The notes under the pieces are model-generated. The model saw only the letters and a program-made list of their open reading frames with translations. It ran no database searches and had not been told where the DNA came from. A program made the translations under genes and the position numbers. A DNA stretch of 64,000 bases from Rhodococcus pseudokoreensis (GTDB taxonomy: Bacteria > Actinomycetota > Actinomycetes > Mycobacteriales > Mycobacteriaceae), in NCBI RefSeq assembly GCF_017068395.1, contig NZ_CP070619.1, positions 1,984,001-2,048,000 of the forward strand. The letters are read 5' to 3'. The stretch's first letter is position 1, and each line of letters opens with the position of its first letter. Of the stretch, positions 1-64,000 are shown one piece after another.

Positions 1-296
1 CGGGCAACTCACCGCTGCGCACGTTCGCGGACCAGTCGGCGGCATTCTCACTCGCCGACCCGGCGGCATGGGTGGCGGACCTCCTCGACCGGCTCCGTAC
101 GAGAAGGTGGCAGGCGGTGATCCTGAACTGGTGGCGACCGTGGACGGTGTGGCAGCAGTACTCCGAGGCCATCGATGACGTGAACGGTTACCTGTTCCGG
201 GGCGACCACACCAGTTACTGGGTGCGGACCGCCCCGGGCACCGACCGCACCTACTGCGAGCTACTCGCCGATCGCGTCGGCAGCCTCTCGGACTGA
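1..296 (+). CDS. C-terminal part of an unidentified protein
   Basis: The reading frame is open from base 3, so the gene starts before the window. About 97 residues are visible, ending at TGA 294-296. The fragment is rich in Trp, Tyr and Arg (WWRPWTVWQQY, then SYWVRTAPGTDRTYCELLADR) and has no membrane segment, signal peptide or catalytic motif that I recognise. Nothing in its surroundings shows its role: the next gene points towards it from the minus strand. I do not assign a function. The coding call rests on the uninterrupted frame and the actinobacterial GC bias at third positions. Confidence 0.5.
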   Translation, partial: GNSPLRTFADQSAAFSLADPAAWVADLLDRLRTRRWQAVILNWWRPWTVWQQYSEAIDDVNGYLFRGDHTSYWVRTAPGTDRTYCELLADRVGSLSD

Positions 297-358
297 CACC
301 CGGGCGCACCGAGGGACTTCGGAGTGGGAGGGCTGCGTCGTCATCGCACTCCCCTCCG

Positions 359-1473
359 TCATTCTCGGATCGGCAGGTGATCGATGAGGTCCGCGGCATG
401 AACGGCACCGTCATGAGCGCGGATCCGCGCTCCCAGCGTTGCTGCGGTCACCCTGTGCGGTCCGGCTACGAGCAGCTCGCCGACCGCCGACCGGATGCGC
501 TCGGGCGCGGCTGTCTTGCGGAGACAACGAGCGACGCCGCGCTGCTCCAGACTGCGGCCGATCATCTTCTGATCGAGCGCCGGGTGAATCGGCAAAATGA
601 CCAAGGGTAAGTCGTGCGCGAGGGCGCGCATAGTGGTGTCGTGGCCGCCGTGTCCGATAACGAGGGTGGCGGTGGGCAAGATCTGATCGTGCGGAACGTA
701 GCCGTGCACTTCGGTGTTCGGGCCCGCCGAGAAGGTTGCCGGGTCGACGGACGGTCCGGTGGTGACAACGGTATGGGCGGGCATTCCACCTACCGCCTCG
801 ACGATGTTCCGTAAGGCCCGCTGTTGCCCGTCGAAGTTGAGACTGCTGAGGCTGACCAGGATCAGCGGATCGCGTTCGGACACGGGTGTCAACGTGGACG
901 GTATCGGATGTTGCACCACCCCGGTGTAGTGGACGGAGGCGGGCAGGCTTCGGCGGGAGGCCGGATCAAGGTCCTTCTCGGTCGTCACCAGCGCGAGGTC
1001 CGATGACGTCCACAGCCTCAATGGCCGCAGACCCTTCAGACGGGCCATCACGGCGTCGTACCACGTGTCACACCTCGATACATGAACTCGTAGTAGGTGT
1101 GCACCAGCGTCACACGCGTCAGGTGCGCGTCGGCGGCGGCCTGCAGGGCTCCATACAGCAGGCAATCGACCACGACCACGTCTGTTGGCTCGCGCGCGAC
1201 GGTGTCGAGCAGATCGATTCCGGGCCCGGCGTCGGTGAAGACAGCAAGCGATTGGTACAAGCCAGTGACACCGGGATGTTTGGTGGTCGACTGCCAGGGT
1301 CGTGCGTGGGTGTAGGGCGTGAACGGGAAGCCATGACTTTCGATCCGCCGGCGTTGCTGGGCGTGTCCGAGAAATCGGACCTGGTGACCGCGGTTGCGTG
1401 CCTCCGTCGCGATGCCGAGAGCGGGTGGCACGTTTCCGCCGCCGTCCCAGGTGACGAACAGGATGCGTGCCAT
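359..1473 (-). pseudogene. Frameshifted GT1 (UGT/MGT-type) glycosyltransferase
   Basis: The N-terminal half reads from ATG 1473 in one frame (MARILFVTWDGGGN, an N-terminal Rossmann half with the Gly-rich acceptor-side loop) and stops at 1048. The C-terminal half continues in another frame (DTWYDAVMARLKGL onward) to TGA 359-361. It carries the GT1 nucleotide-sugar signature HGGHDTTMRA and a downstream LPIHPALDQ segment, as in macrolide-type glycosyltransferases. The two halves join without a gap in homology if one base is gained or two are lost between about 1050 and 1080. Combined length, about 370 residues, is usual for the family. It would transfer a sugar to a small lipophilic acceptor. 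Either the gene is broken or the sequence has an indel error. The SnoaL-like gene lies just upstream on the same strand. Confidence 0.7.
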
Positions 1474-1534
1474 GCGGTGCCTCCAGGCCAGTGGGAACGT
1501 GAGCGGGAAAGCGTGCTCGGACACGCATCGGCAC

Positions 1535-2071
1535 TCACATGCCCGCGGCCTTCCGCGCTGTGCGCTTGGCCCAGGCGTTGCGCACCAGCGACAGCGGGGT
1601 CGGCGGCACCCAGCCCAGCTGGACTGCCTGGCCGAGGTCGTCCCGCGTTGCCCAGTGCTCGACGACGCGGCCGTCTGCGACGCGCAACCAGTGCGACTGC
1701 CGGACCGCGAGCACTCGCCCGGTGGGCGCGAACACCTGGTCGATCGATCCGCGCTCGTCGTACACGACGAAGGGGCCGGAGTGCCTGCCCTTCATGATCG
1801 TGTAGACGACGGCGAGGTCGCCCTCGACCACGACGTCCTCGATGTCGAATCGCAGCTCGGAGAAGGCGGTGCGAAGCCATTCGGCGGTGGCGTAGAACGC
1901 GTCGGGTCCGCGTCCTCGCGTCCGCGGGGGTTCGGTCGCGCTCTCCCGGTTGAATGCGTCCGGGTGGACGACGGTGTCGAAATCGGCGCGGCTTCCGTTC
2001 GCCATGATCTCGATCGACCGGACAGCGAGGGATTTCACGTGGTCCGACGGGACCGGTTCCTCCACGTTCAC
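1535..2071 (-). CDS. SnoaL-like / NTF2-fold ester cyclase-type protein
   Basis: 178 residues with the polyketide-cyclase-like (SnoaL, NTF2-fold) pattern: an N-terminal helix with EIMANG, FDTVVHPDAFNRE, the helix WLRTAFSELRFDIEDVVVEGD, then strands ending in HWLRVADGRVVEHWATRDDL. The last motif is typical of ester-cyclase-like members. In this family the fold forms a hydrophobic pocket; some members close polyketide rings, others are of unknown function. It is the first gene of a probable two-gene unit with the frameshifted glycosyltransferase (61 bases apart), which would suit modification of a small lipophilic compound. No polyketide synthase is present, so the substrate is unknown. Confidence 0.7.
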   Translation of the reverse strand: MNVEEPVPSDHVKSLAVRSIEIMANGSRADFDTVVHPDAFNRESATEPPRTRGRGPDAFYATAEWLRTAFSELRFDIEDVVVEGDLAVVYTIMKGRHSGPFVVYDERGSIDQVFAPTGRVLAVRQSHWLRVADGRVVEHWATRDDLGQAVQLGWVPPTPLSLVRNAWAKRTARKAAGM

Positions 2072-2216
2072 GGTGCACTCCGCAACAGTCGGTTGGAACT
2101 CTCAGTATTCGACCGCCGTCGCCTCGAAGTCAACGATCCCGTGCCGGTCGACCGGACCCGGGATTTGCGCGCGCCTCAGCACAACGGCGGTCGACGGCGG
2201 TACCGTCGGGGAGGTG

Positions 2217-2942
2217 ATGGGACTGCCTGATGCGATCTCGGCCTGCTTGTTCGATCTCGACGGTGTGCTCACGGCGACGGCGGTACTGCACCGGAAGGCG
2301 TGGAAGCGCACGTTCGACGAGTTCCTGAAGCACCGGGAGGGCGCGAACTTCCAGCCCTTCACCGACCAGGACTACTACGACTACGTCGACGGACGCCCCC
2401 GCGCCGACGGGGTCCGGACCTTCCTCACCTCCCGCAACATCACGTTGCCGGAGGGAACGCCGGACGATCCCCCCGGCGCCGAGACCGTGAACGGCGTCGG
2501 GAACACCAAGAACCGGCTGCTGCTGAAGGTCATCGACGAGGAGGGCCCCAGCCCCTACCCCGGCTCGGTCCGCTACATCAGCGCGGCCTACGACGCCGGC
2601 CTGAAGATCGCCGTGGTCACGTCCTCCGCGAACGGGAAGGCCGTACTCGACGCCGCCGACCTCAGTCGGTATGTCCACGTTCGCATCGACGGTGTGGTGA
2701 TCCGGGAGCAGGGTCTCCGCGGAAAACCGGCACCGGATTCGTATCTCGCGGCCGCGCGCGCACTGAACGTGCACCCCGATCAGGCCGCCGTGTTCGAGGA
2801 CGCCCTGTCCGGGGTGGAATCGGGGCGCGCAGGCGAATTCGGTTACGTCGTCGGGGTGAATCGAAACGATCAGGCCGACGCGCTTCGCGAGCACGGCGCC
2901 GACGTGGTGGTGAACGACCTGGCCGAACTCCTGGAGAGGTGA
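2217..2942 (+). CDS. pgmB: Beta-phosphoglucomutase-type HAD phosphatase
   Basis: 241-residue HAD superfamily protein that would interconvert beta-glucose 1-phosphate and glucose 6-phosphate in the cytoplasm. The nucleophile and acid/base aspartates are in FDLDGVL (Asp13, Asp15). Motif 2 is VTSSANGK, the motif 3 Lys is in GLRGKPAPDSY, and the metal Asp pair is in VFEDALSGVESG. The cap domain carries HRKAWKRTFDEFL. ATG 2217 is preferred; a GTG at 2214 is directly upstream and in frame. The stop is 2 bases before the start of the GH65 gene, which releases beta-glucose 1-phosphate, so the two form one catabolic operon. The family call is firm; mutase rather than generic phosphatase is supported mainly by the neighbour. 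Confidence 0.88.
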   Translation: MGLPDAISACLFDLDGVLTATAVLHRKAWKRTFDEFLKHREGANFQPFTDQDYYDYVDGRPRADGVRTFLTSRNITLPEGTPDDPPGAETVNGVGNTKNRLLLKVIDEEGPSPYPGSVRYISAAYDAGLKIAVVTSSANGKAVLDAADLSRYVHVRIDGVVIREQGLRGKPAPDSYLAAARALNVHPDQAAVFEDALSGVESGRAGEFGYVVGVNRNDQADALREHGADVVVNDLAELLER

Positions 2943-2944
2943 GC

Positions 2945-5287
2945 ATGGACGACAAGGGCTACGAGATCTCGCCGTGGCAGCTGAAATGGCGCGGACTGGA
3001 TCTGGAGGCACTGCATGCCACCGAATCCACCTTCGCACTGTCCAACGGGCACATCGGGATTCGTGGCACGTTCGAGGAGGGTGAACCGCGCGGTCTCCCC
3101 GGCACCTACCTCAACGGGTTCTACGAGCAACGCCCCCTGCCCTATGCGGAGGCCGGCTACGGCTACCCCGAGGACGGGCAGACCGTCGTCAACGTGACCG
3201 ACGGCAGCATCATCCGCCTGCTCGTGGAAGACGAGCCCATGGACATGCGGTACGGCAGCGCACCCGCACACGAGCGGGTCCTCGACTTCCGCTCGGGCAC
3301 CCTGCGCCGCACCACCGAATGGACGTCACCGACCGGACGACGGGTCCGGATCCATTCGGAACGGCTCGTGTCCTTCACCTCCCGCGCGGTCGCCGCCATC
3401 CACTACGAGGTCGAGCCACTCGACGGCGACATCGAACTCGTCCTGCAGTCGGATCTGCTCGCCAACGAACAGATCCCCACCCGCACGGACGATCCGAGAG
3501 TGGCGGCCGCCCTGGACCGTCCGCTGGTGCCCGATTTCGCCGCCGCCCACGACTACCGTGCGGTGCTCGCCCACCACACGAGGGCCTCGGGACTGCGGAT
3601 GGCCGCGGGTATGGACCACGAGATCGAGTACCCCGCCAACGGGCGGTGCAGCATCGAGACGGAAGAAGATCTGGCCCGGCTCACCGTGGCCGTCGACGTT
3701 CCGCAGGGTGAACGCCTGAAGGTGACGAAGTACCTGGCCTACGGGTGGTCGGCGAGGCGGTCGACGCCTGCGCTGCGCGGCCAGGTCGAGGGAGCGCTCG
3801 CCGGGGCACTCGAAACCGGCTGGGAGACCCTGCTGAAACGGCAGCGGGAGTACCTCGACATCTTCTGGGCGACGGCGGACGTCGAGATCGACGGCGACGC
3901 GGAACTTCAGCAGGCGGTGCGGTTCGCACTATTCCACGTGCTGCAGGCGGGTGCCCGCGGTGAGTCGCGCGCGATCCCCGCGAAGGGCCTGACCGGCCCC
4001 GGCTACGACGGACACGCGTTCTGGGACACCGAGACGTTCGTGCTCCCCCTGCTCACGTACACGGTGCCGGATTCGGCCCGCGACGCACTGCGCTGGCGCC
4101 ATTCCACGCTGGACAAGGCGAAGAACCGCGCGGTGCAACTGGGGCAGGCCGGCGCCGTGTTCCCGTGGCGCTCGATCAACGGCGAAGAGTGCTCCGGCTA
4201 TTGGCCGGCGGGCACCGCGGCGTTTCATGTGGGTGCCGACGTCGCCGCCGCGACGTCCCGGTACCTGGCCGCGACCGGGGACGAGGAATTCGAGGCCGAG
4301 TGCGGCGTCGAACTGCTCGTGGAAACCGCCCGGCTGTGGACGTCGCTCGGTCACCACAATGCGCAGGGCGAGTTCCGGATCGACGGCGTCACCGGTCCGG
4401 ACGAGTACACCGCCGTCGCCGACAACAACGTGTTCACCAACCTCATGGCGCAGAAGAATCTGCACGACGCGGCGGCCGCCTGCGAGCGACGCCCCGGGCT
4501 GGCGCGCGAACTCGGCGTCGACGACGAGGAATCGGCGCTGTGGCGCGATGCCGCCGAGCACATGCGCATCCCGTTCGATGACGCGCTCGGTGTGCACCAG
4601 CAATCCGATGCCTTCACCCATCACGCCGAATGGGACTTCGAAGGCACCCCGCCCGAGCACTATCCGCTGCTGCTCAACTACCCGTACTTCGACCTGTATC
4701 GCAAGCAGGTGGTGAAGCAGGCAGACCTGGTGCTGGCGATGTATCTTCGCGGCGACGCCTTCACCGACGAGCAGAAGATCGCCAATTTCGCCTATTACGA
4801 GGCGCTGACGGTACGGGACTCGTCGCTGTCGGCGTGTGTGCAGTCGGTGATGGCAGCCGAGGTCGGTCAACTCCAACTCGCCTACGACTACCTCGCCGAG
4901 GCCGCGCTGACCGATCTCCACGACCTCCACTCCAACGTGGAGAACGGTTTGCACATCGCCTCACTCGCCGGGACGTGGATGGCGTGTGTCGCAGGGTTCG
5001 GCGGGATGCGCGACCACGACGGCGACATCTCCTTCGCACCCCGGATACCACCCCAGCTGGTCAACCTGTCGTTCCGGATGACGGTGCGGGGCAGCCAGAT
5101 CCACGTGGACATCCGGGCGAAGACCGCAACCTATCGGCTGCTGTCGGGCGAACCGGTCGAACTCGCCCACCACGGGAACCCTTTCACTCTCGACACCTTC
5201 CCGGTGACACGACCGATCCCGGATCCGCCGAACACCACGGCCGTACGGCAACCGTACGGCCGGGCGCCCGCCCGTCGCGGCGGCTGA
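2945..5287 (+). CDS. GH65 glycoside phosphorylase (maltose/trehalose/kojibiose type)
   Basis: 780 residues, the usual GH65 length. An N-terminal beta-sandwich (about 1-270, with ALSNGHIGIRGTFEEG) is followed by the (alpha/alpha)6 barrel and a small C-terminal sheet. The catalytic acid is Glu487 in VTGPDEYT. The barrel also has AFWDTETF, PWRSINGEECSGYWPAGTAAFH, KQADLVLAM and DSSLSACVQS, the last containing the phosphate-site serines. The enzyme splits an alpha-linked glucose disaccharide with phosphate and inverts the anomer to give beta-glucose 1-phosphate, the substrate of the mutase encoded 2 bases upstream. The start is ATG 2945, behind GGAGAGG. Whether the disaccharide is maltose, trehalose, kojibiose or nigerose cannot be told from sequence. 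Confidence 0.93.
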   Translation: MDDKGYEISPWQLKWRGLDLEALHATESTFALSNGHIGIRGTFEEGEPRGLPGTYLNGFYEQRPLPYAEAGYGYPEDGQTVVNVTDGSIIRLLVEDEPMDMRYGSAPAHERVLDFRSGTLRRTTEWTSPTGRRVRIHSERLVSFTSRAVAAIHYEVEPLDGDIELVLQSDLLANEQIPTRTDDPRVAAALDRPLVPDFAAAHDYRAVLAHHTRASGLRMAAGMDHEIEYPANGRCSIETEEDLARLTVAVDVPQGERLKVTKYLAYGWSARRSTPALRGQVEGALAGALETGWETLLKRQREYLDIFWATADVEIDGDAELQQAVRFALFHVLQAGARGESRAIPAKGLTGPGYDGHAFWDTETFVLPLLTYTVPDSARDALRWRHSTLDKAKNRAVQLGQAGAVFPWRSINGEECSGYWPAGTAAFHVGADVAAATSRYLAATGDEEFEAECGVELLVETARLWTSLGHHNAQGEFRIDGVTGPDEYTAVADNNVFTNLMAQKNLHDAAAACERRPGLARELGVDDEESALWRDAAEHMRIPFDDALGVHQQSDAFTHHAEWDFEGTPPEHYPLLLNYPYFDLYRKQVVKQADLVLAMYLRGDAFTDEQKIANFAYYEALTVRDSSLSACVQSVMAAEVGQLQLAYDYLAEAALTDLHDLHSNVENGLHIASLAGTWMACVAGFGGMRDHDGDISFAPRIPPQLVNLSFRMTVRGSQIHVDIRAKTATYRLLSGEPVELAHHGNPFTLDTFPVTRPIPDPPNTTAVRQPYGRAPARRGG

Positions 5288-5298
5288 GCCGGGACCGG

Positions 5299-6714
5299 TT
5301 ACACAGTCGAGGCCGACTGCGGTTGCAGGTATTCCCGGAAGGTGTCCGGACCGCGGGTACCCTCACGGGCACCGACCAGTACTCCGCCGACGATCGTCGC
5401 GCCGACGCCGCGCAGGATGACGGCACCCTCGGCGAGGTGCTGACGCTTCGTCTTGCCGTACCGGGCGACGATCAGCGCGCCGTCCGAGATCGCGGACAGG
5501 ACCGCGGAATCGGTGACCGGGAGCAGCGGGGCGCCGGCGAACACCACGTAGTCGAACCTGTCTCGCAGCGTCGCCACAACGGTTCTCGCGGTAGCCGAGC
5601 CGAGGAGCTCACTGGGATTCGCCGGCAGTGGACCGGACGGAAGCAGGGACAGGTGGTCGAACGTCGTGGTCCGGATCGCGTCCGCCAACTCGGCGTCGCC
5701 GCTCAGCACCGAACTCAGTCCGGCACCGGTAGCGCCCTGAATTCCCAGGGTCGACGCCACCAGCGGCTTCCTGAGGTCCGCTTCCACCACGCACACGGTC
5801 TGTCCCGCGGCCGCCAGGGCGACACCGAGGTTGAGCGCAGTCACATCCGAATCCTCACCCGGCGACGGACTCGCGACGACGATGACGTGCGGAGGGTTGG
5901 CCGCGTCGGCGAACTGCAGGTTGGTGCGTAACTGCCGGTACGCCGCCCCCAGCGGCGACGTGGCATCCGACATGTCCACGACGCCACGGGACAATTCGGT
6001 GTCGTCCGGTGTGATGCCGGTCAGGGGGGCACCGATCTGCCCCTCGACGGCGCGCCGGTCCTTCACCGTCGCGTCGAGCCAGTCGCGGATCACCGCGAGT
6101 GCGATGCCGAGCAGTAGACCGACCGCGAGTCCGAGAACCACGTTCCGGTTCTCCGACGTGGGCAGCGGATCCGTGGGAACCGTCGCGTTCTGTTCGATGG
6201 ACACGCGGGCCGGCTTCGGGTCCGGGTCCTCCATCGTGATCGAGTACCCCGACTCCGCGGTACCGGGATTCGCCAGGACCTGTGGCGGCTGAGCATCCTT
6301 GTTGGCCGCCGCGGCCTCGATGTCGGTCGCCGCCAGTTCGTCCATCATCGACACGAACTGCGCCGACAGCGTGTCGGCGATGTCGCGCGCCCGTTCCGGC
6401 GATGTGTCCTGCACCTTCACGTGCAGCAGCAGTTCGGGCACCGGGGTCGCCTTCACGTTCGCGACGAGTTCGGCCGGCGTCATGTCGAGACCGAGTTCGT
6501 CGATCGTCCGCTGCGCCAGCTTCTTCCCGGTCAGCAACTCGGCGTACGTGGCGAGGCGGGGCTGCGTGGACGAGACGTACAGCAATGTCGACGTCTGATA
6601 CACGGGCTTCGTGAACAACGTCGGAATGAAGGCGCCCAGCGTCACCACTACCACGGTGATCGCGACGAGCTTCCAGCGCTCCTTGACGATGCGCACATAG
6701 TCCTGGATGTCCAC
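5299..6714 (-). CDS. Wzz-type chain-length protein fused to a degenerate tyrosine-kinase domain
   Basis: 471 residues. The Wzz part has membrane segments near 17-36 and 190-208, with a periplasmic coiled region between, and a typical start (DIQDYVRIVKERWK). The cytoplasmic part (about 230-471) has the fold order of bacterial tyrosine autokinases (CpsD/Wzc), but its nucleotide-binding residues are lost. The Walker A region reads SPSPGEDSDVTALNLG, with no GK(S/T). Walker A-prime reads VCVVEADLRKP. The Walker B position is VVFAGAPLLPVTDSA, where active kinases have an Asp. There is no tyrosine cluster at the C-terminus. It may regulate polysaccharide length or export as a pseudokinase. The start is GTG 6714, directly after the TAA of the NRPS gene, so the two are co-transcribed. 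Confidence 0.85.
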   Translation of the reverse strand: MDIQDYVRIVKERWKLVAITVVVVTLGAFIPTLFTKPVYQTSTLLYVSSTQPRLATYAELLTGKKLAQRTIDELGLDMTPAELVANVKATPVPELLLHVKVQDTSPERARDIADTLSAQFVSMMDELAATDIEAAAANKDAQPPQVLANPGTAESGYSITMEDPDPKPARVSIEQNATVPTDPLPTSENRNVVLGLAVGLLLGIALAVIRDWLDATVKDRRAVEGQIGAPLTGITPDDTELSRGVVDMSDATSPLGAAYRQLRTNLQFADAANPPHVIVVASPSPGEDSDVTALNLGVALAAAGQTVCVVEADLRKPLVASTLGIQGATGAGLSSVLSGDAELADAIRTTTFDHLSLLPSGPLPANPSELLGSATARTVVATLRDRFDYVVFAGAPLLPVTDSAVLSAISDGALIVARYGKTKRQHLAEGAVILRGVGATIVGGVLVGAREGTRGPDTFREYLQPQSASTV

Positions 6715-9700
6715 TTACACCCTCTCTTTCCGCTTCGCTTCACGATCCCGCAGTACCGTTCCGACCACTTTCAACGCCGCCTGCGACGTCATGTGCCAGT
6801 GCCCGCTGTCGATGACGTGCTCACTGATACTCCCTACAACGTAGGGCTCCCAGCCCGCCGCCGCGCGAGTAGCGCCCGACTCTTCCCGTCCCGCGGCGAA
6901 GAACACGACGTCACCGCGGAAGACACGGGGTTCGTGAGTCCTCGTCAACTCGTGGTGCCGCCCGGCCCCGCCGATCATTCGGTGGAGATGCGCGGGCGTG
7001 ATCGCCGACAACGGGCCACCCAGCCTGCCCAGGAGGTTCACCGCGGCCTCGGGGGTGAGATCCGACACCGGGAATGGCAAGGAGTCCTCGAAACCCAGCC
7101 CGGCGAGCAGGTCCTCGGCACCGACCGGGAGCGCTTCGGGGGCGTGCTCCGTTCGACTGTCGAGCATCACCAGGATGGCGACTTCTTCGCCGACCGATTG
7201 GAGTTGGACGGCCATCGCGTGTGCCAGGACTCCGCCGAGGGACCAGCCCAGCAGGTGATACGGCCCGCCGGGCTGAATGCGGCGGATCTCCTCGACGTAC
7301 CGGGCCGCGAGTTCCTCGAGCGACTTGGGGGCCGGCCCGTCGGCGGTGACGGCGGGCGACTGGAGCCCGTAGATCGGGTGCTCCGGATGGAGATGCGGGG
7401 CAAGCCCCGAATAGCACCATGACAGGCCCACGATGGGATGGACACAGAACAGGGGTGGCCGCGTACCAGCCGTACGGATCGGGAGGACGACGCCGAGCGC
7501 CTCCTCGTCGTCGGACTCCCCCGAGTCCATTCGCTGTCCGATCGAGTGGGGTGTCGGGTCGGACATCAGCGACCGCAGTGGGATCTCCACCCCGGTATCG
7601 GATGCCAGCCGGTTCAGTACCCGCACCGCAAGAAGTGAGTTGCCGCCCAGTTCGAAGAAGTTGTCGTCGGCACCGACCCGGTCGATGCCGAGCGCCTCAC
7701 CGAACGCGGTCGCAACGGCGACCGCGGAGGCGGTCTCCGGCGCCCGGTAGCCGCGCGCTTCGAATTGCGGCGCAGGCAACGCCTTGCGATCGAGCTTTCC
7801 ATTGGGACCCAGCGGAAATTCGTCGAGCACCACGATTCGTGTCGGCACCATGTACGACGGCAGAGCGTGCCTCGCCGCCGTCCTGAGCAGCTCCGGATCC
7901 AGCGCCCGATTCCCGTCGGCCCGCACGTAGCCCACGAGGTGCTCCCCCGCGCGCACGTCGTCGACCAATGCGACCGCCGCTCGCGACACCCCCTCCGCGC
8001 GCTCGAGCACCGTCTCGATCTCCCCGAGCTCGATCCTCAGTCCTCGCAGTTTGATCTGGAAGTCCGTGCGCCCCAGATGTACCAACCGCCCGGATCCGTC
8101 CCACTTCACGAGGTCTCCGGTGCGGTACATCCTGCTTCCGGCGGGCCCGAACGGATTCGCGACGAAACGACCCGCCGTGAGGTCCCCACGGCCGACGTAT
8201 CCTCGGGCGAGTTGGGCGCCCGCGAGGTACAACTCACCTGCGATACCTGCTGGTACCGGCCGAAGACGCGTGTCCAGCACGAATACCTGTGTGTTCCAGA
8301 CCGGGCCCCCGATAGGAACCGAGGCTTCCGGCCGTCCGGTGATTTCACAGGCCGTGGTCGTCACGGCCGCCTCCGTCGGTCCGTACGTGTTGTGGAACGC
8401 CCCGGGCGCGAACGCCAGAACATTCGCCGCAAGTGCGGGAGAGAGTTCCTCGCCGCCGGCGAACACGTGGCGCACCGAGGTGAGGCAGTCACCGTGCCCG
8501 TCCGCGAGGAAGGCCGCCAGGACCGAGGGAACGAAGTGCACCATCGTGATTCGCTGATGCCGGATCACCGAGGCGAGATAGTCGACGTCGCGGTGTCCGC
8601 CGGGCCGGGTCACCACGAGCCGGGCCCCCACACACAGCGGGAGCAGGCACTCCCAGACGGACACGTCGAACGTGGACGGTGCCCGCAGAATGCCTCGATC
8701 GTCTGCGGTGACGTGGTACTCGCTCCGGAGCCAGTGCAGCTGGTTCACAATGGCGTTGTGACTCACCGTCACGCCCTTGGGCGTACCCGTCGAGCCTGAC
8801 GTGAATATCGTGTACGCGACGTTGTCCGGGCGCAGAGGTGCCACCCGGTCCGCGTCGGAGACCCGGTCCGGCCGGTAACCGGATACGTCTGCGGTGTCGA
8901 TCTCGATGCGAGGGATGCCCGACATCGACGGCAACTCGACCGTCGACAGGGTCACCACCAGCCTCGGTGTCGACGCCTCGATCACGGCGGCAATACGTTC
9001 GGCGGGATGCTCCGGATCCACCGGCACGTATCCGGCACCGGCCTTCAGGATCGCGAGTATCGCGACGACCAGGTCGAGTGACCGCTCGACGGCCAGCGCC
9101 ACCAGCGTGTCCGGTCCGATTCCGTGGCAGATGAGAAGCCGCGCCAGCCGGTTCGCGCGCTCGTCCAGTTCGGCGTACGTCACGACCTCGCCCTCGAAGA
9201 CGAGAGCGACCGCGTCCGGTGAACGCCGAACCTGGACGTCGAACAGGTCGACCACCGTCTGCGGCCGGATCTCCACGGCCGTGCAGTTCGGCGTGACGAG
9301 GATGCCGGGCGCTTCCGCGTCCGTGAGCAGACCGATGTCGCCGACACGGCCCCGGGGATCTGCCGCGAAGACGTCGAGCACGTGCTCGAGCAGCCGTGCC
9401 ACGCGTTCGGCTGTCGCAGCGTCGAACAGATCAGTCGCATAGGTGAGCCGACCCGACAAGCCGGCGGCTCTCCCCACTTCGTCGTATCGATCGGACAGGG
9501 AGAAATCGAGATCGAACTTGGTGACGGCAGCGTCGAAGTTCATCGGAGACAGTGTCAGCCCGGGCAACTCCCAGGTCGCGTCCACCTGGTTCTGAAACGC
9601 GAGCATGACCTGGAAGAGCGGCGAAAAGGACTGCGAACGCGGGGGGTTCATCCGTTCGACGAGCTGCTCGAACGGCACCTCCGAATGCGCCAGCGCACCG

Positions 9701-12700
9701 AGGTCGGTCTCCCGGACGTGTTCGAGCACGTCGGACAGCGTCTCGTCGGGGTCGATCCCGGTGCGCAGCACGAGGGTGTTGACGAACATCCCGACAAGTT
9801 CGTCGAGTTCGCGCTCACCTCGACCGGCGACCGCCGTGCCCAGCACGACGTCCGAAGAGCCCGACAGACGGGCGAGCAGAACCGCCAGGGCGGAATGCAC
9901 CACCATGAAGAGCGTCGCATTGTGCTGTTGCGCAATCAGAGTGAGCTTTCGGTGGGTCTCGGCGCCGACATTCAGTCGCACGCTCGCACCCCGGTACGAG
10001 GCGACGGACGGGCGCGGCCGGTCGGTGGGCAGGTCGATAACGTCGGGAACGCCGGCGAGGGTGCGCGTCCAGTAGTCCAGCTGCCACGCTGCCCGGGAGT
10101 GTGGGTCGTCGCCGGAACCGAGTGTGTCACGCTGCCACAGCGCGAAATCGGCGTACTGGACGGGAAGCGCAGTCCACGTGGGCGCGGCTCCACGAGTACG
10201 AGCGTCGTACGCTGTGGCGACATCACGTGCCAGCGGCGCGAGTGAGAAGCCGTCCGCACTGATGTGGTGAACCGCCATCACCAGAACGTGATCGCGATCG
10301 TCCACCTTCAGGAGTCGTCCGCGGACCGGGGCGTCCACGGTCAGATCGAACCCCGCCGACAGGAACGAGAGCACCTCTCCGTCGACGGAGCGCTGCGGGA
10401 CCTCCACGGGCGTGAAATCCAGCGATACGTCACCGACCGGCAGGACCAACTGGGCGGGAACACCGTCGAACGCGGGGAAGACGGTGCGCAACGATTCGTG
10501 ACGGCCGAGCACGTCCCGCGCCGCGTTCCGCAGCGCGTCGACGTCCAGTGCACCGGTCAACCGCACGGCGAGCGGAAGATTGTAGGCGGGCGATTCCGGA
10601 TCGACCCGATTCAGGAACCACAGTCGTTGCTGTGCCGGCGACAGCGGAATCCGGTCGGGCCGGTCTCCCGCGACGAGGGGAACCCTGCGGCCGGTCCCGG
10701 CCTCGGCATCGACCCTCGTCGCCAGCGCCTCCACCCGCGGCGACTCGAACAGCATGCGCACCGGAATGTGCGCGTCGACTGCGGCGCCCAGCCTGGCCGC
10801 CACCTGTGCAGCGATCAGCGAGTTGCCGCCGAGTGCGAAGAAGTCGTCGTCCAGACCGACGGATTCCACGCCGAGTACCTCGGCGAAGACCCCTGCCACC
10901 ACTTGTTCCACCACCGAGTTCGGCGCCCTGAATTCGTGGGATTCCAGTACCGGCACCGGGAGTGCATCCAGATCGGTCTTGCCCGAGGCAGTGAGGGGGA
11001 ACGCGTCGAGAACCACGATCGTGGTGGGAACCAGGTAGGACGGGAGGACCTGCGCGAGTGATTCCCGAACCACGTCGACGTCGAGGGAGCCGCGCGGCAC
11101 CACATAGGAGACGAGGGCGTCGACGCCGATTGCGTTGGGACGCGACACGGTCACGGCGCTTTCCACGTCCGCGACGCGGGCGATCGCGACGTCGATCTCA
11201 CCCGGCTCGATGCGGACCCCGCGAATCTTGACCTGCCTGTCGACGCGCGCGACGAAGACCAGTCGCCCGTCGGCGCGCCGATGGACCAGGTCGCCGGTTC
11301 GGTACATACGTGAGCCGTCTGCGGAGGCCACGAATCTGGACGCCGTCCGCTGCGACGCCCCCACGTATCCCCGCGCAAGACCCGCGCCGCGCAGATACAA
11401 CTCTCCGACGGCGCCGACCGGGACCGGCCGCAGGCGTGCGTCGAGGACCACCGCGGTGGTGCCGGGAAGGGGGCCACCGATGGTCACCTGCTCGTCGACC
11501 TCCGCGAGGGTTGCGACGACGGTCGACTCGGTCGGCCCGTACGCGTTGAGCATCTTTCGCTCGCGACTCCACTCGGCGGCGAGTTCGGCGGTCAGCGCCT
11601 CGCCTCCGACTGCGACGACCCTGAGTGCGTCGAGTTCCGACGACTCCAGGGACCCGAGCACCGCCGGCGTCGACAGGTAGTGCGTGACACGCTGACCGGT
11701 CAGAACTCGCTGCAGGTCGGGCCCGGCATAGACGTCGGCCGGTGCCACCACGAGGCAGGCGCCCGAGCCGAACGCCAGGAGAATCTCCAGCATCGCAGCG
11801 TCGAATGTGGGGTTGTACCCGTGCAGGACGCGAGAATCCGTGGTCACGTCGTACCTGCGCACCGCCTCGTCGATCAGTGAGGAGAGTCCGCGGTGAGTGA
11901 CCATCACACCCTTCGGGGCTCCGGTCGAACCGGACGTGTAGATGACGTACGCCAGGTCGTCAGGGCCCGCCGGTGCAGTTTCCGGGCGGGGCGAATCGAA
12001 CCCACCGTCGGCGACGGTCAGCCACGAGACCCCCGGCGCGGCGGATGTGAATTCGTCGGTCTCCCTGGCAATTCCCACGTGGACCGCCGCTTCGGTCAAG
12101 ACTGTCGACAGCCGCTCCGCCGGGTGCGTCGGATCGACGGGAAGGAAGGCAGCACCCGTCTTCGCGACCGCCCACAACGCGATCACGTAGTCGACGGACC
12201 GCGGTAGAGCCAGCGCGACAACGGTTCCGGCCCTCGCGCCGCGACGAACCAGCTCGTGGGCGAGGGAATCGGAGACCTGTGCGAGCTCCCGGTACGACAG
12301 CGTCACGGTGCCGTCCGTGAGCGCAGGGAGGCCGGGGTGCGCGTCCGCGGTCGTGGACAGCATGTCCGCGAGAGTCCTTGCCTCCATCGCTGTTCCGCCG
12401 ACGAGGTCGGCAGCGCCCGGCAACGGGACCTCGCCGATCGTGGCGTCCGGGTCACCGGCGACCGCCCCGAGCAACGGGACGAACGCCGCCGCTAGCGACC
12501 GCACGGTCCCGCCGTCGAAAAGAGCGGACGAATAGGTGATCGATCCGGTCAGCGATTCCGGTTCGCCGTCTGTCCCGGCAGTGACGAACGCGAACTCGAG
12601 GTCGAACGGCGACGTCCGGTCGATCGTGTCCGTACCGGACCGAAGGGACAGGACCACCTGCGGCCTGCGACCGCCGAACAGTTCGCCCTCGGGGTCGAAC

Positions 12701-15621
12701 GGGACATCGGCGTATTCGAAGGCTGCGGAATCGAACTCGTGGACCTGCCCGAGCAGCGTCGTAAACGTCACGTCCCGGTCGACGCTTGCGCGCAGGGGCA
12801 GGACGTGCGCGCGCCCCGTTCGATTCACCAGCCCACCGACGACGATGTCACTGTGGCCGCCGAACGACGCGAGCAGCACCGCCAGCGCCCCGTGGAGAAC
12901 TTCGAACAGGGAAGTCCCGTGGTCCCGGGCCAGGTCTCTGCAGCCGTTCCCGGTTTCGGCCGGAACGGAGAATGTGTACACGTCCCGGCCGCCGTCACCG
13001 CGTCCGGCGAGATCCGTCGGCAGCGGTGCGGCGGAACCCACACTTCGAAGGGCCCCGGCCCACCACGCGATACCGTCGTGCACCGCGGAGTCCTCGGGCG
13101 GCGAGACGTATTCGAGAAGGTGGTCGTCCGTCCACCTGGCCAGGTCGCCCGTGCGATACATCCGTGCGTGTTCGGACTCGAAAGGATTGGCCACGAATCG
13201 GGCAGCGGTGTCGGCTGGACGGCTCGCGTAGCCACGCCCGATGCCGGCCCCCGACAGGTACAGATCGCCGACGACGCCGACCGGTACCGGCTTCAGCGTC
13301 CGGTCCAGCACCACAGCGGACACTCCCGCGATCGGTCGTCCGAGAGACTCGGGCGAGGCGGGTGTTCGTTCCTCCGTGGCCGTCGCCCACAGTCCCGAGT
13401 CCCCCGGTCCGTACAGGTTCAGCACGGTCCGCCCCGCGCCCCAGCGCGACACCAGTTCTGCGGCGTAGGTGCGGCCGGTGAGGGCCAGCACCTCGAGTCT
13501 GTCGAGTCCGGTCGGGTTCGTCTCGGCCGGAGCCGAGGGCCCTGAGGCCCAGTGCGTCACACGTTCGCGGCGCAGAAAGCGGGACAGCTCTTCTCCGCCG
13601 CGTAGATCGCCGGGTGCGATCACCAAGGTTCCGCCGCAGACCGCGGCGACGAGCGCGTGCAGGGCCTGACCGCACGACCGGTGACCGGCCATCAGGATGC
13701 GGGAGTGCTCGTCGGCGCGATACACGCGGACGAGCGCCGCGGCGCGAGCGGCCAGCGCCCGGTGGCTGATCGTCACCCCACGGGATCCGGCGACGGAGCC
13801 GTGCACCACGCAGGCGGTGTGATCGAGCGCCAGAGTCCGAACCCGATCGGAATCGGCGATCGGCGTCGCATCACCGGGCTGATCCGTCACGTCGACCCAG
13901 TCGATGCCCGCCGGCACGTCGGACTCATCCACGGCGAGGACGGCCACCGCACCGGAATCCGTGAGCAGATCTTCGATCCGCTCACGGTCGACGTCAGGGT
14001 CGAGCGGAACGGCGGCGGCCCCGCATCGTGCGACCGCCCACACGGCGACGACCTGTTCCAGCGAGGCGGGCACGAGGACTACGACCGCATCCTCCGGGCC
14101 GATCCCACGATCGATCAGTCGGCGCGCGAGCCGGTTGGACCGATCGTGGAGCTCCTGGTAACCGGTATCGACTCCCGCGGCACGAACGGCGACACCACTC
14201 GAGTCGGCGGTCGCGTCCAACAGCTCCGGCAACGTCACCGCGGCGGCGGGGGCGGGTCCGCTGGCGGGAACGAGGGAGTCGTGTTCGCCGCGGGTGAGCA
14301 GCGCCGCGTCGCCGACCTCGCCCACAGGCGCAGCGGCGACGAACTCGGTGAGGAAGGACATGAAGCGTGCATGATGGCGCGCGAGTTCGTCCTGCTCGTA
14401 CAGAGCCGGATTGGCTTCGAAGTCGACACGAATGCTGTGCCCGGTCACCGCCGGGTAGATGGCGAGTGTGAGGTCGTCGACGGGCCCGGCGGTGAGGACG
14501 GTGAACTCTCCGAGAACATCACCCCACCAGGTCTCCTGATGAAACATCATGATGTTCACCATCGGGCCGAAACTGCTGCGGCCGTCCGAGTTCACCCGCA
14601 TGTCGTGGAGGATGTCCTCGTAACGGTACCGCTGATGACGGAGAGCGCCGGTCAGTTCCAGCTGAACTCGGCGGACCACGTCCTCGATACTGCTGCGCGG
14701 GTCGATTCGGATCCGAAGCGGAACGACGTTCGCCACGCTGCCGCCCGACCGCCGCGCCGCGGCCGTCGTCCGTGCCGAAACGGGCAGACTCAGGACGATG
14801 TCGGTGCTACCGGTCATTCGAGCGAGATACGCCGCGAACGCGGCCACCACGACCGGCACCTCCGACGAGTGCCACCGGCGGGCGAGTGCGCCGATGCTGT
14901 CGGCAAGCTCGGTTTTCATCACCGCACTCTCGAGGAGCGACACGGCCGCGGGATACGCCTTCTCGTCGGTCAGCCGGGCCGGTTCGGGAAGCCCTGCGGT
15001 CCGTTCGGCCCAGTACTCGCGATCGAGCTGGAATCTGCGGGTGGCCGGGTATTCGTCCTCGGCTTCGTAGAGTTGACGCAGGTGAAGCGCTTTCGACGGC
15101 GGCGCCTTGGTGCGCCGGACGGCGTGCGTGTAGAGCTCCGCGACGCGGTTCATCAAAACCATTGCGCCGTAGCCGTCGAGAATCAGATGGTGCGCGAACG
15201 TGGTGAGGAAGTAGTGATCGTCGCCTACGTGCAGAAGTTCCGCAGAGATCAACCTGTCGCGATAGACCTCCAGGGGCCTGCGCCGCCGCTCGTGCATTCG
15301 CCGGTGGGCCTCGGCCACCGGGTCCTGGTGCAGTCGCAGATCGACGTACCCGAGTTCGTCCTCGATCGTTTCGTCAGCCAACTGATATGGCTCGCCCGCG
15401 TATTCGACGAGGCGGATGCCGGGCGACTCGATATCGAACGATCCCTGCTCGGAGGCCCATTTGAGTGCGCCGACGTCGACGTGGCCCCGAAGTTCGACAT
15501 ATTGGGCCACCAGGATCGGCACGGTCGGGTCGAGTTGCTGTGCAAACCACAGCCCCTTCTGCGCATGCGAGAGTGGAAAGGCTCGCGCGTCGCGGTCACC
15601 GGCATCGTCACGCATACGCAC
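6715..15621 (-). CDS. Non-ribosomal peptide synthetase, C-A*-C*-A-T-C-A-T-TE
   Basis: About 2,970 residues. Order and approximate positions (counted from the upstream GTG 15639): C1 20-450 with HHLILDGYG; a degenerate A1 460-850; a half C domain 855-1080 without HHxxxDG; A2 1090-1570 with YTSGSTGAPKGV; T2 with LGGNSLIAAQ near 1602; C3 with HHISADG near 1790; A3 with FTSGSTGTPKGV near 2280; T3 with LGGNSLLAVR near 2665; and a thioesterase with GWSLGG near 2800 and a late GHWH. Two intact modules thus predict two loaded residues plus whatever C1 accepts. By manual alignment the A3 pocket starts like a serine code (DVWHF) and A2 looks aromatic-like (DALY); both are weak guesses. GTG 15621 follows a G-run at suitable spacing; GTG 15639 and ATG 15615 are alternatives. 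The pseudokinase gene follows without a gap. Confidence 0.93.
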   Translation of the reverse strand: MRMRDDAGDRDARAFPLSHAQKGLWFAQQLDPTVPILVAQYVELRGHVDVGALKWASEQGSFDIESPGIRLVEYAGEPYQLADETIEDELGYVDLRLHQDPVAEAHRRMHERRRRPLEVYRDRLISAELLHVGDDHYFLTTFAHHLILDGYGAMVLMNRVAELYTHAVRRTKAPPSKALHLRQLYEAEDEYPATRRFQLDREYWAERTAGLPEPARLTDEKAYPAAVSLLESAVMKTELADSIGALARRWHSSEVPVVVAAFAAYLARMTGSTDIVLSLPVSARTTAAARRSGGSVANVVPLRIRIDPRSSIEDVVRRVQLELTGALRHQRYRYEDILHDMRVNSDGRSSFGPMVNIMMFHQETWWGDVLGEFTVLTAGPVDDLTLAIYPAVTGHSIRVDFEANPALYEQDELARHHARFMSFLTEFVAAAPVGEVGDAALLTRGEHDSLVPASGPAPAAAVTLPELLDATADSSGVAVRAAGVDTGYQELHDRSNRLARRLIDRGIGPEDAVVVLVPASLEQVVAVWAVARCGAAAVPLDPDVDRERIEDLLTDSGAVAVLAVDESDVPAGIDWVDVTDQPGDATPIADSDRVRTLALDHTACVVHGSVAGSRGVTISHRALAARAAALVRVYRADEHSRILMAGHRSCGQALHALVAAVCGGTLVIAPGDLRGGEELSRFLRRERVTHWASGPSAPAETNPTGLDRLEVLALTGRTYAAELVSRWGAGRTVLNLYGPGDSGLWATATEERTPASPESLGRPIAGVSAVVLDRTLKPVPVGVVGDLYLSGAGIGRGYASRPADTAARFVANPFESEHARMYRTGDLARWTDDHLLEYVSPPEDSAVHDGIAWWAGALRSVGSAAPLPTDLAGRGDGGRDVYTFSVPAETGNGCRDLARDHGTSLFEVLHGALAVLLASFGGHSDIVVGGLVNRTGRAHVLPLRASVDRDVTFTTLLGQVHEFDSAAFEYADVPFDPEGELFGGRRPQVVLSLRSGTDTIDRTSPFDLEFAFVTAGTDGEPESLTGSITYSSALFDGGTVRSLAAAFVPLLGAVAGDPDATIGEVPLPGAADLVGGTAMEARTLADMLSTTADAHPGLPALTDGTVTLSYRELAQVSDSLAHELVRRGARAGTVVALALPRSVDYVIALWAVAKTGAAFLPVDPTHPAERLSTVLTEAAVHVGIARETDEFTSAAPGVSWLTVADGGFDSPRPETAPAGPDDLAYVIYTSGSTGAPKGVMVTHRGLSSLIDEAVRRYDVTTDSRVLHGYNPTFDAAMLEILLAFGSGACLVVAPADVYAGPDLQRVLTGQRVTHYLSTPAVLGSLESSELDALRVVAVGGEALTAELAAEWSRERKMLNAYGPTESTVVATLAEVDEQVTIGGPLPGTTAVVLDARLRPVPVGAVGELYLRGAGLARGYVGASQRTASRFVASADGSRMYRTGDLVHRRADGRLVFVARVDRQVKIRGVRIEPGEIDVAIARVADVESAVTVSRPNAIGVDALVSYVVPRGSLDVDVVRESLAQVLPSYLVPTTIVVLDAFPLTASGKTDLDALPVPVLESHEFRAPNSVVEQVVAGVFAEVLGVESVGLDDDFFALGGNSLIAAQVAARLGAAVDAHIPVRMLFESPRVEALATRVDAEAGTGRRVPLVAGDRPDRIPLSPAQQRLWFLNRVDPESPAYNLPLAVRLTGALDVDALRNAARDVLGRHESLRTVFPAFDGVPAQLVLPVGDVSLDFTPVEVPQRSVDGEVLSFLSAGFDLTVDAPVRGRLLKVDDRDHVLVMAVHHISADGFSLAPLARDVATAYDARTRGAAPTWTALPVQYADFALWQRDTLGSGDDPHSRAAWQLDYWTRTLAGVPDVIDLPTDRPRPSVASYRGASVRLNVGAETHRKLTLIAQQHNATLFMVVHSALAVLLARLSGSSDVVLGTAVAGRGERELDELVGMFVNTLVLRTGIDPDETLSDVLEHVRETDLGALAHSEVPFEQLVERMNPPRSQSFSPLFQVMLAFQNQVDATWELPGLTLSPMNFDAAVTKFDLDFSLSDRYDEVGRAAGLSGRLTYATDLFDAATAERVARLLEHVLDVFAADPRGRVGDIGLLTDAEAPGILVTPNCTAVEIRPQTVVDLFDVQVRRSPDAVALVFEGEVVTYAELDERANRLARLLICHGIGPDTLVALAVERSLDLVVAILAILKAGAGYVPVDPEHPAERIAAVIEASTPRLVVTLSTVELPSMSGIPRIEIDTADVSGYRPDRVSDADRVAPLRPDNVAYTIFTSGSTGTPKGVTVSHNAIVNQLHWLRSEYHVTADDRGILRAPSTFDVSVWECLLPLCVGARLVVTRPGGHRDVDYLASVIRHQRITMVHFVPSVLAAFLADGHGDCLTSVRHVFAGGEELSPALAANVLAFAPGAFHNTYGPTEAAVTTTACEITGRPEASVPIGGPVWNTQVFVLDTRLRPVPAGIAGELYLAGAQLARGYVGRGDLTAGRFVANPFGPAGSRMYRTGDLVKWDGSGRLVHLGRTDFQIKLRGLRIELGEIETVLERAEGVSRAAVALVDDVRAGEHLVGYVRADGNRALDPELLRTAARHALPSYMVPTRIVVLDEFPLGPNGKLDRKALPAPQFEARGYRAPETASAVAVATAFGEALGIDRVGADDNFFELGGNSLLAVRVLNRLASDTGVEIPLRSLMSDPTPHSIGQRMDSGESDDEEALGVVLPIRTAGTRPPLFCVHPIVGLSWCYSGLAPHLHPEHPIYGLQSPAVTADGPAPKSLEELAARYVEEIRRIQPGGPYHLLGWSLGGVLAHAMAVQLQSVGEEVAILVMLDSRTEHAPEALPVGAEDLLAGLGFEDSLPFPVSDLTPEAAVNLLGRLGGPLSAITPAHLHRMIGGAGRHHELTRTHEPRVFRGDVVFFAAGREESGATRAAAGWEPYVVGSISEHVIDSGHWHMTSQAALKVVGTVLRDREAKRKERV

Positions 15622-15702
15622 TACATTCCCCCCAGCCACAGTTTTGAAGAACCCGATCCAAGCGGCACTACACCTATGGGTGTCGAAGAGTCCGTATCGG
15701 AA

Positions 15703-15730
15703 ACCATACTCGGATACCGCCCTGGTTCAA
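15703..15730 (-). promoter_or_regulatory. Possible promoter of the NRPS gene
   Basis: In the divergent gap between the NRPS and DUF4012 genes the minus strand has TTGAAC (15730-15725) and TATGGT (15708-15703) separated by 16 bases, about 80 bases before the NRPS start. The match to a SigA promoter is fair but could be chance. Confidence 0.3.
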
Positions 15731-15800
15731 TTCGTTCGGTGCACGCCGCGACTTATGTCACAGATATCCTTTCGCACAGACAGAATAGGAGCCGCACTGC

Positions 15801-17621
15801 ATGGGCACGAACGACAAGAGCGTTTCGCACGAGGAAGATTCACCCGTCACCGGGCCCGCGAGACGCCGTCGGCGATACGTACTCGCGGGTACAGGAATCC
15901 TCGCACTGGCCGTCGTCGGCTGGTTCGGATACTCGGCCTGGGACGTTCAGCACAACCTCACCGGAGCCAGGAACAACGCCCAACTTGCCAAGAATTCGCT
16001 ACTGAGCGGCGACACCGAAGGCGCCCGGAATGCGGCCGCCGAAGCCGCCGATCAGGCGGAGAATGCGCAGGTCAGCCTGCATTCTGCGCCGTGGCGTCAG
16101 CTCGCCGGAATACCCGGGGTCGGTGCCCCTTTCGGGTCGATCCAGAAGATGTCGGACGTCGTAGTCGGACTCACGCGGGACGTGCTCGCTCCCGCGGTGG
16201 AGACCGGGACCGCACTGTCTCCGGGAGACCTGATCTCGGACGGCGGGAAGGTGAAACTGCAACCACTTCGGGACGCCGCTCCGGCCTTGAAACAGACGTC
16301 TCTCGCCGCACGCGCGCTCGCCGATCAGGCACACCAGGTGCCGGACGCGGGCTACCTCGGACTCGTCGACGACGCGCGTTCGGAGCTGCAGAACCAGACC
16401 GATGATGTCGCGAAACTGTTGAAGAACACGGCAATCGGGGCGGACATCCTCCCCGCAATGCTGGGTGCGGACGGACCACGCAACTACTTCATGGCGTTCC
16501 AAACCAACGCCGAGGCGCGTGGAACCGGCGGTCTCGTAGGTGGATACGGGATCATTCGCGCGAACGATGGTGAGGCACACGTCGATACGCTCGGAAAAAA
16601 CACTGAAGTTTCTTACGAGCACCAGCCACTGAACCTGGGGTCTGATTTCAACGGGCTTTACGGGAGTTACAACCCGTCGACCGACATCCGAAACAGCAAT
16701 CTCAGTACCCACTTTCCTTACGCCGGGCAGATTTGGCAATCACTGTGGGAACAGGAATCCGGGGAAAGGGTCGACGGGGCCATCGCCACCGACCCTGTCG
16801 CACTAAGCTACGTGCTCGGCGCGGTGGGACCGATCACCATGCCGGACGGCGAGGTGGTCGACGCCGGGAACGTCGTCGAGCTCACCGAATCCACCGCATA
16901 CATTCGGTACGCGGGGACGAGCGATACCGAGATCGTCGCCAACAACGTCGCCCGCAAGACCTACCTCCAGACGATTGCAGCGAAGGTGGTCGAGAAAATG
17001 ACCGGCAACATCGAGTCGCCTGCACTGCTCCTCGACGCAGTCGGCAAGGCGGTGAACGAGCGACGGATCGCAGTGTGGAGCGCGCACCCCGAGGAACAAG
17101 CCATTCTCGCCGGCACCCCGTTAGGACACACGGTGCCCGAGGACGATGCACCGTATGCGAGCGTCGTCGTCAACAACAACGCGGGCAACAAGCTCGACTA
17201 CTACCTGAGCCGGGAAATCGACTACACCGCATCGACCTGCACCGGTGACACCCGCACCTCGGAAGTGACGGTGCGTCTCACCAACAATCTCCCGGCAGGC
17301 GACTATCCACGCTATGTTGCAGGCACCTACAACAACCGCCAGGTCCCGCCCGGGACCAACGTCGCGATGATCTCCCTGCTCGCAACACGAGGGGCGAAAC
17401 TGAACAAGGCCACGGTCAACGGCAAGCCCGCGTTCACCGTCAGCGGCAACGAACTCGGGCACCCCGTGTTCAGCATTCCGACCACCGTGCCCCGGGGCGA
17501 GACCGTGGAACTGCACTACGCCTTGACGGAGCCTGCGGCGCCCGGTGCGGCGCGCGTACCTGTCCAGCCCCTCGTGGACGACCCGAAGGTCAGCGTGAAC
17601 GTCACCGCCTGCGGCGGCTGA
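15801..17621 (+). CDS. DUF4012 membrane-anchored protein
   Basis: 606 residues with one membrane segment near the N-terminus (about 28-48, after RRRRRY), leaving most of the protein outside the cell. The body matches the DUF4012 family: a helical region rich in Ala/Gln/Glu (about 50-200), then MAFQTNAEARGTGGLVGGYG, SYNPSTDIRNSNLSTHFPYAGQIWQ and GAIATDPVALSYVLGAVGPI. The family is common in Gram-positive polysaccharide loci and its biochemical role is not established. ATG 15801 follows AGGAG at 9 bases. It is transcribed divergently from the NRPS gene and is followed 43 bases later by a glycosyltransferase, which suggests an exported-polysaccharide role. Confidence 0.88.
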   Translation: MGTNDKSVSHEEDSPVTGPARRRRRYVLAGTGILALAVVGWFGYSAWDVQHNLTGARNNAQLAKNSLLSGDTEGARNAAAEAADQAENAQVSLHSAPWRQLAGIPGVGAPFGSIQKMSDVVVGLTRDVLAPAVETGTALSPGDLISDGGKVKLQPLRDAAPALKQTSLAARALADQAHQVPDAGYLGLVDDARSELQNQTDDVAKLLKNTAIGADILPAMLGADGPRNYFMAFQTNAEARGTGGLVGGYGIIRANDGEAHVDTLGKNTEVSYEHQPLNLGSDFNGLYGSYNPSTDIRNSNLSTHFPYAGQIWQSLWEQESGERVDGAIATDPVALSYVLGAVGPITMPDGEVVDAGNVVELTESTAYIRYAGTSDTEIVANNVARKTYLQTIAAKVVEKMTGNIESPALLLDAVGKAVNERRIAVWSAHPEEQAILAGTPLGHTVPEDDAPYASVVVNNNAGNKLDYYLSREIDYTASTCTGDTRTSEVTVRLTNNLPAGDYPRYVAGTYNNRQVPPGTNVAMISLLATRGAKLNKATVNGKPAFTVSGNELGHPVFSIPTTVPRGETVELHYALTEPAAPGAARVPVQPLVDDPKVSVNVTACGG

Positions 17622-17664
17622 CACTCGCACTGCCGTCCCTCCCTCCAACAGTCGAAGAGGATTC

Positions 17665-18762
17665 ATGAAGAAGTCGGTCGCCATTCTCGGAACTCGCGGT
17701 TACCCCAGCTACTACGGCGGTTTCGAGACACTCGTCCGTCAATTGGCGCCGTATCTCGCCGAGCACGGGTGGTCGGTGACCGTCTACGGCAGAGAGGACT
17801 CCACCCGCACGGACGACCCCCTCGCCGATCCGCGGATCGACACCGTGGTCACCCGCGGCATGGATTCGAAGTCACTCAGCACGCTCTCGTACGGCCTCAC
17901 CTCGGCAGCGCACGCGTCGCGGCGCCGACCCGACGTCGCGTTGATCATGAACGTGGCCAACGGGTACTGGCTCCCGCTCCTGAAGGCACGGGGGATTCCC
18001 ACCCTGATCAACGTGGACGGCATCGAATGGGAACGCGCCAAGTGGGGTGGGCTGGCGAAGTCGGTGTTCAAAGGCGGCGCCCATCTCACCGCCAGGCTGG
18101 GCGACCGGCTCGTCTACGACTCGAAGGAACTCGAACGCCGGTGGTCCGACGAGTTCCGGCGCGACGGGCTGTTCATCCCTTACGGCGGCACCGTCCCGCC
18201 ACAACTCGATCCGGTCGAGGGTTTCGATACCCGGTCGTACGCTCTGATGGTCGCCCGCTTCGTCCCCGAGAACACGGTCGGCGAGTTCTTCTCCGCCGCC
18301 CAGGACTTGAGCGACGAGTGGGACGTGGTCATCGTCGGATCTTCGGGTTACGGGGGCGAATTCGACGCCAGAGCGGCCGAACTCGCGGCGGGCAACGAGC
18401 GCATTCACTGGCTGGGCCACGTGAGTGACGACGACAAATTGTTCGCCCTCTGGCAGCACGCCGGGGCCTACTTCCACGGTCACAGTGTGGGAGGTACCAA
18501 TCCCGCGCTGGTTCAGGCCATGGCGTGCGGGGCACCCACAGTGGCCCGCGACACCGTCTTCAACAGGGAGGTGCTCGGCACCGCCGCACGATTCGTCGAG
18601 CCGGACAGCGACGCCATCGCCCATGGGATGGCGGAGGTCCTGTCGGATCATGAACTACAGAACACGCTGAGCACCAGAACACTCGCACGACAGGCCACCG
18701 ACTACACGTGGGAAGGGGTGTGCGCGGCATACCACGAAGCCTTGCTCGACCTCGCCCGGTGA
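17665..18762 (+). CDS. Glycosyltransferase family 4 with DUF1972-type N-terminus
   Basis: 365 residues. The N-terminus GTRGYPSYYGGFETLVRQL is the DUF1972 signature of rhamnosyl/glucosyl transferases. The C-terminal GT-B half has MVARFVPENTVGEFF, a glycine-rich HSVGGTNPALVQAMACG donor-site segment and TVARDTVFNREVL. It should add a sugar to a lipid-linked oligosaccharide on the inner face of the membrane. An AGAGGA ribosome-binding site precedes ATG 17665. It belongs to the same short unit as the DUF4012 gene and converges on the flippase gene that ends the nine-gene operon. Donor and acceptor are unknown. Confidence 0.88.
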   Translation: MKKSVAILGTRGYPSYYGGFETLVRQLAPYLAEHGWSVTVYGREDSTRTDDPLADPRIDTVVTRGMDSKSLSTLSYGLTSAAHASRRRPDVALIMNVANGYWLPLLKARGIPTLINVDGIEWERAKWGGLAKSVFKGGAHLTARLGDRLVYDSKELERRWSDEFRRDGLFIPYGGTVPPQLDPVEGFDTRSYALMVARFVPENTVGEFFSAAQDLSDEWDVVIVGSSGYGGEFDARAAELAAGNERIHWLGHVSDDDKLFALWQHAGAYFHGHSVGGTNPALVQAMACGAPTVARDTVFNREVLGTAARFVEPDSDAIAHGMAEVLSDHELQNTLSTRTLARQATDYTWEGVCAAYHEALLDLAR

Positions 18763-18775
18763 GGCCGCGGATTGG

Positions 18776-20059
18776 TCAGGCTCGGCGCAGCAGACGCGCC
18801 ACCGACTCCGTGAAATCCGAAGTCCGCAATCGCAGATTCCCGAGCGGCACGTTCAGCGACACCAGAAGGATCGCGAGCAGGAGCAGGTAGGACACCGACG
18901 ATGCCGCCGCGGCGCCCACCGCACCGAACGGCGGCCCCAGCACGAACAGAAGTCCGATGCCCGTAGCCAGGGCGACGATCTGCGCGATCGTCATGCGCAC
19001 GCCTCGCCCTTCGGCCGCGAGGGCCATCGAGCACACGTAAGCGGCGAGCATCGCACCGCCACCGATCGTGCCCACCACGGCCGCTCGGACCGCCGGTTCG
19101 AAGGCGTCGCCGAACACGATCGGGATCCCTACGTACGACGCTGCCGCGAGAACGGGCGTACTCAGCAGGGCAAGAGCGACACCGACCCTCGCGGCCTCCG
19201 CCTTCAGCTTCGCCCGCTCCGCACCCTCGGTGCGGGCGACGAGCGGAAAGAACGACGCCCCCAGCGCTTGCCCGAGTGCGAGCGGAACGGCCGCCACGGT
19301 CACCGCGACGGAATACATACCCGCCTGCGCGGCGCCGAGCAGCGGCAGGGCGAGAACCTGGTCGAGCCTGCTCGACGCGGATTCTGCGACCGCGCTTCCC
19401 GCGTATCGCACCGCACCTCTCCGTAGCGAGCCCAGCGGGTGATACTCGCCCCGGACGGACGTCTTCGTCAGCGTCAGAGCCACGGCGAACGTCCCCACCG
19501 TTCCCGCGACGTTCGCTGCCAGAACGGTTGCCGTCGTCGCGAGTCCGAGGATCCACCACACCGACACGAGGGAGACGTAGATCGCCGGGTAGGTAAGTCG
19601 CACGACCAGAACCGCCCTGTAGCGGAGGTGTGCGATCAAAACGCTGCTGTCGCACATCCAGCTCATCGCCAGCGGACTGACGGCTAGGCCCACCGCGGCC
19701 ACGACCCGCGCCGAGTCCTCGAGATCCGCGAACAACGTCAGCGCGGCAACGACCGCGACCGGCACCGACAACAACACGCTGAGAGCACAGAAGACCCGCG
19801 CGCTGCGCAGGACTGCCTTACCGTCCGTCGTCGCCGCCACTCTCCGCACCTCGAGCGGAATCCCGAACGCGAGAACGATGGGCACGATGAAGAACAGAGC
19901 GATCGCCGCCGCCGTCTCTCCCCTGCCGTCCGGACCGATCGCCCGCGCGACGATGGGTGCGCTGAGAAGCGAAAGCGCGGCGGCCCCGAGATTCCCCACC
20001 ACCAGTTGCACCGGGGAGTCCGCGACCACGAGCGTGCGGAGCCGTGCGGCCGCCGTCAT
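18776..20059 (-). CDS. Polysaccharide flippase (Wzx/MOP superfamily)
   Basis: 427 residues made almost entirely of hydrophobic segments (about 12), with the MOP-family opening [33 protein letters not shown] and an internal [26 protein letters not shown] segment. It would flip undecaprenyl-linked repeat units across the membrane. ATG 20059 overlaps the stop of the acetyltransferase gene by 4 bases, which favours this start over longer upstream frames. It is the last gene of the operon that begins at 28688. No polymer-specific residues can be read. Confidence 0.85.
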
Positions 20060-20706
20060 CGGACACCGTCTCCGAGGCGGTCCAGGGTGGCGCGGCAGTC
20101 CGCCGGCGCGAGTTCCCAGGGACGGGCATCGAGCAGCCCCCGGCGCTGATCGTCCGTGAGCCGCTCGGCGATCTGGCGCGCGGGAGTGCCCACCACGACC
20201 GCGAAGTCGGGCACGTCCCTGGTGACCACGGCACCCGCTCCCACGACGGCACCGATCCCGATTCGCCGGCATCCCGGCAGAATCGTCACATTGGCACCGA
20301 TCCACGACTCGTGCCCGATCTCGCACCCCGTCCGCTCCACGTCGGCATCCGCCGGAACGAGTCCGAGCGCGGGGTTGTACCAGTACGGGTGCATGCTGAG
20401 GGAGTCGACCGGGTGCGCCGCACCGAGCCTGCGCACGTTGGGGCCGATGGACACGTAGGACCCGATGACGGTATCCCTGTCTGCCATTCCGGGTTCGAGC
20501 AGTGACCCGTAGGAATAGTTTCCGACTCGCACGCCGTAGTGCCGGTCGAGGATTGCGCGGAGTGAGAGTGACGTGAACTGTCCGCCTTCACTACGCGCGA
20601 CCAGTGCGAGAAATCGTCGTTTCAGCGGCAGTGCCGCGAAATGCCGGGCCACGAGCCGTCCGCACCAACCCTGCTGCATCTCCGTCGGCACTGTCGATCC
20701 ACCCAT
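20056..20706 (-). CDS. Hexapeptide-repeat O-acetyltransferase
   Basis: 216 residues. Left-handed beta-helix repeats run through the middle and C-terminus ([66 protein letters not shown]). The [15 protein letters not shown] segment is where the catalytic His lies in chloramphenicol/serine acetyltransferase-like enzymes. It probably acetylates a sugar of the repeat unit using acetyl-CoA. The start at ATG 20706 ([12 protein letters not shown]) lies 19 bases after the FrhB stop; the open frame continues upstream but would overlap that gene. The stop overlaps the flippase start by 4 bases. Confidence 0.85.
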
Positions 20707-20725
20707 CTTCTCGAACCCCGTCCGC

Positions 20726-21937
20726 TCAACCCGAAATGGTACGGACGAACGTGCCTGCCGCCGACCGCAGCGCAGCAACGGGGGTGCGGGCCGCGAGTGC
20801 GAGCAGACCGTATCCCGTGTACCGGGGAACGCGCCTTCCACCCGCCAGCCGGCCGAGCAACCTGCCCGCCAGGGTCAGCTTGCGGCCGACCTGCAGCGGT
20901 TGCACCGGCACAACGCTGTCGATGGCGATCTCTTCGAGGTGCAGTATCCCGCGGCGCTCAGCGTCGAGCAGCAACTCGTGACCGCGACGGGTGCGGGCGA
21001 TGGCGACGGACACGCCGTCCGCATCGTCGAAGACCGGATAGCCGCGCTCGTCGCAGCGCCAGTAGTCACCGACGGCGATGTCCGCGTGTCCTCCGGTTCC
21101 GTCGACGCAGAGCTTGCACCGCCATTGGAGTCTGCGGCCCAGATGTTGCCCCCACGACTCGTCGTACGACAGTTCCCGCACGTCCGATTCCGAGTGGACC
21201 GCAAACGTTCCGGGCCATCCGTTGCCGCGGTAGCGCAGCGCCGTGACCCCCTCCGTCGTGAAGCCCAGTTCCTCGACGAGAGTGTCGGTCGCCTGCTGGC
21301 TGGGGGTGCCGGCGCAGAAGAACGACAGCAGGATCGGATGGTTCGCCTGCGACGCGCCGGTGGCGTCGAAGTATTGCCGGGCGGCTGTCGCCTCGCAGGG
21401 TTTGCCGATGAGTGCAGTATCGGCGGCCCCGGCCGCCAGCAACGGGATATTGCTGACCGGCGCATAGCGCGATCCCGCCGCCCGCAATGCCTGATCCTTC
21501 GAGACGATCTGGATCGGCACGCTGCGCGTCGGACCGCCCCCGGGGCTGCTGCCGATGACCGACTTCGTCTGTCCCGTCTCCACCAGCCACCCGGCAAGGG
21601 CGGTGAGAACGCCGCCGCTGCTACCCGACTCACGGACGTTCTCGTCGGTGGCCCACGCCTTCCACACCGAGACGTGGCGGCCGAAGACGGCATGGGCGGT
21701 GCCGCCCGGCAGTTCGGGTGCGCGGACCCGCTTTCCCGGACACGTGGCGTCGAACAGCGCACGCTCTTCGCGATCGGTGCCGGGATCGCTCGCGACGGCG
21801 GTGAAGGACGGGCGCATGTATCCCGCCGCGTCCAATTGCATCTCGATGCGGGACGACACCAGCGTGCACCCACCGCAACCGGTGCAATTTCCGTTCACTA
21901 CTACCCGACGGACGGCATCCTCGAGGGTGCGGGTCAC
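20726..21937 (-). CDS. FrhB-like coenzyme F420 hydrogenase/dehydrogenase beta-subunit family protein
   Basis: 403 residues. The N-terminus has a compact cysteine motif, [11 protein letters not shown], and a later CPGKRV, suited to an iron-sulfur cluster. The central FrhB domain shows [28 protein letters not shown] and [14 protein letters not shown] further pair of cysteines occurs in [22 protein letters not shown]. Proteins of this type often sit beside polysaccharide pyruvyl transferases in surface-polymer loci and their electron-transfer role there is not established. GTG 21937 overlaps the pyruvyl transferase stop by 4 bases (GTGA), which fixes the start well inside a longer open frame. 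Confidence 0.85.
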
Positions 21938-23028
21938 GCCGTCCCCACCGTCTGCAGGGAGGCGACCGCGGCACTCAGGCGTTGCTCCGCGAGGTCGTGA
22001 ACCCCCTTCACCTGGTCGCCGACATCCGCGGCCTTCCGAGTCGTGATGACCTGCGCCGTCACCTCGCCCGGGTTCTGCTCGTGCGCGAGGTCGACACTCA
22101 GATCCCAGCCGAGGTCGGACATCAGGGGTGCGAACTTTCGCGAGTACGCCCACGGAATGGCGGGTGTGCCCATCGACAGCGCGTTGAGGCACGCATGCAT
22201 CCGCGCGCCGACGACCCACTCCGCCGAGCCCACCGTGTTCCTGACTTCGTCGAGCGTGCGGGGAATCACGACCTCCAGCCCGGAACGGAACTCGGAGTCG
22301 AGGTCCCGGACGGCCGCCACGTCGTCGTCGACGCTGACCGCATCCACGACGTGCGCGAGCAGGCTCACCTGCCGTCCCGCCGAGCGCAACTCGCCGAGCA
22401 GGGAGCGCACGGAGTTGCGGTAGCCGGCGGAGTCGCCGTGCCGATCCGAGAACCACAGCAGGCCCGACACGTTGACCACCACGTCCCGCGACTTCGGGAC
22501 CTCGGTGCGCGGCAGTGCGAACACGACGTCGGTCGCGCGCGCATCGACGGGTCTGCCGAGCGTCGCCGAGTACTCGGCACTGACGTCGTCGCGGGACTGC
22601 ACGACCGACGCTCTGTCGAGGCAGTACTTCCCGCCCCGCCGTCCCGCTGCCGTGGTGAACGGACCTATCGTCTGCGGTCCCATCGCGACGGGTATCCCGA
22701 GTTTCGCGGCCGACCTGCTGGCGTACACCATGAACGCGTGGCGCTTCAGCCCGTAGATGTCGGTGAAACTGTCTCCCGCGCCCGAATCGAGGATGACGTC
22801 GTACTCGCGGAGCTTCGTCTTGATCGGCCCGTTCCGTCGACCGAAATCGCGCGCGATCGATCGGGTGGTGAACGAGACGGGAGAGTCTCCCGGCATGTAG
22901 TTCTGGAACTCGACGACGGTCTCGGGTCCCCAGGCGCGGGTCGCCAGTTCGGCGAGACCCCGTGCCAGCACCTGCACACCGAAATTGGCCGATCTGGTGT
23001 CCGCCCAGAGTACGAGTACCTTCGTCAT
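21934..23028 (-). CDS. Polysaccharide pyruvyl transferase family protein
   Basis: 364 residues. The start MTKVLVLWADTRSANFGVQVLARGL is the family opening (GT-B-like Rossmann with an N-terminal Asn-Phe-Gly loop). Later motifs are DVILDSGAGDSFTDIYG, GIPVAMGPQTIGPF and VVGARMHACLNALSMGTPAIPWAYSRKF, the last being the C-terminal donor-site region of CsaB/WcaK-like enzymes. It should place a pyruvate ketal on a sugar, making the polymer acidic, with phosphoenolpyruvate as donor. Both ends overlap neighbours by 4 bases: the start with the polymerase stop and the stop with the FrhB-like start. That fixes ATG 23028. Confidence 0.87.
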   Translation of the reverse strand: MTKVLVLWADTRSANFGVQVLARGLAELATRAWGPETVVEFQNYMPGDSPVSFTTRSIARDFGRRNGPIKTKLREYDVILDSGAGDSFTDIYGLKRHAFMVYASRSAAKLGIPVAMGPQTIGPFTTAAGRRGGKYCLDRASVVQSRDDVSAEYSATLGRPVDARATDVVFALPRTEVPKSRDVVVNVSGLLWFSDRHGDSAGYRNSVRSLLGELRSAGRQVSLLAHVVDAVSVDDDVAAVRDLDSEFRSGLEVVIPRTLDEVRNTVGSAEWVVGARMHACLNALSMGTPAIPWAYSRKFAPLMSDLGWDLSVDLAHEQNPGEVTAQVITTRKAADVGDQVKGVHDLAEQRLSAAVASLQTVGTA

Positions 23029-24374
23029 GTGTCCGCCCCTGTCAGTTGCGATTGTCGATCGTGGCGGAATCGCGGTTCGGGTTGTTCCTGCCGTGTCGCT
23101 CCGGTGAGGGAGACCATCCCGATGAAGAACCACAGCAGCGCACCGAACTGAGTGATCAGTGCGACCGTGAAGAGAGCGGGCACGACGGCCGCCACGCCGA
23201 TCATCGGCGGCGTCGCGGTGCGGGTGATCACGCGGACCGCAAGCCACACCGTACCGAGGATGGCCGCGGCGGCGACGAAGAGGCCGAAACTCAGACCCAG
23301 CAGCACGAACGTGCTGTCGATCGATTTGAAGCCGCTGAAATAGGGAACTCCGTCCGATTCGACGTATCCGTTCGCGATTCCCATCGGATTCATCGTCGGG
23401 ATCAGGCCGTTCAGTTTCGATCGGTACTGGGCGCTGTCCTCGGCCTCCGAACCGGCCTGTTCGAAGATGCCGACGATCCAGGGACTGGCCAGCGCTGCGC
23501 CGACGACACCGCCTGCGAGAACGAGCATCCCGCTCCGCGATTCGCTACGGCCCCTCATGAAGAACAGTGTCAGGACCACGGCGAACGCGGCGCTGATCAT
23601 GCCCGAACGGCTGAACGAGACCACCGCGGCGGCGAGCATCAGCGCGATGCACACCACCTTCACACGTGTCCGGAACGTCGTGGCGAATACGATCGGGATC
23701 GCGAGTGCGACCGAGTTGGCCAGTGCGATGGAGTGCCCGAACGCCCACTCCGATCGGACGATTCCGCCCCGTAACTGGGAATGCCCCCACAGGCGGTATT
23801 GCACCGTCGCATTCGCCAGGTCGTAATACGGGTTCCAGCGCAGGACGAATTCGGCCACCGCGCACACCGCGACGACGGTGAAGAGAACAGCGATGACGCG
23901 ATAGGTGAACTCGGTGCCCACGCGCTGAACCAATAGCCTGCCGACCAGGAAGGACAGCAGCCACTGCGACAACGCACTCGTCACGTCGCCGGGCCGCGCC
24001 CACCCGACCACGACGAGAATCGCGCAGCACGCGAAGAAGACGAGGATGCACACGTCGATCTTGTTCGGCTCCCACCGATTGAAGAGCAGCATCGCCCCGA
24101 GAACCAACACCGACATCAGCGCGGTCGGCGACAGGTAGAACGGGTCGGTGGCGCCGAACCAGAACGGGACGAAGCACACGACCAGGAGCCACAGCGTCAG
24201 CGCGATCCTCGGTTGGCGGCTGCACAGAACCGAGATCGCGATACCCGCAAGCACCGCGAGTGTGATCGTGGTGCCGACCAGGGACGGCAGGAGCAACGCG
24301 AGGACGAGGATCCCGGGGACGAGGCACATGGACGGCGACAGCCGGTCCACCGCGTCACGTACGGGCAGACTCAC
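23025..24374 (-). CDS. O-antigen ligase/polymerase-like membrane protein (Wzy type)
   Basis: 449 residues with about 11-12 hydrophobic segments and one large extracytoplasmic loop (about 300-345, with EQAGSEAEDSAQYRSKLNGL). The helix AAAVVSFSRSGMISAAFAVV carries the Ser-Arg-Ser-Gly motif common in O-antigen ligase/polymerase proteins. RLWGHSQLRGGIVRSEWAFGHS is a second family-like loop. It would polymerise or ligate repeat units outside the membrane. The annotated ATG overlaps the preceding glycosyltransferase gene by 20 bases; an internal ATG at 24329 is an alternative. The gene is co-transcribed with its neighbours. Confidence 0.82.
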   Translation of the reverse strand: MSLPVRDAVDRLSPSMCLVPGILVLALLLPSLVGTTITLAVLAGIAISVLCSRQPRIALTLWLLVVCFVPFWFGATDPFYLSPTALMSVLVLGAMLLFNRWEPNKIDVCILVFFACCAILVVVGWARPGDVTSALSQWLLSFLVGRLLVQRVGTEFTYRVIAVLFTVVAVCAVAEFVLRWNPYYDLANATVQYRLWGHSQLRGGIVRSEWAFGHSIALANSVALAIPIVFATTFRTRVKVVCIALMLAAAVVSFSRSGMISAAFAVVLTLFFMRGRSESRSGMLVLAGGVVGAALASPWIVGIFEQAGSEAEDSAQYRSKLNGLIPTMNPMGIANGYVESDGVPYFSGFKSIDSTFVLLGLSFGLFVAAAAILGTVWLAVRVITRTATPPMIGVAAVVPALFTVALITQFGALLWFFIGMVSLTGATRQEQPEPRFRHDRQSQLTGADT

Positions 24375-25356
24375 GATCGATCACCTCCCTGGCGGTGTCC
24401 GTCGTCGCGCTCGTCGGCACCCGCAGGAGGTCCCGCGCATACCAGGAGAACTTTCGGGACTCCTCCCGCCAGGACTGCCGGCGGGACGGGTCCTGCACGG
24501 CTTTCACGCGGTACGCCGCCGAACGGGCGAGCAGTCCGCCACCGACTGCGCACTTCCACGCCAGATTCTGGATGCGCGAACGCGAGAGCCTCCACTTGTA
24601 CAGGTCGTACAGATTGACCACCCATGCCGAGTTCGGCCTGCTATCCCCCGACGGCGCCGAACTCTCGCCGATGGTGTGCACACCCGACGCCTCGGCGGAC
24701 ATGACGATCCGGTGGCCCGCCTCCTGGACACGCAGGCAGTACTCGAGATCCTCCGCATACATGAACCAGCGCGTGGTCAACCCACCCAGTTCCCGCCACA
24801 GGTCGGCATGCGTCATCAGACAGGCCCCGGAAACCCAGTCGACGTCCCTGCTGACGAACGAGTTCCGCTTCAGCAGGTAGAGACCCTCGACTGCCCCCGC
24901 CGTCGACGACAGTCGCGACAAGCCGTAGTAGTGGCAGACGACGCGCCACAGGCCCGGCCGGCGACCACCCTCGCGGATGGTGAGGCGATTGCCCGGCTTC
25001 TCCAGGACGGGGGCGGCGATGCCTGCGCCGTCGTCGAGAACCCGGCTGAGCGCGCGCACGTCGGCTGGGGCGATGCGGGCGTCGGGATTGAGCAGCAGCA
25101 GATGCTCGCCGCGCGCCTGCGCTGCGGCCGCGTTGACTCCCCGGGCGAAACCCAGATTCGCGGAATTGCGGACGATGCGCGCACGGGGAGCGACCCGCTC
25201 GACCGTGTCGAGAGTGCCGTCGTGCGAGTCGTTGTCGAGGACGACGATCTCGATGTCCGGCTCGTCGGCCAGCGGCCGAAGGCACGGGCCGATCACGGCA
25301 GCGCTGTTGAACGTGACGACCAGCACCGAGACGCGGATTCTCTGTTCCTCGCTCAT
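24355..25356 (-). CDS. Glycosyltransferase family 2 (rhamnosyltransferase-like)
   Basis: 333 residues. The GT-A nucleotide-binding half shows VSVLVVTFNSAAVIGPCL, IEIVVLDNDSHDGTLDTVE and SANLGFARGVNAAA, followed by LLLLNPDARI as the DxD-like metal motif. WVSGACLMTHADLWRELGG and FMYAEDLEYCLRVQEAGH form the acceptor-side ED motif of rhamnosyltransferase-like (WbbL/RfbF) enzymes. The C-terminal 80 residues are basic with aromatic patches that could rest on the membrane. The start ATG 25356 overlaps the acyltransferase stop by 4 bases. It acts on the cytoplasmic face during repeat-unit assembly; the donor is not certain. Confidence 0.88.
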   Translation of the reverse strand: MSEEQRIRVSVLVVTFNSAAVIGPCLRPLADEPDIEIVVLDNDSHDGTLDTVERVAPRARIVRNSANLGFARGVNAAAAQARGEHLLLLNPDARIAPADVRALSRVLDDGAGIAAPVLEKPGNRLTIREGGRRPGLWRVVCHYYGLSRLSSTAGAVEGLYLLKRNSFVSRDVDWVSGACLMTHADLWRELGGLTTRWFMYAEDLEYCLRVQEAGHRIVMSAEASGVHTIGESSAPSGDSRPNSAWVVNLYDLYKWRLSRSRIQNLAWKCAVGGGLLARSAAYRVKAVQDPSRRQSWREESRKFSWYARDLLRVPTSATTDTAREVIDRESART

Positions 25357-26066
25357 GCGCTCTCACCACCCATCTCGCGCCTGCTGCCGACCACCCGGGC
25401 GGGTGAACCGACGGCCACACTTCCCGGCGGAAGATCAGCGGTCACCACGGACCCCGCGCCGACAACCGACCCGGCGCCGATGGTGACCCCGGCGACGACG
25501 ACCACCCCCGCTCCGAGCCAGCAGTCGTCGCCCACGGTTACCGGCAGCCTCGCTTCACCCTGGAGACGGATGGGGATGTCCTCATCGTCGTATATGTGAT
25601 TCTCACTGACGATCACCACATTCGGGCCCAGCAGGCAGTCGCGTCCGATCACGACGCCGCCCTGACCCCAGACGGTGTTGTACATACCCACGGCGGTCCG
25701 GTCGCCGATCACCACTCCGGTCCCGGGGTTCGCGATCACCCCCGATGCCGCGATGGTCGCGCCGCGCCCCACCGTGACGTTGTCGCCCAGTTCGATTCCG
25801 TTCCGGGAAAACGCCTCGACCCGGACGTCGTCACCGAGGCAGACGCCCCTGCCCATACTGAGGAACGCTCCGCCCGTGACCGTCACGCGTCGTCCGCGGA
25901 AGTGCAGGGTGGACACACCCGCATAGCGGGCCCCGAGCACCAGACCGCGCGCGGCCTCGATTCCCTTGCGTACCGCGAATCCCGCCATCACCGACGTGGG
26001 TACGTCCGCGGGAAGTTCCCGTCCACGCAGGTGCAGGTACGCGTTGCCGAGCAGGCTGACCGTCAC
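25353..26066 (-). CDS. Left-handed beta-helix acyltransferase
   Basis: 237 residues with many hexapeptide turns (FLSMGRGVCLGDDVRVEAF, IELGDNVTVGRGATIAASG, CLLGPNVVIVSENHIYDDED, VTVGDDCWLGAGVVVVAGVT). The SENHIYDD stretch supplies the catalytic His expected for a sugar O-acetyltransferase of the WcaF/NodL type. The GTG start 26066 overlaps the upstream GT4 stop by 4 bases (GTGA). It is the second acetyltransferase of this operon, so the polymer may carry two kinds of acyl group, or one of these enzymes may act on a precursor. Acetyl as the donor is family knowledge, not visible in the sequence. Confidence 0.85.
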   Translation of the reverse strand: MTVSLLGNAYLHLRGRELPADVPTSVMAGFAVRKGIEAARGLVLGARYAGVSTLHFRGRRVTVTGGAFLSMGRGVCLGDDVRVEAFSRNGIELGDNVTVGRGATIAASGVIANPGTGVVIGDRTAVGMYNTVWGQGGVVIGRDCLLGPNVVIVSENHIYDDEDIPIRLQGEARLPVTVGDDCWLGAGVVVVAGVTIGAGSVVGAGSVVTADLPPGSVAVGSPARVVGSRREMGGESA

Positions 26067-27163
26067 CGCGTCGCACCGACGATCGAACCGGAGACGTGAC
26101 GCAATTCTTCACGGAGCACTCGAATCACTTCCGGCCAGTCGTCGTGTGCCGATTCCCGGTGGGCAGTCGGTCGGGGACCATCCGTTCCGGCCTCCGTTAG
26201 TGCCGCCATGGCGGCGGCGATCCGTCCCACGTCGAGCGGGTCGACGTAGGTGGCGTCCGCTCCGAGTGTTTCGCGGAAGACCTCCAGGTCGCTGACGAGC
26301 ACGCGTGCGCCGAACGCCCGAGCCTCCACGGGCGGCAGCCCGAACCCCTCGCCGAGAGACAGGCAGCAGAAGTAGTCGCAATTCTCGTAGAGCCACCGCA
26401 GTTCACCGTCGGACAGGCGCCCGGTGAAGATCACGCTGCCGTCGTCGACCGCGGCGCGGGAGGACGGGTCGACAGGCGCAGTCTTACCGGAGGCTTCGCC
26501 GACCACGACCAGCGGGTACTCCGGGGTGATCAGCCCGGAGTTCACACCCGCGTCGATGATTCGCTGGACGTTCTTGCGCACATTGAGCCGGCCCACCGTG
26601 AGCACGAATTCGGCCGTGCGCGGGACTGCGGGCGGCGACACGGATTCGGCGGACAACAGTCCGCGTGCCACGCCGAGTCCGGAGGCCGCGACCCGCCCGA
26701 GGTCCGGGTTGTGGGTGCGAATCCGCACCCGCTCCGCCTCGGAGGACGTGACCACGGAACCCGCGCGGCGCGCGAGCCGGGGAATGAGGGACAGGTATGC
26801 GCGTTCGACTCGCGTGAACCACTCCGGGTTCGACTGGAACAACACGTCGTGCACGTACACGACGGACGGCGATCCCACCGGGGAAAAGTTCTGCGCCAGC
26901 ACGGCATCGACGTCGCCGATCCTGCGCGCGACGAACGGCAATTCCACGCTGTTGATCAGTGGATGAACCCTCGTACGAGTGGGAACGACGCGAACGCCGT
27001 CCGGGACAGTTGCTCTCGCCGATGCGGCCCGCCCGGCCGGAACGGCCAGAAACAACTCGTCTCCCGGATAGGATTGCGCCCATTGGCCGATGGCCTCCCT
27101 GAGGACCAGTCGGCCGGAGGGCGGTCCGTCGACCCACCAGTACCCGTCGAGCAACACCCGCAT
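26063..27163 (-). CDS. Glycosyltransferase family 4 (mannosyltransferase-like)
   Basis: About 366 residues of GT-B fold. The N-terminus MRVLLDGYWWVDGPPSGRL and VVYVHDVLFQSNPEWFTR form the acceptor half. The donor half has EFVLTVGRLNVRKNVQRIID and SLGEGFGLPPVEARAFGARVLVSD, the family EGFG...E motif with the catalytic/donor Glu residues. It likely transfers mannose or a related hexose during repeat-unit assembly. ATG 27163 sits one base after the stop of the sugar-phosphate transferase gene; an in-frame GTG at 27181 would extend it by six residues and overlap that gene. Either way translation is coupled. Confidence 0.86.
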   Translation of the reverse strand: MRVLLDGYWWVDGPPSGRLVLREAIGQWAQSYPGDELFLAVPAGRAASARATVPDGVRVVPTRTRVHPLINSVELPFVARRIGDVDAVLAQNFSPVGSPSVVYVHDVLFQSNPEWFTRVERAYLSLIPRLARRAGSVVTSSEAERVRIRTHNPDLGRVAASGLGVARGLLSAESVSPPAVPRTAEFVLTVGRLNVRKNVQRIIDAGVNSGLITPEYPLVVVGEASGKTAPVDPSSRAAVDDGSVIFTGRLSDGELRWLYENCDYFCCLSLGEGFGLPPVEARAFGARVLVSDLEVFRETLGADATYVDPLDVGRIAAAMAALTEAGTDGPRPTAHRESAHDDWPEVIRVLREELRHVSGSIVGATR

Positions 27164-27164
27164 G

Positions 27165-28688
27165 TCAGTACGCGCCGTCACTCGCCACCACAGCCCTCAG
27201 AGTCTTCGCGATGATCAGCATGTCGCCAACCATCGACCAATTCTCCACGTACGACAAATCGAGTCGCACCGATTCCTCCCACGACAGGTCCGAACGCCCG
27301 CTCACCTGCCACAGTCCGGTGACTCCGGGTTTGACGAGAAGTCTGCGGTGGACGTCTCCGTCGTACGCCTCCACTTCCCGGTGCAGCGGCGGACGCGGTC
27401 CGACGATACTCATATCGCGTCGCAGCACGTTGACGAACTGCGGCAGTTCGTCGATGCTGAACCGGCGCAGCACACGTCCGACCCGCGTCACGCGGGGGTC
27501 TTCACGTAATTTGAACAGAATCCCGGCACCCTCGTTGCGTTCCATGAGCGACGCGACCTGCGTGTCCGCGTTCTGCACCATCGAGCGAAACTTCAACATC
27601 TGGAACGGCTTCCCGTCGAGACCCATCCGTTCGGACCGGTATAACACCGGCCCCCTGCTGGTCAGCTTGACTGCCACCGCGGCGGCGAACATCACCGGAC
27701 TGACCAGGACGAGCGCGAACAGAGCGAAGGCGATGTCGAACGAAGTCTTTCCGAACTTGCTCGCGCCGTGGTAGCTCGGCTTCTCGACGTGGATCAGTGG
27801 CAGACCGGCCACGGGTCGAATCTCGAGGCGCGGCCCCGACACGTCCATCATCCCCGGCGCTACTACGAGATCGACCTCGTGATTCTCGAGATCCCACACC
27901 ATCTGCCGCAATCCGTGGTGTCCGAGATGTTCGGTGGCCGTGACCGCGACGGTGTCTGCACCCGATTCGCGCAACGCGTCCACCACATCGTTTTCGCTTC
28001 CCAGCACCGGGATGGGCCGGCCGCCTACCGTGATGTGCTCGTCCACTCGTCGGGAATGACCCGGAATACATGCTCCCACCACGAGAAAGCCGTCCGCGGT
28101 GCCACGATCGAAGGACTCGGCGAGGCTACGCACCGAATGATGGGCACCGACGGCGAGAACGGATGTCCGGAAGTGTCCGTGTGCCCTCTTGTACGACACC
28201 ACACGACGCCACATCCACCGGCTGACCAGCAGTCCCAACAGCCCGGCCGGAAGCGCGATCGCGAGATAGAGGCGGGCGAGGTCGAGCCTGGCGAGCAACG
28301 CTGCGATGGCGATGATCCCGAACAAGCGCATCGTGGCGGTCGCGATCCGCCGGTACTCCTCCGGTCCGCTACCGATCACTCGCGGCGACCGGGCATGGAA
28401 CACGGTGAGCATTCCCAGCCACATGGCGACCAGTGCTGCGGAAATGAGTGTGTAGCTGACGTTGTCGAGAGACTGCGACTGCACCTGGGCGTCGGAGCCT
28501 CCGAATCTCCACCACTGCGCCGTGGCGACCGCGGCCGTCACGACCAGGGCGTCGGTGACCGCGAGACGCCGGATGTACGTAGTCTGCCAGCGGCGACGAA
28601 CGACGCCGTGAACATCCCCGACCACGTGGGGTCCGAGATTGGAGGCATGTGCGTCCACCGCGCTACGAACGGTCGAACTGGACGCCAT
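27165..28688 (-). CDS. Undecaprenyl-phosphate sugar-1-phosphate transferase (WbaP/CpsE type)
   Basis: About 507 residues. Four membrane helices (about 45-150), a cytoplasmic Rossmann-like CoA-binding-type region (RTSVLAVGAHHSVRSL), a further hydrophobic helix (about 320-345) and the catalytic bacterial sugar transferase domain with PVLYRSERMGLDGKPFQMLKFRSM, RVLRRFSIDELPQFVNVL and MSIVGPRPPLHREV. KPGVTGLWQVSGRSDLSWEE completes the family pattern. It starts repeat-unit synthesis by moving a hexose-1-phosphate onto undecaprenyl phosphate. ATG 28688 is preceded by GGAGG at 11 bases; the frame is open for 36 more codons upstream. It is the first gene of the nine-gene operon. Confidence 0.92.
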   Translation of the reverse strand: MASSSTVRSAVDAHASNLGPHVVGDVHGVVRRRWQTTYIRRLAVTDALVVTAAVATAQWWRFGGSDAQVQSQSLDNVSYTLISAALVAMWLGMLTVFHARSPRVIGSGPEEYRRIATATMRLFGIIAIAALLARLDLARLYLAIALPAGLLGLLVSRWMWRRVVSYKRAHGHFRTSVLAVGAHHSVRSLAESFDRGTADGFLVVGACIPGHSRRVDEHITVGGRPIPVLGSENDVVDALRESGADTVAVTATEHLGHHGLRQMVWDLENHEVDLVVAPGMMDVSGPRLEIRPVAGLPLIHVEKPSYHGASKFGKTSFDIAFALFALVLVSPVMFAAAVAVKLTSRGPVLYRSERMGLDGKPFQMLKFRSMVQNADTQVASLMERNEGAGILFKLREDPRVTRVGRVLRRFSIDELPQFVNVLRRDMSIVGPRPPLHREVEAYDGDVHRRLLVKPGVTGLWQVSGRSDLSWEESVRLDLSYVENWSMVGDMLIIAKTLRAVVASDGAY

Positions 28689-29119
28689 TCTCTGCTTCGC
28701 CTCCGGATCAAGCTCTCGGGGTTCGGAACTTGTATGTGGTGTTATTGCCGTGATGATGATTGCAGACCGGACGGTCTCCTGCTCACTCTGTGGCAATCTT
28801 CACCACATCGACGCGAATACCGGCGAGTAGCAACAACTTCTGATCCACTGGCCCCCTCACGGTGAATCGATGAACGAGCCGACCTCGCGCTCCGAACCCA
28901 TGCGGAAAACCGGTCCCATATCCAGTTTTCAGATCATTTCAGTACCACCGTCGCGCGATATCACCGCATACCAATCCAGTTGCCCACGCGGATACGTTGC
29001 TGCCGGACAACTCTCGTTCGTCACACGCACGGCCATGTTCCCTTGTAGCGTCATGCACGAACGTCCCATTTGTGCCTATTCGAGACTTCGCCCGCCACGC
29101 CGCACCGAAAGATTCGCCG
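28689..29119. other. Divergent intergenic region between the two polysaccharide loci
   Basis: About 430 bases separating the sugar-phosphate transferase start from the BcsB-like start. No convincing gene is seen, and the stretch is less GC-rich than its flanks around 28735-28760 and 28920-28960. It must hold promoters for both loci, but I could not find a clear -35/-10 pair. A small inverted repeat, GACCG and CGGTC two bases apart, lies near 28764-28775. Short open frames here have no coding signature. Confidence 0.5.
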
Positions 29120-31114
29120 ATGCCCGTTGCAGTACCTGTCCGCTCACACACTTCCCGACTGCTCGCCGTGTTCGCCGCGTGTGGGCTGACGTTGTTGTCG
29201 CTGCCGGTGGCGCATGCGCAGGATCCAGTTTCCGCGGAGATCGAACCGCAGCCCAGTGGGGCTGTGTCGCTGGATTCGCGGACGCTCGGGTTCGGTGAGG
29301 CGGTGCCGTTCCGCGGCAATCACGACGAGGTGACCATCACGGTGCCGGTCCCGCAGGGACTGACGCCGACGTCGCTCGACGGGGTGGTAGATCTTCCGGG
29401 CAATGTGGGGCGGGCGTGGATCGATGTCGAGTCCGCGGGTCGTTCGCTCGGCCGGGTGGATCTGCCGGGGGCACCTGCCCAGAGTGCGCCGGTGTCGATT
29501 CCCCTCGCGGGCGCGGAGTTGACCGATCAGGCGGTCGCGGTGACCCTCCGTACGACGCTGGTGCCGCTGGACGGCGTCTGCCCGCAGGACTGGACGGGAC
29601 GCAGCCTGACGTTCCGCGACGTCCGCGCCGCGTACAGCGGGACGCCCGCGAACCCGACGGTCGTCGCGGACTTCCTGCCGCCGGTCCTCCAGCAGTTGCA
29701 CCTCTACGTTCCCGGCGATCCCAGTTCGGCGGAGAGTGCGGCGGCCGTCGACCTCGGCGCGGCCGTCGTCGCCTATTACGGCGCGCAACCGGTGCGGGTC
29801 GACGTGCGGCGTCTTCCCGACGGACAGTTGACGCCGACGGCCGCCGACAGCCCGTTCGAGCGTTCCGTGGTGATCCGCGAGAGCGGCACCGCCGGGACCG
29901 AGTTGATCCCGGCCCCCACAGGTCCCCCGGCTCTGCGGCTTACCGGCGACGAGCGCACCCTGCTGAACCAGAGCCGGCTGATCACCAGCCAGGTGGCGAG
30001 CATCGCGGTGGAGGCCCGCGCGACGGCCGGCTCGATGGACAACCCGCCGATCCTCGCCCCCACGTCGACCACGCTGCGCGGGCTCGGCCAGACCAACCTC
30101 AGCTCCACCGCGCACGGCCGCGTCGACGTCGCGCTCGGACTCGACCAGACCCGGCTCGGCCGGGCCTCGGACACCGTGCGAGTCAACCTGCAGGGCACGT
30201 ACACGCCGCTGCCGAGCAATCAGAACGGCCTGATCTCCGTCTCCGCCGGCGACCGGCAGGTGGCCAGCTGGGCAGCCGAACCCAGTGGTGCGATCGACCG
30301 GTGGATCGACGTGCCGAACGACGCGCTGCGCCGGGTCACCACCCTCACCGTCGCCCTGCAGACCACGGGCGCGACCAACCAGTGCGGACTCGAACAACCC
30401 GTCACCCTGTCGATCGACCCCGACAGCGAGGTCACCAGCGAACCGTCGGGCACCCCGCATCCGGGTGGCTTCGAGTCGCTGCCGCAGTCGTTGCTGCCGA
30501 GCGTCGACGTCGCAGGAACCGTCGGCGGATTCGACGACACCGCACGCGCCGTGGCCGTGGTGACGGGACTGCAGTCGCTGACCACCGTCGAACTCGACCC
30601 GCATTGGGTCTCGATCGACGAGGCCGTCGGTTCGGAGTCGCCCGCCATCCTCATCGCGGCCGACGGGAATCTGCCGGACGGCGTCCCGCTGCCCCTGTCG
30701 AGCACCGAGGACTCCACGTTCGAACTGACCGATCCGGGGACCGACGGCTCCACCACCGTCACGTTCGGCGCACCGATCGACTTCGCGTCACTGCAGACCG
30801 CGTTCGACGGCACCCGGCAGGTGGTGGTCGCCGGATCCACCGGTGTGCCCGGCGAACTCGACCGGACGCTCGAATGGCTGCGCGCGACACCGGATCGCTG
30901 GGCGAGTCTGAACGGTGACATCCTCTTCACCGCCGCGAACCGCGACCCCGTCGAACTGTCGATACCGGACACCGCGGGGAGTGCGGGCTCGTCCGGCGTC
31001 TCCACGACGGTCGGGTGGGTGCTCGGTATCGCCGGCATCCTGCTGCTGGTGGGCATCGTGATCGCGGCGGCGGTCGTGATGCGTCATCGCCGGACCCGTC
31101 CGCTGCCACGCTGA
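29120..31114 (+). CDS. BcsB-like secreted, membrane-anchored cellulose-synthase partner
   Basis: 664 residues. A signal peptide (RLLAVFAACGLTLLSLPVAHAQ, cut after AHA) is followed by a long extracytoplasmic part of beta-rich repeats with paired jelly-roll and flavodoxin-like segments. Motifs include VPVPQGLTPTSLDGVVDLPG, VDLGAAVVAYYGAQPVRVDV and ILIAADGNLPDG. One C-terminal helix (about 630-655, VGWVLGIAGILLLVGIVIAAAVV) ends in basic residues. This layout matches BcsB/YhjN proteins, which guide the nascent glucan beside the synthase. ATG 29120 is chosen because it gives a proper signal peptide; the frame is open further upstream. It heads an operon with the GT2 synthase three genes on. Sequence similarity to BcsB is distant. 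Confidence 0.72.
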   Translation: MPVAVPVRSHTSRLLAVFAACGLTLLSLPVAHAQDPVSAEIEPQPSGAVSLDSRTLGFGEAVPFRGNHDEVTITVPVPQGLTPTSLDGVVDLPGNVGRAWIDVESAGRSLGRVDLPGAPAQSAPVSIPLAGAELTDQAVAVTLRTTLVPLDGVCPQDWTGRSLTFRDVRAAYSGTPANPTVVADFLPPVLQQLHLYVPGDPSSAESAAAVDLGAAVVAYYGAQPVRVDVRRLPDGQLTPTAADSPFERSVVIRESGTAGTELIPAPTGPPALRLTGDERTLLNQSRLITSQVASIAVEARATAGSMDNPPILAPTSTTLRGLGQTNLSSTAHGRVDVALGLDQTRLGRASDTVRVNLQGTYTPLPSNQNGLISVSAGDRQVASWAAEPSGAIDRWIDVPNDALRRVTTLTVALQTTGATNQCGLEQPVTLSIDPDSEVTSEPSGTPHPGGFESLPQSLLPSVDVAGTVGGFDDTARAVAVVTGLQSLTTVELDPHWVSIDEAVGSESPAILIAADGNLPDGVPLPLSSTEDSTFELTDPGTDGSTTVTFGAPIDFASLQTAFDGTRQVVVAGSTGVPGELDRTLEWLRATPDRWASLNGDILFTAANRDPVELSIPDTAGSAGSSGVSTTVGWVLGIAGILLLVGIVIAAAVVMRHRRTRPLPR

Positions 31115-31123
31115 GCGGCTCTC

Positions 31124-32584
31124 ATGATCATCGGCAACGTCGCCATCGACGCCGCGATCCGGCTCACCGCCCGGTGGATCCTCATCGTGGCGGCCACGGT
31201 CTTCGCGTTCTGGAAGACGTGGCAGGACGTGTGGCGCAGTACCACCGAGGGCACCGCCATCGGTTACGTCTTCGTCGTCCCGGCACTGTGCATCTGCGCG
31301 GCGATCGGCATCTCGTTGCGGCGGGAGGGCGAACTCCCCATCCACGACCGCCAGACGGACAAGATCGTGGGCGGCATCGGCCTGCTGGTCACCCTGGCGG
31401 TCCAGGTGCTGCTCCTGCCGCGGTTCGCAGAGGACTACCAGTTGATGCACATCGACGTCGTCGCGGCGTGGGTGTTCGTGTTCAGTTCCGCGGTCCTCGT
31501 CTTCGGGCTCCGCCCGGTGTGCCGGTTCTGGCCGGTGTGGGTGCTCGCGCTTGGGCTCGGTCCGCTGACGTACCGTTCGCTGGCGATTCTGCTCGGCGGC
31601 CAGCGTTTCCACTACGGCCTGATCATGGTCGTCCTCGCTTCCGGCGCCACCGCCATCGCCGTGAGCCGGAGCAACCGCCGCGCCGCCGTCGGTTTCGCCT
31701 GCTCGGTGGCACTGGGCAGCGTCGCGTTGTACGTGACGATCAGGATGTTCCCGACGGCGCCCACGTTCGCCACCCAGCTCGGTCCGGCCCTGGCGACCTC
31801 GATCATCGTCGGAGCCTGCTTCTACGTGCACAAGCGGCGCGGCGGCAGCCTGGCGCCGTTCGATCGTCCCGTGCGCCGCCCCACCACCATCAACAGCGGA
31901 TTCACGTTCGTCGCGGTGTTCGTGGTGGCCGCGGCGCTGTTCGTGACACCGCTGCCCGACCAGAACCTGACCCCCGTTTCACCCGGACCCTCCCCCGCCG
32001 CTCATGCGGGGATCGTCGTGCCGGGCGGCTGGCAGGAACTGGACTTCACCGAATACAGCTGGCCTCGCAAGTACTTCGGTTCCACGTCGCGGCTCACCCG
32101 GCAGACCATCCGCACTACCGAACCCAACCCGGCGTGGGACGTGCAGAACCGCCCCCGCACCGTGCAGGTGGACACGTTGTCGGTGCGCAGGCCCACGACG
32201 CTCGAGGTCTACCCCAGTCACACCCAGTACCGACTGCAGAACGCCCGCGTCAGCTCGAAGATCTTCGTCGACGTCGGCCGCGGGGTCACCGCGGAGATGT
32301 ACACCGTCGTCGACGACGATCTTCTCCTCACCTGGAGCAACCTCAACTTCGTGTGGGTGCGGGGCCCGGGACTCACGCAGCGGGTCAGCCTCATCACCGT
32401 CGACAATCACGACCCCGACGCGCTGTTCCCCGAGCCGGCGCCGTCGATGGCATCCAACGGCGCCAACTCGCTGGCCGTCCTGCTGCGGGGCAAGACCGCG
32501 GTCTCCGACACGGAACCGGAGTACAAGGACCGGGACATGCTCGAAACCCTGGCACGCGAGATCGTGGAGGCGCAGCAGTGGTGA
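31124..32584 (+). CDS. Unidentified polytopic membrane protein with an extracytoplasmic tail
   Basis: 486 residues. The first 300 hold about eight to nine hydrophobic segments (for example IVAATVFAFWKTW, YVFVVPALCICAAIGISL, VALYVTIRMF). The last 180 are soluble and begin GGWQELDFTEYSWPRKYFGS, probably outside the cell after a final helix. The arrangement of many helices followed by such a tail recalls exosortase/EpsI-like export proteins, but the exosortase Cys-Arg-His residues are not recognisable, so I do not assign it. It lies 9 bases after the BcsB-like gene, and its stop overlaps the GT2 start by 4 bases, which ties it to polymer synthesis or export. Confidence 0.75.
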   Translation: MIIGNVAIDAAIRLTARWILIVAATVFAFWKTWQDVWRSTTEGTAIGYVFVVPALCICAAIGISLRREGELPIHDRQTDKIVGGIGLLVTLAVQVLLLPRFAEDYQLMHIDVVAAWVFVFSSAVLVFGLRPVCRFWPVWVLALGLGPLTYRSLAILLGGQRFHYGLIMVVLASGATAIAVSRSNRRAAVGFACSVALGSVALYVTIRMFPTAPTFATQLGPALATSIIVGACFYVHKRRGGSLAPFDRPVRRPTTINSGFTFVAVFVVAAALFVTPLPDQNLTPVSPGPSPAAHAGIVVPGGWQELDFTEYSWPRKYFGSTSRLTRQTIRTTEPNPAWDVQNRPRTVQVDTLSVRRPTTLEVYPSHTQYRLQNARVSSKIFVDVGRGVTAEMYTVVDDDLLLTWSNLNFVWVRGPGLTQRVSLITVDNHDPDALFPEPAPSMASNGANSLAVLLRGKTAVSDTEPEYKDRDMLETLAREIVEAQQW

Positions 32585-34080
32585 CCCGCGAAGACGACAC
32601 GTACGACACCGAGTTCAAGGCCGCCGCCCTCCACGACGCCGTCAACGGTCTCCGCGAGAAGCATCCGATGTCGTCCGCCTCGGTCGCGTTCTACCCGTGG
32701 CAGCGCAACCTGCTGCTCGCCCTTCTGGCCGTGGGGATCGTGTGTGCGTACTTCTTCCCGATCCCGACGCTGGTGGCGGTCACCCTCTTCTGCACCATCG
32801 CGTACGTCTGGACGCTGGCCGACCGGCTGATCCTGTTCTTCCGCGGCCTCGACGGCAGCACCATCGTGAGCATCTCGGACGAGGACGCCCTCGCACTGAC
32901 CGACGACAGCTTGCCGCCGTACACGATCCTGGTTCCCGCCTACAACGAACCGGAAGTGGTGGCCGATCTCATCGCGGCGATGCGGGCGCTGAGCTACCCG
33001 GAGGAGAAGCTGCAGGTGCTGCTACTCCTCGAGGAGGACGACGACGTCACCATCGACGCCGCGAACGCCGCCGGAGTCGGCGACGTGGTCACCATCCTCC
33101 TCGTTCCGCCCGCCGATCCGCGGACCAAGCCGAAGGCCTGCAACTACGGACTGCACTTCTCCACCGGCGAGATCGTCACCATCTACGACGCCGAGGACCA
33201 CCCGGACCCGCTGCAACTGCGGCGGGTCGTCGCGGCATTCGACCGGCTCCCCGACAACACCGCGTGCGTGCAGGCGAAGTTGGCGTTCCACAACGGGACC
33301 CAGAATCTGCTCACCGCGTGGTTCACCGCCGACTACGCGCTGTGGTTCGGATTCATCCTGCCCGGACTGATGCGCAGCGATTCACCCATCCCGCTCGGCG
33401 GCACGTCGAATCACCTGCGGCGCAGCGTGCTCGACGAGATCGGATCCTGGGATCCGTTCAACGTCACCGAGGACGCCGACCTGGGGGTGCGCATCGCCGA
33501 ATCGGGATACCGCACCGCGGTCCTCGACTCCACGACGCTGGAGGAAGCGAACAGCGACGCCATCAACTGGATCCGGCAGCGGTCCCGCTGGTACAAGGGG
33601 TACCTGCAGACGTGGCTGGTGCACATGCGCAGGCCCGTGGGTCTGTGGCGGGGCCTCGGCGCCGTCGGGTTCTTCCGGTTCACGGCCCTCATGGCGGGGA
33701 CGCCGCTGATCGCGTGCCTCAACATGGTGTTCTGGCTGATCAGCCTGGCCTGGATCCTGGGCCAGCCGCAGGTGATCCAGGAGGAGTTTCCCGCGTACGT
33801 GTACTTCCCGGCGCTCATCTCACTGCTGTTCGGCAACGTCGCCGTGCTCTACATGAATCTGATCGCGTGCCGGGAGACCCGGAACTCGGCGCTGCTGATC
33901 GCGGGACTGACGACCCCGCTGTACTGGGTGATGATGAGCATCGCGGCGATCAAGGGCACGTACCAGCTGATCCGCAACCCGTCGTACTGGGAGAAGACGT
34001 TCCACGGCCTGAGCGGAGCGAGCACCCCGACCGCGACCGAAACGGATGCAGCGTCATCGAATTCGGGGGCGGCGCCGTGA
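32581..34080 (+). CDS. CesA/hyaluronan-synthase-like GT2 without a PilZ domain
   Basis: 499 residues. Two N-terminal helices (about 38-80) precede the GT-A domain with TILVPAYNEPEVVADLI. The substrate Asp motif is IYDAEDHPDP, the base is in FNVTEDADLGVR, and the product-site motif is QRSRWYKGYLQTW. All four processive-synthase signatures are therefore present. Four to five C-terminal helices follow. It should polymerise a beta-linked glycan while extruding it. Bacterial cellulose synthase BcsA has a c-di-GMP-binding PilZ domain after the last helix; here the protein ends about 60 residues after the final helix without an RxxxR or DxSxxG motif. The start GTG 32581 overlaps the previous stop by 4 bases. 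Confidence 0.88.
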   Translation: MTREDDTYDTEFKAAALHDAVNGLREKHPMSSASVAFYPWQRNLLLALLAVGIVCAYFFPIPTLVAVTLFCTIAYVWTLADRLILFFRGLDGSTIVSISDEDALALTDDSLPPYTILVPAYNEPEVVADLIAAMRALSYPEEKLQVLLLLEEDDDVTIDAANAAGVGDVVTILLVPPADPRTKPKACNYGLHFSTGEIVTIYDAEDHPDPLQLRRVVAAFDRLPDNTACVQAKLAFHNGTQNLLTAWFTADYALWFGFILPGLMRSDSPIPLGGTSNHLRRSVLDEIGSWDPFNVTEDADLGVRIAESGYRTAVLDSTTLEEANSDAINWIRQRSRWYKGYLQTWLVHMRRPVGLWRGLGAVGFFRFTALMAGTPLIACLNMVFWLISLAWILGQPQVIQEEFPAYVYFPALISLLFGNVAVLYMNLIACRETRNSALLIAGLTTPLYWVMMSIAAIKGTYQLIRNPSYWEKTFHGLSGASTPTATETDAASSNSGAAP

Positions 34081-35714
34081 GGCCGGCACGCTGGCTGTTC
34101 TGGGGCTGCACCGCACTGTACGCGGTGATCGGCCTGTATCTGACTGTCGGGCACGGATTTCTGATGGGCGACGCGCTCAGTCGCATTTCCGCCGCACGTA
34201 GCGTCCTGTTCAGCCGCGACCCGCACCTCGCCGCGATCGGTTTCGTGTTCACGCCCCTGACGGCGGTGGTGCAGTTGCCGACGGTGCTGCTCAGCCACTG
34301 GTGGCCCGGCCTCACCGCGTGGGGTGTGACGGGGGTGGTGATGTCCGCGCCGTTCATGGCGGGCGCGGTGGTGCAGATCTACAAGATCGGCGCCGATCGC
34401 GGCTGCCCGCCGTGGCTGATCTGGGCGGTCACCGCGCTGTTCGCGCTCAACCCGATGATCGTGTTCTACGGCGGCAACGGCATGAGCGAGGCGCCGTTCC
34501 TGCTGCTGATGTGCTGGGCCACCCGCCGGCTGATCCGGTGGTGCACCACCGACGACATCCACGACCTCGTCGCCGTCGCGGTCGCCCTCGGACTCGCGTA
34601 CCTGACCCGGTACGACGCGCTGGCCGCCGGGCTGGCCGTGACCGTGTTCGTCTTCGCGACGACCCTGCTGCGGCAGGGCTGGAAGAACAAGCGGGAACTG
34701 CTGTTTCCCGCTTCGCTCGACGCCGTGCTGGTGGCGCTGCCCACCGGGGTGGCGTTCCTGGCGTGGGCGGCCACCAGCTGGCTCATCACGGGTGAGGCCC
34801 TGCAGCAGTTCTCGTCCACCTACGGAAACGCCAACATCCTCGCGCAGAGCGGCGGCGGGTCCACCGACGCCGGATACGCCCTGATCTTCTCCGTCGCGGA
34901 GACCGTCGTGCTCGGGCCCGTGCTCCCGCTGCTGGTCCCGATCGTCGCGGTGCTGGCCTGGCGTCGCCGCGACCTCGAGGTGGTGGCAGCCGTGGTCGTC
35001 CTGGCCTCGGTGATCGCGTTCGCCACGCTCAGCTACATGCGTGGACTGACGTTCCCGTTCCTGCGGTTCTACATCTGCGCGCTTCCGCTGATGGCGGTGC
35101 TCGCGTTCCAGCTCGTCCCGCCGGGTGGTGCGCTGGTGGAGCGCCGGCACGGCCCGCACGGGTTCACCCGCCGTCTCGTCGTCGGCTCCCGATCCGTTCC
35201 GGCGGCCCTCGCGGTGGCCCTGGTCGTCTTCACGCCCGTCGCCACCGGTGCGCTGATGGTGTCCCCGACCCTGTCGGATCAGCAGTACGCGCTGGAATCG
35301 GTGGTGTTCCCCGCGCCGCACGACACCTCCGACAAGCGGCGCACCGAGCGCCGGATCATCGCCTCGTTCAGCACCGAACGGGAACTGGCCCGCCACATCG
35401 ACGGGATGAGACTGCCCGAGGGATCGGTGCTCATGGACACCGTCTACGGGTTCGCCGTGTACACCGCGACCGACAACCCGCGCACGTTCGTCATCCCCTC
35501 CGACCAGGACTTCACGTCGATCGTCAACCGGCCCGCCGAGCACGGCATCCAGTACGTCCTCGCCGTCCCCAACACCGGTCGTGGCGAGTCCGACGCCGTC
35601 AACCGGCGGTACCCGACGCTGTACGAGACCGGCGCGGACATCGCGACACTGCAACTCGAGATACCGAACGACGGCCAGGACCAACCCACCTGGCGGCTGT
35701 ACCGGGTGCTGTGA
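34077..35714 (+). CDS. GT-C-like polytopic membrane protein
   Basis: 545 residues with about ten to eleven hydrophobic segments and an extracytoplasmic C-terminal domain (from about 400, ending in QPTWRLYRVL). The first external loop has GHGFLMGDALSRISAARSV, with the Asp position used by GT-C glycosyltransferases (ArnT, PMT) that take polyprenyl-phosphate sugars. FNPMIVFYGGNGMSEAPFL is another family-like segment (the sequence reads ALNPMIVFYGG). It may add side sugars to the polymer made by the neighbouring synthase, or act on a glycolipid. GTG 34077 overlaps the GT2 stop by 4 bases. The fold call is moderate and no specific substrate is visible. Confidence 0.68.
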   Translation: MRPARWLFWGCTALYAVIGLYLTVGHGFLMGDALSRISAARSVLFSRDPHLAAIGFVFTPLTAVVQLPTVLLSHWWPGLTAWGVTGVVMSAPFMAGAVVQIYKIGADRGCPPWLIWAVTALFALNPMIVFYGGNGMSEAPFLLLMCWATRRLIRWCTTDDIHDLVAVAVALGLAYLTRYDALAAGLAVTVFVFATTLLRQGWKNKRELLFPASLDAVLVALPTGVAFLAWAATSWLITGEALQQFSSTYGNANILAQSGGGSTDAGYALIFSVAETVVLGPVLPLLVPIVAVLAWRRRDLEVVAAVVVLASVIAFATLSYMRGLTFPFLRFYICALPLMAVLAFQLVPPGGALVERRHGPHGFTRRLVVGSRSVPAALAVALVVFTPVATGALMVSPTLSDQQYALESVVFPAPHDTSDKRRTERRIIASFSTERELARHIDGMRLPEGSVLMDTVYGFAVYTATDNPRTFVIPSDQDFTSIVNRPAEHGIQYVLAVPNTGRGESDAVNRRYPTLYETGADIATLQLEIPNDGQDQPTWRLYRVL

Positions 35715-35717
35715 CCG

Positions 35718-36803
35718 TCAGCGGGTGCCGTTGCGTTCGCGGAGCACTCCCCGCACCGGGTCGTCCGGACCGATGTCGTACGTGCATTCGCCGTGACGCG
35801 GGTCGGGCACGAACGCCCACAGCAGCGCACCCGCGGTCCCGGCCGCACGCTGGCCGTCTATCTTCACGGCCACTTCCCGGGCCCGCTCGACGACGGAGAC
35901 GCATCCCGCCCCCGAATACTGTCCGATCTCCGCGACGAGGATCGGTTTGCGGAGGTGTTCGGCCTGCTCGATGTGCAGGGCGAGACCGTTGTACTGGTCG
36001 CCGGGCAGGGGAACGCCGTCGGCGCCGTAGTCGTGGTACTGCAGGACGTCGAGTGCGGGCGAAGCTCCCACGAACTCGTAATCCGTTCCCGCCGTGCCGC
36101 ACTGACCGCCACCGATCATCCCGAGTGTGATCGGGTGGCGGTCGTCGAGGCTCCGGACGAGACCACCGGCCTGATCGACGAACGTCCGCAGCGTCTCGCC
36201 GGCGGTGTCCGTGCAGCTGTGGAACGGGGTCAGCGGTTCGGGCTCACCGATCAACTCCCACATCGCCAGCGACGGGGAGCCCTGCCACCGTTTCACCGCC
36301 GTCGCGACCCAGTCCTCGTAGCTGAGCACCGCACCGGGGGGGACGCTGCGCCAACCGCCGTCGTACCATTCGCTCGACTTGAAGATCTCGTTGCCGCACG
36401 ATCCGTCCTGCGCGGCGAGGACCGGGATCACCAGCTGGCGGTGCGCCTCGGCCGCCCGGAAGACGTTGTCGATGCCGGTGAAGTCCAGCGCCCCGGTCGT
36501 CTTGTCGATCGCCAGCCACTGGAACGCGTTGAACCGGGTGAGTGACCCCTCCGGCAGGCCGCCGAAGAAGCCGTCCAGGTCCACCTCCGCACCGCACCCG
36601 CGGTTGACGGACCAGTCGGTGGCCAGCTGATAGGCGTTCAGCCCGGCGGGCCACCACGGCCGGCCGTCGAGCGTCAGCCCGGACGCGGACGCCTGCACCC
36701 GCGGCACCGGCGGCTGCGACTTCGCCGGTTCGGCCGTTCCGCATCCGGCCAGCGCGAACAGCGCGGCCGCAAGCAGCAGCGCCGTCGTGCGACGTCCCGT
36801 CAT
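35718..36803 (-). CDS. GH5-like glycoside hydrolase lipoprotein
   Basis: 361 residues. The N-terminus MTGRRTTALLLAAALFALAGC is a lipoprotein signal with the lipobox LAGC. The mature part is a (beta/alpha)8 hydrolase of the GH5 endoglucanase/mannanase type: RPWWPAGLNAYQLATDW near the start, the acid/base Glu in MWELIGEPEPLTPF and the nucleophile Glu in KPILVAEIGQYSGAG. It would cut beta-glycan at the cell surface. It converges on the synthase operon with only 3 bases between stops, a place comparable to that of BcsZ cellulase beside cellulose synthases. ATG 36803 is chosen for the signal peptide; the open frame extends far upstream. The exact glycan is not known. Confidence 0.8.
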   Translation of the reverse strand: MTGRRTTALLLAAALFALAGCGTAEPAKSQPPVPRVQASASGLTLDGRPWWPAGLNAYQLATDWSVNRGCGAEVDLDGFFGGLPEGSLTRFNAFQWLAIDKTTGALDFTGIDNVFRAAEAHRQLVIPVLAAQDGSCGNEIFKSSEWYDGGWRSVPPGAVLSYEDWVATAVKRWQGSPSLAMWELIGEPEPLTPFHSCTDTAGETLRTFVDQAGGLVRSLDDRHPITLGMIGGGQCGTAGTDYEFVGASPALDVLQYHDYGADGVPLPGDQYNGLALHIEQAEHLRKPILVAEIGQYSGAGCVSVVERAREVAVKIDGQRAAGTAGALLWAFVPDPRHGECTYDIGPDDPVRGVLRERNGTR

Positions 36804-36869
36804 TGCTGCCAGGGTGCCAGGTTCTCGCGTCAACGGCACCCCGAATCCACCGTGTGCGACAGTGGTGCG

Positions 36870-37712
36870 ATGAGCCCTGTGGTGACGATCGACGAGTTGG
36901 CGGCGCTGTTGCGCAGCGACGCTCCCCCGGTTCTCCTGGACGTGCGGTGGGCCCTCGGCGACACCGAGGGCAGGCAGCATTACCTCGACGCGCACATTCC
37001 CGGGGCCGTGTTCGTGGACCTCGACACCGAACTCGCCGCCCCGGGACGCCCGGAACTCGGCCGGCATCCGCTGCCGGAGGTGACGGACCTCCAGGTCGCC
37101 GCGCGCCGGTGGGGCATCCGGGCGGGCAGCACTGTCGTGGTCTACGACGCGACGGGGAACCTCGCCGCCGCGCGGGCATGGTGGCTGCTGCGCTGGGCCG
37201 GCGTCGCCGACGTGAGCATGCTCGACGGCGGCCTCGGCGCGTGGACGTCGGCGGGCCGGCCCGTCCGATCCGGCGACGAGCAGGCGCGAGTCCCCGGTGA
37301 CGTCGTGCTCACCGCGGGCCACCTGCCGACGCTGACCGCGGACGAGGCCGCCGAATTCGCCGACCGCGGACACCTTCTCGATGCCCGTGCCGCCGAACGG
37401 TATTCGGGAGCGACCGAACCGGTCGACCCCCGCGCCGGCCACATTCCCGGCGCCCACAGCGCCCCGACGTCCGAGAACCTCGGGCCCGACGGGCGGTTCG
37501 TGCCCGCCGAGGCGCTGCGCGCACGGTTCGCCGCGGTCGGCGCCGAGTCCGGACGTCCGGTAGGCGTCTACTGCGGATCGGGTGTGACGGCGGCCCACCA
37601 GGTTGCGGCGCTCGCGCTCGCGGGCATCGACGCCGCCCTGTACCCGGGGTCGTGGTCGCAGTGGTCGTCGGATCCCGCACGTCCGGTCGCCACCGGCCCC
37701 GACCCGCGGTAG
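36870..37712 (+). CDS. sseA: 3-Mercaptopyruvate/thiosulfate sulfurtransferase
   Basis: 280 residues of two rhodanese domains. The N-terminal one (about 1-130; LLDVRWALGD, VVYDATGNLAAARAWWLLRW) lacks a catalytic Cys. The C-terminal one (about 150-270) has LLDARAAERYSG and the active loop VYCGSGVTAAHQ. CGSGVT is the loop of mercaptopyruvate sulfurtransferases, whereas thiosulfate enzymes have CRKGVT. It transfers sulfane sulfur to thiols or cyanide in the cytoplasm. ATG 36870 is preferred over an in-frame ATG six codons earlier. It is transcribed divergently from the GH5 gene, 66 bases away, and looks monocistronic. Confidence 0.88.
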   Translation: MSPVVTIDELAALLRSDAPPVLLDVRWALGDTEGRQHYLDAHIPGAVFVDLDTELAAPGRPELGRHPLPEVTDLQVAARRWGIRAGSTVVVYDATGNLAAARAWWLLRWAGVADVSMLDGGLGAWTSAGRPVRSGDEQARVPGDVVLTAGHLPTLTADEAAEFADRGHLLDARAAERYSGATEPVDPRAGHIPGAHSAPTSENLGPDGRFVPAEALRARFAAVGAESGRPVGVYCGSGVTAAHQVAALALAGIDAALYPGSWSQWSSDPARPVATGPDPR

Positions 37713-37719
37713 CGGCGGG

Positions 37720-38727
37720 TCACCCCGCCCGGCCTGCCGCCTCCACGTCGTGCGCCGGGTAGGCGTGGATGAAGGCGGTGCTCAGCTTCGGGACCGCGTG
37801 GGTGAGCGTGTGTTCCGCGGTGTGCGCGACGCGGTGCGCGTCGCTGAGGGTGGTCGACGGATCGACGTCGAGTTCGGCGTCCGCGTGCAGGCGGTGCCCG
37901 ATCCAGCGCATCTTCACGCTTCGCACCCCGACCACTCCCGGTTCGGCTGCGAGGGCCTGTTCGGCGGCGTCGACCAGTCCGGGGTCGACACCGTCCATCA
38001 GTCGCCGGAACACGTCGCGGGCGGCGGTCCGCAGCACCAGCAGGATCGCGGCCGTGATCACCAGGCCCACCACGGGATCGGCGAGCGGAAAACCGGCCGC
38101 GACGCCGCCGGCGCCCAATACCACGGCGAGAGAGGTGAATCCGTCGGTCCGCGCGTGCAGTCCGTCGGCCACGAGTGCCGCGGAGCCGATCCGCCGGCCG
38201 ATCCGGATGCGGTACAGCGCCACCCACTCGTTGCCGGCGAAACCGATGACCCCGGCGAGCGCCACCCACCAGAGGTGCTGGATGGGCACCGGATCGAGCA
38301 GGCGCCGGACCGCTTCCACGCCCGCGATGACCGCGGACAACGCGATCATCACCACGACGAACAACCCGGCGAGGTCCTCGGCGCGGCCGTATCCGTACGT
38401 GAACCGCCGCGTGGCCGCCCGCCGTCCGAGGGCGAACGCGATCCACAGCGGGACCGCCGTCAACGCGTCCGAGAAGTTGTGGATCGTGTCGGCGGCGAGC
38501 GCGACCGAACCGGACAGCACCACCACGATCACCTGGGCCAACGCGGTGACACCCAGCACCACCAGGCTGATCTTCACCGCCCGGATGCCGATCTCGCTGG
38601 CCTCGAGAGCGTCGTCGACGCTGTCCGCGGAGTCGTGGCTGTGCGGGGCGAAGATCTCGCGGATCGCCCCGCGGACTCCGCCCGAATGGCCGTGCCCGTG
38701 GCCGTGCCCGTGGCCGTGGTCGTTCAC
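37720..38727 (-). CDS. Cation diffusion facilitator (Zn/Co/Cd efflux)
   Basis: 335 residues. The first 16 contain a run of alternating His-Gly pairs (coded by a 12-base direct repeat at 38688-38720), a metal-catching tail. Six membrane helices follow, with the transport-site signatures ADTIHNFSDALTAVPLW on helix 2 and ADGLHARTDGFTSLAVVLG on helix 5 (the HxxxD pattern). The cytoplasmic C-terminal domain ends in RLHADAELDVDPSTTLSDAH. It exports divalent cations in exchange for protons. GTG 38727 overlaps the ArsR stop by 4 bases. The CDF call is firm, the metal is not; Zn is most likely given the His run and the ArsR partner. Confidence 0.92.
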   Translation of the reverse strand: MNDHGHGHGHGHGHSGGVRGAIREIFAPHSHDSADSVDDALEASEIGIRAVKISLVVLGVTALAQVIVVVLSGSVALAADTIHNFSDALTAVPLWIAFALGRRAATRRFTYGYGRAEDLAGLFVVVMIALSAVIAGVEAVRRLLDPVPIQHLWWVALAGVIGFAGNEWVALYRIRIGRRIGSAALVADGLHARTDGFTSLAVVLGAGGVAAGFPLADPVVGLVITAAILLVLRTAARDVFRRLMDGVDPGLVDAAEQALAAEPGVVGVRSVKMRWIGHRLHADAELDVDPSTTLSDAHRVAHTAEHTLTHAVPKLSTAFIHAYPAHDVEAAGRAG

Positions 38728-39131
38728 GAGGCACCTTCCTCTGCGGCGAGATCCGCACCGTCGTGGAGGACCTGCAGGTCCCCGGTCGCGCGATGGTGCC
38801 CGGGGATGCCGGGGCCTGCGTGCTCGGCGTTGAACACGGCGTCGGTGACCAGCTGCTGCACGTGCTCGTTGGCGACGCTGTAGTAGATGGACGTGCCCTC
38901 CCGCCGCGTATGCACGAGGCGGGCCATCCGGAGCTTCGCGAGGTGCTGCGAGACCGACGGCGCCGGCTTCCCGACCCGTTCGGCCAGCTCGTTCACCGAC
39001 AGTTCGCCGCCGACCAGCTGCCAGAGCACCTGCACGCGGGTGGCATCGGCCAGCATCCGGAAGACCTCGACCACCAGCCCGACCTGGTCGTCGTCGAGTC
39101 TGCGCCGGCAAACGCGCTTATCTGCATTCAT
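38724..39131 (-). CDS. ArsR/SmtB-family metal sensor
   Basis: 135 residues from ATG 39131. The winged helix has VFRMLADATRVQVLWQLVGGELSVNELAERVGKPAPSVSQHLAKL (in parts) and the wing LVHTRREGTSIYYSV. The fifth helix, NEHVQQLVTDAVFNAEH, keeps two of the four alpha-5 metal ligands of CzrA-like sensors (the two His) but has Asn at the other two places. A His-rich tail (HHRATGDLQVLHDG) and an N-terminal Cys (RVCRRR) may supply more. ATG 39131 is preferred because a TATTAT box ends 6 bases before it and an operator palindrome covers it; the frame is open to 39173. It should repress itself and the CDF gene it overlaps by 4 bases. Confidence 0.85.
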   Translation of the reverse strand: MNADKRVCRRRLDDDQVGLVVEVFRMLADATRVQVLWQLVGGELSVNELAERVGKPAPSVSQHLAKLRMARLVHTRREGTSIYYSVANEHVQQLVTDAVFNAEHAGPGIPGHHRATGDLQVLHDGADLAAEEGAS

Positions 39132-39141
39132 ACGCAGATAA
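39118..39141. promoter_or_regulatory. ArsR operator overlapping a leaderless promoter
   Basis: A perfect inverted repeat: TTATCTGC (39118-39125) and GCAGATAA (39134-39141), 8 bases apart. On the minus strand TATTAT (39143-39138) overlaps one arm, and the ATG of the ArsR gene (39131-39129) is inside the spacer. The geometry puts transcription start at about the ATG, so the mRNA would have no leader. Binding of ArsR here would block RNA polymerase. The -35 element is weak. Autoregulation is inferred. Confidence 0.65.
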
Positions 39142-39180
39142 TAGGCCACTTCGGGTTGTGATGCATCAGACACCGAAAAG

Positions 39181-39230
39181 ACTTACTTGCTTGCACTAAC
39201 GATGTATATAGTTGCTTGCATCAAGTAAGT
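39181..39230 (+). promoter_or_regulatory. MarR operator and promoter region
   Basis: ACTTACTTG (39181-39189) and CAAGTAAGT (39222-39230) are perfect 9-base inverted arms. TTGCTTGCA occurs twice as a direct repeat (39187-39195 and 39212-39220). CTTGCATCAAG (39216-39226) is a compact palindrome. TTACTT (39183-39188) and TATAGT (39207-39212) are 18 bases apart and could be -35 and -10. The MarR gene starts 18 bases downstream, so the region is well placed for repression by its own product. Confidence 0.55.
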
Positions 39231-39248
39231 CGTCCTTCAGGGGTTGCC

Positions 39249-39749
39249 ATGTCCGTCACGTCCGTGCCTTCCGTATCGCTGGGCACCACCGAAGCGCTCA
39301 TCGACGAGGTTTTCCTCTTCGGCCGAGTGCTCAAGGAGGCCCTGATGTCGGAAGCCGACGACCACATGCCACGCGCGCTGACGGGGGTCCTCCTCGTCCT
39401 CGCGGCTCGCGGGGAATGCCGGCAGAACGAACTCGCCACGGAGATGTGCGTCGGCCAGTCGTCACTCAGTCGCCAGATCACCGATCTGGTGGAGTTCGGC
39501 TACGTCACGCGCCATCCCGATCCCGCCGACGGGCGCGCATTTCGAATACGTGTCTCGGAAGGCGGAATGGCGTACGTCAAACAATTCAGAACCCAGCGCG
39601 CCGCACGAATGCAGAAATTGCTGACGGGGTGGAACGAGACCGAGGCAGCAACCGCCCTCGACTCGATCAGGCACCTGAAGGAAACACTCGTCGACCCAGA
39701 ACACCGGATCGCCACGAGCTCGAACCCGATTGGAACACAAAGCGTATGA
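39249..39749 (+). CDS. MarR-family regulator
   Basis: 166 residues from ATG 39249. The winged helix shows ALTGVLLVLAARGECRQNELATEM, the recognition helix VGQSSLSRQITDLVEFGYV and the wing ARG pattern HPDPADGRAFRIRVSEGG. N- and C-terminal helices form the dimer. MarR proteins release DNA when they bind phenolic or cationic drugs. It starts 18 bases after an operator-like palindrome, and its stop overlaps the MFS exporter start by 4 bases (ATGA), so it very probably controls that pump and itself. Ligand unknown. Confidence 0.9.
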   Translation: MSVTSVPSVSLGTTEALIDEVFLFGRVLKEALMSEADDHMPRALTGVLLVLAARGECRQNELATEMCVGQSSLSRQITDLVEFGYVTRHPDPADGRAFRIRVSEGGMAYVKQFRTQRAARMQKLLTGWNETEAATALDSIRHLKETLVDPEHRIATSSNPIGTQSV

Positions 39750-41689
39750 CCGAAACACAGACTCGGCCGCCGGTTGAAGAAACGACGGCCATGACGCACC
39801 GCCAAATCCTCGAAGCCCTCACGGGTCTGCTCGCAGCGCTGTTCACCGCACTGCTGAGCAGCACGATCGTCGCCACCGCACTCCCGACGATCATCGGCGA
39901 CCTGAAGGGCACCCAGACGGCGTACGCCTGGGTCATCACCAGTGCACTGCTCGCCAATGCCGCCTCCACCCCCATCTGGGGCAAGCTCGCCGACCTGTTC
40001 AACAAGAAGGTCCTGGTCCAGAGCGCGATCGTCATCTTCGTCATCGGCTCGGTGATCGCAGGATTCGCGCACAACGTGCCGATCCTGCTGACCGCGCGTG
40101 TCATCCAGGGCATCGGCATGGGTGGCCTGACGGCACTCGTCGTCGCCATCATCGGCACCATCGTCTCGCCCCGTGAACGCGGCCGGTACTCCGGCTACAT
40201 GGGCGCCGTCATGGCCGTGTCCATGTCGGGTGGCCCGATCCTCGGCGGCGTCATCGTCGACAGCCCCCTCGGCTGGCGCTGGTGCTTCTTCGTGTGCGTC
40301 CCGCTCGCCGTCATCGCACTGTTCCTGCTGCAGCGCACGCTGCACCTCGCGACCGAGAAGAAGGACGACGTCTCCATCGACTGGCTCGGCGCCCTCCTGC
40401 TGACCGCCGGTGTGTCCATCCTGCTGATCTGGGTCTCGTTCGCCGGCAAGGCGGGCTACTACGAGTGGTTCTCCCGCGAGACGGCACTGTACGTCGGATC
40501 CGGTGTGCTCCTGCTGGCCGCGACGATCCTCGTCGAAGCCAGGGCAAAGTCGCCGATCATCCCGCTCAAGATCGTCACCGAGAAGACCACCGGACTCGCC
40601 ATCATCGCGTCCATCGCCGTCGGTGTCGGAATGTTCGGCTCCACCACGTTCCTCGGCCAGTACTTCCAGACCTCGCGTGGCTACACCCCCACCATGGCCG
40701 GAGTGCTCACCATCCCGATGGTCGCCGGCATGCTCATCGGCACGGTCGGATCCGGACAGCTCATCACCCGCTTCGGCAAGTGGAAGCCGTTCGTCGTCGG
40801 CGGCGCCGTCCTGATGATCGTCGGCTTCGGATTGCTCGGCACCCTCGATCACGAAACCAACCTCACCCTGGTCGGCACGTACATCGCGATCGTCGGTCTC
40901 GGCATGGGCATGCTGATGCAGAACCTGGTCCTCGCGGTGCAGAACACCGTCAGCGTCCAGAACATCGGTGCGGCATCCAGCTCGGTCGCCTTCTTCCGGA
41001 CCTTCGGCGGCGCGATCGGCGTCTCGGTTCTCGGTTCGGTGCTGGCCACCCGCGTCGCCGACCTGTCGGCCGAGGGGTTCGCGAAGCTCCGCATCCCGAC
41101 CGGATCGAGCGGCGGCGGCGGAAGCCTGGACCTGGCGTCCATGCCCGCTCCCGTCCGGGAAGTCATCCGCGCCGCGTACGGAGACGCAACGGGGCGGATC
41201 TTCCTGATCGCCGCCGTCGTCGCCGTCATCACCCTGATCGCCGTCATCCTGATCCCCAACCGCCCGCTGCGTCGCACCATCGACCTGTCGAGCGAGCAGG
41301 AGCCCGTCCAGGAACCCGAGTACGCCCCCGTGCCGGACTACGCACTCGAATCCGACACGGCGCCGATCCCGTCGTCCGACGTCCGCAGCGGCAGGCACGA
41401 GGCACCCGCCGATCAGCACCAGCCCTTCGCCGGGCTGAGCGCCGACGCCCGGGACCGTCTCCTGTCCATGCTCCTGCCCCAGCCGGAGCGGACGCTGGAA
41501 GCGATCGACGAAGCGGAGAAGATCCGCGACGAGGTCAACCGCCTGCGTAACGATCTCAACGCCAAGCTCGTCGAATTCGACGAGGTCTGGGATCGCCTGC
41601 GCGAGCTGGGACTGAGTGAAGACCAAGTGGCCGGCGTCCTCGGTGGCGGCCACGTGACGGACACCGGCAACGGTGCCCTCATCCGCTGA
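39746..41689 (+). CDS. MFS drug exporter, DHA2 (EmrB/QacA) family with a long cytoplasmic tail
   Basis: 647 residues, longer than the usual 470-550. Fourteen hydrophobic segments lie in about 20-520, with motif A GKLADLFNKK after helix 2 and motif C GPILGGVIVDSPLGWRW on helix 5. A Gly-rich loop (TGSSGGGGSLDL) lies outside before the last helix. The tail (about 530-647) is acidic and Pro-rich, then forms a coiled coil (LEAIDEAEKIRDEVNRLRND) and a helical end, which may bind partners. It exports hydrophobic or cationic compounds using the proton gradient. Start ATG 39746 overlaps the MarR stop by 4 bases. Substrates cannot be predicted. Confidence 0.92.
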   Translation: MTETQTRPPVEETTAMTHRQILEALTGLLAALFTALLSSTIVATALPTIIGDLKGTQTAYAWVITSALLANAASTPIWGKLADLFNKKVLVQSAIVIFVIGSVIAGFAHNVPILLTARVIQGIGMGGLTALVVAIIGTIVSPRERGRYSGYMGAVMAVSMSGGPILGGVIVDSPLGWRWCFFVCVPLAVIALFLLQRTLHLATEKKDDVSIDWLGALLLTAGVSILLIWVSFAGKAGYYEWFSRETALYVGSGVLLLAATILVEARAKSPIIPLKIVTEKTTGLAIIASIAVGVGMFGSTTFLGQYFQTSRGYTPTMAGVLTIPMVAGMLIGTVGSGQLITRFGKWKPFVVGGAVLMIVGFGLLGTLDHETNLTLVGTYIAIVGLGMGMLMQNLVLAVQNTVSVQNIGAASSSVAFFRTFGGAIGVSVLGSVLATRVADLSAEGFAKLRIPTGSSGGGGSLDLASMPAPVREVIRAAYGDATGRIFLIAAVVAVITLIAVILIPNRPLRRTIDLSSEQEPVQEPEYAPVPDYALESDTAPIPSSDVRSGRHEAPADQHQPFAGLSADARDRLLSMLLPQPERTLEAIDEAEKIRDEVNRLRNDLNAKLVEFDEVWDRLRELGLSEDQVAGVLGGGHVTDTGNGALIR

Positions 41690-41694
41690 ATGAG

Positions 41695-42150
41695 ATGATC
41701 GTTCAGTTCCACGACGCCGTCGGCTCGCCCACGTATCCCCCTCTACGTGGGCGGGCCGGCGGCGTGTTCGCTCAGTTGACCCGGTTCACCCTGGTGGGCA
41801 GCGCGAGCAACGTGCTCTACGCTCTCGCGTTCTTCACCCTCGACGTGTACGGGTCGTTCGTCGCCAACCTGGTCGGCGTGGTGACCAGTTCGATGTTGGC
41901 CAACGAACTCCACCGGCGGCTCACGTTCCGGGCCACCGACCGCGTCCGCTGGTTCGTCGCGCAGTGGGAAGGCGGGACCCTCGCCCTGATCGGGCTGGGC
42001 GTCAGCTCCCTCGCGCTCGCCCTCCTGCACACGCTCTTCCCCGGCGCCGACGGCCTCGCGCAGGTCGCGCTCGTCATCGCCGTCAGCGCCGTCGTCGGCG
42101 GGCTGCGGTTCCTCGCCCTCCGCGGCTGGGTTTTTGCCTCCGGCCTGTGA
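41695..42150 (+). CDS. GtrA-family membrane protein
   Basis: 151 residues with four hydrophobic segments. The family pattern is present: FAQLTRFTLVGSASNVLYALAFF on helix 1, ANELHRRLTFR in the cytoplasmic loop and GGLRFLALRGWVF at the end. GtrA-like proteins are thought to flip undecaprenyl- or decaprenyl-phosphate sugars for cell-wall or teichoic glycosylation. It starts 5 bases after the MFS stop and so is probably on the same transcript. The stop codon lies inside the first arm of the palindrome at 42147. Confidence 0.85.
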   Translation: MIVQFHDAVGSPTYPPLRGRAGGVFAQLTRFTLVGSASNVLYALAFFTLDVYGSFVANLVGVVTSSMLANELHRRLTFRATDRVRWFVAQWEGGTLALIGLGVSSLALALLHTLFPGADGLAQVALVIAVSAVVGGLRFLALRGWVFASGL

Positions 42151-42186
42151 GTACTTGTTAACCACGGGCTGTTAACAAGTACTCAC
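42147..42186. repeat. Long palindrome, copy 1
   Basis: GTGAGTACTTGTTAAC (42147-42162) and its exact reverse complement (42171-42186) with an 8-base loop: a 16-bp perfect stem. The GtrA stop codon TGA (42148-42150) is inside the left arm and the convergent PhoX-like stop is 14 bases further on. It could end transcription from both sides, though it lacks a T-run. A second copy lies at 43737. Confidence 0.85.
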
Positions 42187-42199
42187 GGCTGGGGGCGGG

Positions 42200-43627
42200 T
42201 CAGGACCCGAAGATCGAGGTCGTGGGTCGGTGCCACGGCCCGGTGATCGCCAGCGTCAGCCCCGGCGACTGGATGTTCGCGAACAGGATCCTGCCGTCCG
42301 CGCTGAATACCGGACCGCAGAATTCGCTGTCGTTCAACTCGTTCCGGGCCATCGCGAACGGCTCGCCCTCCGCCGTGACGCCGACGAGGTGGCTGATACC
42401 TTCGCCGTCCTCCGCGAGAATCACGCCGCCGTACGGCGAGACCGTGATGTTGTCGGGCCCGTCGTAGTTGCCGGTGTCCACGGCGGGATCGGGGTTGACA
42501 CCGAACAGGGTCTTCAACGTGATCGTCTGTTTGGCCGGGTCGAAGAACCACACCTGGCCGTCGTGCTCGGCGACGCTGCCGTCGCTGGTCCGTGCGTAGC
42601 TCGCGACGAAGTAGGCGCCGCCGTCGCCCCACCACTGCCCCTCCAGCTTGCGACTCCGGGTGACGGCGTCGTTCCCGAACTGCTTGCGCACCGACGTGCT
42701 CGTCGCGTCACGGTCCGGCACCCCGACCCACTGCACGGAGTACACGGTGCCCGGCTCGGTGGCCTGCGACAGGTCGGGGACGTGCGTTCCCCCCTGGAAG
42801 CAGGCCATCGCCTGGAGTGCGCCCGCGGTGTCGCCGCCCGGAGATTCGGCGAGTTCACGCAGCGCGTTCGGCCCGCCCCGGAAGCCCTGCGGCGGCGTCC
42901 ACCGGTAGTACAGCCCGTTCGGCCCGGACGCATCCTCCGTGAGGTAGATGGTGCTCGACGCCGGATCCACCGCCACCGCCTCGTGCGCGTACCGCCCCAG
43001 GAACTTCAGCGGCACAGGACTTTTGCCCCTGTTCGCGTCCTGGCTCGCCGGGTCCACCTCGAAGACGTAGCCGTGGTCGAGCAGGAACCCGCCCTCCCCC
43101 GCGCGCGCCTCCGTCTCCTCGCAGGTCAACCACGTACCCCAGGGCGTGATGCCGCCGGCGCAATTGTTCACGGTGCCCGCGACGCTGACGTACTGGCCCT
43201 GCCGTGCGCCGTCGGCACCGACCGCAGTCGTGGTGGTACCGCCGCGCGCGCCCGTGTCGTACGTCAGTCCGTCGAGCGCGGGCACGCCGAACGGTTCGTC
43301 GCTGCCGATCTCGTGGTTGGTGACGAGCGTGGAACCGCCGGGCCGCGCGAACACGCCGATCGCGTCGGGGTCGCTCGGCACCGGCACGCCACCGTCCAAC
43401 TGCGTCTCACCCGAGCGGGAGACGACGGTGTACGAAAAGCCCACCGGGAGCGAGAGAATGCGGTTCGGGTCCGGCACGAGCGGTCCGTAGCCGATCGCCT
43501 GTCCCGGTGCCGCGGACGCGAACGCCGGGCGGACGAGGGCGTCGACGCTTCCGGCGAGTGCCACACCGAGGCCGGTGAGCGCGGTGCGACCGAGGAATCG
43601 GCGGCGGTTAAGTGGTGCAGTGGACAC
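42200..43627 (-). CDS. Tat-exported PhoX-like phosphatase (DUF839)
   Basis: 475 residues. The start has a twin-arginine signal (NRRRFLGRTALTGLGVALAG) ending near ASAAPG. The DUF839 beta-propeller runs to the end, with VTNHEIGSDEPFG, NNCAGGITPWGTWLTCEET, YAHEAVAVDPASSTIYLTED and GPDNITVSPYGGVILAEDGEG. The NNCAGG...WLTCEE and GPDN motifs provide ligands of the Fe-Ca centre of PhoX phosphatases. It should release phosphate from organic phosphates outside the membrane. GTG 43627 follows GGAGG at 9 bases. The gene is between the two palindromes. Phosphate control is likely from family knowledge, but I could not identify a Pho box. Confidence 0.88.
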   Translation of the reverse strand: MSTAPLNRRRFLGRTALTGLGVALAGSVDALVRPAFASAAPGQAIGYGPLVPDPNRILSLPVGFSYTVVSRSGETQLDGGVPVPSDPDAIGVFARPGGSTLVTNHEIGSDEPFGVPALDGLTYDTGARGGTTTTAVGADGARQGQYVSVAGTVNNCAGGITPWGTWLTCEETEARAGEGGFLLDHGYVFEVDPASQDANRGKSPVPLKFLGRYAHEAVAVDPASSTIYLTEDASGPNGLYYRWTPPQGFRGGPNALRELAESPGGDTAGALQAMACFQGGTHVPDLSQATEPGTVYSVQWVGVPDRDATSTSVRKQFGNDAVTRSRKLEGQWWGDGGAYFVASYARTSDGSVAEHDGQVWFFDPAKQTITLKTLFGVNPDPAVDTGNYDGPDNITVSPYGGVILAEDGEGISHLVGVTAEGEPFAMARNELNDSEFCGPVFSADGRILFANIQSPGLTLAITGPWHRPTTSIFGS

Positions 43628-43736
43628 TGTGTGAAACCTCCATGGTGACGAACCGGATCCTCAGGACGGTAGGTACCGCGGTGCCCGCCTTCGTGGACGC
43701 ACCGTGGCGGGCGGATGAACCGGATGCGAACTCTCA

Positions 43737-43782
43737 CCCGTGAGTACTTGTTAACCGCCGGCGGTTGATAAGTACTCACGGG
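43737..43782. repeat. Long palindrome, copy 2
   Basis: The left arm starts CCCGTGAGTACTTGTTAACC (from 43737) and continues GCC; the right arm is its reverse complement except for two bases (GGTTGATAAG in place of GGTTAACAAG), both of which keep G-U pairs in RNA. Stem 23 bp with almost no loop. It shares the core GTGAGTACTTGTTAAC with copy 1 but lies between divergent genes, where a terminator is not expected. Confidence 0.85.
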
Positions 43783-43801
43783 CGGCGAAGCCGCACAACC
43801 G

Positions 43802-43831
43802 TTGACATGTGACCAAATGGTCACCTATTCT
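43802..43831 (+). promoter_or_regulatory. Promoter with a palindromic operator for the ArsR-SRPBCC pair
   Basis: TTGACA (43802-43807) and TATTCT (43826-43831) are 18 bases apart. Between them is a 16-base palindrome: GTGACCA (43809-43815), AA, TGGTCAC (43818-43824). The regulator starts at 43839, so the leader is short. An operator in the spacer is the classic site for self-repression. Confidence 0.7.
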
Positions 43832-43838
43832 CAGGTGC

Positions 43839-44156
43839 ATGGACGACGATCACGTCTTCAAGGCGCTGGCCGATCCGACCCGCCGCCTGATACTCGACCG
43901 ATTGTTCGCCCAGGACGGTCAGACGCTCACCGAACTCGAGTCGCAGGTCGAGATGACGCGATTCGGGGTCATGAAGCATCTGCGTGTGCTCGAAGACGCG
44001 GGACTCGTCGTCACGCGCCGCTCCGGCCGGGAGAAACTTCACTACCTCAATCCTGTGCCGATACAGCTGATCCACAACCGGTGGATCGACAAGTACACCG
44101 AGCGTCACACTTCGGCGCTCGCTCAGCTGAAATCCCAACTGGAGGAAGAGAAATGA
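43839..44156 (+). CDS. ArsR-family regulator of the SRPBCC-linked type
   Basis: 105 residues. Helix-turn-helix with DDDHVFKALADPTRRLILDRLF, LTELESQVEMTRFGVMKHLRVL and the wing AGLVVTRRSGREKLHYLNP. There are no cysteine or histidine clusters for metal, as in the many actinobacterial ArsR-like proteins paired with AHSA1-type SRPBCC proteins. The stop overlaps the SRPBCC start by 4 bases. ATG 43839 lies 8 bases after the TATTCT box. It should repress its own operon; the inducer is unknown. Confidence 0.88.
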   Translation: MDDDHVFKALADPTRRLILDRLFAQDGQTLTELESQVEMTRFGVMKHLRVLEDAGLVVTRRSGREKLHYLNPVPIQLIHNRWIDKYTERHTSALAQLKSQLEEEK

Positions 44157-44653
44157 CTACCGCCGACGCAATCCAGATCTACGCCGTCTACATCAAGGCG
44201 ACACCGGAGGCCATCTGGGAGGCCATCACGAAGCCCGAGTGGTCGCAGCAGTACGGGTACGGCGGCCTCGTCGACTACGACCTCCGCGCGGGCGGCGCGT
44301 TCCGCACGCGGGCGGACGACGCGATGAAGGAATACCCCGGCGTCCCGGACGTGATCGTCGACGGCGAGGTGATCGAATCCGATCCGCCGAAGAAACTGGT
44401 CCAGACGTGGCGGATGCTGATGGACGCCGACAACGTGGAGGGTTTCACCACGCTGACCTACGAGATCGTGCAGTCGAGCAGGCCCGGAGTCGCGAAACTG
44501 ACTGTCACACACGACCTCACCAACGCACCGGGCGTGGCCCAGATGGTCGCGGGCAGGCACGAGCCCGAGGGCGCGGGCGGTGGCTGGAACGAGGTGCTGA
44601 GCGGAATGAAGACGCTGCTCGAGACGGGTCAGCCGATGGTGAACTGGGGCTGA
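44153..44653 (+). CDS. SRPBCC (AHSA1-type) domain protein
   Basis: 166 residues of the START-like fold: IYAVYIKATPEAIWEAITKPEW at the start, the central VDYDLRAGGAFR strand and VIESDPPKKLVQTWRML, then GGGWNEVLSGMKTLLETGQ in the C-terminal helix that closes the pocket. Such proteins bind small hydrophobic ligands or act in ways not yet known. It is the second gene of an operon with the ArsR-like regulator (4-base overlap). A ligand cannot be inferred. Confidence 0.88.
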   Translation: MTTADAIQIYAVYIKATPEAIWEAITKPEWSQQYGYGGLVDYDLRAGGAFRTRADDAMKEYPGVPDVIVDGEVIESDPPKKLVQTWRMLMDADNVEGFTTLTYEIVQSSRPGVAKLTVTHDLTNAPGVAQMVAGRHEPEGAGGGWNEVLSGMKTLLETGQPMVNWG

Positions 44654-44714
44654 ACTCCGGGTCGGCGGGCGCGAGGGCCCGACATCTGTCGGACGGCCGC
44701 AGTAAGCTCCAACC

Positions 44715-45698
44715 ATGACGGCTGCGCAGTCGCTTGACGGGGATTTCCTCGCACTCGCCGACCCTTACCGGCGCGAGTTGCTCGCCCATTGTTATCGCAT
44801 GATGGGCTCACTTCACGATGCCGAAGACCAGATGCAGGAGACGTTCATCCGGGCCTGGCGCGGATACGACAACTACCAGCAGCAGGCGTCGCTGCGGACG
44901 TGGCTGTACAAGATCGCCACCAACACCTGCCTGACGGCGTTGCAGAACAGATCGAAGCGTCCGCTGCCGAGCGGTCTGGGCGCTCCCGACTCCGACCCGA
45001 CCGCCGATCTCGTCGAACGGCACGAGGTGCCGTGGCTCGGGCCGCTCCCCAACCGTCTCATCGACGACGACGCGAGTGATCCCGCCACCGTCGTGACGTC
45101 GCGCGAGTCGGTGCGGTTGGCGTTCATCGCCGCCCTCCAGTATCTTCCTGCACGTCAGCGCGCTGTTCTCGTCCTCCGCGACGTGTTGCAGTGGAAGGCG
45201 TCGGAGGTCGCGACGGCCCTCGGCACCACCACGACGGCGGTCAACAGCCTGCTGCAGCGTGCCCGGACGCAACTCGAACTGGCCACGCCGTCGGCGGACA
45301 CGCTCGTCGAACCGGAGTCCCCCGAGGAACGCGAACTGCTCGACCGCTACGTGGCCGCGTTCGAGAACTACGACATCGACGGGATCGTCGAACTGTTCAC
45401 CAAGGACGCCGTCTGGGAGATGCCGCCGTTCGAGGGCTGGTACCGCGGCGGGACCGCGATCGGCACCCTGGTCAGCGAAAAGTGCCCGGCCAAGGCGCGG
45501 GGCGACATGCGACTGATGCCGACGGTGTCGAACGGACAGCCGGCGCTCGGCCTGTACATGCGCGGGGAGGACGGGGTCCATCGTCCGTTTCAGCTGCACG
45601 TCCTGGACGTGACGGCCGACGGGGTCTCCCACGTCGTCTGCTTCTTCGACATCGATCTGTTCGAGAAGTTCGGACTGCCGGAGACCCCGCCCGCCTGA
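44715..45698 (+). CDS. sigG: ECF sigma factor of the SigG type with a C-terminal SnoaL-like domain
   Basis: 327 residues. Region 2 has REELLAHCYRMMGS-like sequence (RRELLAHCYRMMGSLHDAED), DQMQETFIRAWRGYDNYQQ and LRTWLYKIATNTCL. Region 4 (about 130-190) has YLPARQRAVLVLRDVLQWKASEVATALG and AVNSLLQRARTQL. A SnoaL/NTF2-like domain (about 205-325; LLDRYVAAFENYDIDGIVELF, WEMPPFEGWYRG) follows, which in this ECF group may sense or regulate. No anti-sigma gene is adjacent. The family is linked with DNA damage and envelope stress in mycobacteria. ATG 44715 is used; the gene is downstream of SRPBCC but separated by 61 bases. Confidence 0.88.
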   Translation: MTAAQSLDGDFLALADPYRRELLAHCYRMMGSLHDAEDQMQETFIRAWRGYDNYQQQASLRTWLYKIATNTCLTALQNRSKRPLPSGLGAPDSDPTADLVERHEVPWLGPLPNRLIDDDASDPATVVTSRESVRLAFIAALQYLPARQRAVLVLRDVLQWKASEVATALGTTTTAVNSLLQRARTQLELATPSADTLVEPESPEERELLDRYVAAFENYDIDGIVELFTKDAVWEMPPFEGWYRGGTAIGTLVSEKCPAKARGDMRLMPTVSNGQPALGLYMRGEDGVHRPFQLHVLDVTADGVSHVVCFFDIDLFEKFGLPETPPA

Positions 45699-45701
45699 TC
45701 C

Positions 45702-46106
45702 CTACGCCGGCACGGCGGCCGGGTCCATCCACATGACCTCCCAGACGTGGCCGTCCAGGTCACGGAACGCGCGACCGTACATGAAGCCCTCGTCCTGGAG
45801 CTTGCCCCACGCCGACCCACCGGAGGCAATGGCCTGGTCGACCAGGCTGTCGACCTCCTCGCGGCTGTCGGCCGAGATGCACAGCAGCGCCTCGACGGCC
45901 TTCGAGGTGTCGCAGATGCCGCCTTCGATGAAGTCCTTGAACCGGGACTCGACGAGGAGCATCACGGACGTGGACTCGTTGATCACCATGGCGGTGCAGG
46001 AATCGTCGCTGAACGTGGCGTTGAACTCGAATCCGAGTCCGCCGAAGAACTGCTTGGTCGCGTCGAGGTTCTTGATCGGCAGGTTCACGAAGAGCATCCG
46101 GGACAT
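45702..46106 (-). CDS. VOC-fold (glyoxalase-like) protein
   Basis: 134 residues with two beta-alpha-beta-beta-beta units. The start is MSRMLFVNLPIKNLDATKQF and the end is GRAFRDLDGHVWEVMWMDP, where the Asp-His-Glu positions of the second unit are conserved (DGHVWEV). The first unit has VMLLVESRFKDFI. It resembles the VOC proteins next to glyoxalase/bleomycin-resistance genes; the first metal position is not obvious. It converges on the sigma factor gene. Function is general only. Confidence 0.85.
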   Translation of the reverse strand: MSRMLFVNLPIKNLDATKQFFGGLGFEFNATFSDDSCTAMVINESTSVMLLVESRFKDFIEGGICDTSKAVEALLCISADSREEVDSLVDQAIASGGSAWGKLQDEGFMYGRAFRDLDGHVWEVMWMDPAAVPA

Positions 46107-46201
46107 GTGATTCTCCTTCTCGGGTTCCGCCCAGTGCGGAAGTCATCGATACAGACCACGGCGGTGCGCGAAACTCATCGGCGACCGCGCGCCCGATTCT
46201 G

Positions 46202-46873
46202 TCAGCTCTCGGCGAGGTCGAGGAAGGAACCGATCATGTTCCGTCCGGCCGCCTCCACGTCGTCCATGTGTTCCCCCGACGGCGCGGTGCCGGGCGGCAT
46301 GTGGGCCTGCATCACGGGCAGTTGCTCGCGGGTGAGTTCGACGTGGAATTGCAAGCCGTATGCGCGGCGGCCGATGGCGAACGCCTGATTCTCGTAGAGG
46401 CGACTGCTCGCCAACCGGACCGCGCCGTCCGGGAGGTCGAAGGTGTCGCCGTGCCAGTGGACGACGGGCACCTCGGCGCCGACGGCACCGAACACGGGAT
46501 CGCGGGTTCCGTCGTCGGACACCGTCACCGTCCCGGCACCGTTCTCCGGGCTCGGCCCGCGGCGGATGGGACTGCCGAACGAGGCCGCGAGAAGTTGCGC
46601 GCCGAGGCAGATCCCGAGCATCGGGAGACCGGCGTCCACAATTTTTTTGATGAAGTTTCGCTCTCGCGGAAGTTGCGGGTGGGTAACGTCGTCGAGTGCG
46701 CCCATCGGACCGCCCATCACCACGAGGCCACCGATGTCGTGAGCGGCCGGCAGTTCGGACGCTCGGTACATCGGGTACTCGGTGTAGCGAAATCCCCACT
46801 CCGCCAGCAAAGTACCGACGAGCGCCGGCCCTTCGAACGACACGTGCTTTACAACTGCCCACGGCTTGTTCAT
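46202..46873 (-). CDS. Class I glutamine amidotransferase-like protein
   Basis: 223 residues. The Gln-hydrolase triad is visible: nucleophile Cys in LGICLGAQLLAASFG, His in GLQFHVELT and the Glu two residues later. VVMGGPMGALDD forms the oxyanion-side loop, and HWHGDTFDLPDGA is a family motif of the stand-alone GMP-synthase-like members. It may be an amidotransferase or a gamma-glutamyl hydrolase acting on a small compound; no synthetase partner lies nearby. ATG 46873 is used. It is transcribed away from the WS/DGAT gene, 334 bases off. Confidence 0.85.
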   Translation of the reverse strand: MNKPWAVVKHVSFEGPALVGTLLAEWGFRYTEYPMYRASELPAAHDIGGLVVMGGPMGALDDVTHPQLPRERNFIKKIVDAGLPMLGICLGAQLLAASFGSPIRRGPSPENGAGTVTVSDDGTRDPVFGAVGAEVPVVHWHGDTFDLPDGAVRLASSRLYENQAFAIGRRAYGLQFHVELTREQLPVMQAHMPPGTAPSGEHMDDVEAAGRNMIGSFLDLAES

Positions 46874-47207
46874 GCCACAATTCTTACCGAGTAGGGACTT
46901 TCGGCCCTAGGCAGTTTCGGAAACTCGAATTCCGCACTGAGTGCACAAAATTGGGCAGTTCACACAGAGTTCACTTTGGCTGTACATCGGGCGAATGACA
47001 GCCGTCCAACTGGACGCTTGTCTAGTGGCATGGCTCACCCAAAACCTGTAGAAATACGGCGTCACGCTTTCGTGACCCGTCCCATATCAATTAGTTATCC
47101 GGTGGTGGTCCCTGACAAACGGAACGTCACCATCTCCCGTTACCTCAGACCACAGACGAGCCCTCCTGCGATCCGGGAAGTCGTCTACGGGATGGAAAGG
47201 GCAATAG
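46874..47207. other. Divergent intergenic region upstream of WS/DGAT
   Basis: A 334-base stretch between the amidotransferase and the WS/DGAT starts, less GC-rich than its neighbours. No gene or small ORF is convincing. It contains a palindrome, GTCACG (47061-47066) and CGTGAC (47071-47076), followed by AT-rich sequence (47082-47098). These could be an operator and promoter, but I could not define a -35/-10 pair. GAAAGGG at 47195-47201 is the ribosome-binding site of the WS/DGAT gene. Confidence 0.5.
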
Positions 47208-48599
47208 ATGCCGCTCCCCATGTCCCCCCTCGACTCGATGTTCCTTCTCGGCGAGTCCCGAGAGCACCCGATGCATGTCGGCGGCGTGGAGATCTTCCAG
47301 CTCCCCGACGGCGCCGACACGTACGACATGCGCGCGATGCTCGACCGCGCGCTCGCCGAGGGCGACGGAATCGTCACCCCCCGGCTCGCCAAGCGGGCCC
47401 GCCGGTCCTTCTCCTCGCTCGGCCAGTGGAGCTGGGAGACCGTCGACGACATCGACCTCGGTCACCACATCCGGCACGACGCACTGCCCGCCCCCGGCGG
47501 CGAGGCCGAGCTGATGGCCCTGTGCTCACGGCTGCACGGATCGCTGCTCGACCGCAGCCGCCCGTTGTGGGAGATGCACCTGATCGAGGGACTGAGCGAC
47601 GGACGGTTCGCGGTCTACACCAAGATCCACCACGCGGTCGCCGACGGCGTCACCGCCATGAAGATGCTGCGCAACGCGCTCAGCGAGAATTCGGACGATC
47701 GGGACGTGCCCGCCCCGTGGCAGCCGCGCGGCCCGCGCCCGCAGCGGACGCCGTCGAAGGGCTTCAGCCTGTCAGGTCTCGCCGGTTCCACCATCCGCAC
47801 CGCCCGTGAGACGGTCGGTGAGGTCGCCGGTCTCGTGCCCGCGCTGGCCGGCACCGTGTCCCGCGCCTTCCGTGACCAGGGTGGCCCGCTCGCCCTGTCC
47901 GCACCCAAGACTCCGTTCAACGTGCCGATCACCGGCGCCCGCCAGTTCGCGGCGCAGTCGTGGCCGCTCGAACGTCTCCGCCTCGTCGCCAAGCTGTCCG
48001 ACAGCACCATCAACGACGTCGTGCTCGCGATGTCCTCGGGAGCGCTCCGCAGCTACCTCGAGGATCAGAACGCCCTGCCCGCCGAGCCGTTGATCGCGAT
48101 GGTGCCGGTGTCGCTGAAGAGTCAGCGCGAGGCGGCGACCGGCAACAACATCGGGGTGCTCATGTGCAACCTCGGCACCCACCTGCGCGAACCGGCGGAT
48201 CGGCTCGAGACCATCCGGACGTCCATGCGCGAGGGCAAGGAAGCGTACGGCTCGATGACCGCCACGCAGATCCTCGCGATGAGCGCGCTCGGGGCGGCAC
48301 CGATCGGCGCGAGCATGCTGTTCGGGCACAACTCGCGGGTGCGCCCGCCGTTCAACCTCATCATCTCCAATGTTCCGGGCCCCAGCTCACCGCTGTACTG
48401 GAACGGTGCGCGGCTCGACGCCATCTACCCGCTGTCGGTGCCCGTCGACGGCCAGGGCCTGAACATCACGTGCACCAGCAACGACGACATCATCTCGTTC
48501 GGTGTCACCGGCTGCCGCAGCGCCGTGCCCGACCTGAAGTCGATCCCGGCCCGGCTCGGACACGAACTGCGCGCACTGGAGCGTGCCGTCGGGATCTGA
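47208..48599 (+). CDS. Wax ester synthase/acyl-CoA:diacylglycerol acyltransferase (WS/DGAT)
   Basis: 463 residues, the family length. The catalytic motif HHAVADG is at about 144-150 and the conserved FNLIISNVPGP at about 383-393, with PLSVPVDGQGLNITCTSNDD after it. The N-terminus LPMSPLDSMFLLGES is typical of actinobacterial enzymes. It joins fatty acyl-CoA to diacylglycerol or long-chain alcohol to make storage triacylglycerol or wax esters at the membrane and lipid-droplet surface. From memory it is very close to Atf proteins of Rhodococcus opacus, which supports the taxonomy. It is monocistronic, followed immediately by a convergent SelW-like gene. Start ATG 47208 has GAAAGGG at 6 bases. 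Confidence 0.95.
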   Translation: MPLPMSPLDSMFLLGESREHPMHVGGVEIFQLPDGADTYDMRAMLDRALAEGDGIVTPRLAKRARRSFSSLGQWSWETVDDIDLGHHIRHDALPAPGGEAELMALCSRLHGSLLDRSRPLWEMHLIEGLSDGRFAVYTKIHHAVADGVTAMKMLRNALSENSDDRDVPAPWQPRGPRPQRTPSKGFSLSGLAGSTIRTARETVGEVAGLVPALAGTVSRAFRDQGGPLALSAPKTPFNVPITGARQFAAQSWPLERLRLVAKLSDSTINDVVLAMSSGALRSYLEDQNALPAEPLIAMVPVSLKSQREAATGNNIGVLMCNLGTHLREPADRLETIRTSMREGKEAYGSMTATQILAMSALGAAPIGASMLFGHNSRVRPPFNLIISNVPGPSSPLYWNGARLDAIYPLSVPVDGQGLNITCTSNDDIISFGVTGCRSAVPDLKSIPARLGHELRALERAVGI

Positions 48600-48601
48600 C
48601 G

Positions 48602-48898
48602 TCAGGTGCTCTTCCGGTCGCTATGCCCGAGATCGCGGTCGGGCGCTACCCGGTCGCGGACCAGTTGCTTGAGTACGGTGATGTCGGGGAAGCCGCCCTG
48701 CTCTTTGCGGTCCCAGATCAGGTCGTCGTCGACGGTGATGCGGAAGATCCCTCCGGTGCCGGGGACGAGTGCGACCTCACCGAGTTCCTGCCCGAACGTG
48801 CCGAGTAGTTCCTGCGCCATCCACGCTGCACGCAACAACCATTGGCACTGAGTGCAGTAGGTGATCGCGACCCGGCCGTCTACGCTGCTCGTCGTCAT
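48602..48898 (-). CDS. SelT/SelW/SelH-family (Rdx) redox protein with CxxC
   Basis: 98 residues. A thioredoxin-like half fold with the redox motif YCTQCQWLLRAAWMAQELL, then GEVALVPGTGGIFRITVDDDLIWDRKEQGGFPDITVLKQLVRDRV (in parts). The motif has Cys at both positions, so no selenocysteine is used. It probably takes part in thiol redox control in the cytoplasm; the partner is unknown. Its stop is 2 bases from the convergent WS/DGAT stop. Confidence 0.87.
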   Translation of the reverse strand: MTTSSVDGRVAITYCTQCQWLLRAAWMAQELLGTFGQELGEVALVPGTGGIFRITVDDDLIWDRKEQGGFPDITVLKQLVRDRVAPDRDLGHSDRKST

Positions 48899-49036
48899 CG
48901 TGCCAGGTTAACCGAACACGCTCCCCCGCTTGCTGTTCGAGTTGCACGCGCGACACCTGTTCGCCATGCGGGCGTCAGCATGTTGGGGCAGACTATCGAT
49001 CGCCATGCTGTGCCCCCTCGACGAAAGGAAGCCGCC

Positions 49037-49162
49037 ATGCCCACCGCGCTCGAAGAATCGCGTCGTCACGCCCTCGACCTGACCAACGAGAAGATCCAGG
49101 CCGTCAAGGACTTCTTCACCAACATCTTCCGTCTCGACACCACGCACCGCACCGAGGCGTGA
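49037..49162 (+). CDS. Small protein of 41 residues
   Basis: MPTALEESRRHALDLTNEKI continues to TTHRTEA*. It is helical and charged, with no membrane segment or cysteine. GAAAGGA lies about 7 bases before ATG 49037. A perfect hairpin follows the stop within 6 bases, giving it the layout of a short independent transcript. I do not know its function. The open frame runs further upstream but has no other ribosome-binding site. Confidence 0.65.
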   Translation: MPTALEESRRHALDLTNEKIQAVKDFFTNIFRLDTTHRTEA

Positions 49163-49167
49163 ACGGG

Positions 49168-49198
49168 CGGGGAGGCCTTCGCCGCGAAGGCCTCCCCG
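49168..49198. terminator. Strong hairpin between convergent genes
   Basis: CGGGGAGGCCTTCG (49168-49181) and CGAAGGCCTCCCCG (49185-49198) pair perfectly over 14 bp with a 3-base loop. It lies between the stop of the 41-residue gene and the convergent alpha/beta hydrolase stop. There is no T-run, as is common in actinobacteria, and it would act in both directions. Confidence 0.8.
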
Positions 49199-49201
49199 CG
49201 T

Positions 49202-49975
49202 TCACCGGATCGTCCCGAAGAACTCCACGATCTCCGCGGCCCGGAAGTGGTCTTCCGACACGTGCGGGCCGCTCACCTCGACGAATTCGACGGAGTCCGA
49301 GCCGCGGCGGATCATCTCGACCCACGGCCCCGTGACGCCGGCGATGTTCGCGACCTCGTCCTCCCGCGACGCGTACACCCGAATGGGTACTCCCACATAA
49401 TCTCCCGGCCGGTGCCGGACGGCGTCCCAGTGCTCGGTCCTCGATTCGAGGTCGTGCCCGTCCGCGGACAGGCCGAACGCGTCCCGCACGGTGTCGCGTC
49501 CGTGCTCGCCTCGTTCCCACACCGCGCGCAGCGACAGGGACGGTGCGATGAACACCGCACCGTCCCACGGCACCTCACGCAGGCGTACGGCGTTGGCGGC
49601 GGCGTTGCCGCCCATCGACTCGCCGATCAGGAACCGCCGCGTCACCGGCCACCGCTGGGACACCCACGCGTCCAGCGCGACCACCGCGTCCTGCGCCGAC
49701 CGGTTCCCCCACCGGTCGCCGTGCAGGTACGGGCTGGCGACCACGTAGCCGGCGTCGAGCAGACCGTCCCGCAGTCCGGCGCGGTCGTCGATCGCCCTCT
49801 CGTCCCCGGTCCGCCCGTGCAGGTAGTACGCGACCGCCGACGGCGTCGCCCCGCGCGGCACCGCGACCAGCGCACGATCACCGGACCGCGGGACCGTCAC
49901 CGTGTGCTCGTCGTACCCGGTGTGGTGTGCCGTGCGCCGCGTCACCGGTTCGACGGCGCCGGCACGAATTGTCAC
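49202..49975 (-). CDS. Alpha/beta-hydrolase
   Basis: 257 residues. VAYYLHGRTGDERAID gives the oxyanion HG loop, the nucleophile Ser is in FLIGESMGGNAAANA, the acid Asp is probably in YASREDEVA, and the His is in GPHVSEDHF. The length and motifs suit an esterase or prolyl-oligopeptidase-like peptidase. No signal peptide is seen, so it is cytoplasmic. GTG 49975 is the start. It is divergent from the peptide ABC transporter, 80 bases away, and could process imported peptides, but that is speculation. Confidence 0.85.
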   Translation of the reverse strand: MTIRAGAVEPVTRRTAHHTGYDEHTVTVPRSGDRALVAVPRGATPSAVAYYLHGRTGDERAIDDRAGLRDGLLDAGYVVASPYLHGDRWGNRSAQDAVVALDAWVSQRWPVTRRFLIGESMGGNAAANAVRLREVPWDGAVFIAPSLSLRAVWERGEHGRDTVRDAFGLSADGHDLESRTEHWDAVRHRPGDYVGVPIRVYASREDEVANIAGVTGPWVEMIRRGSDSVEFVEVSGPHVSEDHFRAAEIVEFFGTIR

Positions 49976-50055
49976 ACCGCCACGCTAACAAGCAACGACG
50001 CGACGCGCGCGCTCCTATACTTCGTAGCGTTGAGCCCTAGTTGCGAGGGGTACCG

Positions 50056-51033
50056 ATGAGCGGATTCCTGCTACGACGTGCGCTCAATTACGTGGTGCTG
50101 TTGCTGCTGGCGTCGTTCCTGACGTTCAGCCTCACCTCGCTCACCTTCCGCCCGCTCGACAGCCTGGAGCAGCGCAACCCGCGGCCGCCGCAATCGGTGA
50201 TCGACGCGAAGGCGGCCGAACTGCACCTGGACGACCCGATCCCGGTGCGGTACGTGAACTGGCTGGGCGGCGTGGTGCACGGCGACTTCGGCACCACCAT
50301 CACGGGTCAGCCGGTGTCGGACGAGTTGGGCCGCCGGATCCTGGTGAGCATGCGATTGCTGATCCTCGGTTCCGTCATCGGGGCCGTGCTGGGGGTACTG
50401 ATCGGCGCCGCCGGTGCGATCCGGCAGTACAAGTTCAGCGACTACTTCAGCACCGTCGTGTCGCTGCTGATTCTCAGTGCGCCCGTGTTCCTCGTGGCGA
50501 CCCTGCTGAAATACGGTGCTCTCCAGATCAACTCGGCCACCGGCAGTCAGATCTTCCTGTACACCGGGGAATCCTCGGCCAGCACGATCACCGGGTTCTG
50601 GCCGCAGTTCGTCGACCGGGTGCAGCATCTCGCGCTGCCGACCATCGCGCTGGCGCTGGGCAGCATCGCCGGCTACAGCCGGTATCAACGCAACGCGATG
50701 CTCGACGTTCTGGGTAGCGACTTCATCCGGACCGCGCGGGCGAAGGGGCTGACCCGGCGGGCGGCACTGCTCAAGCACGGACTGCGGACGGCGCTGATCC
50801 CGATGGCGACGCTGTTCGCGTACGGGTTCGGGGCGCTGGTCGTCGGGGCCACGTTCACCGAGAAGATCTTCGGCTGGCACGGCATCGGCGAGTGGATCGT
50901 GATCGGTATCGACAATCAGGACACCAACATCGTCGTCGCGATCACGTCGTTCACCGGGCTGATCGTGCTGTTGTCGGGGCTGCTCTCGGACGTCGTGTAC
51001 GCGGCGCTGGACCCGAGGGTGCGTGTCGGGTGA
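50056..51033 (+). CDS. dppB: Peptide ABC transporter permease DppB/OppB
   Basis: 325 residues with six membrane segments. The first helix and a long external loop ([21 protein letters not shown]) are typical of DppB-type permeases. The EAA loop is [27 protein letters not shown], which docks on the ATPase. ATG 50056 follows GAGGGG at 6 bases. TATACT at 50016-50021 is a likely -10 for the operon. The stop overlaps the next permease start by 4 bases. Confidence 0.92.
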
Positions 51034-51956
51034 CCGAGATCCAGATCGCGTCCACCGACGCGGCGGTGTCGGCCCTCGGTCGCCGGACCCTGCTGTTCCG
51101 GCGGTTTCTCCGGAACAAACCCGCCATCGCCGGGGTGTGCGTCCTGCTGTTGCTGTTCGTCGCCAGTTTCGTCGGACCGTACCTGCTCCCCTACGACTAC
51201 CAGCAACTCGACTACACCGCGCTGCTGCAGCCGCCCAGTGCCGAACATCCGTTCGGCACCAACCAGATCGGGCAGGACGTGCTCGCGCAGACGCTGCGCG
51301 GGCTGCAGAAGTCGCTGATCATCGGCATCTGCGTCGCGCTCTTCTCCACCGCCATCGCCGCGCTCGTCGGTGCGCTGGCCGGGTATGTCGGCGGCTGGCC
51401 GGATCGGGTGATCATGTGGCTGGTCGATCTGCTGCTCGTCGTTCCCAGCTTCATCATCATCGCCGTGTTCACTCCCCGGCTGAAGTCGTCGAGTTCGATC
51501 GTCCTGCTGATCCTGCTGCTGGCGGTGTTCGGCTGGATGATCACCGCCCGGATGGTCCGCGGGATGACGCTGAGCCTGCGCGAGCGGGAGTTCGTGCAGG
51601 CCGCCCGGTACATGGGGGCACCGACGCACAAGATCATCACCAGTCACATCGTCCCGAACATCGCGTCGATCCTGATCATCGATGCGACCCTGAATGTCGG
51701 CGCCGCGATCCTCGCCGAGACCGGGCTCAGCTTCCTCGGGTTCGGCGTGCAGAAACCGGACATCTCACTCGGGTCGCTGATCGCCGACGGCACCGAATCC
51801 GCCCTCACCTATCCGTGGCTGTTCATGTTCGCGGGCGGGCTGCTGGTGATCACCGTGCTGTCGGCGAATCTGGTGGGCGACGGTCTCCGCGACGCGGTCG
51901 ACCCCACCTCCAAGCGGGCCCGCTCCCGCAAGAGCAGGAAAAAGGCGAAGCGGTGA
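51030..51956 (+). CDS. dppC: Peptide ABC transporter permease DppC/OppC
   Basis: 308 residues. The N-terminal cytoplasmic stretch ([19 protein letters not shown]) is followed by six membrane segments. [22 protein letters not shown] is the DppC signature, and [24 protein letters not shown] is the EAA loop. It forms the pore with the upstream DppB-like protein. GTG 51030 overlaps the DppB stop by 4 bases (GTGA), and its own stop overlaps the ATPase start in the same way. A basic C-terminus ([14 protein letters not shown]) is odd for the family and may touch the membrane surface. Confidence 0.92.
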
Positions 51957-53809
51957 CCGGGCAACCGCTGCTCGACATCGAGAACCTGCGGGTCAGCTTT
52001 CCCAGCGAGGAGGGCCGGATCGAGGCGGTCCGCGACATCAGCTACACCGTCTCCGACGGCGAGGTGCTCGCCATCGTCGGTGAGTCGGGTTCGGGCAAAT
52101 CGGTGGCGTCCCTCGCGGTGATGGGCCTGCTGCCCGAACACGCGCGTGTCACCGGATCCATCCGGTTGCAGGGCCGCGAGTTGCTGGGCATGGGTGACAA
52201 GGAACTGTCGGCGCTGCGTGGGAAGTCGGTCAGCATGGTGTTTCAGGACCCGCTGTCCGCGCTGACGCCGGTGTACCGGGTCGGCGACCAGATCGCCGAG
52301 GCGTTGCTCGTCCACGGCCGGGCAAGCAGCAAGAAGGACGCCGAGCAGCGCGCCGTCGACCTGCTCGACCTGGTCGGGATCCCCGATCCGGCGGTGCGCG
52401 CCAAGGCCTTTCCGCACGAGTTCTCCGGCGGCATGCGCCAGCGCGTCGTGATCGCCATCGCGATCGCGAACGATCCCGCGCTGATCATCTGCGACGAACC
52501 GACCACCGCCCTCGACGTGACCGTGCAGGCGCAGATCCTGAATCTACTGCGCAAGGCGCGTGATCTCACCGGCGCCGGCGTCGCGATGATCACCCACGAC
52601 ATGGGCATCGCGGCGACCCTCGCCGACCGCGTGGTGGTGATGTACGCGGGCCGGGTGGTGGAGTCCGCGCCGGTGCGGGAACTGTTCGCCGAACCCCGAA
52701 TGCCCTACACCGCAGGACTACTTGTGTCCGTTCCGCGGATGGACGCGCCGATCCGCAGCCGCCTGGTCTCGATCGCCGGCGCCCCGCCCGCCCTGCATTC
52801 GCTGCCACCGGGTTGCACGTTCGCACCGCGATGCCCACTCGCCGTGGACGCCTGCCTGCTCGCCGAACCGGAACTCGTCGCGACCGGGCCGGCCCACCGG
52901 GCGGCGTGCATCCGCGTCGACGAGAGTGGCACCCGCGACCTGTTCACGGCGTATCGGCAGGATCAGCCGGCCCCCGCCCCCACTGCGCAGACGGCACCCG
53001 AGCACCGGGTGGTGCTGCAGGTGACCGATCTGGTGAAGACGTATCCGTTCACCAGTGGTCTGGTGTTCCGCCGCAAGCGCGGTGAGATCCGGGCGGTCGA
53101 CGGCATCACGTTCGACATCCGGGCGGGTCACACACTGGCGCTGGTGGGCGAATCCGGCTCCGGCAAATCGACGACGTTGACGCAGGTCCTCGACCTGTCC
53201 GCGCCGGAATCCGGGTCGATCGAGGTGCTGGGTGCCGACGTCGCGGCGCTGAGCGCCCATCGCAGGCGCGCCCTCCGGCGGAAGATGGCCGTCGTCTTCC
53301 AGGATCCGACGGCGTCCCTGGACCCCCGGCTGCCGGTGTTCGACGTGCTCGCCGAGCCGCTCCGGCTGGACGGGCGCGGTCGCGAGGAGATCGGCCGCCG
53401 GGTACCGGAACTGCTCGACCTGGTCGGGCTGCGACACGAGCACGCCGACCGGTATCCGGCCGACTTCTCGGGCGGCCAGAAGCAGCGGATCAGCATCGCC
53501 CGGGCGCTCGCCCTCGATCCGGAACTGCTGTTCCTGGACGAACCGGTGTCTTCGCTCGACGTCTCCATCCAGGCCGGGGTGCTCAACCTGCTGCGCGACC
53601 TGCAGGAGCAGCGGGGCATGTCGTACCTGTTCGTCTCCCACGACCTGTCGGTGGTCCGCAACATCGCGCACGACGTCGCGGTGATGTACCGGGGCAGGAT
53701 CGTCGAGTCGGGGGCCGCGCAGACGATTTTCGAGGATCCGCAGCACGAGTACACCCGGGCACTGCTCGCGGCAATCCCCGTTCCGGATCCGACCGATTTG
53801 GCACACTAG
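51953..53809 (+). CDS. Fused peptide ABC transporter ATPase (DppD-DppF)
   Basis: 618 residues with two full ABC domains. The first (about 7-265) has [15 protein letters not shown], the signature [10 protein letters not shown] and DEPTTALDV, then the peptide-type C-terminal extension with [17 protein letters not shown], whose cysteines can hold an iron-sulfur cluster. The second (about 350-610) has [25 protein letters not shown] and DEPVSSLDV. It drives the importer made with the two permeases. Fusion of the two ATPases is common in actinobacteria, so it is not broken. GTG 51953 overlaps the DppC stop by 4 bases; the substrate-binding gene follows 30 bases later. Confidence 0.94.
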
Positions 53810-53839
53810 GGTCAGCGAACTTCGAGGAAGGGCACATCC

Positions 53840-55522
53840 ATGAGGATTCGTTCGGCGCGCACCCGCCTCGCGGTATCGTTCCTGGCCGTCGGCCTCGTTC
53901 TCGCCGGCTGCGGGGGTTCGGACACCGGCGCCGGGACCGGATCCGGGTCGCTCGGCACCACCAACGACATCAATCCGCACGACCCCAGCGAACTGCGCGA
54001 CGGCGGAAACCTGCGGTTGGCGTTGTCGGGTTTCCCCCCGAACTTCAACACGCTGTCCAACGACGGCAACGATTCCGAGATCGGCGGCATGTTGAAGCCG
54101 ATGATGCCCCGCGCGTTCGGCACCGACGCGTCGGGGGCCCTGTCGGTGAACCACGACTACTTCGTCGACGTCGCGCTCACCGGCACCGATCCGCAGCAGG
54201 TCACGTACACGATCGACCCGAAGGCGGTGTGGTCGGACGGCACCCCGATCACGTGGGAGGACATCCAGTCTCAGGCAGCGGCGCTCAGCGGGAAGAACAA
54301 GGAATTCCTGATCGCGAACACGTCCGGGTTCGAGCGGGTGGATCGGGTCGAGCGCGGGGTCGACGACCGTCAGGCGGTGATCACGTTCGCCGAGCCGTAC
54401 GCCGAATGGCGGGGCCAGTTCGCGGGCAATTCGATGCTCTACCCGAAATCGGTCACCGCGACCCCCGCGGCGTTCAATACGAGCCTGCGCGACGGGATCT
54501 CGGTGACGTCGGGACCGTTCCAGATCGCGTCGATCGACCGGGCGCAGAACCGGATCACGTTGGGCCGCAACCCCGCGTGGTGGGGTAACACCCCGAAACT
54601 CGACACCATCACGTACAGCGTGCTCGACGACTCCGCGCGCATTCCCGCCCTGCAGAACAACGAGATCGACGCGTCCGGGCTGGGCACTATCGACGAGGTG
54701 AAGACGGCGGAGGGATCGGACGGCATCGCGATCCGCCGGGCGCCGGGAACCCAGTTCTCGCACATCACGTTCAACGGCGCGGACGGATCGATCCTCGCCG
54801 ATCCGGAATTGCGGGTGGCGCTGTCCAAGGGCATCGACCGGCAGGGCATCGCGACCGCGATCCAGAACGGTCTGGTCGACGACCCGAAGCCGCTGAACAA
54901 CCACGTCTACCTCAGCGGTCAGCAGGGCTACCAGGACAACAGCGCGGCCGTCGCCTACGACCCGGAGGAGGCCGCGCGGCGGCTCGACGAACTGGGCTGG
55001 AAACTCAACGGCGAGTTCCGGGAGAAGGACGGGCGCCGACTCGAGATCCGCGACGTGATGTACCAATCGACCACCTGGGTCCAGATCGCGCAGATCGTTC
55101 AGCAGAACCTCGCGCAGATCGGCGCCAAACTGAACATCGACACCCGCGGCGGCACCGGATTCTTCACCGACGTCATCCAGCCCGGCGACTTCGACCTCGC
55201 CCAATTCTCCTGGGTGGGTGATCCGTTCCCGCTCAGCGGCCTCCCGCAGATCTACGCGTACAACCCCGACGACCTGCAGGGCAACTACGGCCGGATCGGC
55301 TCGCCCGAACTGAACGCGCTGATCGAGCGGACCATCTCGGAACTCGACCCGCAGAAGGCGATCGAACTGGCCAACGAGGTCGACACCGAGGTGTTCGAGG
55401 AGGGGTTCTCGCTGCCGCTGATGCAGGCGCCGGGCAACGTCGCCGTGCGCGACAACCTGGCGAACTTCGGCGCCGCCGGTCTCGCGTCCTACGACTACAC
55501 CAAGATCGGCTTCCTGAATTAG
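53840..55522 (+). CDS. dppA: Peptide ABC transporter substrate-binding lipoprotein (SBP family 5)
   Basis: 560 residues. The signal MRIRSARTRLAVSFLAVGL ends in a lipobox, LAGCGGSD. The bilobal SBP5 body has WSDGTPITWEDIQSQAAAL, RNPAWWGNTPKLDTITYSV and DPELRVALSKGIDRQGIA, all near-universal in DppA/OppA proteins. It catches short peptides outside the membrane and hands them to the permeases. It is the fourth gene of the transporter operon (GAGGAAGGG before ATG 53840). Actinobacterial relatives can bind other oligopeptides or haem; specificity is not visible. Confidence 0.92.
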   Translation: MRIRSARTRLAVSFLAVGLVLAGCGGSDTGAGTGSGSLGTTNDINPHDPSELRDGGNLRLALSGFPPNFNTLSNDGNDSEIGGMLKPMMPRAFGTDASGALSVNHDYFVDVALTGTDPQQVTYTIDPKAVWSDGTPITWEDIQSQAAALSGKNKEFLIANTSGFERVDRVERGVDDRQAVITFAEPYAEWRGQFAGNSMLYPKSVTATPAAFNTSLRDGISVTSGPFQIASIDRAQNRITLGRNPAWWGNTPKLDTITYSVLDDSARIPALQNNEIDASGLGTIDEVKTAEGSDGIAIRRAPGTQFSHITFNGADGSILADPELRVALSKGIDRQGIATAIQNGLVDDPKPLNNHVYLSGQQGYQDNSAAVAYDPEEAARRLDELGWKLNGEFREKDGRRLEIRDVMYQSTTWVQIAQIVQQNLAQIGAKLNIDTRGGTGFFTDVIQPGDFDLAQFSWVGDPFPLSGLPQIYAYNPDDLQGNYGRIGSPELNALIERTISELDPQKAIELANEVDTEVFEEGFSLPLMQAPGNVAVRDNLANFGAAGLASYDYTKIGFLN

Positions 55523-55535
55523 CGGGTTCGCGGCC

Positions 55536-56177
55536 GTGCGCTACCCGGTGACCGTCGCCGTGGGCGCACTGCTGGTATGCGGCGGGTTCGCCGTGGTCGC
55601 CGACGCCGATCAACTCAGCGCACTCGTCGTCGTGGCGGCGGCGGTGCTCGGGGTCACCGGCTACACCTGGTTCGCGGCCACCCGCGCGGCATCGGGGCCG
55701 GGACGGCAGGCCACGGTGCACCGAGTTCGCCAGCAGCACCGGCTGACCAGCAGGTCCTGGATCGAGGTCCGTGAGGAACCGGGTTCACGGTGGATTCCGG
55801 TGTTCTTCGATCCCGCCCTGATCACCCTGCCGACCCCGACCGCGGCGATGGTGCACGACGCGGGCCGCCGCACCGTGGTGGTGTGGGACGGCCGTCGGCT
55901 GCTCCCGTCCGGGCAGGCGCGTCGTTCGGAACCGCCCGGCCGGTTGATCGACAACCCGTCGCGCCCGGATCCGGACGGTCCGGTGCGCGCCCGAGTGGCG
56001 GTCCGTCCCGCCCGCAGGCTCGTCCTCGACGCTCAGTTCGCGGTGGCGGCGCCGTTCGCCGGGGCACTGTGGGTGTACGTCGCGGGCGGCGGACTTCCGG
56101 CATTCGCCGGCGCGACGTGCGTGGCCGCGGCCGTCGCCGTGTGGTTGGCGGCGATCCGGGGCTCAGACCCCAGCTGA
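55536..56177 (+). CDS. Unidentified membrane protein of the peptide-importer operon
   Basis: 213 residues. Two helices at the N-terminus (about 2-20 and 27-46) and two at the C-terminus (about 165-205) enclose a soluble domain with RSWIEVREEPGSRWIPVFFDPALIT and TVVVWDGRRLLPSG. No catalytic motif is visible. GTG 55536 follows the transporter lipoprotein by 13 bases. It may assist the importer or be an independent gene; I do not recognise the family. Confidence 0.65.
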   Translation: MRYPVTVAVGALLVCGGFAVVADADQLSALVVVAAAVLGVTGYTWFAATRAASGPGRQATVHRVRQQHRLTSRSWIEVREEPGSRWIPVFFDPALITLPTPTAAMVHDAGRRTVVVWDGRRLLPSGQARRSEPPGRLIDNPSRPDPDGPVRARVAVRPARRLVLDAQFAVAAPFAGALWVYVAGGGLPAFAGATCVAAAVAVWLAAIRGSDPS

Positions 56178-56183
56178 GGCGGG

Positions 56184-56552
56184 CTACGACATGGTGACGC
56201 CCGCGCTGACGAAGCACGGCAACAGCCCGGCGATCTCACTCAGCACCGGCCCGAACCCGACGGCGGCCGGTACCGGGTCGTTGACGAACGCGACACCCCG
56301 GAACCCGGTGGTGAGGTTCGTGAACTGCACGACGGCGCCGTTCCACTGCGCGAACGGCGCGGCGGTGGTGTACCGGATCCGGTCGGGTCCGACCCGTTCG
56401 GCATTGAACGTGAGCCAGGCTCCGGGGGCGCACGTCGACATCGAGCCGGGGACGAACGGCGCGGCGGAGGCGGCACCGGGCACTGCGAACGACAGTGCGC
56501 CCGCGACGGCGATCACTGCGCCCAGCCGACCCAGCACTTTTCGAGTAGACAT
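56184..56552 (-). CDS. Secreted protein of unknown function
   Basis: 122 residues. A Sec signal peptide (LGRLGAVIAVAGALSFAVPGAASA, cut before APFVPG) leaves a mature part of about 90 residues with two Cys (STCAPGAWLTF and LLPCFVSAG) that can form a disulfide. A beta-rich Asn/Phe/Gly pattern (WNGAVVQFTNLTTGFRGVAFVN) suggests a small immunoglobulin-like or barrel domain. It resembles the many short exported proteins of Rhodococcus and Nocardia. It converges on the membrane protein gene. Confidence 0.7.
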   Translation of the reverse strand: MSTRKVLGRLGAVIAVAGALSFAVPGAASAAPFVPGSMSTCAPGAWLTFNAERVGPDRIRYTTAAPFAQWNGAVVQFTNLTTGFRGVAFVNDPVPAAVGFGPVLSEIAGLLPCFVSAGVTMS

Positions 56553-56662
56553 CGGAATTCCTTTCGGGGCGCGCCAATCCGTCTCCCCGAGTACGGCGGA
56601 ACCGCGTCACTGAGTGTGAATACCAGGTCCGAGAATTATATCTCCGCAGGTACCTCCGGCCG

Positions 56663-57926
56663 CTAGTCACCGACGTCCAATTCGAGGCGGTCCTCGTCGA
56701 ACCGGACCACTCGAACGGTGCGGGTGCCGCCCGCCGCCGTGGTCATCTCGAGCCGCCCGTCGTCGTCCGCGGACACCCACGTTCCCTCCCGTGGTTCGTC
56801 GGCGTCGCCCCGGCCGATCGCCCAGTCGACGAACGAGCCGTCCGGCCGGAATTCGATACCGCCGCGCCCTCGCGCCCGCGGGAAGTCGAATCCGGCGGGC
56901 CGGTACACCCGAACACCGTCGTGGTCCTCTTCGAAGGAATGCCGCCAGCGTCCCGCGGCGCCCGGGGCGACCAGTGCGGAGACGGCCGGACTCGCTGCCT
57001 GCCCGGTCCACAGCGCCTTCCGGACGCCGTCCAGGCACGCCCCCATCCGGGCGCCCTGGCCCTTGGTGAACATCACCATCCCCGCGTCGTCCGTGTAGTC
57101 CATGTAATCCATGAACAGGTCGCCGTGCGGGCCGTTCCCGCAACTGATGTGCGGGAATCGCGGCATCCCGACGTTCTGCCCGCCCTGATTGGGGGTGTCG
57201 GCGACCTCGTCGGAGCCCCGGCACCCGGTGCCGTCGTCGCCCCAGATGTGAAAGAGGTTGAGGTAGTGCCCGATCTCGTGGGTCGCGGTGCGCCCGAGGT
57301 TGAACGGGGCCCGCGCGGTGCCCGTCGTGCCGAACGCGGTGTACGTGATCACGACGCCGTCGGTGGCGACGGGGCCGCCGGGGAACTGCGCGTAGCCGAG
57401 CAGACCACCGCCGAGCGCGCAGACCCAGATGTTGAGGTATCTCTGCGTCGGCCACGGGTCGGCGCCGCCGGTCTCCGCGGATTTCACGCCGTCGTTCTGG
57501 TCGAACGAGTCGATTTCGGTTGTGGTGCGGGTGATTCCGTTCGACGGCCGGCCGTCCGGGTCGGTGTCGGCGAGGAAGAATTCGACTCGGGCGTCGCCGA
57601 TCAGCGGCTCGAACACGGGCGGAACGGTGTCGATGTCGTCGTTGGCGGCCCGGAAGTCCTTGTTGAGCACCGCGATCTGGCTCTCGATCTGCGCGTCGGA
57701 GATGTTCTGCGCCGCGGGTCTTCGACACGACGTGCACGACCACCGGAATCCGTATGGGCCCGCGGGCGGCGATCGACTGCAGCGGTTCCAGTTCGATGCT
57801 CTGGTTTTCGATTTCCGAGCGGGCGATGCGGTACGACTCCGACTCGGTCAACAGCCGGCGGTGCACGTCCATCGCCCCGCACGTGCGGCGGGCCGGCAGT
57901 TCGACCGCTGATTCGTTGGTGCTCAT
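56663..57926 (-). pseudogene. Frameshifted M43 (pappalysin-like) zinc metalloprotease
   Basis: The N-terminal 68 or so residues read from ATG 57926 ([30 protein letters not shown]) in one frame. The catalytic part continues in another ([20 protein letters not shown]) to the stop at 56663. The frames join with one base gained or two lost at about 57721-57728. The active site is [15 protein letters not shown]: the zinc HExxH and third His are there, but the Gly of HExxHxxGxxH is Asn. The Met-turn is [16 protein letters not shown]. The C-terminal 80 residues form an extra beta domain ([20 protein letters not shown]). It is likely the last gene of the cluster. Real decay or an indel error are both possible. 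Confidence 0.75.
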
Positions 57927-57948
57927 GACGTCGGGTTCCCTTCCGGTT

Positions 57949-59835
57949 TCAGAGGATCAGGTCTTGGGGACGGATCAGTTCGCGGGGCAGGCTGCTCGCC
58001 TCGATCCCTTCGAGCGGGTCGGCCGCGATGTAGGGGTCCAGGCCCAGACCGGTCAACTGAGCGATCCGCCGGACGGGTACCTGGAATGTGCGGTACGCAC
58101 CGTAGGAGAACGCCTCCTCCCCCTCGGCGAACTCGTCGAGCAGGGCGGCCTGGCTGAGCAGGTATCCGGTGACCGAGAGGCTGCCGTCCGGCTTCACCAT
58201 GGCCACCGCCTTCCAGAACTGACGTGGCAGGGCCACACCGCGATACTCCGGGTCGTCGGAGGCGAGTACGGGTCCGGTCACGACGGTGACGGCGAGATCG
58301 GCGTTGTCCGCGTTCTTCAGGACATAGTCCTCGAGTCCCAGCCACAGCGTCTGGCCCGCGTTGAAACTGTGATGTTGCGGAGTGCAATTGGTGAAGTGGA
58401 ACGTGTCGTCGTTCGCCGCCTTCGCCAGCGGTCCCCAGGCCGGGTCGAGTCGTCGCACGAGGTGCCCGCGGTCGAGCGGATTGTCGCGGTACACGTCCTC
58501 TCCCGTCTGCTGATCGGCGGGAAGCCGGGGGTCGAGAATCCATCTGTCGCTGTCGCGCCGGGGGCTCTGCGACTGCCGTCCGTCGATGTTCACGGCGGTG
58601 AACAGCGCCAGCGCCCGCTCGCGGTGCATCACGACGCTGAAGTGGTGATACTTCAATTCCGGCGACGCCACCGCAGGCACCTCGGGTCGCGGAAGTGGTA
58701 GCGGCACCCGCAGGAAGTTCTCGTCGTACCCACCCCGGGTGCCGTAGTTCGGATCGATCGAGATCGCTTCCGGCGCGGCGGCCGGTGACTCGACGGATCC
58801 GAGACGCACCGTGATCTCGAGGGGAACCCGGACGGTCACCTCCCGTTCGTGTTCGAGCACCGGGCGCACGGCCTGTGCCGTTCGCTCGGCGCCGAGGACC
58901 TCGTCGACGAGGTCCCGCGACTGCGGGGTCAGGTTCTGCGCACGCACGTATTCGAGTATGCGGCTGATTCGCACCCCCTCGTTGAGGACTCCGCCGAACT
59001 CGGTGTGCTGCGGCGCCCGCACACTCGCGTGATGCAGGGCGACCACCTCCCACTGGTCGTTGAACACCGGTGATCCCGAGGATCCGGGTTCGGTGTCGGC
59101 GGAGTAGTGCAGGAACCGTTCGGGAATGTCGACGATGCGGTTCTCCCGCAGCGCGATCTGCTTCTTCTCGCCGCGGGGATGCTGCACGATGGTCACGAAC
59201 TCACCGATGACGGCCTTGCCCTCCGCCTGGATCAGCGGGCTGAAGCCGAACTGCGCGAGCGTCCCGGGCTCGGCCCCGACCGCGACCAGCGCGAAATCGC
59301 GGTCCCGGTCGGCGAGGTAGAACCGCCCCGGATCCAGCGGAAACATCTGCACGGGACGCGGTTTGCCGTCGACGCCGTCCTGGTAGTCGAATTCGATCAC
59401 GCTGCTGCGGGCGGTGTCGGCGTCCGGCAGCACGTGGTGGTTGGTGAGCAGCAGGGCAGGTGAGACGAGGAAGCCGGTGCCGTAGCCCTGCAGGGTTCCC
59501 CGTGCGTCGCGGATGTTCACCCGTCCGATGGACCGGGCGGCGGCGACGCCGGCATCGAGGTAGCGGGCGCCGACGAAATCGGCTGTGCCCAGGATCTTCT
59601 CGAGAACCCTGGTGTCCGACTCCCCGTCACTCTCGCCGTAGTAGCGACCGAGCCGGTCCACCCGCTTCGCAATCCGTTCGGGCGTATCCGCCGCGGCAAC
59701 ACCGCCGGGACCGTTGAGTGCGTCCACGTGCTCGCCACGCTGGGGTGCCCGTTCCCGTGCACGTAGTTCTGCCGCATCGTGTTGTCGTTGCCGTTCCGCC
59801 TCGAACGTTCCCGTGGGCGTGTCGATGGTGGTCAT
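57949..59835 (-). CDS. Fusion of a trypsin-like serine protease and a DRGH non-specific endonuclease
   Basis: 628 residues. The N-terminal 75 are charged and helical. A trypsin-like domain (about 90-310) has GTGFLVSPALLLTNHHVLPD with the His, DRDFALVAVG with the Asp, and EPGSSGSPVFNDQWEVVALHH with the Ser. After a linker, a NUC1 endonuclease domain (about 395-600) has YHHFSVVMHRERALALF, the DRGHLVRRLDP motif with the metal-binding/catalytic His, and HFTNCTPQHHSFN. No signal peptide is seen, so it may act inside the cell. It starts at ATG 59835, 79 bases after the CHAT gene, and ends 22 bases before the M43 gene. Zymogen-like control by the protease is a guess. Confidence 0.9.
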   Translation of the reverse strand: MTTIDTPTGTFEAERQRQHDAAELRARERAPQRGEHVDALNGPGGVAAADTPERIAKRVDRLGRYYGESDGESDTRVLEKILGTADFVGARYLDAGVAAARSIGRVNIRDARGTLQGYGTGFLVSPALLLTNHHVLPDADTARSSVIEFDYQDGVDGKPRPVQMFPLDPGRFYLADRDRDFALVAVGAEPGTLAQFGFSPLIQAEGKAVIGEFVTIVQHPRGEKKQIALRENRIVDIPERFLHYSADTEPGSSGSPVFNDQWEVVALHHASVRAPQHTEFGGVLNEGVRISRILEYVRAQNLTPQSRDLVDEVLGAERTAQAVRPVLEHEREVTVRVPLEITVRLGSVESPAAAPEAISIDPNYGTRGGYDENFLRVPLPLPRPEVPAVASPELKYHHFSVVMHRERALALFTAVNIDGRQSQSPRRDSDRWILDPRLPADQQTGEDVYRDNPLDRGHLVRRLDPAWGPLAKAANDDTFHFTNCTPQHHSFNAGQTLWLGLEDYVLKNADNADLAVTVVTGPVLASDDPEYRGVALPRQFWKAVAMVKPDGSLSVTGYLLSQAALLDEFAEGEEAFSYGAYRTFQVPVRRIAQLTGLGLDPYIAADPLEGIEASSLPRELIRPQDLIL

Positions 59836-59914
59836 GGCTCGGTCCTCACGTAGGCGGCGGCTCGGTGTGCTTGCCAGCCTTCTCGCCGCGGCCCGACCGG
59901 TCATGCGTAGCCGA

Positions 59915-62872
59915 CTACTCGTTTCTCGGTCCGGCCGCGGCGCCTGCGGGTTCGTATTTTTCGACGCCGTTCCGGACGACCCGCCGGATGCGGGTGCCGT
60001 CGGCCACCAGGGCGTCGAGCAACGGAACCGCCAGTTCCGGGCGGATCGGGATTTCCGCGAGCAACTGCCCGAGTTCGAGCGTGCCCGACCCGAGGGCTCC
60101 GACGATGACCTTCCGCCGCGCGCTGTCCAGTGCCGCCTCGACGTCGAGTTGCTTCGCGGTGTCACCCCGCGCCGTCGGTATCGGTGTCGCCGTCCCGACC
60201 AGCAGCGCCCGGACGTCCCGCGCGGCCAGGTCGCGGTCGGTCGCCCACACCAGCATCGCCGCGACGGCCACGTACAGCGCCGCGAAGGTCGTGCCCTCCA
60301 TCTCCGGTCGGTCGACGAGCCGCTCGCACGTCGTCCCGGTGATCGTCCGCGGCGCGTAGACGTCGGGTTTGCCTGCGTCGGGGAAGTACGGGGTTTCGTG
60401 GGTGAGGGTGCCGTCGTCCTCGACGGCACCGACGGCGAACGCGTCCGCACTCCACGCGGGATACGCCGGCTCGTCCGAGTGGTCGCCCGAGACGATCACG
60501 AGTTTTCCGTCGCCGACCAGGCGCGCGATGACGGTGTTCTGCGCGTCCGACGGGACCGCGTTGCCGTAGTCGAACACCAGGATGTCCGCGTCGGCGCGGG
60601 CCGCGTCCTCCAGCCACCGGCAGACGTCGCGCTCGGACGGGACGCCGTGCGCGAACGCCAGCTCCTGAGGCAGGAGTTCGGCCAGCGCCGATTCGCCCTG
60701 CCCCGTCTCACCGGCCACCACCCGGCCCGGAACGTCGTGCCGGATGGCGCACTGCGTGACGGCCACCGCGATTTCCTCACGGCGACCGGCGGTGAACGGT
60801 CCCGCTACCGCCAACCGCAGTGCGCGCCGCACCGGCGCCGCGGCGGCCGCCTCTGCCTCGGGTGCCCCGGCGCCGGCGCCGAAGAAGTCGGACCCGTTCG
60901 TCACCGGCGGTGCCGGCTTCGCGGCGCCGACACCGAGTTGCCGGACGAGCAACGGCAGGTCCCGCGGTTCGAACGTGCCGTTCTGGGCGGCGAGATCCGC
61001 CAGTTGCTCCCACAGTTCCAGGTGCCGCACGTCGGTGTAGAGCCGGGAGAGGTCCTGCTCCGGGTAGCGCGTCAGCGTGGGCAGATTGCGCCGGATCCAT
61101 TGCCACACTTCGGGCCAGGACAGGGCGTCGAGGCGGATCGTGCGCACTTCGGCGGCGCGGAGCGAGTCGGTCAGTCCGGCGAGTTCCCCGGTGGTCGCCA
61201 CGGCGAGCCGCGCGTCGCCTCGACGTTGGGTCAGCAGAACCAGGGCGGCGAGGAGGTCCGAGGCGCCGGGGGCGTCGCCGACAAGCAGGTCTCCGTCGTC
61301 GACGACGATCGCCGTGGGGACTTCGGTGAGGTCGTCGAGTAGTCGCTCCCACCAGTCACCGGCGCTGAGCCTGCCCTGCCGGGCGGTGCGCACCCCGGCG
61401 TCGTCCAACAGCTCGGCGACGAGCCGGGACAGTTCGTGGAGCGGGTCAGGTTTCGCGAGCAGCCGTTTCGTGCTGACGAACAGGTTCGCGATCTGCGGTT
61501 CGAGCTCTTCGAGCACGCGGTCCAGGAGGGCGGTCTTTCCGGTGGAGGGCATCCCCACCACGTGGAGCAACCGGGCGGACGTCCGCCCGGACAGCACGTC
61601 CACTCCCTCCCGCAACTCCGCGAGGCGGGAGATGAAGCGGAGTTCGCCCTGGCGGATCCCGATCCGCCGCGAGATCCGGCGGGGCGACGGTTCCGGCCGG
61701 GCCTTCGCGTCCGGGTCGATGATCGCGCCGGGTTCGCTCCCGCCGACGAACAGGCAGGGCACCGCCCAGTCGAGCAGAGGGTCGCCGCTGTTCTCGTCGC
61801 CGTTGATGGCGAGCCGCGCCAGCCGCAACGCCTCGGCGACGGGCTGGCCGGCGGTCAGTGCCTCGTAGAAGAAGCGCGTCAGCAGGCGCTCCGTCCGGAA
61901 CGGCAGCACCGCCTGCATGCCGATCACCATCGGGCACGCATCACGCACACAGATGTCGGCCGACGACAGCGGCCCCGGCCACGGGTCGTCGTCGGTGGCC
62001 CCGTCCGGCGCGCGGGCGGTCTCGCAGCCCGCGAACACCGCAAGCCGGAGGTCCGGCAGTTGCTGCAACAGCAACGCGAACTCCTGGCTCGGCAGGAGCA
62101 TCCCGCGCCCGTTGCGCCGCTCCACCTTCAGACCGTCCGGATTGGCGTGCCCGAGATAGTGGAAGAGGTGAAACCCTCTTCTCTGCATGCCCATTCGACT
62201 GCGGAGACGTTCGACGGACGGGCGGTCCTCGACCACCACCCGGAGCAGACCACGATCGACCAGGGGCCGCAGTTCCGCCAGCAAGCTGCGTTTCTCGGCA
62301 TACAGGTCGAACGGGGCCTCGGAATCTTCCGGGCCCTCCCGCAGCGGACTCGACATCACCAGCAGGAGATTGAGCGGCGGCACGATCGGCGTCTGCCGGA
62401 TCGGGTACGTGCGCGACCGTCCGGACCGCACCACGTGGACGTCGCGCGCCATGGCGAGGAACTGGTCGGGGCGTTGCGGATCCAGCAGCAACTCCCACGG
62501 CCAGGCGCACACTTCCTGTGGCGCAGCGAGGATCCGCACGAGCAGCTGAGTTCCCGCCCGCCCGGCGAGTCCCCGGCTCTGTTGCAGCAGCGTTTCGACC
62601 TCGGGGATCCCGAACACCAGATCCGTCAGCACTTTCCCGACGTCGAGCGCGTGGGCCGCGGCGTCGGTGCGCGCGTGCCGGACGGTGTCGGTCAGCCACC
62701 CGGACGGCGCGTCGATCGTCTTTCCTGTGACGTCGTTCGGCAGTTTCCATTCCGGGATCTCTCGCCGCACCGCGAACACGGAGCCCATCCAGGACTGCGC
62801 CGACAGCCAGACGTGGTCGCCCGCCCGGAGGACGCTGATCTCCAGTTCCTCGAAACCGGTTGCGGGTCTCAT
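59915..62872 (-). CDS. CHAT peptidase - P-loop ATPase - degenerate subtilase-like protein
   Basis: 985 residues. The CHAT (caspase-like) domain (about 130-380) has the catalytic His in FHYLGHANPDG (about 241) and Cys283 in VFAGCETARA. The P-loop domain (about 410-700) has VGMPSTGKTALL at 438-448 and a Walker B-like AIVVDDGDLL; its companion motifs suggest a STAND-like switch. An Ala-rich linker is followed by a subtilisin-like region (about 710-890), where YPAWSADAFAVGAVEDDG and GTTFAALYVAVAAMLV match the S8 strand and the active GTSMA motif, but the Ser is Thr and the Asp and His positions are unclear. The C-terminus (about 900-985) may be a winged helix. It should be a triggered protease. 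Start ATG 62872, 12 bases after the LCAT-like stop. Confidence 0.87.
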   Translation of the reverse strand: MRPATGFEELEISVLRAGDHVWLSAQSWMGSVFAVRREIPEWKLPNDVTGKTIDAPSGWLTDTVRHARTDAAAHALDVGKVLTDLVFGIPEVETLLQQSRGLAGRAGTQLLVRILAAPQEVCAWPWELLLDPQRPDQFLAMARDVHVVRSGRSRTYPIRQTPIVPPLNLLLVMSSPLREGPEDSEAPFDLYAEKRSLLAELRPLVDRGLLRVVVEDRPSVERLRSRMGMQRRGFHLFHYLGHANPDGLKVERRNGRGMLLPSQEFALLLQQLPDLRLAVFAGCETARAPDGATDDDPWPGPLSSADICVRDACPMVIGMQAVLPFRTERLLTRFFYEALTAGQPVAEALRLARLAINGDENSGDPLLDWAVPCLFVGGSEPGAIIDPDAKARPEPSPRRISRRIGIRQGELRFISRLAELREGVDVLSGRTSARLLHVVGMPSTGKTALLDRVLEELEPQIANLFVSTKRLLAKPDPLHELSRLVAELLDDAGVRTARQGRLSAGDWWERLLDDLTEVPTAIVVDDGDLLVGDAPGASDLLAALVLLTQRRGDARLAVATTGELAGLTDSLRAAEVRTIRLDALSWPEVWQWIRRNLPTLTRYPEQDLSRLYTDVRHLELWEQLADLAAQNGTFEPRDLPLLVRQLGVGAAKPAPPVTNGSDFFGAGAGAPEAEAAAAAPVRRALRLAVAGPFTAGRREEIAVAVTQCAIRHDVPGRVVAGETGQGESALAELLPQELAFAHGVPSERDVCRWLEDAARADADILVFDYGNAVPSDAQNTVIARLVGDGKLVIVSGDHSDEPAYPAWSADAFAVGAVEDDGTLTHETPYFPDAGKPDVYAPRTITGTTCERLVDRPEMEGTTFAALYVAVAAMLVWATDRDLAARDVRALLVGTATPIPTARGDTAKQLDVEAALDSARRKVIVGALGSGTLELGQLLAEIPIRPELAVPLLDALVADGTRIRRVVRNGVEKYEPAGAAAGPRNE

Positions 62873-62884
62873 GCTTCCGCGCTC

Positions 62885-64000
62885 CTAGACGTCCACGGAC
62901 CGGGCGATCTCGTCGAGGTCGACCACACTCGCGACGTCGGTGACCGGGTGCACCCCGGGCGCGCGCACGGTGATCCGGTAGTCCTGGGCGGGTAATCCGT
63001 CGAGGACGGCCTGCTGCCAGCCGTCGACGGCCGGCGACAACGGGTGCTGCCTGCTCGGACCGCCTGCGAGGGGCTCGACCGACGCGACCAGCCGAGCACC
63101 CCCTGCACCGGTGCGCGCGCGGATCACCAGCGGCTCGGCGGTCGTCACGTCGTCGACCTCCAGCGCCACCGATTCGTTCACCGCCGGAAACACGTTCGGG
63201 GGCGCGAGAACTGCGGTGGTCAGGATCCCGCCCACATGGTCGAGCACCGGGTCGTCGTTCTGCAGGGACCCGTGCCGCTGGCTGAAGAACGCTGCGTTCT
63301 TCCATCCCGTCATGAGCTCGTGCGGGGTGGCCGACAGCTTCGGCACGGTGCCGTCCCCGCCGATCTCCCCGGGCCCGCGGACGGTCATCGGCTCGACCTT
63401 CGTCCCGGCGAGCCGGGCGGCCCACTTGGTGGGCTGGAAGTCGCCGATCACCGGACGGATGTCGTAGCCCTCGGGTCCCGACTTCAGCCGCGCGTCGACG
63501 GTGTCGCGCAGGTCCCGGTGCAGGCGCACCGCCGCCCCCATCCGGCCGGCGTCGAGACCCGTCCCCGACCAGTCGAGCGCCTTGTCGTCGAGTGCCCGCC
63601 ACGACCCGTCGTCGCCCGCCATGCACCGATACGACGGCAGCAACTGGTAGGCGGACGTGAACGACCCGATCAGCGCACCCAGGTCCACGGTGAACGGGCC
63701 CCAGCCCTTGCGGAATCCGTTGACGAGGAAGTCGAGCGCATTGACCGAACCCGAGTACGGGGTGCCGAACGTGACGAGGGTGCGGGTGTCACGCCAGCCG
63801 TCCAGCAGTTCGAGGAACAGTCGGGCGACGATGCCGCCCATGGAATGGCACACCAGCACCAGCTTGGCGTCCGCGTTGCCCGACTTCTCGCGCCACCGTC
63901 CCAGCCAGTCGTGGGATCGCCGGGCCAGCGTGCGGGCCGCCACCCGGTTGTCGCGCCGCCAGTCGTAGGGCAGTTCGAAATAGTTGTCGCCGGGAACGGC
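62885..64000 (-). CDS. LCAT/PGAP1-like alpha/beta-hydrolase (5' end outside window)
   Basis: The open frame extends past base 64000; about 370 C-terminal residues are visible. YFELPYDWRRDNRVAAR and LVLVCHSMGGIVARLFLELL (lid and nucleophile Ser) match LCAT-like/PGAP1-like acyl hydrolases. The second triad members are probably in GEIGGDGTVPKLSATPHE and SQRHGSLQND. The last 100 residues (VFPAVNESVALEVDD onward) form an additional beta domain. It is expected to cleave acyl bonds in lipids or lipoproteins. No export signal can be judged because the start is missing. It is upstream of the CHAT gene by 12 bases, so it probably belongs to the same operon. Confidence 0.8.
   Translation of the reverse strand, partial: AVPGDNYFELPYDWRRDNRVAARTLARRSHDWLGRWREKSGNADAKLVLVCHSMGGIVARLFLELLDGWRDTRTLVTFGTPYSGSVNALDFLVNGFRKGWGPFTVDLGALIGSFTSAYQLLPSYRCMAGDDGSWRALDDKALDWSGTGLDAGRMGAAVRLHRDLRDTVDARLKSGPEGYDIRPVIGDFQPTKWAARLAGTKVEPMTVRGPGEIGGDGTVPKLSATPHELMTGWKNAAFFSQRHGSLQNDDPVLDHVGGILTTAVLAPPNVFPAVNESVALEVDDVTTAEPLVIRARTGAGGARLVASVEPLAGGPSRQHPLSPAVDGWQQAVLDGLPAQDYRITVRAPGVHPVTDVASVVDLDEIARSVDV

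Follow-up and report, generated by a model that had tools for sequence, protein, structure and literature searches.

A CHAT protease-ATPase operon with a lipase and a trypsin-endonuclease in Rhodococcus pseudokoreensis, a candidate module for killing or lysing its own cell

Introduction

What does a bacterial cell do with a lipase, two proteases and a nuclease that are encoded in tight succession with a CHAT peptidase and an ATPase? The question is raised by a locus of Rhodococcus pseudokoreensis (genome of 9.87 Mb in six contigs) at the end of a stretch of 64,000 nucleotides (G000:C6:1984001-2048000); the whole stretch is called the window here and all positions refer to it. An earlier note, made from the letters alone, described four minus-strand genes of this locus as a possible cell-death or defence module.

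Three bodies of work bear on the question. Gated nucleases are proenzymes opened by a partner protease; the account in PMC12799240 demonstrates this with in vitro work on Hachiman and Canu, and by cut-site mutants and immunoblots for activation of the AVAST nuclease. Conflict systems that combine NucA with trypsin were predicted as 'System 3' (Kaur 2020; PMC7159879). In Caulobacter, the LypC peptidase is needed for cell lysis and the LypC nuclease residues are dispensable; LypABC serves the release of gene transfer agents and does not lie in a defence island (PMC13236601). We lean towards reading the Rhodococcus locus as a chromosomal, NTP-gated module in which a protease controls effectors that kill or lyse the cell that carries it.

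Results

Read 5' to 3' on the minus strand, the locus comprises a TetR-type regulator, dcd, an LCAT-type lipase, a CHAT-AAA-S8-like protein, a trypsin-endonuclease and an M43 gene. The coordinates reproduce exactly the gaps that the earlier note had given between its four genes [12 bases (lipase/CHAT), 79 bases (CHAT/trypsin-endonuclease) and 22 bases (trypsin-endonuclease/M43)], and the domains it had named are all matched by Pfam (LCAT, CHAT, AAA_22, Peptidase_S8, Trypsin_2, Endonuclease_NS and Peptidase_M43). Its further suggestion, that the cluster continues past the window, holds to a small extent: only the 5' end of the lipase lies beyond base 64000, and outside the window follow dcd (dCTP deaminase, recognized by eye in the sequence), which is the upstream neighbour of the lipase, and then the TetR-type regulator. 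On the other flank, a minus-strand gene for a 122-aa protein with a signal-peptide-like N-terminus (56184..56552) is excluded from the unit because it is still present in a genome that lacks the operon (L065). Between 50000 and 64000 no Rfam family matches at the gathering threshold; a scan for promoters and terminators gave no sigma-70-like site, and terminators fell below the shuffle mean.

The CHAT protein (59915..62872, minus strand, 985 aa) consists of a CHAT peptidase, an AAA/STAND-like ATPase, a pseudo-subtilase and a C-terminal domain. The peptidase (residues ~5-385; Pfam CHAT 8e-17) has the separase/Craspase fold, in a fold search that covers the CHAT and S8 halves of the protein, and carries H238, H242 and C283. 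The ATPase (~405-645; AAA_22 1e-6, above cut-off) carries K446 in Walker A and D525 in Walker B. All of these residues are invariant in 29/29 aligned sequences (alignment A1, for which 28 proteins were chosen out of 108 matches). The subtilase region (~683-916; Peptidase_S8 4e-5) is degenerate, as the earlier note had it: the window protein has Thr at the place of the catalytic Ser, a residue kept by 14 of the 29 aligned sequences, and its residues 646-780 contain neither D[STA]G nor HG[TS]. Across the alignment HG[TS] occurs in 0/29 and D[STA]G in 10/29 sequences. The columns assigned to the other triad residues hold Asp in 0/29 and His in 0/29, but they lie at or beyond the alignment edge and are not firmly alignable; H712, two residues from the assigned His column, is kept in 21/29. 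Judged by these residues, the subtilase part looks like a pseudo-enzyme. The C-terminus (~920-975), a helix-helix-helix-hairpin arrangement, looks by eye, from its secondary structure, like a winged helix.

The lipase, a lipase-like alpha/beta-hydrolase of LCAT type (62885..64000 on the minus strand, running beyond the window end), has 466 aa and a conserved start, MKDVVV, at window-equivalent position 64285 (L002:10285). It matches LCAT (3e-10) and PGAP1 in Pfam and contains the nucleophile motif C-H-S-M-G-G as well as GGDGTVP and RHGSL. The fusion of a Trypsin-2 peptidase with a DNA/RNA non-specific endonuclease of NucA/EndoG type (57949..59835, minus strand) has 628 aa; the query sequence has one additional upstream codon and hence 629 aa. 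Both halves are recognized by Pfam (Trypsin_2 3e-29, Endonuclease_NS 9e-48), and the trypsin motifs TNHHVL, RDFALVAV and PGSSGSPVF and the nuclease motif DRGH are all present. The region between the domains is highly variable in length (23 aligned sequences). The AlphaFold model of this protein is poor (pLDDT 46), so that nothing is inferred from it about gating of the nuclease.

The M43 metalloprotease gene agrees with the earlier note in its domain (Peptidase_M43 1e-13, catalytic part) and in its position behind the 22-base gap, but it is not intact in this genome. The N-terminal part (57717..57926, minus strand, frame 1, ATG at 57926) and the catalytic part (56663..57670, minus strand) lie in different frames, whereas in 8/8 other Rhodococcus loci compared a single frame runs through the HExxH active-site motif. 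In one of these eight, R. tukisamuensis (L027), the gene is interrupted later, close to the C-terminus. The frameshift is either a true mutation or an assembly error; since the gene is broken here, the function that is kept does not require M43. The two most distant carriers of the operon in the genus (R. tibetensis and a relative, ~74% identity) have in place of M43 a 1061-aa peptidoglycan-hydrolase-like protein with M23, Rv2525c-type, Amidase_2 and DUF4185 domains. In both, a STAND-type AAA-LuxR (MalT-like) gene flanks the operon on each side, the downstream copy being frame-broken in L021; the upstream copy of L020 is the one scanned with Pfam, and its MalT-type TPR match is below cut-off.

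Within the genus, a full-length CHAT protein is encoded by 10 of the 28 genomes, the present one included, and the closest named relatives of these genes are from Rhodococcus, for instance the CHAT protein of R. koreensis (96% identity). Among 33 other relatives none has a full-length copy, and one has a partial match of 18 bits (G041). The genes that the earlier note had joined do co-occur elsewhere: 8 of the 10 CHAT-bearing genomes show the order lipase, CHAT, trypsin-endonuclease, M43 (counting this one with its broken M43), and a lipase or an MBL-fold gene stands upstream of CHAT in 19/19 loci of the wider sample described below. In L022 the trypsin-endonuclease match is split over two frames.

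One genome, G005 (L065), shows the site without the operon. Its flanks are 94-96% identical to those of the carrier L018 and 87-91% identical to those of this genome, and everything from the lipase start through the last M43 codons is absent; a TnpB-like gene (Cas12f1-like TNB domain) is found there instead. Short scars of the lipase leader and of M43 suggest loss of the whole unit. Empty sites were sampled in 10 of the 18 genus genomes without a CHAT gene, and unit loss rests on one case because G005 alone keeps both flanks. The other nine operon-free genomes keep dcd, in one case together with tetR and the gene that follows it, and give no match for the downstream flank.

Relatives from other taxa were collected by searching 84,980 GTDB species genomes with two exact peptide patterns, which misses relatives that lack these patterns. 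It returned 30 loci, 19 of them full-length (L023-L041; several of the Rhodococcus contigs had already appeared in the genus search). Eleven loci that match over the CHAT part only (L042-L052, 25-32%), the partial G041 and the CHAT-only G385 are left out. The 19 loci belong to three phyla and come from Rhodococcus, Nocardia, Kibdelosporangium, Streptomyces, one uncultured member of the Verrucomicrobiota and four betaproteobacteria. The gene directly upstream of CHAT is an LCAT lipase in 12/19 and an MBL-fold protein in 7/19, and both occur together in 0/19 (in L035 the end of the MBL gene alone is on the contig and the CHAT frame carries a stop). In a CHAT tree with 20 members (the 19 and that of the window), lipase and MBL partner types split once with support 100/100; the program adds a warning about long branches that come together. 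P0179 (1593 aa, LCAT+AAA+S8) was considered as a lipase-CHAT fusion, but at the join and in the middle its sequence looks frameshifted, and it counts as adjacency only.

The genes around this pair vary. In L030 and L037 NB-ARC-TPR proteins stand ahead of the lipase, in L031 at a greater distance; the Endonuclease_NS protein of L032, which gives no trypsin match, has a homologue in L033; a patatin precedes the MBL gene in L034 (related stretch in L038); L036 has S8 before and a Tle1-type phospholipase after; and in L028 an Amidase_2-DUF4185 protein follows CHAT. The Kibdelosporangium loci and L028 give no match to the trypsin-nuclease, and the Nocardia loci have the nuclease without a trypsin match. 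By type, the set of enzymes around the lipase version would be directed at membrane, nucleic acid and protein, with M43 or a cell-wall enzyme in addition. Outside these clades the system is rare: an order-wide search gave 3/397 genomes (one CHAT-only), the family of the L040 genome 2/200 and the Kibdelosporangium family 2/150, each count including the genome searched from. No CHAT relative is found among the PLSDB plasmids at 1e-30.

The MBL partners identify the place that the lipase takes. Four of the seven (L034, L036, L038 and L040) were scanned with PADLOC and match LmuA with 195-223 bits over most of the length of LmuA; their matches to Avs1a and RTasMBL are weaker. In a control with six ordinary MBL proteins from this genome, one reaches 10.4 bits and five have no reported match. 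Relatives of the L034 MBL protein occur in 40 plasmid records. In three of the four inspected, the gene lies behind a caspase and a hypothetical gene (the Canu order) and matches LmuA with 210-238 bits; in the fourth the preceding gene encodes an 861-aa protein that PADLOC does not match. As nucleases of this MBL family are proenzymes opened by a partner protease in the defence systems tested, CHAT occupies the place of the activating protease and the lipase that of the pro-nuclease.

Discussion

The preferred reading, of a module by which the cell kills or lyses itself, can be set out as a sequence of steps. From the types of domain present, the CHAT-AAA-pseudosubtilase protein would be kept inactive, with the STAND/Orc1-like ATPase as its switch; the pseudo-subtilase and the C-terminal domain may serve in sensing, autoinhibition or substrate binding. 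A trigger, phage or another stress, would lead to assembly and free the caspase-like CHAT active site, the residues of which are invariant. CHAT would then cleave and thereby activate its operon partners, a step that the position swap of lipase and MBL protein suggests. The lipase, which may also be opened by cleavage, would attack the membrane, and the trypsin-NucA protein would attack proteins and nucleic acid; since the nuclease residues of LypC are dispensable for lysis, the nuclease may not be the killer here. The fourth enzyme (the M43 protease, or the peptidoglycan hydrolase in other species) would finish the destruction. Abortive infection and programmed lysis both fit as the purpose.

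For the cell-death or defence role proposed in the earlier note there speak the CHAT relatives beside an antiphage-type pro-nuclease and the LypC-like architecture; proximity to defence islands, which it had put forward as a check, gave no clear signal. A PADLOC scan of 120 neighbours at 11 loci (rough gene calls, no background set) found, among the best 25 of 48 matching families, most members for mad3 (4) and mad8 (3), followed by several methyltransferase models (2 each), and because there is no background set this is weak evidence either way. The same chemistry of a CHAT switch could also drive a regulated lysis that has nothing to do with immunity to phage, in the release of gene transfer or prophage particles or in autolysis linked to development or nutrients, an alternative that we regard as unlikely but serious. 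LypABC, with its trypsin-endonuclease, releases gene transfer agents and lies outside defence islands (PMC13236601); here, too, no clear defence island is seen, the chromosomal place is stable, and peptidoglycan hydrolases stand in the downstream slot of R. tibetensis, one relative and L028. This is opposed by the defence-type pro-nuclease in the sister clade, and by a patchy presence (10/28 in the genus, rare outside) and a unit loss that look like those of an accessory trait.

The position beside dcd needs to be considered separately. The operon directly adjoins dcd in 7 of the 10 CHAT-bearing genomes and lies ~3 kb away, behind a regulator, in two more (the two most distant genomes); the contig of the tenth ends short of dcd. 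Together with the lack of a clear defence-island signal and of CHAT relatives on PLSDB plasmids, the stability of the Rhodococcus locus at dcd speaks against immunity. This neighbourhood, and purifying selection on the four genes (dN/dS 0.11-0.19 in three pairs, M43 in its catalytic part only; dcd 0.01-0.03), would suit a housekeeping turnover of lipid and protein tied to dcd and nucleotide metabolism, with an incidental look of defence. We consider that quite improbable, given that dcd is present in 27/28 genus genomes and the operon in 10/28, which makes the operon an accessory beside a core gene, that a close relative has lost it cleanly, and that no dcd match occurs within the stretch at R. 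tukisamuensis, Rhodococcus sp. RD6.2 and the 12 loci L030-L041.

It is very improbable that the hydrolases are secreted, or released by lysis, to feed on other cells or to compete with them. Lipase, trypsin, nuclease, M43 and wall hydrolase are typical exo-enzyme types, and the lipase has a hydrophobic start; by simple hydropathy this stretch (2.1) comes close to those of the secreted controls (2.5 and 2.75), and on our reading it may be the first beta strand of the protein. The other five of six proteins (CHAT, trypsin-endonuclease, M43 in the intact L026 copy and two wall hydrolases) have no hydrophobic, signal-peptide-like start, as judged by hydropathy only with two clear controls, and the CHAT-ATPase with which they are tightly coupled is of an intracellular type. 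Chance adjacency of four unrelated genes, which the varying fourth gene might suggest, has a negligible probability: order and tight gaps are conserved across species and phyla, the partner rule holds, one genome has lost the unit, and adjacency is refuted as chance for lipase-CHAT by 12/19 loci and for MBL-CHAT by 7/19.

The operon may tentatively be placed in a CHAT-ATPase family that swapped its zymogen: in one clade the switch would open a gated DNase like CanC/Avs1a, in the other a gated lipase, around which a demolition set would have evolved; we put this forward as a doubtful proposal. Should it be true, the lipase would be the first case, to our knowledge, of an immune effector made as a pro-lipase and activated by a protease, and part of a bacterial counterpart to an executioner cascade; the activation of immune effectors by proteolysis would then apply to lipases as well as nucleases, and a single Gram-positive death programme would join CHAT proteases, trypsin-NucA proteins and wall hydrolases. 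The partner rule at 19 loci yields a testable prediction, that one protease switch can drive chemically different killers, and CHAT-MBL and CHAT-lipase pairs offer a clean comparison for the evolution of substrate choice in caspase-like proteases.

The gated pro-nuclease systems (Canu, HamMAB, AVAST, Lamassu and DRT), as presented in PMC12799240, resemble the operon in having a caspase-clan or trypsin protease and an effector enzyme per operon. An MBL protein of the same family is directly upstream in CHAT relatives (7/19) and is not among the proteins of the window operon. The intact caspase-family residues of these systems are found here in CHAT, a caspase relative but not MALT1-like: Canu has a MALT1-like caspase with an Ig-like fold, whereas CHAT here comes with its own ATPase and a pseudo-subtilase (PMC12799240). 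As whole words, CHAT, subtilase and lipase are absent from the main text of that paper. System 3, as outlined in PMC7159879, likewise has trypsin and a NucA-type endonuclease in one protein, accompanied by S8 peptidases, STAND NTPases and domains that attack peptidoglycan, as is the case here; it is mostly alphaproteobacterial and a subset recruits via EAD1. The window proteins have no Pfam match to EAD1, a domain for which the library may have no model, and 'CHAT' and 'lipase' do not occur in the text of PMC7159879.

LypC, with a trypsin-like peptidase, a linker and an endonuclease, is like the 628-aa protein of the window, which was matched to the description of LypC only (PMC13236601). LypA combines a protease with an ATPase domain, as does the window protein, but has CARD and trypsin and not CHAT (PMC13236601); no CARD profile matches the window proteins, the sensitivity of the profile for bacterial CARDs being uncertain. 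LypB is an ATPase with TPR-like repeats, and LypABC consists of three genes, among them neither a lipase nor an M43 gene (PMC13236601). A separate NLR-like AAA-TPR protein is not encoded by the genes next to the window operon; such proteins are present in the Kibdelosporangium loci, and a MalT/LuxR-like version in R. tibetensis and its relative. TPR-CHAT/Csx29 (Craspase) and SAVED-CHAT have the CHAT protease fold in common with the window protein but a TPR or SAVED sensor, neither of which Pfam finds in the window protein, where the ATPase takes the place of the sensor.

The statement of the earlier note that it knew of no described system with this exact set survives in that none was found, and is qualified by close relatives ('System 3', Canu and LypABC). 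Among the titles and starts of abstracts retrieved from open PMC, none describes a CHAT-lipase-trypsin-nuclease operon. The set is absent from Canu and the pro-nuclease systems, System 3, LypABC and the CRISPR CHAT effectors as described. The principle of a protease switch is already known from these systems; what we rate as new here is a protease-switched self-destruction with a lipase in the place of the pro-nuclease.

Genomic surroundings of the operon and its relatives

The operon is flanked on each side by one oligopeptide/dipeptide-type ABC transporter cluster, at 50041–55522 of the window and at 16256–19846 of L002, the stretch of the same genome that reaches past the window end. The solute-binding proteins of the two clusters, one of which was covered by the Pfam scan, are distantly related (23% identity). 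In the close relative G005, the place of the operon is taken by a TnpB-like gene with a Cas12f1-like TNB domain (L065:7663–9579, minus strand), flanked by short scars of the lipase-leader and of M43. In the R. tibetensis lineage, the lipase–CHAT–trypsinNUC–wall hydrolase operon is bracketed on both sides by AAA-LuxR (MalT-like) STAND-type genes (L020:3390–6020 and L020:15961–18528; L021:13343–15973).

The trypsin-NUC gene of a Rhodococcus MAG (L024:4571–6290) is split over two frames and has no match for residues 75–125; either this copy is damaged or the assembly is at fault. The assembly with locus L037, labelled Rhodococcus rhodnii NRRL B-16535, probably carries the wrong name; in the CHAT tree the CHAT protein of this locus is near-identical to that of Kibdelosporangium aridum.

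CHAT genes beside probable gated pro-nucleases

On an Agrobacterium plasmid (L078:1904–11503), caspase and TIR genes and a Canu-like triplet (caspase–hypothetical–MBL) are followed by CHAT and S8 peptidase as two separate adjoining genes. Elsewhere, in Streptomyces, Verrucomicrobiota and betaproteobacteria, LmuA/Avs1a-like MBL genes immediately precede CHAT-AAA-pseudosubtilase genes (L034, L035, L036 and L038–L041). One Streptomyces locus combines the MBL protein with a phospholipase, the genes for an S8 peptidase, MBL, CHAT and a Tle1-type phospholipase being consecutive (L036:7766–13946). The MBL–CHAT loci merit separate study; the pairs are likely to be a CHAT version of the gated-nuclease systems.
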